Assembly (NCBI RefSeq): GCF_032884065.1
Contig: NC_088868.1
Location: 4,245,720-4,309,719 of the forward strand
From: Artemia franciscana
Taxonomy: Eukaryota > Arthropoda > Branchiopoda > Anostraca > Artemiidae
DNA length: 64,000 nucleotides
Direction of reading: 5' to 3'
The notes beneath the pieces are model-generated. The model saw nothing but the letters and a program-made list of their open reading frames with translations. It had not been told where the DNA came from and made no database searches. The position numbers and the translations under genes were made by a program. This document shows, one piece after another, positions 1-64,000 of this stretch (position 1 is its first letter; every line of letters begins with the position of its first letter).

Positions 1-2447
1 ACATTAGCATCTAATGGCTGCCTACATTAAAATGTGCAAAGAGTAAAGACACAGTATCGGGAATCTAAGAGTTTTTCCTGATTGGGGATGTTGGGCCTTT
101 CAGTACGAGAAACAAGTTTAACGGTTCTGCAACTGATTATGAGTTTAGTTTTAAACATGGCTCCCAAACAGTGTGTATCGGTGACGGAAGCTGTCGCTAT
201 AATAGACGAGCTAATTGATGACAAGGGACATCGATAAAATAAATTTTTATTCAGTTGAAATTTTAATTTATTATAAATTTAAGCTCTGATCTTTTTCGAA
301 TAGTGTTCAAGCCTAATAAACATGGTGGATACCGCCAGCACAGACATGCTATTTATTCCTGTTATTAAACAAAAAAAATATTTCAACTGAGAGTAAGGAG
401 CAATATTAAAAATGAAAACAAACATAAATTATTACGTATATAAGGGAGTCCACCCCAAGTCAATACCTTGATCTTTACGCTTAAGTTTTTAATACCTTCA
501 AAAGAAATATTCATTCTAATTAAATAGCCTTTGTGATTCAGGGGTCATTCTAATAGAACTTGAACTAAAATCAAACTTTAGTGAATATTTAGGCGGATGT
601 CGAGCTAAATAAAAAAAATGTTTTCAAAAGGACATAAATACAATATCATAAGCATCACCACTCTATAATAGCTCGAATTATTATTGAAACTTTTAAAGGA
701 GCTAATTCAATTCAAAGTTAAAGGTTCTGGTGCCCTTTCTAAGAGTAACAAGAAATTGTAGGGCAAGCAGCCCTTCTCTCATTCACACTCATTTCACAAA
801 CGTATCAAGCCAAAATTTGGAGGTAGTCAAAATTTGAAGGCAAAAGAGTTAATTGATGACAAAGGAAATATCGATGAAACTTTTTTATTCAGCTGGATTT
901 TTTTTTAAGTTCAGTTCTGATCTTCTTCGAAAAATGCCCAAGCACAATAAACATGGTGGGTACCACCACAATGGACGTCCTCGCTCTTATTAAATAAACA
1001 AACAAAACAATTTTTTCAAATGAAAGTAATGAGTCACATTAAAAATTAAAACGAACATAAATTGTTACGTAAACGAGGGGGATCGCCCCCTAGTCAATAC
1101 ATTTCTCTTTGCGCAACAGTTTTTAGTCCTTTCAAAAGAGCTATTTATTCTAATCAAACAGCCTTTGTGATTCAGGGGTCATTCTAAAAGAATTGGAACA
1201 AAATTTGAACTTTAGCGTCAAGAGCGAGGCATTGACTTGGGGCGAATTCTCTCACATACATAATAATTTATGTTTGTTTTAAATTTTAATCTTAATCCAT
1301 TATTTAATTTCTGATCGTTTTTTGAATAATACTGGCAAATCTGGCACCCCCTTCATAGAAATGTCCCTTTCGCCATGCAAACCTCCTTCATGGAAAAATC
1401 CTCCCACGTAAAGCCCCTCCTTTCCCCACCACCACCAGAAAAAATCACCTCTAAAAACGTCTGCATAATTAACAATAACCAATATTTTATGCAAGCCACG
1501 CTCAGAGTTCATAGCTTACAACCCTTCCCCCGAGAACTGTGGTGGATTAAGCCGTCTTCAAAGTTATAGTTATTAGATTTTTCAACTATGGTGAACAAAA
1601 TGCCTATGTTAAATTTTGATAGGGGGACTACGGGGAAAAAAATATAGCGTGGGAGGGGGAAATTTGCCCTCAAAATTCCTTTGGTCACTTAAAAAAGGGC
1701 ACCAGAACTTTTAATTTCCATTCGAATGAGCCCTATCAGGATAATCTTGAAAACAGTGGGTTGATACGATCACTCCTGGAAACAAAAACAACAACAAATA
1801 AACACGCATCCGTGATCTTTCTTCAGGCAAAAAAAATCCACATTTTTAAAGACAGGAGCTTGAAACCTCTACAGCAGGCTTCTCCGACACACTGAATCTG
1901 ATGGTGCGATTTTCATTAGTGTTTATAAATTTTAGGGGTGTGTTTCTCCCCTTTTGTCAAAAATAAGGCAAATTTTCTCAGGCTCGTAACTTTTGATGTG
2001 TAAACTAAACTTGACGAAACTAATATATTTGATATAAGCATATAAACCCGATCCTTCTGATAAATTTCTTGGTATCAAAATTCCGTTCTTTAGAGTTTCA
2101 GTTACTTTTAAGCCGGGTCGCTCCTTACTTACATTTCGTTACTACGAACTGTTCGAATAAAACCTGTATTACCCATTAACTTCCTTATTTCGGCCTTTGT
2201 TTAAATGAAGGGTATTCTAAGATTAATACCCCCCCTGCCCCTTTTCTAGATTTATCTAAGGCCTAATTGAAATTTAGACAATTTGGATATTAAAATCTTT
2301 TAATACCGTACCTCTTTTAGGCATCTACCCTCCCCCATCTCCATTATGACCCACCGCAATTCATTCATAATAGATGAAAGAACTAAATAAAAATGAACAG
2401 GCATCTGTGGCCTCTCAGTTCAGAAAACTGTGAAATTCCACATTTTT
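1..2447. repeat. Outer arm of block A, inverted copy of 22754-25200
   Basis: This stretch is the reverse complement of 22754-25200; paired positions sum to about 25201. I saw only scattered single-base differences, roughly 1 percent. A more diverged copy lies at about 47160-48962. It contains an internal direct duplication (about 216-600 and 851-1215) and, at about 1230-2165, one copy of a dispersed repeat that recurs at 7190-7795, 9900-10900, 36350-37960, 39036-40640, 47440-48500 and 62260-63330. Apart from the short open segment at 88-237 I see no gene. Confidence 0.9.
88..237 (+). CDS. Short conserved coding-like segment, unknown function
   Basis: I do not recognise this sequence. It is an open frame of 49 codons from an ATG. 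The diverged paralogue on the minus strand at 48667-48876 keeps the frame with mostly conservative changes: both contain APK(Q/R)CVSV, EAV, a paired Ile before an acidic pair, and ID followed by KG. The near-identical copy at 24964-25113 (minus) has ATA instead of the ATG, so the start is not conserved and the segment may be an exon fragment or a decayed gene. A related stretch coding IDDKG and DET recurs near 848-880. It could be a piece of a transposase N-terminus, but nothing shows that. Confidence 0.25.
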   Translation: MLGLSVRETSLTVLQLIMSLVLNMAPKQCVSVTEAVAIIDELIDDKGHR

Positions 2448-4500
2448 GTGTGGGAGGAGCTTCAAACCTCTAAAGAAGGGTTTTTAAATATTCTGAATCT
2501 AATAGTATTATTTTCATTAAGACCAACTCAATCTTTGGGGTGGTCTCTGCCTTTTTTCTATAATCAAGTAATTTTTTTTAGGCTTGTTGCTTTTGATGGT
2601 TAAAATTGAATTTCATCAATTTTATGCATTAGGAATAGATAGTACATTGGAATAAGACAGCGCAATAGAGCTGTCTAAGTAAAAAGCGCGGATGGCACCA
2701 TGTATTATTTATTTACTTTTTTATTTTTTATCAGGGCACTTCGTAACGAAGGAGTTCCCGTAGAAACTTTGAAAAGAGGTCATTCGACTGGAAATTGAAA
2801 GGGATAGTGCCATATTTCAATAGTCAAAAGTGATTGGAGGGCAGCAAACACCCCTCCAAAACCCAAAATTTCCCCAAGCGCATCCAATCAACTTTTTTTG
2901 AAAGGCATTTTGCTCAACATAAATGAAAGGTCCAAAAATATTGTTTATGAGGAGGACATCCTCCCCAGAGCCCTCAGGGCAAGAGTTGTAAGTTATGCTC
3001 TGGGGGAATAAAGCTTGTATAGAAAGGGTGATTGTAAAAACTTCGGAGTGGCTCATTGCATTGGTAATCATAAGTTTTAGCTCCTTTTTAAGATTGAGAG
3101 TGACCAGAGGTTGGATACCCCTCCCCGTACCTGGTATTTTCTGGAAATACAACTTACAGAAATTTTGACATGACCATTTGCTGTCGTAGAAAATTCGAAA
3201 AAGGCTCATTCGATTGGAAATTAAAGGGGCTAGCAACCTTTTTTATGTTTAATTATGTCTTTGAGGATGACTAACCCCCTACCATCGTCGGAGCAAGGGT
3301 TGCAAGTTATGCCCTGGGGGCATATAAGATTTTTATAGAAAGGGTGGTCGTATAAACTTCGAAGGGGCTCACTGGATTGGTAATTATACATTCTAGTACC
3401 CTTTTTGAGATTCAACTTGATCGAAGGGCAGATATTCCCCCCCTCACACCTCGTATTTTCCCAAAATACATCTGGTGGAAATTTTGATATTACCATTTGT
3501 TGTCGTATTAACTTTAAAAAAAGGCTCACTCGATTGGAATTTGAAAGGGCCTTTTTCAATAGTCAAAAGTGATTGGAGGGCAACATGCCCCCCCCCAAGC
3601 CCATCAGTTTCCGAAACGCATCTAATCAAAATTTTAAGGTAACCACATTGTTCAACTTAGTTGAAAGGTCTGAAAATTTTTTTGTAGGGGATAAAGCCCC
3701 CCCCCAAAGTCCCTAAACACAAAAGTGATAAGTTATTCCCGAGGGCAAGTAAGGTTTTTATGGAAAATGGTTGTATAAACTCCGGAACGGGCTCATTTAA
3801 TTGGAAATCAGATGTTTAGTTCCCTTCTTGAGAGTCAAACTGATCGGGGCCACCCCTCCCTACGTTTTATTTTCTACAAATGCATCCGACAAAAATTTTG
3901 ACATAGCCATTTGTTCAAAATTAGTCCAAAAATCATATAATAAGGTCTTTAGGGTGGACAAAATCCCCTAGAGTCAGAGGATAAGGGTTGTAAGTTATGC
4001 CCAAGCGGCATATAAGGTTTTAATAGAAGGGGTGATTGTATGAACTTTAAAAGAGGCTCATTTGATTTGAAATGTATAGTTATAGTTCCCTTTTAAAAGT
4101 CAAACATGATGGAGAGCAGCTAGCCCCCCTCCCTATGGCCAGTGGGCAAAGGTTGTAAGTTATGCCCAGCGCATATAAGGTTTTTATGGAACGGGTAGTT
4201 GCATAAACTTTGGATCGAATGGAGCTCATTTGATTGGAAGTTTTAGTGTATTTTTAAGAGTCAAAAGTGAATGAAGGGAAATCGATCCCCCCCCCCCTCA
4301 ATCCTGTTATTCCACAAAAAAAATCCGAACCAAATTTCAAGAGAGCTATTTTGTTGAGCATTGTTGAAAGGTCTAGTGTTAGGGATGTCAACCTCCCCAC
4401 AGTCTTCAGGACAAAGACTAAGTATGACAAATCGTTCGTTGTTTACGCATAGTATATGTTATTGAGAAAGGTATACATGTTTGAACTTTGCTTTTCAAAA
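2448..4500. repeat. Degenerate tandem repeat downstream of the zinc-finger gene in block A
   Basis: No gene is seen. A motif beginning GGCTCATTCGATTGGAAATT recurs near 2780, 3052, 3204, 3365, 3524, 3788, 4058 and 4226, at spacings of about 150-170 or 265-275 bases. Each unit then has a run such as AGTCAAAAGTGATTGGAGGG, a C-rich tract, and a segment resembling GGGTTGTAAGTTATGCCC. The same array lies beside the zinc-finger genes of B (14280-15850) and D (45400-46850). Single units occur at 8400-8760 and 13750-14210. Short open frames on both strands here are by-products of low stop density. Confidence 0.8.
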
Positions 4501-4552
4501 AGACAAAGGGTATTCAGGTGAGCCTTTCAAGAATGTTGAGGGGAGTATTGAA

Positions 4553-5518
4553 CTAAAACACCGGTTTCTCACCGATATGAGCCCTTTGATGCCTGTTCAA
4601 AGAGCCCCGTCCAGAAAAGCATTTTTTACATACATCGCATTCAAACGGTTTCTCACCAGTATGAATTCTTTGATGTGCGTTCAAACTTGCAGGTTGAGAA
4701 AAAGTCTTGTCACACACATCACATTTAAACGGTTTCTCACCGGTGTGAATTCTTTTATGTGTGTTCAAACTTGCAGCGCAAGAAAACGTCTTGTCACATA
4801 CATCGCATTTAAACGGTTTCTCACCTGAATGTACTCTTTGGTGTGTATTCAAACTTGCATGTTGAGAAAAAGTCTTGTCACATAAGTCGCACTTAAACGG
4901 TTTCTCACAGGTATGAATTCTTTGATGTGTTTTCAAATGCTGCTTTTGAGAAAATATTTTGTCACATACGTCACACTTAAACGGTTTATCACCAGTATGA
5001 ATTCTTTGATGTATCTTCAAACTTGAAGCGCGAGAAAACGTATTGTCACATACATCGCATTTAAACGGTTTCTCACCTGAATGCACTCTTTGGTGTCGGT
5101 TCAAATTTGAAGACTGAGCAAAGGTCTTGTAACACACATTACACTTAAATGGTTTCTCACAGGTATGAATTCTTTGATGCGTTTTCAAATGTGCAGGTTG
5201 AGAAAAGGTCTTGTCACATACATCGCATTTAAAAGGCTTTTCTCCTGAATGTACCCTTTGGTGCTGTTTCAACTGCTTCTTTTGAGAAAATATTTTGTAA
5301 CATATCTCACACTTAAATGATTTTTTCTCTTTATGAGTTCTTTGATATCTTTCCAATTTTCTATTCTTGTCACTTTGCATGCAACTTTTCAAACCAGTTT
5401 TCTGATTTCCTAAGCTTTTTCCTTCAGATTCCAATGCACATTCGTTTGAGAAACCACTCGTAGATGAATTCTTTGAAAAAAATAGTGAAGTAATTCCCTG
5501 CAAGTGCATTCCAGACAC
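4553..5518 (-). CDS. C2H2 zinc-finger protein with nine tandem fingers (block A copy)
   Basis: Probable nuclear DNA-binding protein of 321 residues. After a linker of about 69 residues rich in Ser, Lys and Glu come nine fingers of the form CxxC-x12-HxxxH, spaced 28 residues apart (about residues 70-314) and joined by TGEKPF-type linkers (variants SGEKPF, TCEKPF, TGDKPF). Residues at the DNA-contact positions differ between fingers. The tail ends soon after the last finger at GEKPVF. The Met at 5518 is the first in frame. A candidate 3' splice site (AG before GTCAC, exon from 5535), conserved in the B and D copies, suggests this is the last exon and that upstream exons may exist. All eighteen cysteines and eighteen histidines of the fingers appear intact, unlike the D copy. 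The DNA target is unknown. No KRAB, ZAD, BTB or other effector domain is visible. Confidence 0.85.
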   Translation of the reverse strand: MSGMHLQGITSLFFSKNSSTSGFSNECALESEGKSLGNQKTGLKSCMQSDKNRKLERYQRTHKEKKSFKCEICYKIFSQKKQLKQHQRVHSGEKPFKCDVCDKTFSQPAHLKTHQRIHTCEKPFKCNVCYKTFAQSSNLNRHQRVHSGEKPFKCDVCDNTFSRASSLKIHQRIHTGDKPFKCDVCDKIFSQKQHLKTHQRIHTCEKPFKCDLCDKTFSQHASLNTHQRVHSGEKPFKCDVCDKTFSCAASLNTHKRIHTGEKPFKCDVCDKTFSQPASLNAHQRIHTGEKPFECDVCKKCFSGRGSLNRHQRAHIGEKPVF

Positions 5519-5535
5519 GTGTGGTGAAAAGTGAC

Positions 5536-5890
5536 CTCAAATATAAAAAGTCTATAGAGTAAAAAAAAGGGAATAAAACAAAAATTAAAACAAAAAAAAC
5601 AAAAAAAAACACCTTTCAATATGTTTCAAAAGTCTACAGAGAAAACAAACCCAAATAAAACAAAATTTCATACCTCAACAAACCGAAAACAAAAAAATTA
5701 ATCTTTCAATATGTTTTAGAAGTCTACAGATAAAACAGTATATCTTTCGATATGTTTTGACAATTAATTTTATTTTCGATTCCTCTTCTCTCCTTCGTGG
5801 TGACACTAATATCAGCTTTTAAAATTAATTATTCTAATGCAAAGAAAAATGTTGATGACTGCTAAGAAAAAGCTTAAACTCAGTTCTTAA
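5536..5890. other. T-rich region upstream of zinc-finger gene with a LINE endonuclease remnant
   Basis: On the zinc-finger strand this is a T-rich stretch ending at the candidate splice acceptor. At its far end, on the plus strand (about 5838-5890), is the start of an endonuclease-like frame (LMTAKKKLKL) that is better preserved at 17203-17353 and on the minus strand at 41562-41747. In this copy it breaks off after about 15 codons. The head-to-head layout of zinc-finger gene and endonuclease fragment is shared by all three copies, so it belongs to the duplicated unit. Confidence 0.5.
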
Positions 5891-6780
5891 TTCTTTTAAA
5901 AATTAGAATTGTGGCAAAGAGTCAAACTTTAGCGTAAAGAGCGAGGGATTGCGGAGGGGAAAACCCATTTCATATACGGAGTAATTTCTGTTCGTTTTAA
6001 GTTTTAATGTCGCTCCTTACTTTCAGTTAAAAAAACAAGTTTTTTTATTTAATTTTTGAACGTTTTTGAATTAATACATGTTTGATTTTGGCTCTCCGCA
6101 CATAAATTATTAAAATGAAAGTTGCACATTAATACTTTTTTTGGGCTAAATGGCTTTCTCTTAATTTTGATCAGACGATTTTGAGAAATAAGGGTTGGGG
6201 AAGGAGGCGTAGTCGCCCTCCAATTTTTCGGTTACTTAAAAAGGTAACTCGAACTTTTAATTTTTTACGAACGTTTTTATTAGTAAAAAATATACGAAAC
6301 TTAAGAATTAACTTATATAACAAACTTTTGCATTATTATATTTTTATTATGTATATGAGGAGATTTGTTCCCCCGTTAATACCTCGCTCTTTGTACTAAA
6401 TCTTAAGTTTCGTCCCAATTCTTTAAGAATGACCCCTGAATCAGAAAGGCCGTAGAATAAGTAGTTAAAATTACTAAAAATATTTTAGCATAAAGAGCGA
6501 TGTATTTATCTTCTCCTAAATACCTCGCTCTTTTTTTACAACCCTTCATATGCTTAATAATCTCTGTTCATTTTAAATTTTAATGCTACTCCTTACTTTA
6601 AATTGAAAAACTTTTTCATGTTTATTTTTTCATTGTTTTTTTTTATAGTAATGCTAGAAAATCCTGCGCCCTTTTCATTGAGTTTTTCTTTCCCCATGAC
6701 ATATTCCTCCAAGGATTACTAATAGCAACACTTCTACTACAACTGTCAACGTCTCCTGATCTTGTACATGGCCTCCTTGT
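5891..6780. repeat. Dispersed repeat, inner end of block A
   Basis: This is the reverse complement of about 38957-40620. It holds the repeat with conserved phrases such as CGCTCTTTACGCTAAAGTT and AATGACCCCTGAATCA. The D copy has about 770 extra bases (39036-39803) that are missing here between 6718 and the flank starting GGATTACTAATAGC. No gene is seen; the plus-strand frame at 6181-6399 has a matching frame at 40157-40369 only because the repeat itself is conserved. Confidence 0.8.
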
Positions 6781-6910
6781 ACCACCTCCCCCTTTCAGGA
6801 GCCCTGTATATGTTTGAAAGTTAGATCTCTTAATTGTATATGCATATAACGTAATGATGCTCCCTTTTTGTAATTATATTTATCATTAGGAAAAGTATAT
6901 TAAACTGCAA

Positions 6911-7047
6911 TTTAAAGAGTTTTTTTCAAAAAAGAAGCAATACAAAGAGGTGAAATAAAATAACTGGAAAGGCCAAAAACAACATATTTCTTCAGTCGCA
7001 TCTCTTCTCCATCCAAAAGAGCAAAAAATTCTGTCCAAGAACTGAAC
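6911..7047 (-). CDS. Speculative terminal exon, unknown gene
   Basis: On the minus strand a possible splice acceptor (GATTTAG before GTTCAG) opens two readable frames. One runs 45 codons to TAA and includes WTEFFALLDGEEM. The other, which would follow in phase from the 165-nt candidate exon at 7980-8144, runs about 18 codons to TGA and includes LLFWMEKRCD. The acceptor has a weak pyrimidine tract and there is no second copy to compare. I list it because the neighbouring segment on the same strand looks exonic; it may well be non-coding. Confidence 0.15.
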
Positions 7048-7979
7048 CTAAATCAATTCTTTGTTCAATGATTACAGTTAGAATGAATTTTTGAATCGTG
7101 TACTATTATATTAAAAAGTTTACAAGCTGTACCTCAACAATCCTCGTCGTTTTATCATTATAGTTCTGTTTTTATCAGATCATTATAGTAAGTTTTATAA
7201 TAGATATCTCAAAATTTCTAAAGGACAATTTCCAGGAAAAAGTGGTGGGGAAAGGGGCTTAGTTGTCCTCCAATTTTTTTAGGTCACTTAAAAAGGGCAT
7301 TAGAACTTTTAATTTCCATTTGAATGAGGCCACTCACAATATTCTATGACCATTGGATCGATACGATCACCCCTGTGAAAAGAAAAACAAATAAAACATA
7401 AACAAATAAACACGCATCTGTGATGTTTCTTCGGGTAAAAAAAATACAAATTTCACATTTATCAGATAGAACTCCTCACCTAAAGGTAAAGAATCCTCAA
7501 CAACAGGGTTCCTGATAGGATGAATCTGATGGTGAGATTTTGATTAGGATTCTATGACTTTTTGAGGGTGTTTCTCCATTTTTTTTTTTATTATTGAAAC
7601 AATTTTCAGGCTCGTAACCTTTAATGGGAAAGACTAAACTTAATGAAACTTATATATTTGAAATCAGCAAAAAATCGGATTCTTTTGATGTATCTATTGA
7701 TATCGAAATTCCGTTTTAAGAGTTTCGGTTACGATTGAGCCGGGTCGCTCCTTACCCTTCGTTATCATATACTGTTTGATAATAAAACTTAAAAAACCAC
7801 TGTCAGGTGAAAATTAAAAAATTTTCATGAAAGACTACAAAATAGTTAAGCAAAAATCTGAGCATTGATTTAAGATAAAACAAAAGTTCCATCTTAAGAT
7901 TTAGTCCCTTTGTCCTATTTTTGTCGAAAATATTATCCAATACATTTCAATCACCAAAAACACAATGTTTTAGATGTAC
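7048..7979. repeat. Dispersed repeat copy in a probable intron
   Basis: From about 7190 to 7795 this matches the dispersed repeat of block A (reverse orientation at 23040-23530; same orientation at 1600-2160 and 10400-10885). It contains the phrases GCCGGGTCGCTCCTTAC and GGCTCGTAAC. From 7800 onward it matches the sequence beside the Helitron-like element at 10885-10912 and 13152. No coding sequence is seen. Confidence 0.7.
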
Positions 7980-8144
7980 CTTCATTGTTAGAACATTTGG
8001 ATTCCTGGGTGTCGTATTCAAATTTACATGGTCTTGAAATGCCAGATAAATTAAGCGAAGGAACATCTTCAGGTTTTGGTGACAAAAGATGGTTTGGATA
8101 ATGAAAGGGCTTCTCGCTGTCACGTGGTAAATCATCTTCAACTT
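7980..8144 (-). CDS. 165-nt candidate internal exon, copy 1
   Basis: On the minus strand a strong pyrimidine-rich acceptor ending GTTTTAG precedes 165 nt followed by a GTACAT donor. The length is a multiple of three. Read from the third base it encodes an acidic, proline-containing peptide with VEDDLPRDSEKPFHYP near the start and CKFEYDTQESK near the end. A direct copy at 13309-13473 has 16 substitutions and no indels, while the flanking introns differ by many indels. Two of the three frames are open, and the substitutions are not concentrated at third positions in either, so coding is likely but not proven. I recognise no family. An ATG-initiated open frame of 64 codons in another frame (7947-8141) is the less likely reading. 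Confidence 0.45.
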
Positions 8145-8944
8145 CTAAAACACAATTTAAATTAAAGAGACAAAGAAAAAATTAACAGTAAAGCTTAGTA
8201 AGTAAATCTGAAAAATCTGAGTTTTTATTTTTAGTTACGTGTAAAAATGTAAATATAAAGATATTATATGAATACATAAAATCAGCAGATATGCAGGTTT
8301 TTTTCACAAATTGTTTTTAAAACTCTACTTTTTATAAAGCAAAAGAAAACCAGGAACATTAAACGAAATTCACTAACATAGAAAAAAGTAAAGCCTGAAA
8401 TTATAAAGGGAAAAGTAATCTGATGGCAAATAGCAATCCCCCCCCCCAACGAACCTTCTTTTTTCCAAATTTGTCCGATAAAATTTTTGACATAATAATG
8501 GTTTCAAAAATAGACCCATGATAAAATATTAAAAACTCCAGGGTTTACACAGCCCCCTCCCCGGAACCTGGGGGCATATAAAGTTTTTATGGAAGGAATG
8601 ATCATATAAATTCGTCAGGGGCTCATTCTATTGGAAATTGAAAGTTCTAGTTCCCTTTTTAAGAATCAAAAGGGACTGGAGGGCAACTAGCCCTCCTGTC
8701 TTCTTAACCTCAAATCCACCAAATCAAATTTTTGAGATAGCCATTTCGCTAAAATAATGGGGACCTAAGCCCCTAAAACCCCACAAATCTATAATGAGTT
8801 TAAGGTCTTTGAAAGGTTTATACTGCGAAATGAACTAAGTTGTGGATAAATATGTTTAACTACTAATTCTTCGTAGCTCTTTCGAAAATATGGCGCATAG
8901 ACCATCCGTCGAATTTTTTTTTTTTAATTATTCGATTCTAAATT
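8145..8944. repeat. Duplicated intron-like sequence
   Basis: From about 8150 to 8770 this matches 13474-14215 in the same order, with indels. It includes one unit of the GGGCTCATTC repeat (8570-8760). It is part of a direct duplication of about 1 kb whose second copy lies 5.3 kb downstream. Nothing coding is seen. Confidence 0.65.
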
Positions 8945-9215
8945 GCTACCAGCAGTTATAACTTTCAGTTTTGGGAGTTCTGCTGCAGTCTCTTCTTGTA
9001 AATATGTTTCTTTCAAGTCAAGTAAATGTTTTGAAATTCGTGGTATTCCAAGCATTTTGTATCTTTCCTTTAGCTATTCCCGGTGCTTCTGCACAGCAAC
9101 CAAGCCAATGCCTCTTTTATTTCAATTCTTTACCATCTTCCAAAAAACACTTCTGTAAAGTAACTATACCAAGTTCTTCTTTAATGGCCTTTCTCGTCTT
9201 TCAAAATCTTTGACC
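8945..9215 (-). pseudogene. Degenerate coding-like segment, unknown family
   Basis: On the minus strand three short peptides can be read in succession only by changing frame: KAIKEELGIVTLQKCFLED, then CCAEAPGIAKGKIQNAWNTT, then LLDLKETYLQEETAAELPKL. The amphipathic composition and lack of long stops within each piece suggest an old coding sequence broken by frameshifts. I cannot name the family; a transposase fragment is one possibility. The plus strand here also has an open frame of about 80 codons, probably its shadow. Confidence 0.2.
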
Positions 9216-9899
9216 ATAATTTAAAAATTTGACGGAGCACTCCTATTTTCATAATATGTTGAAACATTCACTTGTGATGTCAGTAAGACAAGTTGAAACG
9301 CTGACCGTATTTATGCCCGTCTATTCAAACTAATTATAAAACAGTGCAGGAGTTTCTAATATAAAACTGATGGTAAAAACTTCTAGTGGAGACAAATAAA
9401 ATGATAAAAATATCGTTTTTAAATTAATTAGAAGAAAATTAACAGTAAATTTGTTCCTTTCAAAATCCTCTTCAAGTATGTGTTAAAATTATTAAAATTC
9501 TATGTACCATTTTCACAGAAAAGTTGAAATAGAATTTGCACAAAAAAAAAAAACAATTTAGAAAACCAAGACAAGAAAAATTTTAAAAATAGCAAACTAA
9601 GATTATGTTGCTGAGTAAGGGAAATTGATAGAAACCAAAATGGATACCTTAATTAGGCTGAAAAGCCATGTCGCCATCTGGCTGTCGCCAGAAAAGCCAT
9701 GACTCTTCTATGACTTTTGGCAGGTGTTCTCTATAAGTCATTCTTATAGAATTGGGACAAATTTAAACTTTAGCGTACATTACAAAGAGCAAGATGTTGA
9801 AGAGAAGGCAGGCCCCTTCCTATATTCTTAGTATTTAATATATACTTAATAGCTTCTGCTCGTTTTAAGTTTTAATTTTCCTCCTTACTTCCAGTTGCA
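9216..9899. other. No recognisable feature
   Basis: AT-rich sequence. I see no conserved frame, no match to the other blocks and no clear repeat, apart from a short local duplication near 9665-9710 (GAAAAGCCATG twice). Confidence 0.5.
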
Positions 9900-10912
9900 A
9901 AAAAACCTGTTTTTTTAAATTTAATTTCTGGTCGTTTTTTAAATAATCCCAGGAAATCTGATCCCACCTCCAAGGAGAAATACCCTCCCAGTAGATATAT
10001 TCTCTAGACAATTCAATCCTGGTGAAAATTTACCCAGGCAATTACCCTTAACAACTCCACGCGTAAAATTGAGACGGAAATGAGAAAGCAATAAATAAAA
10101 AAAATTGTATAGATATTCAAGCGAATTCCCCCAGAGTTTAATTTTCTTTAACAAGTTCAACCAGTGGAAACTTGCCTCCCACTGAAAATTTCCCCGTGAA
10201 TAAAAAAAACAGCAGGAAATTCGTCTTTTCATCCTAAAATGTACGTATGCCTACCAATAATAAATACTATGGGTAAACAATGGGCAATTTTTATAGCTTG
10301 AACACCTTTCAAATGAGGCTGTATTATGTTACATCCAAAGGCATATTTACTAGATCTTTCAACTATATGAATAAAATGGCCATCTATAAATTTTTATCGG
10401 ACAATTTTGGGGGGAAAGGGGTAGGGAGGGGGCCTAATTACCCTCCAATCTATTTGGTCACTGAAAAAAAGGCACTAGAACGTTTTATTTCCGTTTAAAT
10501 AAGCCCTTTCACGATATTCTAGGACAACTGGGTCAAACCTGGAAGGACACCTGGAAAAAGAAAAAAAAAACAACAAACAAATAAACAAGCATCCATAATC
10601 TTTCTTCTGCCAAAAAATATAAATTCCACATTTTTGTAGATAGAAACTTCAAACCTCAACATTAAGGTTCTCTGATATGCTAACTCTAATGGTGCGATTT
10701 TCATTAAGATTCTATAACAATTAGGGGGTGTTTCACCCATTTTTCGAAAATACGGAAAATTTTCTTGAATTTATTTTGATGTACCTATTGGTATCAAAAT
10801 TCTGTCGTTAGAGTTTCGGTTACTTTTGAGCTACGTCAATCCTTACCTACCGTTCGTTACCAAAAACTGTTTAATATTGAAACCTACCAAACCACTTTCA
10901 AGTAAAAATTTA
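9900..10912. repeat. Dispersed repeat copy beside the Helitron-like element
   Basis: This matches the repeat at 7190-7795 and in block A, ending with the phrase AAACCACTTTCAAGTAAAAA, which corresponds to AAACCACTGTCAGGTGAAAA at 7796. It is the left part of the second copy of the direct duplication, separated from the candidate exon by the 2.2-kb insertion that follows. The short open frames on both strands are not convincing genes. Confidence 0.7.
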
Positions 10913-11129
10913 ACAATAGCTAAGAGCTCATATGGCACTTGTGACGAGGCAAGAATAGCTAAGAGCCAAGAGCTCATATGGTATGAGCTCTAACAAAATT
11001 CTAAGAATCAATAAATTGATTCAAAAGGAAAATCAGAGGCTTAATGTTCTAATTAAATCTAATTAAATCAAAATTCTAAGAATCAATAAATTGATTCAAA
11101 AGGAAAATCAGAGGCTTAATGCCGGTCAG

Positions 11130-12985
11130 GATTTAAAATAAGAGCCCTGAGTCACGATGTACTTCTAAATATCAAAATTCATTAAGATCCGATCACCAAA
11201 TCGTAAGTTATAAACATCTGATTTTTTCTAATTTTTCCTCTCCCTTTAGCCCCCCAGATGGTCGAATCTGGGAAAACGACTTTATCAAGTCAATTTGTGC
11301 AGCTCCCTGACACGCCTACCAATTTTCATCGTCTTAGCACGTCGAGGAGCACCAAACTTGCAAAAATCGCTGAGCCCCTCCCCCCAACTCCTCCAAAGAG
11401 AGCGAATCCAGTACGGTTACGTCAATCACGTATCAAGGACATTTGCTTATTCTATCCACCAAGCTTCATACTGATTCATCTACTCCAAGTGTTTTCCAAC
11501 TCCCCCCAATGTCAAAAGATCTGGTCGGGATTTGAAATAAGAGCTTTGAGACATGAATTCCTTCTAAATATAAAATTTCATTAAGATCCGATCACCCGTT
11601 CGTAAGATAAAAATACCCCAATTTTCACGTTTTCCAAGAATTCCGGTTTCCCCCTCCAACTCCCCCCAATGTCCCAGGATCAGGTCAGAATTTAAAATTA
11701 GAGCTTTAAAGCACAAGATCCTTCTAAATATCAAATTTCATTAAGATCTGGCCACCTTTTAGTAAGTTAAAAATACCTCAATTTTCAAAATTACCCCCCC
11801 CCCACCAACACGATCAAAGACAGCAGATCCGTTCCGGTTATATCAGTCACGTATCTTAGACGGGTTTTTATTCTTCCCATCCAGTTTCATCCTGATCTCT
11901 CCGCTTTAAGTTTTTTCTAAGATTTCCGGTCCACCCCCAACTTCCCCCCCCCAATGATGCTGGATCCGGTTGAGATCTAAGATAAGAGATCTGAGTTATG
12001 AGGTTCTTCTAAATATGAAGTTTCATGAAGATCCGATCACTCCTTCGAAAGTTAAAAATACGTCATTTTTTTCTAATTTATCAGTATTAACCCCCCCCCC
12101 AATAGAGTAGATCCGTTCCAATTATGTAAATCACGAATCTAAGACTTCTGCTTATTTTTCCCACCAATTTTTATCCCGATCCCTCCAATCTAAGCATTTT
12201 CCATGATTTTAGGTTCCCCTACCCCAAATTCCCCCCAATGTCACCAGATCCGGTCGGAATTTAAAATAAGAGCTTTGGGACACGATATCCTTCTAAATAT
12301 CAAATTTCATTAAGATCAGATCACCCGTTCGTAAGTTAAAAATAACTCATTTTTTTCTAATTTTTCAGAATTACCCCCCCCCCCCCGAAGAGAGTGGATC
12401 CGTTCTGCTTATGTCAATTATGTATCTAGAGCTTGTGCTTATTTTTCCCAAAAAGTTTCATCCCGATCCCTCCACTCTAAGTGTTTTCCAAGAATTTAGG
12501 TTTCCCCCTCCTATGCTCCCTCCCCCCTCAATCTCACCAGATCCGGTCGGTATTTAAAACAAGAGCTCTGAGACACGATATACTTTTAAAAATCAAATTT
12601 CATTGAGATCCGATTACCCATTCATAAGTTAAAAATACGTCATATTTTTCTAATTTTTCAGAATTAACCCCCCCCCCGCCCCCAACTACCCCAAAGAGAG
12701 TGGATCCGTTTCAGTTATGTCAATCATATATCTAGAACTTTTGCTTATTTTTCGAACCAAGTTTCATCCCGATCCGTCCACTCTAAGTGTTTTCCAAGAT
12801 TTTAGGTTTGCCCCTCTCAACTCCCCCCCAATGTCACCAGATCTGGTCGGGATTTAAAAGAAAAGCTCTGAGGCACGATATCCTTCCAAATATCAAATTT
12901 CATTCAGATCTGATCAACCGTTCGTAAGTTAAAAATACTTCTTTTTTTCTATTTTTTCCGAATTCCCCACTCCCCCCCAGATGGT
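11130..12985. repeat. Tandem array, period about 280-300 bases
   Basis: Successive units contain, in order, a GATCCG(T/G)TCC(G/A)GTTATG phrase, TTTCATCCCGATCCCTCCA, TCACCAGATCCGGTCGG, AAATTTCATTAAGATC and CGTAAGTTAAAAATAC. The last phrase recurs near 11590, 11755, 12039, 12320, 12613 and 12915, giving one short unit and then units of about 280-305. Most units carry a run of 7-12 cytosines after AATTA. The open frame at 11258-11584 lies in this array and is not a gene. Confidence 0.85.
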
Positions 12986-13129
12986 CAAATCGGGAAAACG
13001 ACTATTTATAATTTAATCTGGTCCGGTCCCTGATACGCCTGCCAAATTTCATCGACCTAGCTTACCTGGAAGTGCCTTAAGTAGTAAAACCAGGACCAAC
13101 AGACCGACAGATTTGCGATTGCTATATGT

Positions 13130-13149
13130 CACTTGGTTAATACCAAGTG
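13130..13149. repeat. Terminal hairpin of the Helitron-like element
   Basis: Perfect 7-bp stem with the loop TTAATA, ending two bases before the inferred element boundary. In Helitron-class elements a short 3' hairpin marks the end of the transposed strand. Confidence 0.7.
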
Positions 13150-13308
13150 CCGTAAAAATAATCATGAGAGACTGCAAAAACACCTACACATTGGATTAAG
13201 ATACAAAAAAAGTTCCATCTTAATATGAATTCCTTTAGTCCTATTTTTGTCCAATAAAATATTATCTAACATATATAAAAAAACAACCAAACAATATTTC
13301 CAATGTAC

Positions 13309-13473
13309 CTTCATTGTTAGAACGTTTGGATTCCTGGGTGTCGTATTCAAATTTACATGGTCCTGATATGCTAGGTAAATTGAACAAAGGAACATCTTCA
13401 CGTTTTGGTGACAAAAGATGATTCGGAAAATGAAAGAGCTTCTCGCTGTCAACTGGTAAAACATCTTCAACTT
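13309..13473 (-). CDS. 165-nt candidate internal exon, copy 2
   Basis: Direct copy of 7980-8144, same strand, same length, same acceptor (GTTTTAG) and donor (GTACAT). The peptide starts VEDVLPVDSEKLFHFP and ends CKFEYDTQESKRSNN. It differs from copy 1 at 16 of 165 bases without an indel. The exon begins with two bases of a split codon and ends with one, so both copies could sit in series in one transcript without breaking the frame. Alternatively the whole segment is a non-functional duplicate; the substitutions show no third-position bias. Confidence 0.45.
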
Positions 13474-14225
13474 CTAAAACAAAATTTTAACTAAACAGAC
13501 ACGCGTAAAAATGTAAAATATACAGACATTATATGTATACATAAAATCACATGTATGTGCTGTTTTTTCAAAAATCGTTTTTAAAAATCTACTTAATATA
13601 AACCAAAAGAAAACAGAAACCTGAAATATATAACAAAATTCTCATAACTACAAGTTCCTGGATAAGTGTTGCTGAGCTAAATTGACCAAAAATCATATGA
13701 CAAAAACTCCCGGGATCACACAGCCCCCTACCCCAGATCCTGGTGACAAGTAATTTAGGTTATGCCTCCGAGGCATATTAGGTTTTTATGGAAGGGATGA
13801 TAGTAAAAACTTCAGAGGGGGCTCACTCGACTGTAGATCGGAATTTCTAGTTCCCTTTTTGAGAGTCAAAATTAACCTGATGGCAACTAGCCCCCTCTCC
13901 TTCCCTAATAGGCCATCTTTTCCCCAAATACATCCGATAAAATTTTTGGGATTTTTATTATATCCAAAATTGATTAAAAATCAAATAGTAAAAATTTCAG
14001 GGTTTAAGGATCCCCTCAGAACCCGGGGGTACATAGGTTTTTATGGAAGGAATGATCATATGATCATATGTTCGTCGAGGGCTCATTCTATTGGAAATTG
14101 AAATTTCTATTTCTCTTTTTGAGCATCAAAAGGGACCGATGGGTAACAAGCCATCCTGGCTTCTTTACCTCAAATCAATCCAATCAAATTTTTGAGATAG
14201 CCATTTTGTTAAAATAAGTCAAAAC
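13474..14225. repeat. Second copy of duplicated intron-like sequence
   Basis: Matches 8145-8770 with indels, including one GGGCTCATTC repeat unit (14080-14210). No gene is seen. Confidence 0.65.
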
Positions 14226-15903
14226 ATCATTCTATAATCAAGTAATCTTTTTTAGGCTTGTTGCTTTTGATGGGTAAAATTGCATTTTGATGGGTAAAAT
14301 TGGGCTAGTGCCATATTTCAATAGTCGAAAGTGATTGAAGGGCAACAAACACCCCTCCCAAACCCACCATTTCCCCAAGCACATCCAATCAACTTTTCTA
14401 GAAAGGTATTTTGTTCAACATAAATGAAAGTTCCAACAATATTGTTTTTGAGGAGGACACCCCCCACAGCCCTCAGGGCAAGAGTTGTAAGTTATATTCT
14501 GGGGGGATAAAGCTTATATAGAGAGGGTGATTTTAAAAACTTCAGGAGCTCATTGGATTAGTAATCAGAAGTTGTAGTGCTTTTTTAAGATTAAGAGTGA
14601 TCAAAGGGTGGATACCCCTCCCCATACCTTGTATTTTCCTAAAATGCAACTTACAGAAATTTTGACAAGACCATTTGCTATTGTAGAAACCTCGAATAAA
14701 ACTTCATTCGATTGGAAATTAAAGGGGCTAGTAACCTTTTTTATGTTATTTATGTCTTTGAGGATGACTAACCCCCCACCACCGCCTGGGCAAGGGCTGC
14801 AAGTTATGCAAGTTATGCATCTGGTAGAATTTTTGATATTACCATTTGTTAGTAATTACCACTTTAAAAAAAAAGGCTCATTCGATTGGAAATTGAAATT
14901 GCCAATAGTCAAACGTGATTGGAGGGCAACATGCCCCCCCCCCAAACCCATCAGTTTCCGAAAAGCATCTAATCAAAATTTTAAGGTAACCACATTGTTC
15001 AACTTAGTTGAAAGGTCTGAAAATTGTTTTGTAGGGGATAAGCCCCCCCCCCAAGTCCTTAAGCGCAAAATTGATAAGTTATTCCCGAGGGAAAAAGAGG
15101 TTTTTATGGAAAATGGTCGTATAAACTTCGGAAGGGGCTCATTTAATTGGAAATCAGATGTTTAGTTCCCTTTTTGAGAGACAAACTGATCGGAGGCACA
15201 CCCCCTCCCCCTACCTTTTATTTTCTACAAATTCATCCAACAAAATTTTGAGATAGCCAATTGTTCAAAATTAGTCCAAAAATCATATATTAAGGTCTTT
15301 AGGGTGAACAAAATCCCCCAGAGTCAGGGGATAAGGGTTTTAAGTTGTACCCAAGCGGCGTATAAGATTTTTATGGAAGGGGTGATTGTGTGAACTTTAG
15401 AAGACGCTCATTTGCTTTGAAATTTATAGTTATAGTTCCCTTTTAAAAGTCAAACATGATGGAGTGCAGCTACTCTCCCTCCCTCTAGTCAGTGGACAAA
15501 GGTTGTAAGTTAAGCCCAGCACATATAAGGTTTTATGGAATGGGTAGTTGCATAAACTTTGGATCAAATGGAGCTCATTTGATTGGAAGTTTTAGTGTCT
15601 TTTTAAGAGTCAAAAGTGAAAGAAAGGAAATCAATCCCCCCCCCTCCTCAAGCCTGTAATTCCGCAGAACAAATCCGACCAAAATTTCAAGAGAGCTATT
15701 TTGTTCAGTATTGTTGAAAGGTCTAGTATTAGGATGTCAACCTCCCCACAGTCTTCAGGACAAAGACTATAAGTAAGGCAATTAGTTCGTTGTTTAAGCA
15801 TAGTATATGTTATTGAGAAAGGTATACATGTTTGAACTTCGCTTTTCAAAAAGACGAAGGGTATTCAGGTGAGCCTTTCAAGAACGTTGAGGGGAGTATT
15901 GAA
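14226..15903. repeat. Block B downstream array (partial copy of 2560-4550)
   Basis: Same order of units as block A downstream of its zinc-finger gene, starting in the phrase TAATCAAGTAATCTTTTTTA. It has internal deletions, for example most of the unit near 3300-3480 is missing, and a small tandem duplication of TTTTGATGGGTAAAATTG at 14265-14300. The 185-codon open frame at 14608-15165 runs through this repeat and has no counterpart in the other copies. Confidence 0.85.
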
Positions 15904-16886
15904 CTAAAACACTGGTTTCTCACCAATAAGAGCCCTTTGATGCCTGTTCAAATAGCCCCGTTCAGAAAAGCATTTTTTACATACATCGCATTCAAACGGT
16001 TTCTCACCTGAATGCGTTCTTTGGTGCCTGTCCAAATGTGATGAATAAGAAAAGGTTTTGTGACAAACATTACACATAAATGGTTTTTCACCCGTATGCA
16101 TTCCTTGGTGCGTTTTCAAATGTGCAGGTTGAGAAAAGGTCTTGTCACATACATCGCATTTAAACGGTTTCTCACCTGAATGCACTCTTTGGTGTTGGTT
16201 CAAATTTGAAGACTGAGCAAAGGTCTTGTTACAAACATTACACTTAAATGGTTTCTCACCAGTATGAATTCTTATATGTGTTTTCAAATTTGCAGCAAAA
16301 GAAAACTTATGGTCACATACATCGCATTTAAACAGTTTCTCACCCGAATGCACTCTTTGGTGCAGGTTCAAATTCGATGAATAAGAAAAGGTTTTGTTAC
16401 AAACTTTACACTTAAATGGTTTTTCACGCGTGTGCATTCTTTGATGTGTTTTCAAATTTGCAGGTTGAGAAAAGGTCTTGTCACATGCATCGCACTTAAA
16501 CGGTTTCTCACCGGTATGAACTCTTTGGTGCCTGTTCAAACTGCCCTGTTCAGAAAAGCGTTTTTTACATACATCGCATTTAAAAGGCCTTTCTCCTGAA
16601 TGTACCCTTTGATGCTGTTTCCAATGCAGCTTTTGAGAAAATTGTTTGTCACATATCTCACACTTAAATGATTTTTTCTCTTTATGAGTTCTTTGATATC
16701 TTTCCAATTTTCTATTCTTGTCACTTTGTATGCAACTTTTCAAACCAGTTTTCTGATTTCCTAAGCTTTTTCCTTCAGATTCCAATGCACATTCGTTTGA
16801 GAAACCACTCGTAGATGGATTCTTTGAAACAAATAGTGACATAATTCCCTGCAAGTGCGTTCCAGAAAAGTGTGGTGAAAAGTGAC
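15904..16886 (-). CDS. C2H2 zinc-finger protein with nine fingers (block B copy)
   Basis: Paralogue of the gene at 4553-5518, with the same leader (LQGI.SLF, then KSLGNQKTGLKSC) and nine fingers at 28-residue spacing. The finger order and contact residues differ: finger 2 is of the CDVCKKRFSEQG type, and fingers 4 and 8 have SYSS at the contact positions. The final histidine of finger 9 is replaced by leucine (HQRAL), so that finger is probably weak. I place the left limit of the exon at the conserved acceptor (TTTTAG before GTCAC, exon from 16886). The frame stays open to an ATG at 17025, but that extension translates a T-rich, intron-like stretch into an implausible hydrophobic leader. The Met used for the A copy is Thr here, so translation would need an upstream exon or a later Met. 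Confidence 0.75.
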
Positions 16887-17202
16887 CTAAAATATAAAAG
16901 TCTATAGAATAAAAAAAAACGAATAAAACAAAAAAATCAAAACAAAAAAACAAAACAAAAAAGGACCTTTCAATATGTCTCAAAAGTCTACAGAGAAAAC
17001 AAACCCAAATAAAACAAAATTTCATACCTCAATAAACCGAAAACAAAAAATTAATCTTTCAATATGTTTTAGTATTATAGAGATAAAACAGTATATCTTT
17101 CAATATCTTTTGACAATTGATTTTATTTTTCGATTCCTCTTCTCTCCCTCGTGGTGATACTAATATCAGCTTTTAAAATTAGCTATTTTAATGCAATGAA
17201 AA

Positions 17203-17353
17203 ATGCTGATGACTGCACAGAAAAAGCTTAAACTGGGCTTCTGGAACCTGAGAACCATGTCCCAATACTCTAAGAAGGAACAAGTCATAAAGCAGATGAT
17301 TCAATATAAAATTGATATCCTAGCTCTTCTTGAAGTACGACAGACGGGTATGG
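17203..17353 (+). pseudogene. LINE endonuclease N-terminal fragment
   Basis: The frame begins MLMTAQKKLKL and continues with FWNLRTM and DILALLEVRQTG. These match the first strand and the catalytic Glu region of APE-type endonucleases of non-LTR retrotransposons. It is cut at about 17353 by the start of the Helitron-like element; beyond that the open frame reads only element sequence. A copy on the minus strand at 41562-41747 goes slightly further. The rest of the LINE (catalytic Asp/His, reverse transcriptase) is absent in all copies, so it is a dead fragment carried with the zinc-finger unit. Confidence 0.65.
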
Positions 17354-18699
17354 GACAACAAGAGCTAAGAGCTCATATGGCACTTGTGACGAGGCGAGAA
17401 GAGCTAAGAGCCAAGAGATCATATGGTATGAGCTCTAACAAAATTCTATGAATCAATAGATTGATTTAAAAAGGAAAATAAGAGGCTTAATTCCGGTCAA
17501 GATTTAAAATAAGAGCTCTGAGTCAGAAAGTCCTTCTAAATATCAAAATTCATTAAGATCCCATCACCCACTCGTAAGTTATAAATACCTAATTTTTTCA
17601 AATTTTTCCTCTCCCTTTTACCCTCCAGATGGTCAAATCTGGAAAACGACTTTATCAAGTCAAATTGTGCAGCTCCCTGACACGCCTACCAATATTCATC
17701 GCCCTAGCACGTCCAGAAGCACCAAACTCGCCAAATCACTGAACCCCTCCCCCCAACTCCCCCAAAGAGAGCGAATCCAGTACGATTCTGTCAATCACGT
17801 ATCAAGGACATTTGATTATTCTATCCACCAAGCTTCATCCAAATTCCTCCACTCCAAGTGTCTTTCCAAGATTTCCCCCTCCAACTCCCCCCAAAGTCAA
17901 AAGATCTGGTCGGGATTTGAAATAAGAGCTCTGAGACATGAATTCCTTCTAAAAATCAAATTTCATTACGATCCGATCATCTATTCGTAAGATATATATA
18001 CCCCAATTTTCATGTTTTCCAAGAATTCCGGTTTCCCCCTCCAACTCCCCCGAATGTCACAGGATCTGGTCGGAATTTGAAATTAGAACTTTAAAGCACA
18101 AGATCCTTCTAAATATCAAATTTCATTAAGATCTGGTCACCCTTTCGTAAGTTACAAATACCTCAATTTTCAAAATTAACCCCCCCCCAACTCCACCAAA
18201 GAGAGCAGATCCGGTCCAGTTATGCCAGTCACGTATCTTAGACAGGTTTCTATTCTTCCCATCCAGTTTCATCCTGATCTCACCGCTTTAAGTATTTTCT
18301 AAGATTTCCGGTCCCCCCAACTGCCCCCCCCCCCCAATTACGCTTGATCCGGTCGAGATTTAAAATAAGATATCTGAGTTACGAAGTCCTTCTAAATATG
18401 AAGTCTCATGAAGATCCGATCACTCCTTAGTAAGTTAAAAATACGTCATGTTTTCTTATTTTTCAGAATTACCCCCCCCCCCCTAATTGAGCGGATCTGT
18501 TCCAATTATGTAAATCACGTATGCAAGACTTCTGCTTATTTTTCCAACCAAGTTTCATCCCAATCCCTCCAATCTAAGCATTTTCCATCATTTCAGCCTC
18601 CCCCCCCCTAAAAACGAACCAAGAGCCTGTGTATGTACCTGCAGTCCTTTGAGTCTGCAAGGCTATCGAAATATTCAACACCAGACTTTAGAATAATAT

Positions 18700-19110
18700 T
18701 GATTACCTTACCCTTTTGAATTATCGACACCGTTCTTTATAGGTAGGAATTTTTTCATACACTTCAGTTACAATTTTATCCTTATCTTTTGACATAGATT
18801 CTTGAATGACTTCCATTTCTGCTCATCAAATTCATGGAAAACGTTTTAAATACGTATTTAAATTGCACATTTGAAAAGGCGGCCTTTGCAATAACTTGGG
18901 TCCGCGTTGTCTGTGCCCAAAGGACATGGGAACTAATTAAAAGTCAATAGCTAAGTTCATGAATGTGAAATCATCATTGATGACTGTCACAGTGTAAAAA
19001 TATTTTCCCTTTACAGTGCTGACTGCATAGATGACTGGAACAGTTACATCCGCAGGACTTTGCTTCTTAGGGAATTCCAATTTCGTCAGCAATAGTTACA
19101 GCTTAGGGGT
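18700..19110 (-). pseudogene. Degenerate coding-like segment inside the array interruption
   Basis: On the minus strand the stretch near 18915-19055 reads PADVTVPVIYAVSTVKGKYF and then INDDFTFMNLAIDF before a stop. Further along (18740-18840) are FHEFDEQKWKSFKNLC in one frame and KDKDKIVTEVYEKIPTYKER in another. The pieces look protein-like but need frame changes. I do not recognise the family. Confidence 0.2.
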
Positions 19111-19118
19111 ATAAGCCT

Positions 19119-19498
19119 AGAGAAGGAAACATGTTAAGAAAACATTTCATAATGCGCACAATAGCTATAGCAAACACCTTTTGCATGGATCCCCCCTATA
19201 CTTTACCGCCAAACCCCCTTCCCCTAAAAAGCAAATATATAGTCCATATATAAAACCAATGCATTCTGTCACCCATCACTTGTTTTCCGGTTCTTCTTTT
19301 AAACAGTTAATTCAATTAATAAGTACAAGGTATGAAACAAGAGAGACGCATTGGGGGAATAGAGGGGAAATATATAATTTCGACTGTATATTTACACATT
19401 AAGGGGGGGGGGGTAAAATATAGGGGGTTCCATGCAAAATATGTTTGCTACAATTGTTATGCATATTGTAAATTGTTTTCTTATCATGCTTCCTTCTC
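19119..19498. mobile_element. Foldback/MITE-like element, about 380 bases
   Basis: The ends are imperfect inverted repeats of about 95 bases: 19119-19212 and 19401-19498. Both begin AGAAGGAA and share TAAGAAAAC, TAGCAAACA and TTTGCATGGA, ending in C-rich/G-rich complements. The centre has no coding capacity. It lies within the insertion that splits the tandem array. A clear target-site duplication was not found. Confidence 0.6.
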
Positions 19499-20788
19499 AA
19501 ACATATTTCCTTCTTAACTCTTAAGTTAAAAATACCTCATTTTTCTAATCTTTCAGAATTAACCCTCGCCCCCACTCCCCCAAAGAGAGCGGATCCGTCC
19601 CGGTTATGTCAATCACGTATCTAGGACTTGTGCTTATTTTCCCCACCAACTTTCATCCCGATCCCTCCACTCTAAGCGTTTTCAAAATTTAAGGCCCCCC
19701 CAATGTCACCGGATCCAGTCAGGATTAAAAATAAGAGCTCTGAGACACGACATACTTCGAAACTTCAAATTTCATTAAGATCCGATCAATCCTTCGTAAG
19801 TTAAAAATACCTCATTTTTCTAATTTGTGCAGAATTAACCCTCCCAAACTCCCCCAAAGAAAACGGATCCGTCCCGGTTATGTCAATCACGTATCTAGGA
19901 TTTGTGCTTATTTTCCCCACCAACTTTCATCCCGATCCCTCCACTCTAAGCGTTTTCAAAATTTTTGGTCCCCCCCAATTCCCCCCAATGTCATCGGATC
20001 CAGTCAGGATTAACAATAAGAGCTCTGAGATACTATATACTTCCAAACTTCGAATTTCATTAAGATCCGATCACTCCTTCGTAAGTTACAAATACCTCAT
20101 TTTTCTATTTTTTCAGAATTAACCCTAGCCCACCCCCAAACTCCCCAAAACAGAGAAGATACGTTCCGGTTATGTCAATTATGTATCTAGGACTTGTGCT
20201 TATTTTTCCCACCAAGTTTCATCCCGATCCCTCCACTCTGAGCGTTTTCCAAGTTTTAGGTTTCCCCCTCCCAACTCCCCGCCCCCGTCACCAGATCCGG
20301 TTGGGATTTAAAATAAGAGCTCTAAGACACGATATCGATCTAAACGTCAAATTTCATTGAGATCCGATCACCCGTTCGTAAGTTGAAAATACCTCATTTT
20401 TTCTAATTTTTAAGAATTACTCCCCCCCCCCAACTACCCCAAAGAGAGCGAATCAGTTCCGATTATGTCAATCATGTATCTGGGACTTGTGCTTATTTTT
20501 CCCATCAAGTTTCATCCCGATCCCTCCACTCTAAGTATTTTCCGAGATTTTAGGTTCCCCCCCTCCAACTCCCCCCAATGTCATCAGATCCGGTCGGGAT
20601 TTAAAATAAGAGCTCTGAGACACAATATCATTCCAAACATCAAATTTCATTAAGATCCAACCACCCGCTCATAAGTTAAAAATCCTTCATTTTTTCGAAA
20701 ATAGCGACGAATACCACACTGCCTTTCCATAACAAACAAATACAACGTAGAGACATTAGGGAAAATTTCGAGACAGTGGAAATTATTT

Positions 20789-20833
20789 CTGTAGATATTT
20801 CGGCCCTATGTCCAAGGGCCGTCTTCAGCACAA
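20789..20833 (-). ncRNA. Hammerhead ribozyme of the Penelope-like element
   Basis: On the minus strand: stem I strand UUGUG (20833-20829), core CUGAAGA (20828-20822), stem II GGCCC/GGGCC (20820-20816 and 20806-20802) closing a nine-base loop, then GAAA (20801-20798), a minimal stem III of one A-U pair with a two-base loop, and the cleavage triplet AUC ending at 20794. The returning strand UACAG (20793-20789) pairs with UUGUG through five pairs including two G-U. This matches the type I hammerheads described in Penelope-like elements, whose stem III is extremely short. One base (C, 20821) between core and stem II is unpaired or forms a C-G pair at the expense of the conserved G. Activity is inferred from the fold. 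Confidence 0.75.
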
Positions 20834-20859
20834 TACAAGAATAAGAGAGAAACTATGTA

Positions 20860-20975
20860 TATATATAAAAGAACTATATATCAAATATAGTATATATTAT
20901 ATATACTATATATATATATATATAGTATAACTATATATATATCAAAAGAAAATATATATATCAAATTGTGAGGAT
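20860..20975. repeat. AT-rich microsatellite
   Basis: Nearly pure TA and TATC-type repeats lying between the ribozyme and the end of the Penelope frame. Confidence 0.85.
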
Positions 20976-21118
20976 TAAAACTGAATAATTAAAAACACTT
21001 TTTAAAACTTTTTTTTAAAAATAGCCCTAGCATCCTTACTTCATCGAAGTTCAACCAGGACTGGCGAAAAGAATGAAATGAGAATATAAGCTCATTCAAA
21101 CTGAAGAGAATAAAATGA

Positions 21119-22180
21119 TTAGATGCAATTTCTTAAAGCTAATCTTGCTTGTTTAGCAGCCTGTCTCAAAGGCCTTTTCGTAGTTGGTTCAGTACCATTA
21201 TAAATCGGTTTAGTAAAATATTTTGTTAGATCATTTTTAATTAAATTTGAGTATAAAGAATTTAGTGAGTATTCCCCCAAGTCCCTGTTCAAAGAAATAT
21301 TATTATTTATTTTGAGATTAATTTCGATTGATTCTCGAACCACCTGTTTTATTCCCAAATAATTACTAATGAGTGAAGAGTTTTCAAAAAGTATCATGTG
21401 GGACGGATTATTAAATATATGCCAACCTAAAGCAGAATCAAAGGAGTTGTTGGAACTATTTGAAATTAAGGCCTTGTCTATGTCATTTTTATGCTGTTGT
21501 AACCGTTTGTCTAGATTCTGATGGGTCCTGCCGACATAGTATTTTCCGCAATCACATGGTATTTGATAGACCCCTCTTTGGCGAGTAACTGGGGTCTTAT
21601 CTTTACCCGAATTTAAGAAATTGATGATTTCAAAATTATTAGTAAAAACTACGTACAGATTATTTTTTGTGCAAATATTTTTTAATTTTGTTGTGATCTT
21701 TGGGATATACGGAAGATAGACAATATTTGAGGGCTTATCAGTAGCCTCACATTGTGAAGTATCTTCTTCGATTTTACAAGAATGTCTTTTTATTCTACGA
21801 TTAATTATTTTATTGACAAAAGGAATGGGGTATCCATTACCAAAAAGAATACCTCTGATAAAGTTTATTTCTGCATTTATATATGAATTGGAGCAAATAT
21901 TCAGGGCACGATCAATGAGGCAAGTTACAACTGCTCTTTTAACTTGTGGGGGGTGATTTGAATTAAAGTGAAGATATCGATTGTTTTGTGTTGGCTTTCG
22001 ATATATAGTAAAATCCAGTTCATCAGCATTGCGAATAATTAATACATCTAAAAACGGAAGTTTATTTTCAATTTCAACTTCTAGGGTGAACTGCAAATTT
22101 CGGTCATAAGTGTTAAGATGATCTAAGAAGCCCCGAAGCTCAGCTTCCCCATAATTCCAAAGTGAAATTACGTCATCCAT
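21119..22180 (-). CDS. Penelope-like reverse transcriptase C-terminus plus GIY-YIG endonuclease (partial)
   Basis: 353 codons. It opens at the reverse transcriptase active site: upstream codons read GRY before MDDV, giving the YMDD box. The thumb follows, with KLPFLDV and the Penelope-typical TIYRKPTQNNRYLH. The linker phrase YLPYIP is at about residues 155-160. The GIY-YIG nuclease has GVYQIPC (203-209), cysteines at 209 and 211, YYVGRT (214-219) and an Arg-Leu-x-x-H segment (226-230). The endonuclease nicks target DNA to prime reverse transcription. The frame is open but truncated at its 5' end by rearrangement at about 22212, so the Met at 22180 is not a true start. The element cannot encode a full protein as assembled. 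Confidence 0.85.
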   Translation of the reverse strand: MDDVISLWNYGEAELRGFLDHLNTYDRNLQFTLEVEIENKLPFLDVLIIRNADELDFTIYRKPTQNNRYLHFNSNHPPQVKRAVVTCLIDRALNICSNSYINAEINFIRGILFGNGYPIPFVNKIINRRIKRHSCKIEEDTSQCEATDKPSNIVYLPYIPKITTKLKNICTKNNLYVVFTNNFEIINFLNSGKDKTPVTRQRGVYQIPCDCGKYYVGRTHQNLDKRLQQHKNDIDKALISNSSNNSFDSALGWHIFNNPSHMILFENSSLISNYLGIKQVVRESIEINLKINNNISLNRDLGEYSLNSLYSNLIKNDLTKYFTKPIYNGTEPTTKRPLRQAAKQARLALRNCI

Positions 22181-22299
22181 GTAACGACCCCAATAGACGT
22201 GTTTTGCTCCAATTCATATATAAATGCAGAAATAAACTTTATCAGAGATATTCTTTTTGGTAATGGATACCCCATTCCTTTTGTCAATGGACAATGGAC

Positions 22300-22598
22300 A
22301 ATTCCTTTTTGTCATTCCTTTTGTATGGGCAAATTGCGCTTCTTTCCGGGTATTTAAATGTAATTTATATCTTAAAGACTTGGGAATAAGGTTTTCATTT
22401 CTACAGGATTCTAAAAAATTTTGTTGATTGATAATATTAGCATGTTTTTTACCTAGACTAATAAAATAAAAGATATCATAGGTCAACTGCTCCCCATAAG
22501 CTAGACGAAAATAGCGACGAAGACCACACTGCCTTTCCATAACAAACAAATACAACGTAGAGACAATAGGGAAAATTTCAAGACAGTGGAAATTATTT
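22300..22598 (-). pseudogene. Penelope-like element N-terminal fragment
   Basis: Minus-strand reading includes MERQCGLRRYFRLAYGEQL, then FLESCRNENLIPKSLRYKL, which fits the N-terminal region of Penelope proteins preceding the reverse transcriptase. Before it the frame reads back into an inverted copy of its own sequence (22599-22650), and after it into an inverted copy of the thumb region (22214-22300, where the plus strand encodes NSYINAEINFI). The open frame through the N run is therefore an artefact. Confidence 0.6.
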
Positions 22599-22650
22599 CT
22601 TATTCCCAAGTCCTTAAGATATAAATTACATTTAAATACCCGGAAAGAAG

Positions 22651-22750
22651 NNNNNNNNNNNNNNNNNNNNNNNNNNNNNNNNNNNNNNNNNNNNNNNNNN
22701 NNNNNNNNNNNNNNNNNNNNNNNNNNNNNNNNNNNNNNNNNNNNNNNNNN
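22651..22750. other. Assembly gap, 100 N
   Basis: Exactly 100 undetermined bases, the usual placeholder for a gap of unknown length. Each side ends in sequence repeated in inverted form elsewhere in the window (22337-22389 on the left; 2447 downward on the right). Confidence 1.
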
Positions 22751-25200
22751 ACAAAAATGTGGAATTTCACAGTTTTCTGAACTGAGAGGCCACAGATGCC
22801 TGTTCATTTTTATTTAGTTCTTTCATCTATTATGAATGAATTGCGGTGGGTCATAATGGAGATGGGGGAGGGTAGATGCCTAAAAGAGGTACGGTATTAA
22901 AAGATTTTAATATCCAAATTGTCTAAATTTCAATTAGGCCTTAGATAAATCTAGAAAAGGGGCAGGGGGGGTATTAATCTTAGAATACCCTTCATTTAAA
23001 CAAAGGCCGAAATAAGGAAGTTAATGGGTAATACAGGTTTTATTCGAACAGTTCGTAGTAACGAAATGTAAGTAAGGAGCGACCCGGCTTAAAAGTAACT
23101 GAAACTCTAAAGAACGGAATTTTGATACCAAGAAATTTATCAGAAGGATCGGGTTTATATGCTTATATCAAATATATTAGTTTCGTCAAGTTTAGTTTAC
23201 ACATCAAAAGTTACGAGCCTGAGAAAATTTGCCTTATTTTTGACAAAAGGGGAGAAACACACCCCTAAAATTTATAAGCACTAATGAAAATCGCACCATC
23301 AGATTCAGTGTGTCGGAGAAGCCTGCTGTAGAGGTTTCAAGCTCCCGTCTTTAAAAATGTGGATTTTTTTTGCCTGAAGAAAGATCACGGATGCGTGTTT
23401 ATTTGTTGTTGTTTTTGTTTCCAGGAGTGATCGTATCAACCCACTGTTTTCAAGATTATCCTGATAGGGCTCATTCGAATGGAAATTAAAAGTTCTGGTG
23501 CCCTTTTTTAAGTGACCAAAGGAATTTTGAGGGCAAATTTCCCCCTCCCACGCTATATTTTTTTCCCCGTAGTCCCCCTATCAAAATTTAACATAGGCAT
23601 TTTGTTCACCATAGTTGAAAAATCTAATAACTATAACTTTGAAGACGGCTTAATCCACCCCAGTTCTCGGGGGAAGGGTTGTAAGCTATGAACTCTGAGC
23701 GTGGCTTGCATAAAATATTGGTTATTGTTAATTATGCAGACGTTTTTAGAGGTGATTTTTTCTGGTGGTGGTGGGGAAAGGAGGGGCTTTACGTGGGAGG
23801 ATTTTTCCATGAAGGAGGTTTGCATGGCGAAAGGGACATTTCTATGAAGGGGGTGCCAGATTTGCCAGTATTATTCAAAAAACGATCAGAAATTAAATAA
23901 TGGATTAAGATTAAAATTTAAAACAAACAGAAATTATTATGTATGTGAGAGAATTCGCCCCAAGTCAATGCCTCGCTCTTGACGCTAAAGTTCAAATTTT
24001 GTTCCAATTCTTTTAGAATGACCCCTGAATCACAAAGGCTGTTTGATTAGAATAAATAGCTCTTTTGAAAGGACTAAAAACTGTTGCGCAAAGAGAAATG
24101 TATTGACCAGGGGGCGATCTCCCTCGTTTACGTAACAATTTATGTTCGTTTTAATTTTTAATGTGACTCATTACTTTCATTTGAAAAAATTGTTTTGTTT
24201 GTTTATTTAATAAGAGCGAGGACGTCCATTGTGGTGGTACCCACCATGTTTATTGTGCTTGGGCATTTTTCGAAGAAGATCAGAACTGAACTTAAAAAAA
24301 AATCCAGCTGAATAAAAAAGTTTCATCGATATTTCCTTTGTCATCAATTAACTCTTTTGCCTTCAAATTTTGACTACCTCCAAATTTTGGCTTGATACGT
24401 TTGTGAAATGAGTGTGAATGAGAGAAGGGCTGCTTGCCCTACAATTTCTTGTTACTCTTAGACAGGGCACCAGAACCTTTAACTTTGAATTGAATTAGCT
24501 CCTTTAAAAGTTTCAATAATAATTCGAGCTATTATAGAGTGGTGATGCTTATGATATTGTATTTATGTCCTTTTGAAAACATTTTTTTTTATTTAGCTCG
24601 ACATCCGCCTAAATATTCACTAAAGTTTGATTTTAGTTCAAGTTCTATTAGAATGACCCCTGAATCACAAAGGCCATTTAATTAGAATGAATATTTCTTT
24701 TGAAGGTATTAAAAACTTAAGCGTAAAGATCAAGGTATTGACTAGGGGTGGACTCCCTTATATACGTAATAATTTATGTTTGTTTTCATTTTTAATATTG
24801 CTCCTTACTCTCAGTTGAAATATTTTTTTTGTTTAATAACAGCAATAAATAGCATGTCTGTGCTGGCGGTACCCACCATGTTTATTAGGCTTGAACACTA
24901 TTCGAAAAAGATCAGAGCTTAAATTTATAATAAATTAAAATTTCAACTGAATAAAAATTTATTTTATCGATGTCCCTTGTCATCAATTAGCTCGTCTATT
25001 ATAGCGACAGCTTCCGTCACCGATACACACTGTTTGGGAGCCATGTTTAAAACTAAACTCATAATCAGTTGCAGAACCGTTAAACTTGTTTCTCGTACTG
25101 AAAGGCCCAATATCCCCAATCAGGAAAAACTCTTAGATTCCCGATACTGTGTCTTTACTCTTTGCACATTTTAATGTAGGCAGTCATTAGATGCTAATGT
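22751..25200. repeat. Block C, near-identical inverted copy of 1-2447
   Basis: Reverse complement of the first 2.45 kb, differing at scattered single bases; for example ATG at 88 corresponds to ATA here. It stops at the N gap, so the zinc-finger gene expected to its left (as in D) is not in the assembly. It continues rightward into block E. No gene is seen beyond the counterpart of the short segment at 88-237 (24964-25113, minus). Confidence 0.9.
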
Positions 25201-26518
25201 CGGTAAGCAATGAGTTTTATAACACCAGAAAAGATGTTTCAAAGTTTCACCTTTGCTGAAATTTAAACCAAAACCACCGGTTCCCCAAAACAGACACTTA
25301 GCTAGATTTTAGAAAATTCAACTGATTCCTATTCAAGCACAGATATATCGAGGAAGTTGCTGGTAAGCCAGAAGTTGCAGGCTAGATTTCTGTGGAAAGC
25401 ATAAAACTTGCCTGATTTTATACTTTTTTTTAGCACAAGCTCCGACTAGGTACAAGAATTTTTTTTGCCAGTCTTTTTTGGCAAAATAAAAATAGAGTAA
25501 ACGAAAGTGGGAACATAAATCGCTAATGGATAAAGAATTAAGACTAATTTGTTATTCGAATGTAGGTCAAAATTTTAACATAAATGGGATTGTGTAATTG
25601 GGAATGATGAAGTGGGGATAATTATTGAAATCAATCGATTGTAAATTTGTTTAATTTGGGACCCACTATAGGACTAAGGTCATCCTGGCCCCATCCTGTT
25701 ACAACTTTGAATATAGATGAATAATGATCATCTATTTTGTTATAAAAATTTAATCACGTTCTAATATTTTTAAACTGCTCATATTGTTAAATATATTAGT
25801 TTTTGCCTCATTTATTAAAAATGTGTTTTAACTATTGTTTAAAAAAGAAGAAAAATAGGCCTTCACGAGTCAAAACACGAGTCACGAGTCTTCACGAGAC
25901 AACAATATTTTCTGATTCAAGTTTTCTTGGTTCTGCACTTTCAAGTGGACGTGTTTTCGCGGTCAGAAATTTCAGACAGATCAGCCTGAAAATAAGTGTT
26001 TCGCACTAAGAATCTGCTTTAGGACCTTTTCTATAAAAATCTATTTCCCTTTATAAGCCCATTCCCTCCTCCTCTCATATCAAATAAAAACTTCAAGTTC
26101 ACTTGATCCCTCAGTCAAATAAAGTTTCAACTGGGTTCCTTACGCCATAAATGTAATACTTCGCCAAACCCTTGAGATTGCAAACACGCCCTTTTGACAT
26201 TCTGGATGCACATAGTGTCCTATAACCTAACTTAGCTTTAACTTCAACTACTCAATTTTCCCTGTAAGGTTAAACTCAATACCTTAGACGATCCTAAGAT
26301 ATCATATATTTAACTTTAATGGAAGCACATAGTGTCTTTCAATTTAGCTAAAAGTCTCCTCAGCCATCCGTGGAAGTTTCAATTTGATATCTTTAGCCTT
26401 TCTTGAGAAATTACAAATGCACTCATTTAGCAACAAAGATACATACAGTGTCTTAGTGTGGTTCAATATCCCCCAAGGCTTTCTAAAAGTTTCAAATTAA
26501 TACTTATAGCCGTTTTTA
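25201..26518. repeat. Block E, left part, including degenerate 115-bp tandem array
   Basis: Direct copy of 53795-55085. From about 26120 a degenerate tandem repeat begins, with phrases AGTTTCAACTT.ATACC, TAGCCGTTCCTGAGATATT and CCTTTTGACA..CTGGATGCACATAGTG. It is interrupted by a retrotransposon and resumes at 31574. No convincing coding sequence. Confidence 0.8.
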
Positions 26519-26832
26519 ACATGTTGAGTTCTGAGTTCTGAGTTCTTTATTTAACATTAAAATTCATAAACAAAAAATTACTTCAAGATAATCTCCCCCA
26601 TAAAGCTCCATGGCCGGAAAGAACAGGGGAGAAAAAATACCAACAACAAAAAAATATAAACAGAAAACAAAATTGAGTCGCCCACCTTAATAATCTCCAA
26701 AAAATGACAAGCTAGGGTAGCACATGATTTCACCAACTCAATTAAATATCCAACTCAATCCAGAGACATCAACTCCAAGGGAAACCGGAATAAAAAATAA
26801 AGGGACAAAAAAAAAACAACAAACAAACAAAA

Positions 26833-27096
26833 TTATTTACTAGCTAGAAAATCTCTAACATAATTTTTGAACATACCAAACGAGTTGCAGTTTCGTACGA
26901 ACTCTGGGAGCGTGTTCCAGATCCTGTTGCAAGCTGTCAGAGGGTTAAAGTCAGACCTCACTGACGGTGTGTGAAGAACCGGTAAATTGTTGGAAGTGCG
27001 GAGATGATAAGTCGATTGATCAGAAACAAAAGATATATTATTACATAGGACAGCAGGAAGATGGCCGTGCAACTGTAAAAAACGTAAGAAGAACAA
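26833..27096 (-). pseudogene. C-terminal tail of the CR1-like reverse transcriptase
   Basis: Encodes FFLRFLQLHGHLPA, then VRSDFNPLTACNRIWNTLP and FKNYVRDFLAS. This is the usual end of CR1/Jockey-type reverse transcriptases: a WN.LP motif, then an FK...R.FL helix. It is separated from the main frame by several hundred bases carrying stops and frameshifts (27097-27462). Confidence 0.7.
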
Positions 27097-27462
27097 GAAA
27101 GAAAATGGAGAGATTTCAAATCAAGCAAGGGTTTAAGTAAAAACGGTTAGTTTCCTGAATAAGAGTCCTTGCTTTATCATAAAGTTTTGAAAGTGGCTTC
27201 AGAGACGAGGGAAAAGTTGACATCCAAATAAAAGAACAATATGAAACATAAGACTGAACTAGGCTGCAGAACAAGAGTCTAAGAATCGACCCTGGAAATA
27301 TATATTTGAGCTTTCTAAGGATTCCGAGACTCCTCGAGACTCATTTTAATCAGGTCAATATGATGCTTGAACGAAAGATTTTCGTCAAGCAAGATGCCTA
27401 GGAATCGAACGTAACGATCCTTAGGTCTTAGAGAACCTCTTGATACATTTATTTCATTTAAA

Positions 27463-29133
27463 TCAGGGCAAGCCTTTGAGACTGGAGAAAATGAGAAAAC
27501 ATGACTTTTCGACATTTAAGCCAAGATAATTCACATCAAACCACTGGATAACTCTTTCAAAAAGGGCTATCATCCTTGAACGAAGATCAGACTCAGTTCT
27601 ACCAGTTGTGCCAAAATTACTGTCATCAGCAAAACCAATAAGTGTATCCGGTAAGGACAAACTCTTGTCACAGCTAGTGACGGATATTGGTTGACAAAGA
27701 CGACAGCAAATGGTAGGTTTTAAATTTTTAACCGTATTAATAAGGTCATTGACGTAGATTAAAAAGAGTATCGGCCCAATGACAGATCCTTGTGGAACAC
27801 CAGACTCTATTCCAGAAGGATTAGAAAAGTCCGGATGAACCGAGATGACTCGATCAGATAAATATGATAGAAACCATGAATAAGCATTCCCTCTTATACC
27901 AATATGGGACATTTTCAGAAGACGAATCTTGTGTGTTAATGAGTCAAACGCTTTTCGAACATCAAGAAAAAGAGCAGCAGGTATCAAACCAGAGTCAAGA
28001 GCTGAATTTAAATAATTCAAGAGAGTTGCACATGCATGCTCAGTTGAATGTTTGGCCCTAAAACCAAACTGAAAATCATGAAAAAAGTGTTTAGAATTAA
28101 GAAAATCAAGAAGTCGAGAAAGCATAGCTTTTTCAAAAATTTTATTAAACACTGATAAAAGAGATATGGGACGATAATTTGCAGGATCATTCCTTGATCC
28201 ACCTTTAAAAAGGATGATAACACGAGCACGCTTTAGAGCACTTGGGAAGACACCGTTTTCAAAAGAAAGATTGACAAGTCTCGTGAGGGCACACACAATG
28301 ACAGGAAGAATGAATTTGACAACCTTAGTCGGAATACGGTCTGGGCCAGATGATGAAGAACCCCTCAAACAATTGACAATTCTGGCTATTTCAGCTTCAT
28401 AGACAGGTTCCAATGCCATTGATTTAGGACAAGGTGGTCCTAGATAAGACCTAAAATCAGGTAGAGAAGAAGAAGGACTTACAGAAGAGGCTGTAGTTTT
28501 GCCGATATTAGCGAAATAGGAAGTAAACGCATCTTGAACTTTTAGCTCACCCTCTACATTTTCCCAGTCAATCACAACACTTGAAGGGACAGAAGGAGGC
28601 AGAAAAGATGGCCTAATAATAGAATTGATTACTTGCCATGTCTTCCTAATGTCTTTACCGCACGCAGAGAATTTTCTATGATAAAATAACGATTTAGCCC
28701 TTCGGCAAAGCGAATTGTAAATTCTTCTATAAGCTTTGAAAAGTTGAAGCCGAGAATCACGCGAAAATGGCTTAGAGCATCTGTAAGCCTTCCAAAGATA
28801 ATTTTTCTTCCTCCAACTTTTAAGGAGTCCAGGGGTCATCCAAGGATTCAAAGGGGTTGTTCTTTTCGATGCTGGATTTGACTGGGGTGCATTACATGTA
28901 TCAAAGATAACTTCTTTCAAAGAATCATAAAACGAATTAAACAAAGAATCTATGTCAGATCCATTTTCAGAAATACTCCACGAACGACCTGCAAACCGTG
29001 ACCTAAGAATATGCAAGCCCTGATCATTAAATTTTAAAGAGGAAAAACCAGCTTCTTGGCTCCTCCTTAGCAATGAATCGGAAAAATCATACATGGAAAA
29101 AACAGGAAAATGGTCTGAGATATCACTCATCAA
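27463..29133 (-). CDS. CR1/Jockey-like reverse transcriptase (interrupted ORF2)
   Basis: Open for 556 codons. It starts within the end of the endonuclease (SDHFPVF, the last catalytic His motif, about residues 6-12). The reverse transcriptase blocks follow: NYRPISLLSVFNKIFEK, FGFRAKHSTEHA, ALFLDVRKAFDSL (first catalytic Asp), GVPQGSVIGPILFLIYVND, and FADDSN at about 501-506 (the two active-site Asp). The frame stops shortly after, at GLP, while another frame (27315-27515) continues with DRYVRFLGILLDENLSFKHH, so a frameshift lies near 27480-27515. A second frameshift near 29140 separates it from the endonuclease. It would copy its own RNA at a nicked target. A few extra residues before FADD (CCRLCQPISVTS) look like a lineage-specific insertion. 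Confidence 0.85.
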   Translation of the reverse strand: MMSDISDHFPVFSMYDFSDSLLRRSQEAGFSSLKFNDQGLHILRSRFAGRSWSISENGSDIDSLFNSFYDSLKEVIFDTCNAPQSNPASKRTTPLNPWMTPGLLKSWRKKNYLWKAYRCSKPFSRDSRLQLFKAYRRIYNSLCRRAKSLFYHRKFSACGKDIRKTWQVINSIIRPSFLPPSVPSSVVIDWENVEGELKVQDAFTSYFANIGKTTASSVSPSSSLPDFRSYLGPPCPKSMALEPVYEAEIARIVNCLRGSSSSGPDRIPTKVVKFILPVIVCALTRLVNLSFENGVFPSALKRARVIILFKGGSRNDPANYRPISLLSVFNKIFEKAMLSRLLDFLNSKHFFHDFQFGFRAKHSTEHACATLLNYLNSALDSGLIPAALFLDVRKAFDSLTHKIRLLKMSHIGIRGNAYSWFLSYLSDRVISVHPDFSNPSGIESGVPQGSVIGPILFLIYVNDLINTVKNLKPTICCRLCQPISVTSCDKSLSLPDTLIGFADDSNFGTTGRTESDLRSRMIALFERVIQWFDVNYLGLNVEKSCFLIFSSLKGLP

Positions 29134-29142
29134 TATAGAATT

Positions 29143-29892
29143 TCACACCAACGTCAAAGATGAAAAAATATTATTAAGCAAAGAAGCGATAGTGTTAGTT
29201 ATGCGAGTTGGAATGCATGCAGAAGCCAGTGTTCCACAAGCGAGCATTGTCGAAAGAAAATCCAAGGACGAGGATGACCTCCGGTCAAACAAATTAAGGT
29301 TGAAGTCGCCCATAATTACAAGTTCACATGAATGAAGTTGGATTATTTCCAAAACCTCATCAAGAATCTGAAGGAAAGAGGGAACAGACCCACTAGGAGA
29401 CCGGTATATATTACCAACAATCAAAGCTTTAGCTTGGGTTTTAATCTCAATAAATATGGATGCAAAAATTCCTTCTTCATTTCTTGACAGGTCATGTCTA
29501 ACAGAGTACGGAAGACATTCCGAAACATAAAAAGCAAGGCCACCTTTAGCCATCCTACTTCGATTCAAATATTCCATCTTGTACCCAGGGAGATGCAATA
29601 GAGATTCATTTTTTGAATCAACGAAAGTCTCACAAAGACCAATGAAGTCAGGGTGGCCACTACGCACTATTTTTTTCAACTCATCAAACGAAGAGCAAAG
29701 ACCCTGAACATTAAGCTGAAGTATAGAGAATATACCATCTCGTTTGGATACTCGATCTAAATCAGATACGTATTTACTACTAACTGAAAAATGGGGATTT
29801 GATGGTGATTTGTTAGACTGACCTACTGAATTATTTATCAAACTAAGAACATCAATTGGGTTATTTTGAAGATGAAATAGTCGCTCACCCAA
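29143..29892 (-). CDS. APE-type endonuclease domain of the CR1-like element
   Basis: 249 codons. Recognisable elements are LQLNVQGL (Asn of the first strand), GLCETFV (catalytic Glu), GGLAFYV, VGNIYRSPSG and MGDFNLNLFD (Asp/Asn). The final SDHFPV motif is in the next frame at 29115, so one frameshift at about 29140 breaks the protein. It nicks DNA to prime target-primed reverse transcription. The N-terminal 50 or so residues precede the nuclease fold. Confidence 0.85.
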   Translation of the reverse strand: MGERLFHLQNNPIDVLSLINNSVGQSNKSPSNPHFSVSSKYVSDLDRVSKRDGIFSILQLNVQGLCSSFDELKKIVRSGHPDFIGLCETFVDSKNESLLHLPGYKMEYLNRSRMAKGGLAFYVSECLPYSVRHDLSRNEEGIFASIFIEIKTQAKALIVGNIYRSPSGSVPSFLQILDEVLEIIQLHSCELVIMGDFNLNLFDRRSSSSLDFLSTMLACGTLASACIPTRITNTIASLLNNIFSSLTLV

Positions 29893-30261
29893 GGAGGAGA
29901 TGTCACCCTAACTAGAGTCAGACAAATTAAAAAAAAAAAACATACAAACTATGATCCATCATGCGCCACCCACCACCCAGCTTGGCATCTTCATAACAAT
30001 GACATGTGGACAGCAACTAGGCAAACAGAACGATGAACTCATTTTTTGTGAAAAAAGAAACAGAAAAAATAAAGGCCAAAAACAGAAAACTTGAATAAGA
30101 AAAAAACTTGTATAAAAAATGAAAAACAACAAAAACATAACTAAATTTCCCAATCCAGGAGAAACATTTATATATCATAACTTACGAAAAAAAACAAAAC
30201 AAACAACAACAACTAACAAACATCAAACAAATCACTAAAAAAAATGAACAAATCACACATA

Positions 30262-31003
30262 TTACTCATCACCTCCGACTATGACAGCGGGGGAGGGAAC
30301 CACAGAGGTCGCATTACTAGATAGTTTAAAGGGATCAAAACATGAGTCCTCTATTCGCAACCAAGTCTTACTCTTTGAAGACTTTTTCGCTTCAATCCAT
30401 ACACTAATCCCTTTCGTTATTACTCGGGTTTCAGCAACTCTAGTTGAAGTGTCAGATGATGTACGCAGATTATAGCCGAAAGATAGCAGTTCTTTTCTAC
30501 GACGTGCCAATTCACGTGGGAGATCGGAAGTGATACTTTTTCCAGATCCCTTCAGCCTACCACAATTTTTCATAATAGTGTCTTTATCTGCTAAATTAGC
30601 CAAAGTCATGAAAACTGGCCCGGCTTTTAGTGTAGTCCTAGACGTTGCCCTAGTATTAGAGCCTGATGGTTTATTTCCATTTAAACGATAGCACTTGACG
30701 AAGGGCATTGAATTTGCGTTACTGACTCCTAATTCAGAGAGAAACTCACGAGTAGCATTTTCTGAGTTACCACCTTGAACAGCTGGTATACCGTGAAGTA
30801 GAATATTCTGTCTTTTTGAAACAAGTTCAACTTGAAGACAAGACTTTTTTTAGATTTACTACTTCGGTTTTGAGAACCGTATTTTCTTCTTTGAGTTTCA
30901 AATTCTCATTTCACAAAGCCTCAATCCCCTTTTCCAGGCTAAGAATCTTCTTCATAAGCTCAGTGTGTTTCTGATTAAAGTACGACTTCGTAAGAGACAT
31001 CAT
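30262..31003 (-). pseudogene. ORF1 (gag-like, coiled-coil) of the CR1-like element
   Basis: From an ATG at 31003 (MMSLTKSYFNQKHTELMKK) the reading passes through a Leu/Glu/Lys heptad region, an in-frame TGA after GIEAL, and a one-base slip in an A run near 30850. It then continues as SKRQNILLHGIPAV, ENATREFLSELGV and VKCYRLNG, and through the open frame at 30262-30708. A coiled coil followed by an RNA-binding RRM/CTD-like region with the RxxN-I/L-HGIP phrase is typical of ORF1 of CR1/L2-type LINEs; the protein would coat the element RNA. With the two lesions it is not translatable as a whole. Confidence 0.65.
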
Positions 31004-31616
31004 AAAATTATTCAATAATCTCCCCTAGATTGGCTAATAACCAAATCAAAAATCCATTAAACAGAGACTTACTGGCAAGTGTTCAAACAATTCAAACAGA
31101 ACAAATATCCTAAATAAGCAATAGCATCCACCAGCGCGCACTAGCTCCGAACGGAATGAATGCTGGCAAGCAACTGATTGCTGGTGCGCTTTTGACAACC
31201 AGGATGCACGTTGAAGACAAGTTCAACTTGAAGACAAGACTTTTTTTAGATTTACTACTTCGGTTTTGAGAACCGTATTTTCTTCTTTGAGTTTCAAATT
31301 CTCATTTCACAAAGCCTCAATCCCCTTTTCCAGGCTAAGAATCTTCTTCATAAGCTCAGTGTGTTTCTGATTAAAGTACGACTTCGTAAGAGACATCATA
31401 AAATTATTCAATAATCTCCCCTAGATTGGCTAATAACCAAATCAAAAATCCATTAAACAGAGACTTACTGGCAAGTGTTCAAACAATTCAAAAAGAACAA
31501 ATATCCTAAATAAGCAATAGCATCCACCAGCGCGCACTAGCTCCGAACGGAATGAATGCTGGCAAGCAACTGATTGCTGGTGCGCTTTTGACAACCAGGA
31601 TGCACGTAGTGCCTTT
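30825..31616. repeat. 396-bp tandem duplication across the element 5' junction
   Basis: 30825-31220 and 31221-31616 are direct copies with very few differences. Each unit holds the start of ORF1, the 5' UTR of the LINE and about 35-45 bases of the flanking 115-bp array (TTGCTGGTGCGCTTTTGACA). Because host flank is included, the duplication happened after insertion, not during reverse transcription. Confidence 0.9.
31539..31573 (-). promoter_or_regulatory. Candidate internal promoter (Inr plus DPE-like) of the CR1-like element
   Basis: The element begins on the minus strand with TCAGTT (A+1 at 31571), which matches the arthropod initiator consensus TCAGTY. At +28 to +33 it has GGAGCT, five of six matches to the downstream promoter element RGWYVT. 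TATA-less Inr/DPE promoters are known for Jockey- and I-type arthropod LINEs. A second copy (A+1 at 31175) lies in the duplicated unit. Confidence 0.45.
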
Positions 31617-32945
31617 TTATTTTGTTGAAAATCACCCTCAACGTTCATTCAATTCTGTAACTTAATGCCATTATCTGTTCCCTGAAAAACTTCACTTTAT
31701 ATCGCTTACCCGTTTCTAGAAATTCGTTGATATACCCTTTCTAAAGCTGGATACACTTCATGCCTTTTGGTCATGTCGCTATCCCCTAGAAATTTTAACC
31801 CAATGACATTGGCTGTTCCTGAAATATTCCAGGTGGGCCTTTTGACAACCCGCATGCACATATTTTCTTATGATTTATTTTAACATTCACCTCAACTTTC
31901 TCTATAATCTTCAGCTCCATGCTCTAAGCCATTCCTGAGATACAACCGAGCTAACCTAAATGCATTTAGAGCTTTTTAATTTAGTTCAATGTCCCACTTA
32001 ACATGCTGTGAAAAATTTTAACTTATTGTCATTAGGTATTTTTGAGTATTTGCAGATTGACCCTTTGCACTTTGTATCTTGTGATTTAGTTTAACAGCTT
32101 GTCCTATAATATTCTCTGAAATTTCTTACCTAATTTAAGCAGTAAATTAAGTACTTACGTAATTGATATATGTATTTGATACCCTTCCTGATACATGTTA
32201 TGCATTATGGATCTTACCTTTTCACAACTTGGATGTATATGGTGTTCTTAGATTTATATCAGTATCTCCTGAAAGTTTTAACATAATACCGTTCCTAAGA
32301 TTTGGAAAATATCCCTTTTGACAATCTTGATGCACATTATGATTTTGTTTTCCATGGCAAGAAAGTTTCAACTTCATACCCTGAACTGTTCCTGGTTATT
32401 GCAGAAATGCCGTTTTTAGAGCATCAAAGCTCAAAGTATCGTCTGGTTTAGTTTAACATTCCCCTGAGCATACCTTAGAAGTTTCCACTTGGTATTCCCA
32501 TTCTTCCCCTGTATATAGTAAACATGTGTTTTTGCGACCAAAATTTATGAAGTATCTGTTGAGTCACATGAATATCCCTCTTAGTATTTCCTGAAACTTT
32601 CAACTTGATACCCTACTAATCTAGTGACACTGAAAATACCCCCTTTTAACAACCTGGATGCAGGTTTTTCATTGAATTTTTCTTAGCATTCTTCTCAACA
32701 CTCCATGACAGTTTTAACATGGTAACCTTGGCCGTTCTTCAGTACCGAAAGTACGCCCTTTTGACAATTTGTTTGAAAATGATGTCTTTTGAATTACTTT
32801 TCTACCCTCCTCAACGTTCCTTGGAAGTTTCAACTCTATACCGTCAGCCGTTCGTAAAATATTGCAGATACGCCTTTCTGATAATTCAGAATACGCCCTT
32901 CTGCCCTAGATTTAAACTTAATACCCTAAGCCGTACCTGAAATAT
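31574..32945. repeat. Degenerate tandem array, unit about 95-120 bases (block E, right part)
   Basis: Continuation of the array at 26120-26518. Unit landmarks such as AGTTTCAAC or AGTTTTAAC recur near 31782, 32010, 32272, 32366, 32488, 32593, 32709 and 32831. The phrase TTTTGACAA.CTGGATGCA recurs near 31586, 31838, 32310 and 32648. The direct copy in F is 55085-56465. A few units also appear at 40735-40930. No gene. Confidence 0.8.
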
Positions 32946-33800
32946 CAGTTACTTCTATGAAATTACCGAGTGTTACCATCTCAAGCGACTTAAAATGGGA
33001 TTATCATATTAACCGTATTTTAAAACTCGTAAATACCACGCTTTCTCTCCTTAACAAATTAAAAATTGTCCTAAATCCTATTAGTTGAGAGTTTACCTCT
33101 CATTTTTACGCCCAATCCTTGATTATACCTGTCTGGCTTGGCATCCGGATATTTCCAATTGATTGTCTGATAGATGGAGGCAGTCCTCAGAAAGTGCTCA
33201 AGAATTATTTTCAATGAAGGTAAAGTCCTTTATATCTCTTTTTGTCGGAAAGCCAATCAAGTCATCCTAAACGAAAGGAGAACAAAATTTTCTTTGCATT
33301 TTGCCAACAACGTCTTCCATAACCTCCCGAAAAATTCCCTTTTCCCTAGTAATTTTTTCTCCCTTCGACCTTGCCTCCCTCGGTCTGTTTCAACAAAAAT
33401 CCTCCTTTCGACCCCCAATGAAATTGTCCGCTCAAAGATATAGAAGAACTTTTATACCGAGTATAAGAAATAATATTAAATAAATGAGTCCTTCCTTTTT
33501 ACCTTAAGTTATTTATTCCCATTTGTAGCTTCTGTTTATTTTTTTTTTTTTTACTAAATTATGTTTTGTAGCTTTTAGTCGCAAGATTAAATTGTCCTTG
33601 TGTTTTTGTTTTTTTGTTGTTTTTTTTATAGTTAGTTTATCGCTTTTTAATTCTGCGAGTAACCTTTTTGAAATTTTGATATATTTTTTTCTGACTTACA
33701 TTTGCTTCTTTTTTTTATATATATGTGCTTTTTGACTGTAAGTTGTGAATTTGGCCCCCCTGGGCTTGTAATAATAATTTATAAGAAATAGAATCTTATT
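32946..33800 (+). pseudogene. CR1-like reverse transcriptase 3' remnant (block E copy)
   Basis: Plus-strand reading gives VTISSDLKWDYHINRILKL, then LLNKLKIVLNPIS and a stop. After frame changes it gives MEAVLRKCSRIIFNEGK and FANNVFHNLPKNSLF (33174-33443). These match the thumb and C-terminal regions of the element at 60784-61299 (VTISSNLKWDIHV, KIESIQKRA). A T-rich 3' UTR follows, ending near CTGGGCTTGTAATAATAA. The copy is 5'-truncated and present in both E and F, so it inserted before their duplication. Confidence 0.7.
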
Positions 33801-35839
33801 TTATTTCTTGCGTTACAATGCTTATAAAAAGTAATACCATAAATGCCAAAATGATTTGAATTCACTTTGTGTATTTCCCTAATAATTTGAGCTCAATATT
33901 TATGAGGGAATATAGTTAACTGACGTATTTTATTCTTTTTTAAGTGTTTTAACATCTTTAGACAATAAATAAAAAAAAAATTATTAGCTCCCCATCTTTT
34001 CTTTGGAAAAAAAGAAAGCCAAGTGCTGCTGAGTCTTGTACCAATCACTCTTTTAAAAAGCAGGACGGAACATGTTTCGAATTATTTTGTTAATTGTGTT
34101 ACCAGAGCAACAGTTCGATTTGGATCTTTTTTTTTCTTATATCACAAAATTTTGGAGAAAGTGGAAAAGGCCTGAAATGTATTAGTCTCTAAGTAAAGTT
34201 GGAACCAAGGTTTGCTTGTTGAATTAAAAACTGATTTTTAAATCAGTACTGTGTATTTTTAAGATACTTGACCATTCCAAGACCGCATCAAAATATGTTC
34301 TTAGAATAATAATACCTTCTTTTAAAAAATTCTGAATTATTAATAAAAAAAAATAGAGTCTGAAAAAAGAGTATTTTTCTCACTGGCTATACTGATTTAC
34401 CACTTTGCGAGCTATTTTTTTTATGGATTACGGCTGAGTCTTCTGTGTCATTTTCTCCGTTCATGGCTAAGGCACAGGAATTGTATCAAAAGTACTTCGC
34501 ATACAGTGAAAGTTGAAGCCAGGCTACAAGTTGGAGCTTTCATTTTGTCCCTTTCTATTGTTAAAAAGGAATTTTCCCTTTGCAAGAAAACCAAACTTTT
34601 AATTTTAGATTCATTTTGTACCAAAGATACTGTATTTTATAGTGCTAAGAGCAGTTTGGCCTTTTGAAGAAATATCGGTGAAGTTTTATATTAATAAATC
34701 GTAGTAAACTGTGTCTGAAGTTTAACTCCTTTGTATTTGGCTAATTTTTGCTCCTTTAAGATTATGTTACTATTTTATTTTCCTTTATTGATTGCTTTCT
34801 TGGAAAAATTTTTTTAAAGTAATTTTTATTTCTTTTAAATTGACCTGCTGTCGCTATTACGCTTAATATTCATATCTGGAAAGTCAAAACTGAAGAAATA
34901 ATAGCCGAAAACTGTTACCTGAATGGTATTCAATTAAATGATCTAATGGGAAAATATCTATTCAGTTAAACTTTGATTCTCCTGATTTATATATTTCTTC
35001 TTCGCTGATCTAGTGTTCGAGAACACTGTACCAAACAGTTTTAAAGAATGGTCTTAGTGGTCTAATGGTGATAAAATATGTTAGCACACTCTGACTATAG
35101 CCATCATATAATTGTAGAAGCACTAACCACGTTGATCAGATGGTAAATAGACAAATAAGGTTGACATGGATTGTTGAAAAGCTATTTGAGAAATATAAAG
35201 CAGTTGAGAAAGTCTAAGTAACATTCAGCTAATGAAGATGTATTTTGATAACATGCAGGAAAGTTGTAGGGCTAGAACGGGGATGTTGGCTAAATAAGCA
35301 ATTTTTTTAGATAGACGTTAAATCCAAAAAAGATACTGTCATAAATCAGAGTAAACATATTTCTATCTTACACTCTTTGTGCTCAGAAGGAAAACAGTAA
35401 AACGGGATTTAATTTACTTAGAGGCAAGACTTAATACAGAGGACCAACGTAATGTCGAATGAATACCATTGGATAAGGGAATAGTGTAATAACTTTATAA
35501 TAAATTATTTTGAGACTGGTGTGGTTGAAGTTTTTATATTTCCAAAATTCTTGGAGATGAAGAAAAGGATCAATTTTTTACGGGCTATTAGAACGAATCA
35601 ATGGTTTCGTGGGCGAAGATTTTACATTTTTTTCTTAAATTTAATTCTGCCCTAGGTTTGAGGGAGGAAAGATTATCTATCAACAAGTGAACAGTCTCTC
35701 TAACAACTACAGCCTCGTCTATAACTCCTTCTTCTTCTTTAAAATTTGTTAAGTGAAATCTTGGACCATATATAATTCAATGGCTTTGGAGCCTACCTCT
35801 GAAGTTGAAATAATCTGAATCATCAATGGTTAGAGGGCT
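33801..35839. repeat. Block E sequence without recognised genes
   Basis: Non-coding by inspection. Directly collinear with 58446-60209 plus 61382-61750 of block F, with single-base and small indel differences. It is the least repeat-like part of the block. At 35480 the sequence GGATAAG marks the site where F carries a LINE. Confidence 0.6.
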
Positions 35840-36340
35840 TACACCAAATCTTATTTCTGCTAAGATTGTCAAGTTAGGAAACGTAAAACACTTCATATTA
35901 TTAACTGAACAATATAGTAAGCACACCAATCGATGCCCTTTTTTTACTCTTTACGAATATAATAATCGCTTCTATAGCAAAGTCAAATTTAAGCAATTTT
36001 CTGACCTCTTGAAAAATGACGAATTTTCAATCAAAGTAAGAGCTATCGGTCGTTTTCTATAAAATGATATTACGCATTCTCAGCGCCATTTTCTCGGTCG
36101 TTTTCGACAAAATAATGCGACATTTTCTCAATGACAAAATTATTTATAATAAGGTTGATTAGGTTCGGTCAAAAAGTGCTTAAATTTGTGATAGAAGCGA
36201 TTATTATATCTTAAAAATAGCATAAAAAAGGCATCGAGTGGTGTTTTCACCGTATTGGTAAGTTTATAATATGAGCTGTGATACGTTTACTGTCAAGTTT
36301 TCAAACCGTATTTCTGCTGGGGTTGTCAGACAGTCAAAAT
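35840..36340. mobile_element. Foldback element (block E copy)
   Basis: Arms at about 35840-36010 and 36165-36335 are imperfect inverted repeats. They share TATAATAATCGCTTCTAT, ATCGATGCC or its near-complement GGCATCGAGTGG, and matching flanks around TTGTCA. The centre has a short direct repeat (CGGTCGTTTTC twice). The copy in F is 61755-62250. The open frame at 35826-36062 crosses one arm and is frameshifted in F, so I do not call it a gene. Confidence 0.55.
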
Positions 36341-36349
36341 TAAAATTCA

Positions 36350-37960
36350 CTATCAAACAGTTCGTGGTAACGATTTGTAGTAAGGAGCGACATGGCTCAA
36401 TAGTAAACTAAAAGATACATTAAAAGAATCGGATTTTAAGCTGATTTTAAATATATAAATTTAATAAATTTAGTTTTTGTCATCAAAAGTTACGAGCCTT
36501 AGAAAATTTACCTTATTTTGGAAAATAGGAGGTAACATCCCCTAAAAGTCATAGAATCTTAACGAAAATCACACCATCTCATTCAGTGTATCAGAGAATA
36601 CTATTGAAAAAAGTTCAAGCTCCTATCTACAAAAATGTGGAATTTCGTATTTTTTGCCAAAAGACAGATCACGGGTGCGTGTTTATTTATTTAATTTTTT
36701 TGTTCAGGGGTCATCGTATTGACCAAGTGGTCCTAGAATGTCACAAGATGGCTCATTCTAACGGAAATGAAAAATTTCTAGTTCCATTTTTAGTGACCAA
36801 AAAATTACAGGGCACCTAGCCGCCACCCATGCTCATTTTTCCCCAAAGTCAATGGATCAAAATTTTAAGATAGCCATTTTGTTTAGCAGAGTCAAAAATC
36901 ATACTAACTATGTCTTTGGGGATGACTTTCTCTCCCACAGTCGCCGAGGAAGGGGGGGCAAGTTACAAACTTTGACCATTGTTTACATACAATCATGGTT
37001 ATTGGGAAGTGTACAGGCGTTCTCAGGGGTTTTTTTTGGTTTGGGGTGGTTGAGGGGAGGGGGCTATATGGGAGGATATATTCTTGGAGGAATAAGTCAT
37101 GGGGGAAGCGAAATTCAATGAAAAGGCCGCAGAATTTTCTAGCATTATTATAAAAAAAAAAACAATGAAAAAATAAACATGAAAAAAAATTTTTAATTGA
37201 AAGTAAGGAGTAACATTAAAACTTCAGACGAAAAGAGATTATTACGCATATGAGGGGTTTTTCTCCTAAATACCTCGCTCTTGATGCTAAAGTATCTTTA
37301 GTAATTTCAACAAGTAATTTCAGTAATTTCAACACGGCCTTTCTGATTCAAGGGTAATTCTGAAAGAATTGGGACAAAACTTAAGCTTTAGCGTAAAGAG
37401 CGAAATATTAACAAGGGGAAAAAACCCCCTCATATACATAATAAAAATATAAGAATATAGAAGTTTCTTACGTAAGTTAATTCTTAAGTAACGTATATTT
37501 TTTACTCATAAAAACTTTCGTTAAAAATTACAAGTTATAGTTGCCTTTTTAAGTAACCGAAAATTTGGAGGGTAACTAAGCCTCCTTCCCCCTCGCTTAT
37601 TTCTCAAAATCGTCGGATCAAATTAAGAGAAAGCCATTTAGCCAAAAAAAAAAAGAACTAATGTGCAAATTTCATTTTAATAATTTATGTGCATTAATTC
37701 AAAAACGTTCAGAAACTAAATAAAAAAACTTGTTTTTTTGACAGAAAGTGAGGAGCGACATTAAAACTTAAAACCAACAGAAATTACTCCGTGTATGAAA
37801 GAGGCTGTTCCCTTCTCAACGCCCCGCTCTTTACACCTTAGTTTTTTGCTGTTTAATAAAGTAGAATTGCGAGAAACAGCCAAAATTTAGCGTATAGAGT
37901 GGGTCGTTGAAGAAGGTTTAACCCCTTTCGGACACAGAGTAATTTCTAATCGTTAAAAAA
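36350..37960. repeat. Dispersed repeat copy (block E)
   Basis: Begins AAACAGTTCGTGGTAACG, a hairpin-forming end, and runs through the conserved phrases to CTCTTTACACCTTAG. It is closely similar to 39036-40640 in the same orientation. The copy in F (62260-63330) lacks about 550 internal bases between matching GATTTTAA sequences. Open frames at 36586-37121 are not conserved. Confidence 0.75.
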
Positions 37961-38956
37961 CACTTTCACTTTCAGTTTCCAATTCCAGAATTTGTATGAG
38001 GATATACAGACTGAACACAGTCCTTTCACCTCTTTGACTTCAAGATGGCACTAGCAATCCTTCTTTTTCATCCTCTCTTCCCTTCTGTTTGGTTTGTGGG
38101 AAGTGCAAGTACTTGAGCTGCCTGTCCCCAGCAGTTTAAGCCCAAGAGGCCGGCTGGTACCAATACGGCTCTTCCTACTCACTCTCGCTCTCTTCTGCAC
38201 AGTAGATCTTCATTAATAAATTAGCTCGTATTCCATTGTCTTTTTCATAATATGGATCATCACCCTATAAATCGGCCTTTCAGTATTAGGAGGTAGTTGT
38301 AAGCTGATGATGGAGTCAAACATTTCTTTAATCTTTAGCTTTCTACAAATTATCTTAATCTTATTAGTTTCGGGTGCAAGTATATGGCAATAAAAAATAT
38401 GTTTTGGGGAGTTAAACTTTCAACTTCAAAGTTTAAACTTCAGTTTTACTTTTAGTTAAAAAAATTAATTTTTTTTATTTAACAACATTTTTGAAAGCAC
38501 ATTATGCGTAAATGTTTTTGAATATTTATCACGCGGATATCTTTTTGAATCTTTTTGAATGCCACATCACACAGGAAATGTTTTTCAATCTTTTTGATTT
38601 GCTTTGAATAGCCTTTGGTTTGTTTTTCTTCTACTTAATTTGATTAAATAAATTGGAAATTAAGATATGCAATAAGGCCCATCAGTGAATATAGTATACC
38701 CTAGAAAAAACAGATACCAGAGCCAACCATTGAATTTCTCTTTCTAAACATAAAGTTCACCAGTTATGGTTGTATCCTTGCCCCTTTTCATCTAGGGTTA
38801 GATATCCCGAATCTAAACTGTATATCAAAAATCTACAATTTGATAGGGATGCAATATTGTACGTCTTTCCATCTTCACTTTGTTCTTACTGCCAAATAAA
38901 GAGAGTTCAAAACAAAAATAGGCTAATAGACTATCCTTTATTTAATCTGAGACTGA
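37961..38956. other. End of block E and junction to block D
   Basis: To about 38590 it is collinear with 63330-63890 in F; homology then ends on both sides at CACATCACACAGGAAA. From 38590 to 38956 I find no match elsewhere in the window and no clear gene. A plus-strand open frame from 38770 has no paralogue and runs into repeat. Confidence 0.5.
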
Positions 38957-41561
38957 ATCTGAGACTGGTACATGGATGCCATGTACAAGATCAGGAGACG
39001 TTGACAGTTGTAGTAGAAGTGTTGCTATTAGTAATCAAACAGTTCGTGGTAACGAACTGTAGTAAGGAGCGACCCGGCTCAATAGTAAACGAAACTCTAA
39101 GAATTGGAATTTTGATGCTATACATCAAAAGAATCGGATTTTCATACTGATTTTAAATATATAGATTTCATCAAATTTAGTCTTTGTCATCAAAAGTTAC
39201 GAGCCTGAGAAAATTTACCTTATTTTGGAAAATAGGGGAAACACCCCTAAAAGTCATAGAATCTTAACGAAAATCACACTATCGCATTTAGCGTATAAGA
39301 GAACCCTATAGCAAAAATTTCAAGCTTCTATCTACAAAAATGTGGAATTTCGTATTTTTTGCCAGAAGACAGATCACGGGTGCGTGTTTTTTTGTTTTCT
39401 TTTCCTTTTTCCCAGGGGTCATCGTATCGACCAAGTGGTCCTAGAATGTCGCATGACGGCTCATTCTAATGGAAATGAAAAGTTCTAGTCCCCTTTTTAA
39501 GTGACCAAAAAAAATTGGAAGGCACCTAGGCCCCTCCCACGCTCATTTTTCCCCAAAGTCCACGGATCAAATTTTGAGATAGCCATTTGGTTCCGCATAG
39601 TCGAAAACCATAATAACTATGTCTTTGGGGATGACTTACTCCCCCTCAGTCCCTGGGGGATGGGCTGCAAGTTACAAACTTTGACCAGTGTTTACATACA
39701 GTAATGGTTAGTGGTAAGTGTATAGACGTTTTCAGGGGGGATTCTTTTGGTTTTGGGGGTTGTGTTTATGGGAGGGGGCTATGTTGGAGGATCTTTCCTT
39801 GGAGGAATATGTCATGTGGGAAGAGAAACTCAATGAAAAGGGCGCAGGATTTTCTAGCATTACTATAAAAAAAATAATGAAAAAATAAACATGAAAAAGT
39901 TTTTTTCAATTGAAAGTAAGGAGTAGCATTAAAACTTAAAACGAACAGAGATTATTAAGCATATGAGGGGTTCTAAAAAAGAGCGAGGTATTTAGGAGGA
40001 GATAAATACATCGCTCTTTATGCTAAAATATTTTTAGTAATTTCAACTACTTATTCTATGGCCTTTCTGATTCAGCGGTCATTCTTAAAGAATTGGGACA
40101 AAACTTAAGATTTAGTACAAATTGCGAGGTATTAATGGGGGGACGAATCCCCTCATTTACATACTAAAAATATAATAATACAAAAGTTTGTTACGAAAGT
40201 TAATTCTTAAGTGTCGTATATTTTTTACTAATAAAAACGTTCGTAAAAAATTAAAAGTTCTAGTTACCTTTTTAAGTAACTGAAAAATTGGAGGGCAACT
40301 ACGCCTCCTTCCCCACCCCTTATTTCTCAAAATCGTCTGATCAAAATTAAGAGAAAGCCATTTAGCCAAAAAAAGTATTAGTATGCAAATTTCATTTTAA
40401 TAATTTACGTGCGGTGAGCCAAAATCAAACATATATTAATTCAAAAACGTTCAGAAATTAAATAAAAAACTCGTTTTTTTAACTGAAAGTAAGGAGCGAC
40501 ATTAAAACTTAAAACGAACAGAAATTACTCCGTATATGAAATGGGTTTTCCCCTCCGCAATCCCTCGCTCTTTACGCTAAAGTTTGACTCTTTGCCAAAT
40601 TCTAATTTTTAAAACAATTAAAAACTTCAGCGTAAAGAGCGAGGGTTAATTTAATAGCAATAATAGCATCAGCAATAGCACTAGTAGTAGTAGCAGTAAA
40701 AGCAGTTGTAGTATGCACTTAGTGTTCTTGAGTAAGTCAAACCTCCCCCTCAAAATATCCAACAAGTTTCAATTTATTACCTTACACGTACACTTGTGAC
40801 ATTACTGATAGACCCCACGTTGCATGCAAAGGCCCCCTTTGACAGCTTGCATGCAAGTAGTGTGTTTTGATTTAGTTCAAATTTTTTCTCAATATTCCGT
40901 AAAACTCACCATAATACCTTTATACCATATTAGTACCAAAATAGCCTAAAAAGTAGTAGTCGGAGTATTAGAAGTATTGGCGAAGATATGAGTGGCAGTA
41001 CAAATTAAAAACTAAATTGGATTTCCAGCTAATTTTGGCTGGAATACAAACTGGTCAAAAAAAAGTCTAATTTTTATTTGAAATTTTGATTTGTGTTTCC
41101 AGTCCAGCAAATTATTGAAATTTTTTAGATTTATTTAGTTTTCAGTAGAAAAAAAATTAATGGAATCTTTGTTAATAACCATAATAAACAATATTTTTTG
41201 AATCTCAAACTATTTTTGTACAGTTTTGTTGTATGTAAATATTGTCTCTTTATCAGTTGAACATCCCTCTCATCTTGCCCTGAAAGTATACCTTTGTAGT
41301 TGAGCGAACTTCACAGCAAACTTTGGCACTTTAGCTTTTATCCTGGTCTTAACGGTTCTGGTGCTTTTTCTTTTTGGTCTTACTTAGTTTAGCTGGTGTT
41401 TCGTCCTTGGTATGAAAAGAGGATAAACAGAATAGCTTGGTCCCGCTCGAGGACCTTTACAGAATTTTACCTAAGGAGAGACTAATGTTCCGTGGGAGGC
41501 AAAGTTTTTGATAAGGCCAAAAATGGGAATGTCTTTGTGCCCTTAGAGGGGAACGATTCTT
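38957..41561. repeat. Block D left part: dispersed repeat, AGT microsatellite, array units
   Basis: Reverse complement of block A from about 6780 downward. It includes a dispersed repeat copy (39036-40640) whose end carries the perfect hairpin ACAGTTCG/CGAACTGT. At about 40655-40705 is a short AGT/AGC microsatellite. At 40735-40930 are a few units of the 115-bp array. The stretch 40930-41560 has no recognised feature except GTATGAAAAGAGGATAAAC-type sequence near 41410 that may be further LINE remnant. Confidence 0.6.
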
Positions 41562-41747
41562 CTAACTCGTCAGCACCCGTAAACTATGTTTTTTGCCCGT
41601 ACCCGTCCGTCGTACTTCAAAAAGAGCTAGGATATCAATTTTATATTGAATCATCTGCTTTATGACTAGTTCTGTCTTAGAGTGTTGGGACATGGCTCTC
41701 ACGTTCCAGAAGCTGAGTTTAAGCTTTTTCTTAGCAGTCATCAGCAT
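41562..41747 (-). pseudogene. LINE endonuclease N-terminal fragment (block D copy)
   Basis: Reads MLMTAKKKLKLSFWNVRAM and DILALFEVRRTGTGK on the minus strand, the counterpart of 17203-17353. It lies about 315 bases upstream of, and divergent from, the zinc-finger exon in this block, as in A and B. Only the first 50 or so residues of an APE-type nuclease remain. Confidence 0.65.
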
Positions 41748-42646
41748 TTTTCATTGCATTAGAATAATTAATTTTAAAAGCTGGTATTAGTGTCACCACG
41801 AGGGAGAGAAGAAGAATCGAAAATAAAATTAATTGTCAAAACATATCGAAAGATATACTGTTTTATCTGTAGACTTCTAAAACACATTGACAGATTAATT
41901 TTTTGTTTTCGGTTTATTGAAATATGAAATTTTGTTTTATTTGGGTTTGTTTTCTCTGTAGACTTTTGAAACATATTGAAAGGTGCTTTTTTTGTTTTGT
42001 TTTTTTTTGTATTAATTTTTGTTTTATTCTTTTTTTTCTACTCTATAGACTTTTATATTTTAGGTCACTTTTCACCACACGTGTCTGGAATGCACTTGCA
42101 GGGAATTACGTCACTATTTGTTTCAAAGAATCCATCTATGAGTGGTTTCTCAAACGCATGTACATTGAAATCTGAAGGAAAAAGCTTAGTAAATCAGAAA
42201 ACTGGTTTGAAAAGTTGCATGCAAAGTGACAAGAATAGAAAATTGGAAAGATATCAAAGAACTCATAAAGAGAAAAAATCATTTAAGCGTGAGAGTGACA
42301 AAATATTTTCTCAAAAGCAGCATTTGAAACAGCACCAAAGGGTACATTCAGGAGAAAAGCCTTTTAAATGCGATGTATGTAAAAAACGCTTTTCTGAACA
42401 GGGCTCTTTAAACAGGCACCAAAGAGTTCATACCGGTGAGAAACTGTTTAAATGCGATGTATGTGACAAGAGGTTTTCTCTTGCTGCAAATTTGAAAACT
42501 CATCAAAGAATTCATACCGGTGAGAAACCGTTTAAGTGCGACGTATGTGACAAGACTTTTTCTCAACCTGCATATTTGAACACACATCAAAGAATTCATA
42601 CTGGTGAGAAACTATTTAAATGTGGTGTAATAACCTGATCATAGAA

Positions 42647-44215
42647 GAAGCTTCTTCAAACATTGATAACGACAAGGACAAAAATCTCCTTTGGAATGTT
42701 CTCCGAGGCAATAGGCGGATTAACATGCCTGATACTAATTCCACACCGTCGCTAAAAGAGTGGGAAAATTATTTTTCTAAGTTGTCGACTTCGTACGATT
42801 CTAACAGTGTTGTGTTGCAATTAGATGAAAGGTTGAAGAATTTTTCAACTGATTACAGGATTTCTGAGGATATGTTACGTGGAGCAATCAAAACGTTAAA
42901 GGCGCAGTCGGCTAAGGATCATGATGGCTTATTTGCTAATCACCTCAAACTTGCTCCTTCTTCTTTTCTTATTACTCTACTGGCATTTTTCAACCTTTTA
43001 CTTACTACTGGTTTAGTACCATCGTCATTCTATATTGGCATAGTTACGCCTATTCCTAAGAGCGGGAAAAAAGACTTGTCATCTTGTAGCTCCTGGAGGC
43101 CAATTACTAGGGGTTCTATGATTGGGAAAGTGTTTGAGTTGTGTTTGAAGGATCTTCTTGAAATTCTTGACACTGGTTCTAATCAAGTTGGTTTCAAGAG
43201 AGGTTTGGGATGTGACCATGCCCATGCATCTTTCAGCAAAGTTATTGAAGAAGCGAGAATCTCTGGTCAACCGCTATACGCCCTCTTGATTGATATCAAA
43301 GGGGCCTTTGATAACATTTCTCATGCATCCGCTCTGCTCACTTTAATCCATGCTGGATTGCCCCTAGCTGTCATACGAGTCCTTCGCTCTTGGTATTCTG
43401 GTTTAAAGATCCGTATCTGTCCGAGTTCGTCTTCATCTCAGTCCAAATTAATTCAAGTGGGTAGAGGAATTAGACAAGGAGGAATTATTTCTCCTTATAT
43501 ATTCAATTCTTGTTTAGCTACTGCCCTTAATTCTCTTTCCTGCTCGTTTGTTTCATTATCTCGAAATCTGTCTTACATTGCATATGCTGATGACATTATC
43601 CTTCTAAGCTGGTCCAAGTCTAGTCTTGTTTCTAATTTTAATATTTTAATTAATTGTTTAAAAGGTTTGGGCCTTTCTATCAGTTTTGAAAAATGTCAAT
43701 TTTTTGTTGTAAATTGTTTAGAGGATAATGTCAGGGCGACTCTCGATTGCGGCAATGGTGTTATTTTTCAGTCGTCGCCAATAGTCACTTATTTGGGATT
43801 ACCTTATGCTGCTTCGAAAAGAGATTTCAAACCAGTCCTGGTTCAGCATGTTCAGATGAAACTACGCAAGGCATTTGGTCTTTTAATTCGTTTTCGGGGT
43901 CTTTACCGTCGGGACGTCCTTGGTCGTATGTATAGCGCTGTTGCTCTGCCTCACGTATTGTTCCCGTCCCTCCTCTTCCGAAATTTCAGACCTTCTGATC
44001 TTTCGCCCATTAAAGTTGCTTATTTTAAATTTTGTAAATTTTTACTTGGTTTCCCCCTTTCTTTTAGTAACACTGAGATTGTTTTAAAGCTTAATGTGAA
44101 GGATCCTGTAGTCTGTATAAAGAAAAAATATAAAACATTTGAAGATAGGGCGAAAATTAGCCTTTTAGGCCACAATTTATTTCCGTTTTTTAGTAACAGT
44201 TCTGGCTCTTCATGA
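42647..44215 (+). CDS. Non-LTR reverse transcriptase, 5'-truncated
   Basis: About 520 codons of intact frame. The open frame formally begins with an ATG at 42620 that belongs to the zinc-finger gene, so the true N-terminus is lost. Motifs: GIVTPIPKSGKKD, SWRPITRGS, GFKRGLGCDHA, YALLIDIKGAFDNISH (first catalytic Asp), GIRQGGIISPYIFN, and AYADDIILL (YADD at about residue 322 counted from 42620). The thumb (TYLGLPYA) and a basic tail follow, up to the stop. No stops or frameshifts interrupt it, so the insertion is comparatively young. The GIRQGG form sets it apart from the CR1-like elements here; I do not assign the clade. Confidence 0.85.
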   Translation, partial: EASSNIDNDKDKNLLWNVLRGNRRINMPDTNSTPSLKEWENYFSKLSTSYDSNSVVLQLDERLKNFSTDYRISEDMLRGAIKTLKAQSAKDHDGLFANHLKLAPSSFLITLLAFFNLLLTTGLVPSSFYIGIVTPIPKSGKKDLSSCSSWRPITRGSMIGKVFELCLKDLLEILDTGSNQVGFKRGLGCDHAHASFSKVIEEARISGQPLYALLIDIKGAFDNISHASALLTLIHAGLPLAVIRVLRSWYSGLKIRICPSSSSSQSKLIQVGRGIRQGGIISPYIFNSCLATALNSLSCSFVSLSRNLSYIAYADDIILLSWSKSSLVSNFNILINCLKGLGLSISFEKCQFFVVNCLEDNVRATLDCGNGVIFQSSPIVTYLGLPYAASKRDFKPVLVQHVQMKLRKAFGLLIRFRGLYRRDVLGRMYSAVALPHVLFPSLLFRNFRPSDLSPIKVAYFKFCKFLLGFPLSFSNTEIVLKLNVKDPVVCIKKKYKTFEDRAKISLLGHNLFPFFSNSSGSS

Positions 44216-44237
44216 TTTATAGGCTAATCTATTTAGC

Positions 44238-44238
44238 A

Positions 44239-44282
<44 letters not shown>

Positions 44283-44302
44283 TTTTTTTTTTTTTTTTTA
44301 AG
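44238..44302. repeat. Long T tract in the LINE 3' UTR
   Basis: About 40 T, one G, then about 18 T. Its exact length is likely to be unreliable in the assembly. Confidence 0.9.
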
Positions 44303-45360
44303 TGTTCGATCAATATTTGATACGTTTTGATTGTAAGTGTTATCAGTTGTTTTTTCTTTATATTATATTGTAGCGTACTCCTCATTTTTTGAGGGAAATA
44401 AAGAAAATAAATAAATAAATAAACAGGGCTCTTTGAACAGGCACCAAAGAGTTCATACCGGTGAGCAACCGTTTAAATGCGATGTATGTGACCAGACATT
44501 TTCTCTTGCTGCAAATTTGAAAGCACATCAAAGAATTCATACTGGTGAGAAACCGTTTAAATGTGGTGTATGTGACAAGACCTTTTCTCAACCTGCAAAT
44601 TTGAAAACACATCAAGGAATGCATACGGGTGAGAAACTATTTAAGTGTAATGTTTGTAACATTACCTTTGCTCAGTCTTCTAATTTGAACCAACACCAAA
44701 GAGTGCATTCAGGTGAGAAACCGTTTAAATGCGATGTATGTGACAAGACGTTTTCTCGCGCTGCAATTTTGAACACACATCAAAGAATTCATACCGGTGA
44801 GAAACCGTTTAAATGTGGTGTATGTAAAAAAACGCTTTTCTGAACAGGGCTCTTTGAACAGGCACAAAAGAGTTCATACCGGTGAGAAACCGTTTAAATG
44901 CGATGTATGTGACCAGACGTTTTCTCTTGCTGCAAATTTGAAAACACATCAAAGAATTCATACCGGTGAGAAACCGTTTAAGTGCGACGTATGTAACAAG
45001 ACTTTTTCTCAACCTGCAAGTTTGAACACACATCAAAGAGTTCATACCGGTGAGAAACCGTTTAAATGCGATGTATGTGACAAGACGTTTTCTTGCGCTG
45101 CAAGTTTGAACACACATCAAAGAATTCATACTGGTGAGAAACCATTTAAAGGTGGTGTATGTGACAATACTTTTTCTCAACCTGCAAGTTTGAACGCACA
45201 TCAAAGAATTCATGCTGGTGAGAAACCTTTTGAATGCGATGTATGTAAAAAATGCTTTTCTGAACGGGGCTCTTTGAACCGGCATCAAAGGGCTCATATT
45301 GGTGAGAAACCAGTGTTTTATTTCAATACTCCCCTCAACATTCTTGATAGGCTCACCTGA

Positions 45361-48300
45361 ATAACCTTCGTCTTTTTGAAAAGCAAAGTTCAAACATGTA
45401 TACCTTTCTCAATAACATATACTATGCGTAAACAACGAACGAATTGCCTTACTTATATTCCTTTGTCCTGAAGACTGTGGGGAGGTTGACATCCCTAACA
45501 CTAGACCTTTCAACAATGCTGAACAAAATAGCTCTCTTGAAATTTCGCTCAGATTTTTTTTGTGGAATTACAGGCTTGAGGGGGGGTCGATTTCCCTTCA
45601 TTCACTTTTGACTCTTAAAAATACACTAAAACTTCCAATCAAATGAGCTCCATTCGATCCAAAGCTTATACAACTACCCGTACCATAAAAACCTTATATG
45701 CGCTGGGCATAACTTAAAACCTTTTTCCACTGGCTAGAGGGAGGGGGGCTAGCTGCTCTCCATCATGTTTCACTTTTAAAAGGGAACTATAACTATACAT
45801 TTCAAATCAAATGAGCCTCTTTTAAAGTTCACACAATCACCCCTTCCATAAAAACCTTACTCTCAAGAAGGGAACTAAACATCTGATTTCCAATTAAATG
45901 AGCCCCTTCCGGAGTTTATACAACCATTTTCCATAAAAACCTTACTTGCCCTCGGGAATAACTTATCACTTTTGCGCTTAGGAACTTGGGGAGGGGGGGG
46001 GGGTTTACCCCTACGAAGCGATTTTCAGACCTTTCAACTAAGCTGAACAATGTGGTTACCTTAAAATTTTGATTCCAATCGAGTGAGCCTTTTTTTAAAG
46101 TTAATACGACAACAAATGTTAATATTAAAATTTCTACCAGATGCATTTTGGGAAAATACGAGATGTGAGGGGGGGAATATCCACCCTTCGATCAATTTGA
46201 ATCTCAAAAAGGGTACTAGAATGTATGATTACCAATCCAGTGAGCCCCTTCGAAGTTTATACGACCACCCTTTCTATAAATATCTTATATGCCCCCAGGG
46301 CATAACTTGCAACCCTTGCCCCGACGATGGTGGGGGGTTAGTCATCCTCAAAGACATAATTAAACATAAAAAAGGTTGCTAGCCCCTTTAATTTCCAATC
46401 GAATGAGCCTTTTTCGAATTTTCTACGACAGCAAATGGTCATGTCAAAATTTCTGTAAGTTGTATTTCCAGAAAATACCAGGTATGGGGAGGGGTATCCA
46501 CCCTCTGGTCACTCTCAATCTTAAAAAGGAGCTACAACTTATGATTACCAATGTAATGAGCCACTCCGAAGTTTTTACAATCACCCTTTCTATATAAGCT
46601 TTATTCCCCCAGAGCAAAACTTACAACTCTTGCCCTAAGGGCTTTGGGGGGATGTCCTCCTCATAAACAATATTTTTGGACCTTTCATTTATGTTGAGCA
46701 AAATGCCTTTCTAAAAAAGTTGATTGGATGTGCTGGGGGAAATTTGGGGTTTTGGAGGGGTGTTTGCTGCCCTCCAATCACTATGGCACTATCCCTTTCA
46801 ATTTCCAATCGAATGACCTCTTTTCAAAGTTTCTACGGCAACTCCTTCGTTACGAAGTGCCCTGGTCAAAAATAAAAAAAAGTAAATAAATAAAACATGG
46901 TGCCAACCACGCTTTTTTCTTAGAAAGCTCTATTGCACTGTCATATTCCAATGTACTGTCTATTCGAAATGCATAAAATTGATTAAATTCAATTTTACCC
47001 GTCAAAAGCAACAAGCCTAAAAAAATTTACCTGATTATAGAAAAAAGGCAGAGACCACCACAAAGAGTGAGTTGGTCTTAATGAAAATAACACTATTAGA
47101 TTCAGGATATTTAAAAACCCTTCTTTAGAGGTTTGAAGCTCCTCCCACACAAAAATGTGGAATTTCACAGTTTTTTGAACTGAGAGGCCACAGATGCCTG
47201 TTCATTTTTATTTAGTTCTTTCACCTATTGTGAATGAATTACGATGGGTCATAATTTAGATGGGGGAGGGCAGATGCCTAAAACAGGTATTAAAAAGATT
47301 TTAATATCATTAATTGTCTAAATTTCAATTAGGCCTTAGATAAATATGGAAAATGGGGAGGGATGGGTATTAATCTTAGAATACCCTTCAGTCAAACCAA
47401 GGCCTAAATAATGAATTTAATGGGTAATACAGGTTTTATTCGAACAGTTCGTGGTAACAAACTGTAAGTAAGGGGGTGCCCGGCTTAAAAGTAAGAAACT
47501 CTAAAAAACGGAATTTTGACACCAAGAGATTTATCAGAACAATGGGATTTTTATGCTGATATCAAATATATTAGTTTCATCAAGTTTAGTTTACCCATCA
47601 AAAGTTACGAGCCTGTTTTTTTTGCCTTATTTTTGAAAAAAGGGCGGAAACACACCCCTAAAAGTTATAAAAATTAATGAAAATTGCACCATCAGATTCA
47701 GTATACCAGAGAAGCCCACTGTAGAGGTTTCAGGTTCCTATCTTTAAAAATGTGGAATTTTTTGCCTGAAGAAAGATCACGGATGCGTGTTTATTTGTTG
47801 CTGTTTTTTTTCCTGGGGTGATTTTATCGACCCATTGGTCCTAGAATATCGTGAGAGGGCTCATTCGAAAGGAAATTAAAGCTTCTAGTGCTCTTTTTAA
47901 GTGACCAAAGAAATTGGAGGGCAACAAGGCCCTCTCCCAAGCTAATTGTTTTCCCGTAGTCCCCCAATCAAAATTTAAAATAGATATTTTGTTCACCATA
48001 GTCAGAAAATCTAATAACTATGTCTTTTAAGATGACTCAATCCCCCACAGTTCTCGGGGGAAGGGCTGCAAGCTATGAACTTTGACCGGGGCTTACATGA
48101 AATATTGGTAATTATTAAGTATACAGACGTTTTCAGAGGGAATTTTTCTGGTGGTGTTGGGGAGGGGAGGGGTTTTACTTTGGAGTATCTTTCCATAAAG
48201 AAGTTTTTCATGGGAAAAGGGACATTTCTATGAAGGGGTGCCAGATTTCCCAGCATTATTCAAAAAAGGATCAGGAATTAAATAATGGATTAAGATTAAA

Positions 48301-48962
48301 GCTTAAAATAAACAGAATTTATTGTGTATATGAGGGGGTTTGCCCCAAGTCAATACCTCGCTCTTGACGCTAAAGTACAAATTTTTTTCCAATTCTTTTA
48401 GAATGACCCCTGAATCACAAAGGTCTTTTAAGTAGAATAAATGGCTCTTTTGAAAGTACTAAAAAACTTCAGCGTAAAAAGCAATGTATTGACTAGGGGA
48501 CGAACCCCCTCATATACGTAACAATTTATCTTCGTTCTAATTTTTAATGTTACTCCTTACTTTCAGTTGAAAAAACTTGTTTTCTTTGTTTATTTATTAA
48601 AAGCAAGGCCGTCTATTGTTGTGGTACCCACCATGTTTATTGGGCTTGGGCATTATTTGGAAAAGATCAGAACTGAAATTTAAAAACCAATTCAAACTGC
48701 AAAAAAAAACAAAAAGTTTCATCGATACCTCCCTTGGCATCAATTACCTCTTCTATTATAGTGACAGCTTCTGGCACCGATACACACCGTTTGGGTGCCG
48801 TCTTCAAAACTAAACATACCATCTGTTGCAGAATCGTTAAACTTATTTTTGGTTCCGAAATGTCCAACATCCCCAATTGAAAAAACTTGATACCCTATGA
48901 TGTGTCTTTATGTTGCAAATGTTTTAATGTAAGCAGTCTTTAGATACCCATGTCGGTAAGCA
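45361..48962. repeat. Block D right part: array downstream of the zinc-finger gene and outer arm
   Basis: Reverse complement of about 4500-1 with moderate divergence and indels; for example, units of the GGCTCATT array near 3900-4000 are missing. It ends at GGTAAGCATTGAGTTT, where a LINE is inserted. The open frames on both strands mirror repeat frames in block A. Confidence 0.85.
48667..48876 (-). CDS. Short conserved coding-like segment (diverged copy)
   Basis: Counterpart of 88-237. It reads MLDISEPKISLTILQQMV, then APKRCVSVPEAVTIIEEV and IDAKGGIDETF. The frame holds despite the divergence of the surrounding repeat, and most replacements are conservative (Val/Ile, Asp/Glu, Gln/Arg). A GTATCG after AAGGGAG could be a donor site. 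Function unknown. Confidence 0.25.
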   Translation of the reverse strand: MGMLDISEPKISLTILQQMVCLVLKTAPKRCVSVPEAVTIIEEVIDAKGGIDETFCFFLQFELVFKFQF

Positions 48963-48999
48963 TTGAGTTTGATGATGATGACGATTGATTAGCCGTTCT

Positions 49000-51900
49000 C
49001 TCTTGTCTGATGACCTTAGGACGTCTTTCTTTGGGTTGATTTACTTATACTGCGGTTGCTCTTCCAATCTTCTTCAAAAATTTTGTCATGAGCTTGACTG
49101 CCTTGACTGCCAGCTTGTCATCTTCTATATCTCCTAGTAACACAGTTGCACTGAGTGGTTTTTTTATATTGTTTAAAAATTCTGTTATTTCTTTTCTTTC
49201 TGTATGGACTGTGAGGGATCCAGCTTGAATATTTTTGTCTTATTCAATATTGGTATGACAAAAGCAGCTCCTCCACCCTCATTATTTTTGGATCCGTCCG
49301 TGTATACCTTTAAGTGTTCTTTATACTCTGTAACCATTAAATGGTTGAATTTGATGTAGTTAAGTGGATCTTCTTTTTAAAATTCGTTTGTTAGATATTT
49401 GATGCTTCTACTTGTCCATGGGGGTATTAGTGGTAGGTCTTGCAGGTGTAACATCTCACTAAAATTGAAGATTATATCCCGTATTTTCAATAAACTCTCT
49501 GCTTTTTCTATCATCCATTCTTTTTTCCGCTTTCGTTTTTTGTTAAATGTAGGGGTAAGTCCTCTTTTAATAATTAGAGCTTTGCATGGGTGGGATGATG
49601 GGGCTAGCCATATCTTTTTCAGGTACTTCAGCATCTGTTGTTCTCTTCTGGTTTGCAGGTCAACTATTCCACTTTCAATTAATAAGAAGGAGATGTGCGT
49701 TGTACTTCTTGCCCCAAAGGCTATTCTTAATGGGCTATTTTGGACAACTTCCAGTTTGTTTAGTGTGCTTTTTGGTGTAATATTGTAGAAAAGTGAGGCA
49801 TGATCAATCTTTGCTCTAATGTATTCACAGTAGAACTCAAGCATAAATACTGTATTCACTCCCCAAGTTTTCTTGGAAAGCATTTGCATGATGTTAAGTC
49901 GTCTTATGCATGACTGCTTTATATGTTCCACCATTGGTTGAAGGGTCATCTTTTGATCTGTCAAACATCCAAGATATAAGTGTTTAGAGACTCTTTCTAT
50001 TGTTCGATTTTTCAACATCAAATTTGGGATATTAGTTATATGTCTATTTGTAAAGACCATCATTTTTGTCTTCGTGGTTGAAAATTCTAAGTCTAGATCC
50101 TCAGCCCAAAATGTCAGTTAATTGATCATTTGTTGTAGTTTTGTTATTAATTTATGTTTCTTAGTGCCCTAATAGCCAGAAGAAAATATCGTCAGCAACT
50201 ACTGAGGCCTTTATTTCATCATCATTCAGTGGGCTGTTGTATTGACTTATATTGTAGAAATCTGGATCCAGTGCTGAGCCCTGTGGGAATGCTCTTTGTG
50301 ATTTTACATGAATATGGGAAAGGCCACTCCTGATTTAACTTGGACAGTTCTTTCCCTTAGATATTCATGGCAGACTGATATTAGGGGACCCTTTATTCCC
50401 AAGCTAATCAGTCCATCCAAAATCTGTCTGTGGGATACAACATCAAATGCTGACTTAATGTCCATGAAGACGGTTATCATGATCTTGTGGTTCTGCAGGG
50501 AATATAGGGCATCTCGTTGGAGTAATGTAAGATTGTCAGTGGTGCTTAAACCTTTGCGAAATCCACATTGAAATGGAGGTAGAAATTGGTTGGTTTCCAC
50601 AATCCAGTTTGTTCTATTCTTTATTAATCGTTCATAAAGGTTCCCCATTACAGGTTATAAGGTTATAAATCTATGATTTTCTAGTTTCGTTGGATCTTTA
50701 TGGGGCTTGGGTAACATGATTGCTACTCCCTTTTTCCATATTTTTGGGAATTCCCCCGATTCCCAGCAATTGTTAATTATTTGAAGAAGCATTTTTATCC
50801 ATTTCGAAGGAAGTTTTTTAAAATAATGAGGATATATTTGGTCATTGCCTGGTGCTGTTAGTGGTAGTTTTTTAATTGTAATTTCAAACTCATTTATAGT
50901 AAAAGGTTGATTATAGTGTGCGTCTGTAGATGTGTCTCTAGCTCTTTTTATTTTCCAGAGGGTTTTTCTTACAGCTGACTGGTTTATTTCCTCTATGTCT
51001 ATAACTGATTTGAGATATCTTGCCCCTTCATTGGCTTTTTCCTGATTATCTATTATTTCTTTTCCATCTGATTGAATTGGCATTATTACTTGGGGTTGTT
51101 CATTATAAAAGCTATTCATTTTCTTAATAAACTTAAAGATCTTTGTTGAGGGGTGTCTAAAATCAAGTTTTTCAGGCATTCCTTCCAGCTTTTACATTTT
51201 TCTTCCTTTACTGTTTTTTGGAATATTGCTGTGGTTTTCTGTAAGTGTATTTAATTCTCAAAGGCGAATATTAGTTTATATTGTCTTTTGGCTTTTTTCA
51301 TTTGCTTCTTTGCCTCTTTGCAAATATTTTTCCACCAGGAGGCGTGTTTGTGTTTCGTGTGCATTTCTGTTTTATTTGTTATAGTTGACTCTGCTGCTTG
51401 TATCAAACTGTTTTGGAATGTTTCAATTGTTTCTTCAGTATTGTTTGAGCTTACAAAGGTATTTTCTAGATCTTGCAATTCTATGATTTCTTGGTATTTG
51501 TCCCAATTCACTTGTTTGATGTTTATTTGTTTTCTGCAGCTCTCATTTTCACACTTCGTGGGTTGATCTCTTATGTCATGCATTACTGATAGGTGGTCAC
51601 TCAACAAAGTGATTTCACTTGCTGACCAAATTGTCCATTTAGAAGCTATATTAGCTGGTGTAATTGATAAATATATTGTAGTGTATGTGTTTGTTCTTTT
51701 GCAGTGACATGTTTTCAGATTTTTGGGTGGGATTAGACATGCATCTAAGTTGTCTTGTAGAAAAACTTCCACTGAATTTCCAGCACTATTTGAGGTACCA
51801 CAATCACACCAAATATTATTATGTGCATTTAGGTCTCCAAGGATTATGTATTTTTCACAGGACGGAATTGTTTTCACTATTTCCTCAATAAACTTGGCAA

Positions 51901-52110
51901 TTTTCTTATTTTTCTCCTTTTGGGTTGTAAATATTGATGATGTTGAGTTTTTGACGATTTTTCAGATATACTGTGCATCCTACTGCTTCTATCATTTGGT
52001 AATTTTTATCTTGTGAGATTTCTATATTTAAATGCTTGAAATGGTGCTTTTTACTTATGACTATTTGAGTGCCTCCTCCACTGCCTTCTATTATATCCTA
52101 CCTTATGATA
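49000..52110 (-). pseudogene. ORF2 of the I-like LINE: endonuclease, reverse transcriptase, RNase H
   Basis: Pieces in minus-strand order. Endonuclease middle: EGSGGGTQIVIS, then ILGDLNAHNNIWCD and SDHLSVMHD (51251-52100). Reverse transcriptase fingers: PGNDQIYPHYFKKLP, FPKIWKKGVAIMLPKPHKD (50655-51179). Palm: FQCGFRKGLSTTDNL, ITVFMDIKSAFDVVSH (50304-50648). Active site near 50170-50300: PQGSALDP, then VADDIFFW. Thumb: LYLGCLTDQKMTLQPMVEHI and MLEFYCEYIRAKIDHA (49377-50063). RNase H: VYTDGSKNNEGGGAAF at about 49259-49306. At least three frameshifts and in-frame stops separate them. Confidence 0.8.
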
Positions 52111-53661
52111 TTAATCCTGTGAGTTTAAATTTTTTTTATATGGGACTAGCCATGTTTCTTGTAGGCATATTACGTCTACTTTATCACTTTGAATTTCTAA
52201 TTCTTGGTCTCTTGATATTGGAGGGAATTCTTCTTTGTTTAGATAAAATTGACTAGTTTTTGAAAGTTGCTTGTTTACAACTTGCGCATAAGATTTGTAT
52301 GCTGATTCAGCTCTTTTTATACCTATATTTTGGGTTTCTGCAATTTTTGTAATAATCTTGTTTTGTCTTCTTTGTGGGCAAGTAGTGGATGTAGTTGTAT
52401 GGTTACTATTGCAGTTTACACAATGATATTTTGTATTTCTTGTTTCTACTGGCTCAGTTTTTAATGGACAGTCTTTAGATTGGTGAGATTTAGATTGGTG
52501 GCAAGATGGTTTTGGTGATCTGCACACTGTTTTGATATGGCCAAATGTTTGGCAGTTGTGGCACTGAATTATTGGTCTGTTATATTGAACAACTTCTTTA
52601 GGTCTTCCTGCAAACCAAATATGGGGAGGCAAGGTGTCACTTACAGAAGTGATTAACACGGCTTTGCTGTCTTCTGTTTTTCTTGTTTCTTTGTTAAAAA
52701 GTTTCAGTCTTTTTATTTGGTGAATTTTTAATTCTGCGTCCAAGCATTCCTTTATATCGGCTTCTGTCATTTTTAAATTCACACCTTTAATGACACCACG
52801 GACTAACTTTTTACTTAGTTCAACCACTACACTTAAGCTTCCTAGTTTTGTAGTCTTCAACAATAATTCTTTGGAGTTTTCATTTTGAGTATGTACTATT
52901 AATAGTTCATTGTTCTTTACCAAGTCATATTCAAACTTGTTTTCTTTTAGTATATTCTTAAAGTTTTTGATAATTGTGCTGTTATCAGGGAACTGCTTGT
53001 TGTGTTCTGTGAGGATTATATTTACACTGCAGTTATATTCTATGCTTGCATTGATAGTAACAGTCATTGGGAAAGGTTTTCTGTTTTTTGCTTTGTTTTC
53101 CAAGTTAACTTTTTCATGTCCCTTAGGGATTGCAGGGATGTTTGGCACTGTTGGGGTCACAATTCTAGCATTTTCTTCACTTCTTCTTTCATTGTTAATA
53201 TCATTACTGATGCTTGGCTTACCTTCTGCCTCCCTGCAGGAAACTGCTTCGCCCATATAGCTGTCATTGTCGCTCTCATTTGTTGCTTCATCACTTAAAG
53301 CTTCAAATCTATTCTGTACTGACAGCTGGATATGTTCCTTGATTGTTTCTCTTTTATTTTTCACTTTTACTGTCTTATTCTCTTTGTTTGTGTTTATCCA
53401 TTGACTTGTATCTGTTTGATCATAGTATTTTATGGCTTGACTCTGACCTGGGCTTGTTATTGTTTGGTATATCACTGATTGGGGGGAGCCAGCAAATGGA
53501 AACTGATTGGATCCATTTGTGGGATCATGCCATATTTGCACTGGCTGGGTTTGGTATTGTTCTGGGCTGCAAAAAGTCCATTCACCAGTAGGCGATTGCT
53601 GAATCCAAAATATGGGTTGGTGTTGAGGGGTTGGCCTTGATGGCCCCCCTATATTGTCCAT
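52111..53661 (-). CDS. ORF1 (gag-like, zinc knuckle) of the I-like LINE, fused to an endonuclease fragment
   Basis: 516 codons. The first 180 residues are Gln/Ser/Asn-rich and probably disordered. A central RNA-binding-like region (about 205-370) follows. Then come zinc knuckles: CHNCQTFGHIKTVC, a degenerate CHQSKSHQSKDC and a third Cys cluster (CVNCNSNHTTTSTTC). The C-terminus reads NKEEFPPIS, where ORF1 would normally finish, and passes directly into DVICLQETWLV, which is the catalytic Glu strand of the ORF2 endonuclease. An internal deletion has therefore joined ORF1 and ORF2 in frame. The gag protein would bind element RNA. Confidence 0.75.
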   Translation of the reverse strand: MDNIGGPSRPTPQHQPIFWIQQSPTGEWTFCSPEQYQTQPVQIWHDPTNGSNQFPFAGSPQSVIYQTITSPGQSQAIKYYDQTDTSQWINTNKENKTVKVKNKRETIKEHIQLSVQNRFEALSDEATNESDNDSYMGEAVSCREAEGKPSISNDINNERRSEENARIVTPTVPNIPAIPKGHEKVNLENKAKNRKPFPMTVTINASIEYNCSVNIILTEHNKQFPDNSTIIKNFKNILKENKFEYDLVKNNELLIVHTQNENSKELLLKTTKLGSLSVVVELSKKLVRGVIKGVNLKMTEADIKECLDAELKIHQIKRLKLFNKETRKTEDSKAVLITSVSDTLPPHIWFAGRPKEVVQYNRPIIQCHNCQTFGHIKTVCRSPKPSCHQSKSHQSKDCPLKTEPVETRNTKYHCVNCNSNHTTTSTTCPQRRQNKIITKIAETQNIGIKRAESAYKSYAQVVNKQLSKTSQFYLNKEEFPPISRDQELEIQSDKVDVICLQETWLVPYKKNLNSQD

Positions 53662-53787
53662 TTTTCCCAGTTCTCAAAACTTACTGTTTTTCACTTTTAA
53701 TATTTTTCAAAGAGTGAGTAAAACTAGAATAAATATAAACTTAAAAGAAAGATTTATCATCCCACCATTTTAATCTTTTCTTCTCCC

Positions 53788-56465
53788 ATTGAGATTTATA
53801 ACACCAAAAGAGATGTTTCAAACATTCACCTTTGCTGGTATTTAAACTAAAACTACAGGTTTCCCAAAACAGACACTTTGCTAGATTTTTAGAAAATTCT
53901 GAAAATTTAACTGATTCCTATTCAAGCACAGATATATCGAGGAAGTTGCTGGTTAGCTAGATGTTGCAGGCTAGATTTCTGTGGAAAGCTGAAAACTTGC
54001 CCGAGTATATACTTTTTTAGTACAAGCTTGGACAAGGTACAAGGATTTTTTTGCTAATCTTTTGGTAAAATAGAAATAAAATAAACGAAAGTGGGAACAT
54101 AGAGTACTAATGGGTAAAGAACTAAAACTTTCTTACTATTCGAATTTACGTCGAAATTTTAACAAAAATTGGACTGTAAAATTTGGAATGATGAAAAGGG
54201 GATGATTATTCAAATCAATCGATTGTAAATCTATTTAATTTGGGACCTCCTATAGGACTAAGGTCTTTACTGGCCCCATCCCGTTACAACTTGAATATAG
54301 ATGAATATCGATAATCTATTTTACTATAAAAATTTTATAATGTTCTAATATGTTTAAGCTGCTCATATGGTTAAATATATTAGTTTTTGCCTCATGTATT
54401 AAAAAATATGTCTTAACTTTTGTTTAAAAAAGAAGAAAAATAGGCCTTCACGAGTCAATACAACAATATATTTTCTGATTGAAGTTTTCTTGGTTCTGCA
54501 TCTTCAATTAGACGTATTTTCGTGGTAAGAAATGTCAAACAGATCAGCCTAAAAATTAATGTTTCGCACTAAGAACCTGCTGAAGGACTTTCTATAAAAA
54601 TCTATTTTCCCTTTATAAGCCCATTCCCTCCTTCTCTCATATCAAATAAAAACTTCAAGTCCACTTGATCCCTCAGTCAAATAAAGTTTCAACTGGGTTC
54701 CTTACGCCATAAATGTAATCCTTCGCCAAACCTTTGAGATTGCAAACACGCCCTTTGGAGATTCTGGATGTGCATAGTGTCCTGTAACCTAACTTAGCTT
54801 TAACTTTAACTACCCAATATTCCCTGGAAGGTTAAACTCAATACCTTAGACGGTCCTAAGATAGCATATATTTAACTTTAATGGAAACACATAGTGTCTA
54901 TCAATTTAGTTAAAAGTCTCCTCAACCAGCCGTGGAAGTTTCAATTTGATATCTTTAGCCTTTCTTGAGATATTACAAATGCACTCATTTAGCAGCAAAG
55001 ATACATACAGTGTCTTAATGCGGTTCAATATCCCCCACAGCTCTCTGAAAGTTTCAACTTAATACTCTTAGCCATTTTTAGATATTGCTGGTGCGCTTTT
55101 GACAACCAGGATGCAAATAGTGCCTTTTCATTTTGTTACAAATCGCCCTCAATATTCCTTGAATTTTGTAACTTAATGCCATTATCTGCTCCCTTAAAAA
55201 CATCACTTTAAGTCGCTTAGCCGTTTCTGGAATTTCGTTGATATACCCTTTCAAAACCTGGATACACAACTTGCATTTTGGTCCAAGTTGCTATCCCCTA
55301 AAAATTTCAACCCAGTACCATTAGGTACTCCTTATGTGTTCCTGACATATTGCAGTTATCGCTTTTGACAAACTCTATGCACATATTTTCTTTTGATTTA
55401 CTTTGACATTCACCTCAGCTTTCTTTATAATCTTCAGCTCATTGCTCTAAGCCATTCCTGAGATACTACCTAAATGTAATTAGAGCTTTTTAATGTAGTT
55501 CAGTATCCCACTTAACATGCTGTGAAAATTTTTGAATTATTGCCATTAGCCATTTTGAGCATTCGCAGATTGACCCTTTGTACTTGGTATGTTGTGATAT
55601 AGTTTAACAGCCTGTCCCGTAATGTTCTCCGAAAGTTCCTACCTAATTTACGCAGTAAATTAAGTACTTCTGTAATTGATACTTGTATTTCAGACCCTTA
55701 CTGATACATTTGAGTAAGGTATGACAGATCATACCTTTTGACAACTTGGATGTATATGGTGTCCTTAGATTTGTATCAGTATCTCCTGAAAATCTTAACA
55801 TAATACACTCAGTCGTTCCTAAGATGTGGAAAATACCCCCTTTTGTAATCTCGATGCACATTATGATTTTGTTTTGCATGCCATGAAAGTTTCAACTTCA
55901 TACCCCGAACTGTTCTTGGTTATTGCAGAAATGCCGTTTTTGCAACATCAAAGCTCAAAGTATCGTCTGGTTTAGTTTAACATTCCCCTAAGCATACCTT
56001 AGAAGTTTCCACTTAGTATTCCCATTCTTCCCCTGTATATAGTAAAAATGTGTCTTGCGACCAAAACTTATGAAGTATCTTTTGAGTCACATGAACATCC
56101 CTCTTAGTATTTCCTGAAACTTTCAACTTAATACCCTACTAATCTTGTGATACTGAAAATACCCCTTTTAACAACCTGGATGCAGGTTTTTCATTGAATT
56201 TTTATGCATTCTTCAAAACACTCCGTGACAGTTTTAACATGGTAACCTTTGCCGTTCTTCAGTACTGAAAGTACGCCCTTTTGACAATTTGTTTGAAAAT
56301 GGTGTCTTTTGAATTACTTTTCTACCCTCCTCAACGTTCCCTGGAAGTTTCAACTCTATACCGTCAGCCGTTCGTGAAATATTGCAGATACGCCTTTCTG
56401 ATAATTCAGAATACGCCCTTCTGCCCTAGATTTAAACTTAATACCCTAAGCTGTACCTGAAATGT
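53788..56465. repeat. Block F, left part, with uninterrupted 115-bp array
   Basis: Direct copy of 25212-26518 plus 31574-32945. The array (about 54690-56465) passes through 55075-55090 without the CR1-like element, giving the empty site for that insertion. No gene is seen. Confidence 0.85.
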
Positions 56466-57344
56466 CAGTTACTTCTATGAAATAACCGAGTGTTACCATC
56501 TCAAGCGACTTAAAATGGGATTATCATACTAACCATATTTTAAAACTCGTAAATACCACGCTTTCTCTTCTTAACAAATTAAAAATTGTCCTAAATCCTA
56601 TTAGTTGAGAGTTTACCTTTCATTTTTATGCCCAATCCTTGACTATACCTGTCTGGCTTGGCATCCGGATATTTCCAATTGATTGTCTGATAGGATGGAG
56701 GCAGTCCTCAGAAAGTGCTCAAGAATTATTTTCAATGAAGGTAAAGTCCTTTATATCTCTTTTTGTCGGAAAGCCAATCAAGTCATCCTAAACGAAAGGA
56801 GAACAAAATTTTCTTTGCATTTTGCCAACAACGTCTTCCATAACCTCCCGAAAAATTCCCTTTTCCCTTGTCAATTTTTTTCTCTTCGACCTTGCCTCCC
56901 TCTGTCTGTTTCAACAAAAATCCTCCTTTTGACCCTCAATGAAATTGTCCGCTCAAAGATATAGAAGAACTTTTATACCGAGTATAAGAAATAATATTAA
57001 ATAAATGAGTCCCCCCTTTTTACCTTAAATTATTTATTCCCATTTGTAGCTTCTGTTTAGTTTTTTTTTACTAAATTATGTTTTGTAGCTTTTAGTCGCA
57101 AGATTAAATTGTCCTTGTGTTTTCGTTTTTTTTGTTTTTTTTTTATAGTTAGTTTATCGTTTTTTAATTCTGCGAGTTTTCACATTTTATAACCTTTTTG
57201 AAATTTTGATATATTTTTTTCTGACTTACATTTGCTTCTTTTTTTTATATATATGTGCTTTTTGACTATAAGATGTGAATTTGGCCCACCTGGGCTTGTA
57301 ATAATAATTTAAAAGAAATAGAATCTTATTTTATTTCTTGCGTT
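56466..57344 (+). pseudogene. CR1-like reverse transcriptase 3' remnant (block F copy)
   Basis: Same remnant as 32946-33800, with SDRMEAVLRKCSRIIF at about 56683 and FANNVFHNLPKNSLF. It is slightly better preserved at the DRMEAV join, where E has lost a base. It has a T-rich 3' UTR ending CTGGGCTTGTAATAATAA. Confidence 0.7.
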
Positions 57345-58445
57345 ATAGGTAAATCCTTTGCATTCACATAGTTTCATTCCGTTTAGGACTAGAGAATGCT
57401 TTCCCCTAAATGCTCCCCGTGAGCTTTTCCTTAATTCCGTTCTAGTTTTTTCGTGGGCTATTTCCATGCGTTTTAGTTGTTTTTTTTTTACTAAAGTGTG
57501 TTTTGTAGGTTTTAGTCACAAGATCAAATTGTCCTTGTTTTTTTTATTATTCAGTTTATCTGTTTTTAATTCTGAGAGTTTTTGTATTTATAATTTTTTT
57601 TGTATGTATGTGTGCCTTTTGATTGTAAGCTGTGAATGTGATCCGTCTGGGCTTGTACTAGTAATTTTTCAGAAATAGTATCTTATTTCTTACGTTATAG
57701 GTAAATCCCGTGCATTCACATAGTTTTTTTTCTGTTTAGGACGAGGGAATGCTATCCCTTAAACATTCCCTTTTCCTTCCTTAAAGGAAACCTTCCTTAA
57801 GGTTTTTCCTTAGTACCATTGTATTATATGTTACATACGTAATATAAAAACAATGGGCATTTTGCATAGTCTACAGCTCTGTCCCTGAGGCTTTAAAGGA
57901 TCTTGACGACCGTGGAGGTATAGCTACAGGCTCTTTCGATTATTTTGAACAAAATGGATTTGATTATTTTTAGGAGTTGCGGAAGGGTATTTTTTAGAGT
58001 CGTGTTGGGGTGGGTTCCTCTCTAGTTACTTTGACAGTTTAAACAAAATTCCATCTAGGATTTTGACACAATCACCTCTGGGAAGTGGCCTGAGGAAAAA
58101 TTGTACCATTACATTGAAGTCATACCACCCTTTACCTAGGCAGTGCTACTATTCTACCAATTATAGTGTTAGGAGAGGTAGCCTTCTCTTCGAAAGAAAT
58201 AACTCTAAAAGAAATTTGATCTTAGATTTAGAAACATAAAATTGAGGTTGTCCCTCCCTCCCTCCCCCCTTCCTTGCTGATTTAAGAACTTGAAAATTCC
58301 CCATGTAAGCCCATGACACCATTGATATTTTATGTGCTAGAAATTTCCCACAGCTAGTAGTTATTTATAGAGCCGATTCCTTATCAAATATTTAGGCAGG
58401 CGAATCCAAAAGCATTAGATAGATTAACAATAATAATACCATACA
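57345..58445. repeat. Segment present in block F but not in E, with a second LINE 3' UTR
   Basis: In E the phrases TTTCTTGCGTTA and CAATGCTTATAAAA are joined directly at 33822; here about 1.1 kb lies between them. It repeats the preceding 3' UTR (57060-57400 resembles 57485-57790, with AGGTAAATCC..GCATTCACATAG after each). The remainder, 57800-58440, shows no recognisable feature. The open frame at 57358-57678 translates T-rich UTR and is rejected as a gene. Confidence 0.65.
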
Positions 58446-60209
58446 ATGCTTATAAAAATAATACAATAAAAGCCAAAATGATTTGAATTCGCTTTGTGTA
58501 TTTCCCTAATAATTTGAGCTCAATATTTATGAGGGGATATAGTTAACTGATGTATTTTATTCTTTTTAAGTGTTTTAGCATCTTTAGACAATAAATAAAA
58601 AAAAAATATTAGCTTTACATCTTTTCTTTGGAAAAAAAGAAAGCCAAGTGCTGCTGAGTCTTGTACCAATCACTCTTTTAGAAAGCAGAAGGGAACATGT
58701 TTCGAATTATTTTGTTAATTGTGTTACCAGAGCAACAGTTTGATTTGGATCTTTTTTTTCTTATATCACAAAATTTAGGAGAAAGTGGGAAAGGCCTGAA
58801 ATGTATTAGTTTCTAAGTAAAGTTGGAACCAAGGTTTGCTTGATGAATTAAAAAGCTGTATAGCTCTATCATAGGGTGAAAAATAGTTTTGGCTAATGCT
58901 TGACGTCAGAAGGACTGGCTAAAGTTATTTTGTCAAGTTGTATCTTTTTGAAGCTGAAATGATTTTTAAATAAGTACTGTGTATTTTTAAGATACGTGAC
59001 CATTCCAAGACCACATCAAAATATGTTCTTAGAATAATAATACTTCTTTTAAAAATATCTGAACTATTAATAAAAAAATGGAGTCTGAAAAAAAGAGTAT
59101 TTTTCTCACTGGTTAACTGATTTACCACTTTGCGAGCAATTTTTTTTATGGATTTCGGCTGAGTCTTCTGTTTCATTTTCTCCCTTCATGGCTAAGGCAC
59201 AGGAATCGTATCAAAAGTACTTCGTATACAGTGAAAGTTGAAGCCAGGCTACAAAGTTGGAGCTTTCCTTTTGTCCCTTTTCTACAGTTAAAAAGGAATT
59301 TTCCCTTTGCAAGATAACCAAACTTTTAATTTTAGATTCATTTTGTACCAAAAATACTGTATTTTATAGTGCTAAGAGCATTTTGGCCTTTTGAAGAAAT
59401 ATCGGTGAAGTTTTATATTAATAAATCGTAGTAAACTGTGTCTGAAGTTTAACTCCTTTGTATTTGGCTAATTTTTGCTCCTTTAAGATTAAGTTAATAC
59501 TTTGATTTCTTTTATTGTATGCTTTCTTGGAAAAAAATTTTTAAAGTAATTTTTATTTCTTTTAAATTGACATGCTGTCGCTATTACGCTTAATATTCAT
59601 ATCTGGAAAGTCAAAACTGAAGAAATAATAGCCGAAAACTTTTATCTGAATGGTATTCAATTAAATGATCTAATGGGAAAATATCTATTCAGTTAAACTT
59701 TGATCCTCCTGATTTATATATTTTTTCTTCGCTGATCTAGTGTTCGAGAACATTGTACCAAACAGTTTTAAAGAATGGTATTAGTGGTCTAATGGTGATA
59801 AAATATGTTAGCACACTCTGACTATAGCTATCATATAATTGTAGAAGGACTAGCCACGTTGATCAGATGGTAAATAGACAAATAAGGTTGACATGGATTG
59901 TTGAAAAGCTATTTGAGAAATATAAAGCAGTTGAAAAAGTCTAAGTGACATTCAGCTAATGAAGATGTATTTTGATAACATGCAGGAAAATTGTAAGGCT
60001 AGAACGGGGGTGTTGGCTAAATAAGCAATTTTTTTTATCGTCTTAGATAGACGTTAAATCCAGAAAATATACTGTCATATATCAGAGTAAACATATTTCT
60101 ATCTTACACTCTTTGCGCTTAGAAGGAAAACAGTAAAACGGGATCTAATTTACTTAGAGGCAAGACTTAATACAGAGGACCAACGTAATGTCGAATGAAT
60201 ACCATTGGA
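58446..60209. repeat. Block F sequence without recognised genes
   Basis: Collinear with 33823-35480 of block E apart from small indels and about 75 extra bases near 58855-58945. No gene, RNA or clear element is seen in either copy. Confidence 0.6.
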
Positions 60210-61381
60210 TAAGATAAGATATTTATTTCAAAAAAATCACTATCACAAGCCCTCAGGGGGCCGAATTCGGACTTCGGAGTCGACTAATAAAACAAACAAA
60301 GCAAAAAACACCAATAATAATGAATGATCAAATTATGTATAAAAATACAAGTCAGAAAAAAGTCAAAAAATATAAGTCAGAAAAAAAGGGAAGGGGACAA
60401 AAAAAAGTCAAGAAATAAACATATATATCTACAAATTAAAAGGGACACTAAAAAAAGTCCAAAAACTCACAAAAAAAGAACGAAGCATAAAACACACGAA
60501 AAACACATATGACTTAAAAGGGAAACTAAACCAAAACAGCGAGGGGCAAGCAAATTAGTGTGTAACGACCTAAAGCACCTCACATGAAAAAAAGAGGGGG
60601 GGGGAAACAAGTTGGCTATTTTATTTATTTTTTCTGTGATGAAGGGGACAAAGGTTTTTTCATATCTGGAAGTAACGCAGCGAAGGGGAGACAAAACTGG
60701 GATAGGCTCAGAAACAGCTCGAGGCTGTCGTAATCTGGATGGTGAGTGACGTTTGGGGAAAATACTTGCCGTCCGAGGGTTCGTTATTGCATTTTTGAAA
60801 AACGGAGGCACAACGACGACCTCCTTCGCTCAAGGGTTTCCAAACTATCTTTTTTTAGGAGCAGAGAGTAAGGCACCTGGCCTTCTTTGAAAGATACTAG
60901 CAAGGCTCTTTTTTGGATTGACTCAATTTTGTCAGATTCTTTACGAGAGATGCCAGGGTGCCAAACTGGACAAGCATATTCAAGATGCGGGCGGACAAAA
61001 GACGTGTACAACCTTAAGGAGTGAGAATGGGGGACGCTATATATACTTAGGAGCTTAAGGAGGGTGATAGACGCATTAGCTTTATGGATGATATCTTTAA
61101 CGTGGATATCCCACTTTAAATTTGAAGAAATTGTGACTCCAAGTAATTTAACCGAGGATGCATAAATTTCAGGAGGGAAAGGATTAAGAAAACAGGGCGA
61201 GGATTTGAGGAAACAAATCGGCATTATCATGGATTTAGAGGGGTTTACAGTCATATCTAGGTCCAAAGCGTCACTTCCAATTTCATTGAGAATACTCATA
61301 GGGTCGCTTATTAAATTTCTGAAGCAACTTTCAACAATCGTTAGGTCATCAACAAATTTCCAACGGTCAGGAACTTCCTTC
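60210..61381 (-). mobile_element. 5'-truncated CR1-like retrotransposon in block F
   Basis: Absent from block E at 35480. GGATAAG flanks it on both sides (60204-60210 and 61382-61388), fitting a target-site duplication. On the minus strand it ends with AAATATCTTATCTTAT, a short repeat tail of the CR1 type. Only the 3' third of the reverse transcriptase and a 3' UTR remain. Confidence 0.85.
60784..61299 (-). CDS. CR1-like reverse transcriptase C-terminal part (truncated)
   Basis: 171 codons without interruption. It starts in the palm/thumb border (ALDLDMTVNPSKSMIM, where the Asn-Pro-x-Lys corresponds to the NxxK of motif D). KLLGVTISSNLKWDIHV, SFVRPHLEYACPVWHPG and DKIESIQKRAL follow, the standard sequence of thumb motifs in CR1/L3-type proteins. 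It ends at RRSSLCLRFSKMQ; the frame beyond is shifted. Upstream, 61300-61381 continues in frame with PERWKFVDDLTIVES, which is the FVDD active-site box, before the truncation. Confidence 0.8.
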   Translation of the reverse strand: MSILNEIGSDALDLDMTVNPSKSMIMPICFLKSSPCFLNPFPPEIYASSVKLLGVTISSNLKWDIHVKDIIHKANASITLLKLLSIYSVPHSHSLRLYTSFVRPHLEYACPVWHPGISRKESDKIESIQKRALLVSFKEGQVPYSLLLKKDSLETLERRRSSLCLRFSKMQ

Positions 61382-61754
61382 GGATAAGGGAATAGTGTAA
61401 TAACTTTATAATAAATTATTTTGAGACCGGTGTGGTTGAAGTTTTTATATTTCCAAAATTTTTGGAGATGAGGAAAAGGATCAATTTTTTTTCGGGCTAT
61501 TAGAACAAATCAATGGTTTTGAGGGCGAAGATTTTACATTTTTTTTTCTTGAATTTAATTCTGCCCTAGGTTGGAGGGAGGATAGATTATCTATCAACAA
61601 GTGAACAGCCTCTCTAACAACTACAGCCTCGTCTATAACTCCTTCTTCTTCTTTTATAAATTTTTAGGTGTAATCTTGGACCATATATAATTCAATGGCT
61701 TTGGAGCCTACCTCTGAAGTTGAAATAATCTGAATCATCAATGGTTAGAGGGCT
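61382..61754. other. Block F sequence, no recognised gene
   Basis: Collinear with 35480-35839. Nothing coding seen. Confidence 0.5.
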
Positions 61755-62250
61755 TACACCAAACCGTATTTCTTCTAAGGTTGTCAAGTTAGGAAACGTA
61801 TCACAGTTCATATTATTAACTGAACAATATAGTAAGCATACCAATCGATGCCCTTTTTTTTACCCTTTACGAATATAATAATTGCTTCTATAGCAAATTC
61901 AAATTTAAGCAATTTGTTGACCTCTTGAAAAATGACGAATTTTCAATCAAAGTATGAGTTATCGGTAGTTTTCTATAAAATGATATTACGCATTTTCAGC
62001 GCCGTTTTCTTCGTCGTTTTCGGCAAAATAATGCGACATTTTCTCAATAACAAAATTATTCATAATAAGGTTGATTAGGTTCGGTCAAAAAGTGCTTAAA
62101 TTTGTGTTAGAAGCAATTATTATATCGGAAAAATAGCATAAAAAAAGACATCGAGTGGTGTTTTCACCGTATTGGTAAGTTTATAATGCTGTGATACGTT
62201 TACTGTCAAGTTTTCAAACTGTATTTCTGCTGGGGTTGTCAGATAGTCAA
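61755..62250. mobile_element. Foldback element (block F copy)
   Basis: Direct paralogue of 35840-36340 with the same inverted arms. A longer T run breaks the open frame seen in E. Confidence 0.5.
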
Positions 62251-62259
62251 AATTAAAAC

Positions 62260-63330
62260 GCACTATCAAACAGTTCGTGGTAACGAACTGTAGTAAACGA
62301 AACTCTAAAAAAATGAATTTTGATACTAAAAGATACATTAAAAGAATCGGATTTTAAGCTGATTTTAAGGTTATTGGGAAGTGTAGAGGCGTTTTCAGGG
62401 GGATTTTTTTGGTTTGGGATGGTTGAGGGGAGGGGGCTATGTGGGAGGATCTTTCCTTGGAAGAATTTGTCATGGGGGAAGATAAATTCAATGAAAAGGG
62501 CGCAGAATTTTCTAGTATTATTATAAAAAAAACAATGAAAAAAAATTATCAATTGAAAGTAAGGAGTAACATTAAAACTTCAGACGAAAAGACATTATTA
62601 CGCATATGAGGGGTTCTTCTCCTAAATACCTCGCTCTTTATGCTAAAGTATCTTTAGTAATCTCAACAAGTAATTTCAGTAATTTCAACACGGTCTTTCT
62701 GATTCAGGGGTAATTCTGAAAGAATTGGGACAAAACTTAAGCTTTAGTGTAAAGACCCATGTATTACCGAGGGGGAAAACCCCCTCATATACATAATAAA
62801 AATATAAGAATATAGAAGTTTGTTACGTAAGTTAATTCTTAAGTTACTTACATTTTTTACTAATAAAAACGTTCGCTAAAAATTAAAAGTTCTAGTTGCC
62901 TTTTTAAGTAACCGAAAAATTGGAGGGCAACTATTCCTCCTTCCCTATCGCTTATTTCTCAAAATCGTCGCATCAAAACTAAGAGAAACCCATTTAGCCG
63001 AAAAAAGAATTAATATGCAAATTTCATTTTAATAATTTATGTGCGGAGAGCCAATTGATTCAAAAATGTTCAGAAATTAAATAAAAAAACTTGTTTTTTC
63101 AACAGAAAGTAAGGAGCGACATTAAAACTTAAAACGAACAGAAATTACTCCGTGTATGAAAGAGGCTGTTCCCTTCTCAACGCCCCGCTCTTTACACTAA
63201 AGTTTTTTATTGTTTAATATAGTAGAATTGCGAGAAACAGCCAAAATTTAGCGTATAAAGTGGGTCGTTGAGGAAGGAACAACCCCTTTCAGAAACGGAG
63301 TTATTTCTATTCGTTAAAAAACACTTTCAC
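62260..63330. repeat. Dispersed repeat copy (block F), internally deleted
   Basis: Begins with the perfect hairpin ACAGTTCG/CGAACTGT (62271-62292). About 80 bases in, at CTGATTTTAAGG (about 62368), it jumps to the part corresponding to 37003 of block E. No gene. Confidence 0.7.
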
Positions 63331-64000
63331 TTTCAGTTTCCAATTCCAGAATTTGTATGAGGATATACAGACTGCATACAGTCCTGCCCTTCTGTTTGGT
63401 TTGTGGGAAGTGCAAGTTCTTGAGCTGCCTGTCCTAAGCAGATTAAGGCCAAGAGGCCGGCTGGTACCAATACGGCTCTTCCTACTCACTCTCTCTCTCT
63501 CTCTCTTCTGCACAGTAGATCTTCATTAATAAATTAGCTCGTATTCCATTGTCTTTTTTATAATTTGGATCATCACCCTATACATCGGCCTTTCAGTATT
63601 AGGAGGTAGTTGTAAGCTGATGATGGAATCAAACATTTCTTCAATCTTTAGCTTTCTACAAATTATCTTAATCTTATTAGTTTCGGGTGCAAGTATATGG
63701 CAATAAAAAAATATGTTTTGGGGAGTTAAACTTTCAACTTCAAAGTTTAAGCTTCAGTCTTGCTTTTAGTTAAAAAAAACTTTTTTTTTTATTTAACAAT
63801 ATTTTTGGAAGCACATTATTCGTAAATGTTTTCAATATTTATCACGCGGATATCTTTTTGAATCTTTTTGAATACCACATCACACAGGAAAGGACTTGAG
63901 GAAAACGGCTCAGCGTGGTATATTATTTTTGAATTGAGGGTTTGATATTTTTGGTAATTTTTTGGGTATAGTGGTATGTTTTACCTGGGATGCAGGTAAA
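63331..64000. other. End of block F and unmatched tail
   Basis: Collinear with 37961-38590 to about 63890, including a TC microsatellite at about 63490-63511. The last 110 bases have no match in the window and no visible feature. Confidence 0.55.

Follow-up and report, generated by a model that had tools for sequence, protein, structure and literature searches.

A minimal hammerhead ribozyme predicted at the unit junctions of a high-copy Penelope-like retrotransposon of Artemia franciscana

The minus strand at positions 20789–20833 of the window, the whole 64,000-nt stretch of Artemia franciscana DNA analysed here, very probably encodes a hammerhead ribozyme, a self-cutting type of RNA, that belongs to a Penelope-like retrotransposon (PLE) of high copy number and is placed in the pseudo-LTR at the junction between element units. 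By its fold and its context, the motif is classified as a genuine but ordinary Penelope hammerhead, for which catalysis is predicted. The minimal Penelope hammerhead is a kind of ribozyme that is already known; such hammerheads are said to have been treated by Cervera and de la Pena in 2014 and by Lunse, Weinberg and Breaker in 2017. The role of hammerheads in Penelope elements is described as unknown in PMC7761336. A single genome that offers matches by the thousand, several families and insertion ends that can be read allows this role to be probed without bench work.

The ribozyme is assembled on the minus strand, by direct reading, from the stem I 5' strand UUGUG (20833–20829), the core CUGAAGA (20828–20822), an extra C between A9 and stem II (20821), the stem II 5' strand GGCCC (20820–20816), a nine-base stem II loop UUGGACAUA (20815–20807), the stem II 3' strand GGGCC (20806–20802), GAAA (20801–20798), the stem III loop UA (20797–20796), a U (20795), C17 (20794) and the stem I 3' strand UACAG (20793–20789). 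The triplet is AUC, and the predicted cut lies between 20794 and 20793. Measured against the core list used for hammerhead membership (PMC3088659), the type I core C3 U4 G5 A6 N7 G8 A9 ... G12 A13 A14, A15.1–U16.1 and H17 is complete at 20828–20794, and each part named in the preliminary description of this DNA (the core, the five-pair stem II, GAAA, the one-pair stem III, AUC and the five-pair stem I) was found in place. Stem I pairs as G-U, A-U, C-G, A-U and G-U, with the two G-U pairs noted in that description at pairs one and five. At two points the motif departs from the membership list: stem II does not abut A9, as one base intervenes at 20821, and stem III is a single pair with a two-base loop rather than a stable helix, a form that is usual in PLE hammerheads (PMC6155905). 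An outer extension of stem I (UUAUU/AAUAA) was rejected, as it is absent in 33 of 96 occurrences (overlapping loci counted) and worsens the computed hammerhead from –9.9 to –8.1 kcal/mol.

The motif is singular in the window. A generic descriptor (CUGANGA, 0–1 inserted base, stem II of at least 4 pairs, GAA, the stem III pair, UH and stem I of at least 4 pairs) matched the 64-kb window once, at 20833–20789 minus, and gave 0 matches in 60 simulated 64-kb sequences with the dinucleotide frequencies of the window. Likewise, the 34-nt ribozyme core occurs once in the window at up to 3 mismatches. A leave-out covariance model, built from ten sequences that belong to other families in this genome, with the window's family left out (alignment A3), matched 20836–20784 minus with 45.1 bits (E 6.9e-9), the next match reaching 10.7 bits (E 4.8). 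In ten further loci, the same-genome model found the ribozyme in L077, L046, L067, L009, L015 and L070 and matched weakly in L060 and L072, whereas L066 and L074 were unmatched at E up to 1. The Rfam models, by comparison, detected no hammerhead in the window at the gathering threshold, and none at E up to 10 in 20600–21050 or in 20 small related loci; RF00163 was silent both in the animal's own genome and in 14 control genomes, so that this search had no working positive control. The preliminary description had called for an Rfam hammerhead search and had held that the lack of a match in this or sister copies would speak against the ribozyme, which is literally the outcome obtained here and in the 20 related loci. 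We read the missing matches as a limit of the models' reach, because a model made from the genome's own families does match.

Since Rfam gave no match, relatives were sought inside the same genome, a 1.27-Gb assembly in which the window lies on contig C6. The pattern CTGANGA-D-N(9-28)-CGAAATATC, which excludes every family with C after the core, that of the window among them, matched 3878 times (UA loop) compared with 16 times for the reversed pattern. Together with the empty simulated windows and the E value of the leave-out model, these counts make it exceedingly improbable that hammerhead letters came together by chance in repetitive DNA; the silence of Rfam is the sole point in favour of chance.

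The first 100 of the 3878 matches, all on contig C1, comprise 55 distinct sequences, most of them from one large family. Among these 100 listed relatives, stem II begins after exactly one extra base in 81 and after three in 2, it follows CUGANGA directly in 0, and 17 lack a stem with three contiguous pairs. Twenty small regions were picked for variety, and stem I and its flanks were read there. The window's family has C as the extra base, the large family has U, and others, including L067, L072, L073 and L074, have A; outside the window's family U predominates. Hence the extra C, which had been described as unusual, is the rule in kind among the relatives examined, and the predicted hammerheads of this genome carry a consistent core variant with one base between A9 and stem II. 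This shared base may explain why standard models overlook the class.

Comparison of the relatives further supports the fold. In 36 distinct core-anchored hammerheads, which represent 103 occurrences from the sampled loci and the window, stem II pairs in 161 of 180 cells (shuffle maximum 134) and stem I in 127 of 180 (shuffle maximum 118; 2000 shuffles each), counts that are not probabilities because the 36 rows are related. Pair 3 of stem I alternates between C-G and G-C, and pair 4 between U-A and A-U. In alignment A3, 92% of cells pair, a level reached in 0 of 500 shuffles, and structures slid along the alignment do not exceed 46%. Both partners change in three pairs, a number that 8 of 500 shuffles equal or surpass; the number of further pair types is unremarkable (186 of 500 do so). 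The MAFFT alignments A1 and A2 misplaced some rows, and the counts rest on the core-anchored rows and on A3. As judged from these alignments, stems I and II covary, as expected of a hammerhead. Conservation of the core is not freely measurable, because the patterns that gathered the relatives fixed it.

The extra base also bears on whether the motif cuts. Opposite G12, a C pairs, a U wobbles and an A cannot pair. The minimum-free-energy fold of the window RNA is not the hammerhead but a structure with a pair between the extra C and G12 (–18.2 kcal/mol, z –2.85), computed as 8.3 kcal/mol better than the hammerhead pairing at –9.9 kcal/mol. Some core insertions in natural hammerheads reduce activity, and one position was considered tolerable (PMC3088659). 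These energies would suit an inactive hammerhead whose fold is inherited with the element and in which the extra base and the C–G12 pairing prevent cutting, as would the state of the window's copy, which is broken up and partly inverted. We nevertheless consider inactivity quite improbable. One extra base is common to families that have different stems and covarying pairs, and the A of L067, L072, L073 and L074 cannot form the inhibitory pair. In addition, 37 of 41 descriptor matches in L001–L028 (some loci overlap) share the same 50 nt, and of the remaining four one is from a different family, although this identity weighs little because the copies are recent. The non-hammerhead energy minimum is a caution rather than a refutation of the ribozyme, because energy rules ignore hammerhead tertiary contacts.

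The setting of the motif is that of a Penelope-like element, as had been proposed, and the attribution now draws on the endonuclease, a sister copy with both enzymatic domains, the pseudo-LTR position, the independent covariance model match and the covariation. In the window, the C-terminal part of a Penelope-like ORF with a GIY-YIG endonuclease occupies 21119–22213 of the minus strand (Pfam PF01541, E 2.2e-8); the sister copy L058 has a 718-aa frame with both RVT_1 (E 2.1e-11) and GIY-YIG (E 2.7e-7). A protein search of the genome scored 112 copies including that of the window, at 96–100% identity, among 16449 first-look candidates; the 111 further copies have 96–98% identity. With one ORF that joins reverse transcriptase (RT) to GIY-YIG, tandem or partial tandem copies with pseudo-LTRs, and inverted twins, the element is classified from its sequence as a high-copy endonuclease-bearing (EN+) Penelope-like retrotransposon.

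The ribozyme lies in the pseudo-LTR at the junction of 2,904-nt head-to-tail units. By BLAST to the 2,904-nt genomic unit, 20696–20793 minus is the start of the next unit (unit 1–98), which ends at the position of the long tail described below, and its ATG stands at 20730–20728 minus (unit position 64), so that the predicted cut is 63 nt upstream of it. A second element fragment at 22322–22600 minus covers unit 4–282 (pseudo-LTR and ORF start) and has no ribozyme. Two inverted fragments are on the plus strand: one at 22203–22288 (unit 1882–1967), and the other at 22599–22650 (unit 214–265), which is joined to the 5' end of the 22322–22600 fragment and adjoined by a 100-N gap at 22651–22750. 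Upstream of the ribozyme on the minus strand, an AT-rich, near-palindromic TATA repeat is found at 20854–20966; the other PLE subfamily lacks the UUUCUCUCUUAUUC stretch between its TATA-type repeat and the ribozyme.

Stem III, A15.1-UA-U16.1 (20795–20798 minus), reads AUAU and is self-complementary, and the 3878 pattern matches counted above have the same UA loop. A four-pair stem III could form between two such ribozymes of a single RNA; a palindromic stem III with dimer action has been proposed previously (PMC3088659, Figure S8 legend; PMC7761336). Loops that do not start with U gave 344 matches compared with 234 in the control, a count outside which UU, UC and UG fall; among the first 100 of these listed, the recognisable ones are, by eye, single changes of the large family plus one possible further family. 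Two monomers read from the array on contig C13 described below have the loop UU. The partial head-to-tail copy to which the preliminary description had pointed as a source of dimers is real, as 20696–20790 matches 22506–22600 at 97% identity, but it cannot serve as a dimer partner, because the fragment begins 3 nt downstream of the cut and contains no second ribozyme. Thus, no ribozyme dimer can form within the visible locus. By comparison, a full tandem array on contig C1238 has four ribozymes spaced 2,904 or 2,905 nt apart, and such arrays elsewhere would supply predicted dimer partners.

Insertion ends carry a record of the RNA that was copied: from the 5' ends one can tell whether the template was cut RNA, and from the 3' ends whether the next ribozyme had stayed uncut. 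The 3' ends were followed from the ORF end in 30 protein-selected loci, L029–L058, where L029 is the window's own copy and L030 and L040 are two ends of one locus. Twelve copies end at unit 56–65 and 14 at 92–108, the window's copy among the latter (+98); two run on into a further unit, two stop before the cut (L035 at –225 and L042 at –60), and none of the 30 ends at unit 1–55 past the cut. Ends beyond the predicted cut mean that the template RNA held an uncut or resealed 3'-side ribozyme in 26 of 30 copies. In a larger set selected by the letters just past the cut, 31 of 56 ends are short, 24 long and one other, with 8 more rows running on (overlapping loci included); the end at 76 of L057 in this set is an internal gap, and the protein-selected reading gives 99. 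The 12 short and 14 long ends form the tail pattern expected from two internal RT start sites, which, together with an optional tail, have been described in PLEs (PMC11167929; PMC3846280).

Head-to-head inverted insertions show the same two classes of end. Nine distinct ones (ten rows: L014, L018, L019/L034, L020, L022, L024, L033, L039 and L043) each have one short (56–65) and one long (92–108) end, and flank words of approximately 8–13 bp match by eye in these nine. Two more inverted pairs have ends at 96 and 60 (L030/L040) and at 61 and 99 (L056/L057). The occurrence of a short and a long tail in all of these inverted insertions suggests a different RT start site for each target strand.

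For the 5' ends, the 170 nt upstream were read at 60 of 100 listed ORF-start anchor places (186 in the genome), taken first in the list, leaving out arrays, previously sampled places and the list end, and counting two identical-flank pairs once each. In 45 of the 60 the copy continues into an upstream pseudo-LTR and gives no 5' end. The 163 nt read contain 13 independent 5' ends: five at –9 to +10 of the cut (–9, –5, –3, +6 and +9) and the others at –49, –38, –19, +19, +53, +57, +90 and +92. The +6 end, in L097, could be +3 against the letters of the other subfamily. The –9 to +10 stretch (20 of 163 nt) thus holds 5 of 13 ends versus 1.6 expected (binomial 0.015, for a stretch chosen after seeing the data). 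Adding the differently sampled ends of L015 (–7 or +1), L010 (+10) and the window (+4) gives 8 of 16 in this stretch. That 5' ends lie exactly at the cut was rejected, as they scatter from –9 to +10 and the sole end compatible with +1, in L015, is preceded by AAATATC, which may be element or flank. Because the ends cluster at the ribozyme without marking the exact cut, both cut templates and an RT stop at the stem II hairpin are possible.

An account in which the conserved hairpin mainly serves as a protein-binding or RT-stop structure in the element RNA, rather than as a ribozyme, draws on this imprecise clustering of 5' ends and on the 26 of 30 copies whose 3' ends imply a template that extended across a downstream ribozyme left uncut or resealed. 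A plain hairpin would have no use for the catalytic core, which appears alongside covarying stems in families whose stem sequences are unrelated, and we hold this account to be unlikely, with the reservation that the core was fixed by the search pattern and is not a free test.

From the fold, covariation, element type, tandem context, position and insertion ends described above, we infer the cutting and copying steps of the preferred reading, a hammerhead in the pseudo-LTR of the element. Transcripts of tandem copies would cut themselves between 20794 and 20793 at some junctions, and the cut would yield an RNA whose 5'-OH end precedes the ORF by 63 nt. Given a stem III of one pair, cutting probably depends either on a second ribozyme in cis, with AUAU joining the two, or on the element's protein. 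The protein would then bind the start of the next unit, and reverse transcription would begin inside the RNA, approximately 60 or 96 nt past the cut, for which the downstream ribozyme on the template must be uncut or resealed. The PAc ribozyme of a lizard cut only with protein. In vitro, RNA was still inserted when this ribozyme was mutated, and the cut site was neither the start nor the end of any read (PMC11167929), which counts against the ribozyme being needed.

In a more speculative view, which we regard as having a small chance of being correct, the hammerheads represent a distinct core variant, with a flexible base after A9 kept across families with unrelated stems and a palindromic AUAU stem III, that makes cutting conditional: in the monomer the extra base would pull G12 into stem II (off), and dimer formation or protein binding would free G12 (on). 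Conditional cutting fits 3' ends that mostly require an uncut or resealed downstream ribozyme as well as 5' ends that cluster around the upstream one.

Reviews describe minimal PLE hammerheads without helix III (PMC6155905, PMC7761336), and the Artemia motif shares with these (PMC6155905, PMC7761336, PMC7229834) the type I layout, the near-absent stem III, the pseudo-LTR location, the tandem copies and the suggested dimer action. In this comparison, made through reviews, the point of difference is the single unpaired base between A9 and stem II in most of the Artemia relatives examined. The Poseidon PAc element of Anolis carolinensis (PMC11167929) is likewise a PLE with RT and GIY-YIG, a ribozyme at the junction of pseudo-LTR and ORF, and two internal RT starts that give a tail. 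However, its ORF begins at stem II with the cut 26 bp inside the ORF, whereas the predicted Artemia cut precedes the ATG by 63 nt, and the Artemia RT starts, unlike those of PAc, lie around the ATG and approximately 30–45 nt into the ORF. Penelope elements of Adineta vaga (PMC3846280) have the same head-to-head inverted copies, with a 31-bp optional tail on one inverted pseudo-LTR and palindromic junctions; the word hammerhead occurs 0 times in that paper.

Two short arrays resemble the metazoan non-LTR retrozymes, which consist of monomers a few hundred bp long, arranged in tandem and bearing a type I hammerhead (PMC7229834). L139 (C13:7760400–7761150) has a period of approximately 317.5 bp with 15 anchor places listed, and L140 (C10:9584150–9584950) a period of 353 bp with 6. 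The monomers read have kept a ribozyme, the two RT start positions and the beginning of the ORF as far as unit ~217–221. Unlike retrozymes, these are internally deleted PLE units at two loci with a minimal ribozyme, and their interpretation as mobile retrozyme-like elements was rejected, as a search for their junctions matched nowhere but at the two arrays (13 and 6 matches, 19 in all). Nor is the ribozyme at 20789–20833 part of a short non-coding mobile repeat, as in a metazoan retrozyme; it sits in a PLE with coding sequence.

Several other repeats and frames accompany the element in the window. A diverged tandem repeat with units of approximately 293 bp, rich in C-runs on the plus strand, spans 17500–20695 and abuts the 3' end of the PLE insertion. 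Related ORFs with arrays of C2H2 zinc-finger-like repeats, recognised by eye, lie at 4553–5536 and 15904–17028 on the minus strand and at 41970–42638 and 44415–45360 on the plus strand, and frames that by eye resemble non-LTR retrotransposon proteins are present at 27463–29907 minus and 42620–44215 plus.
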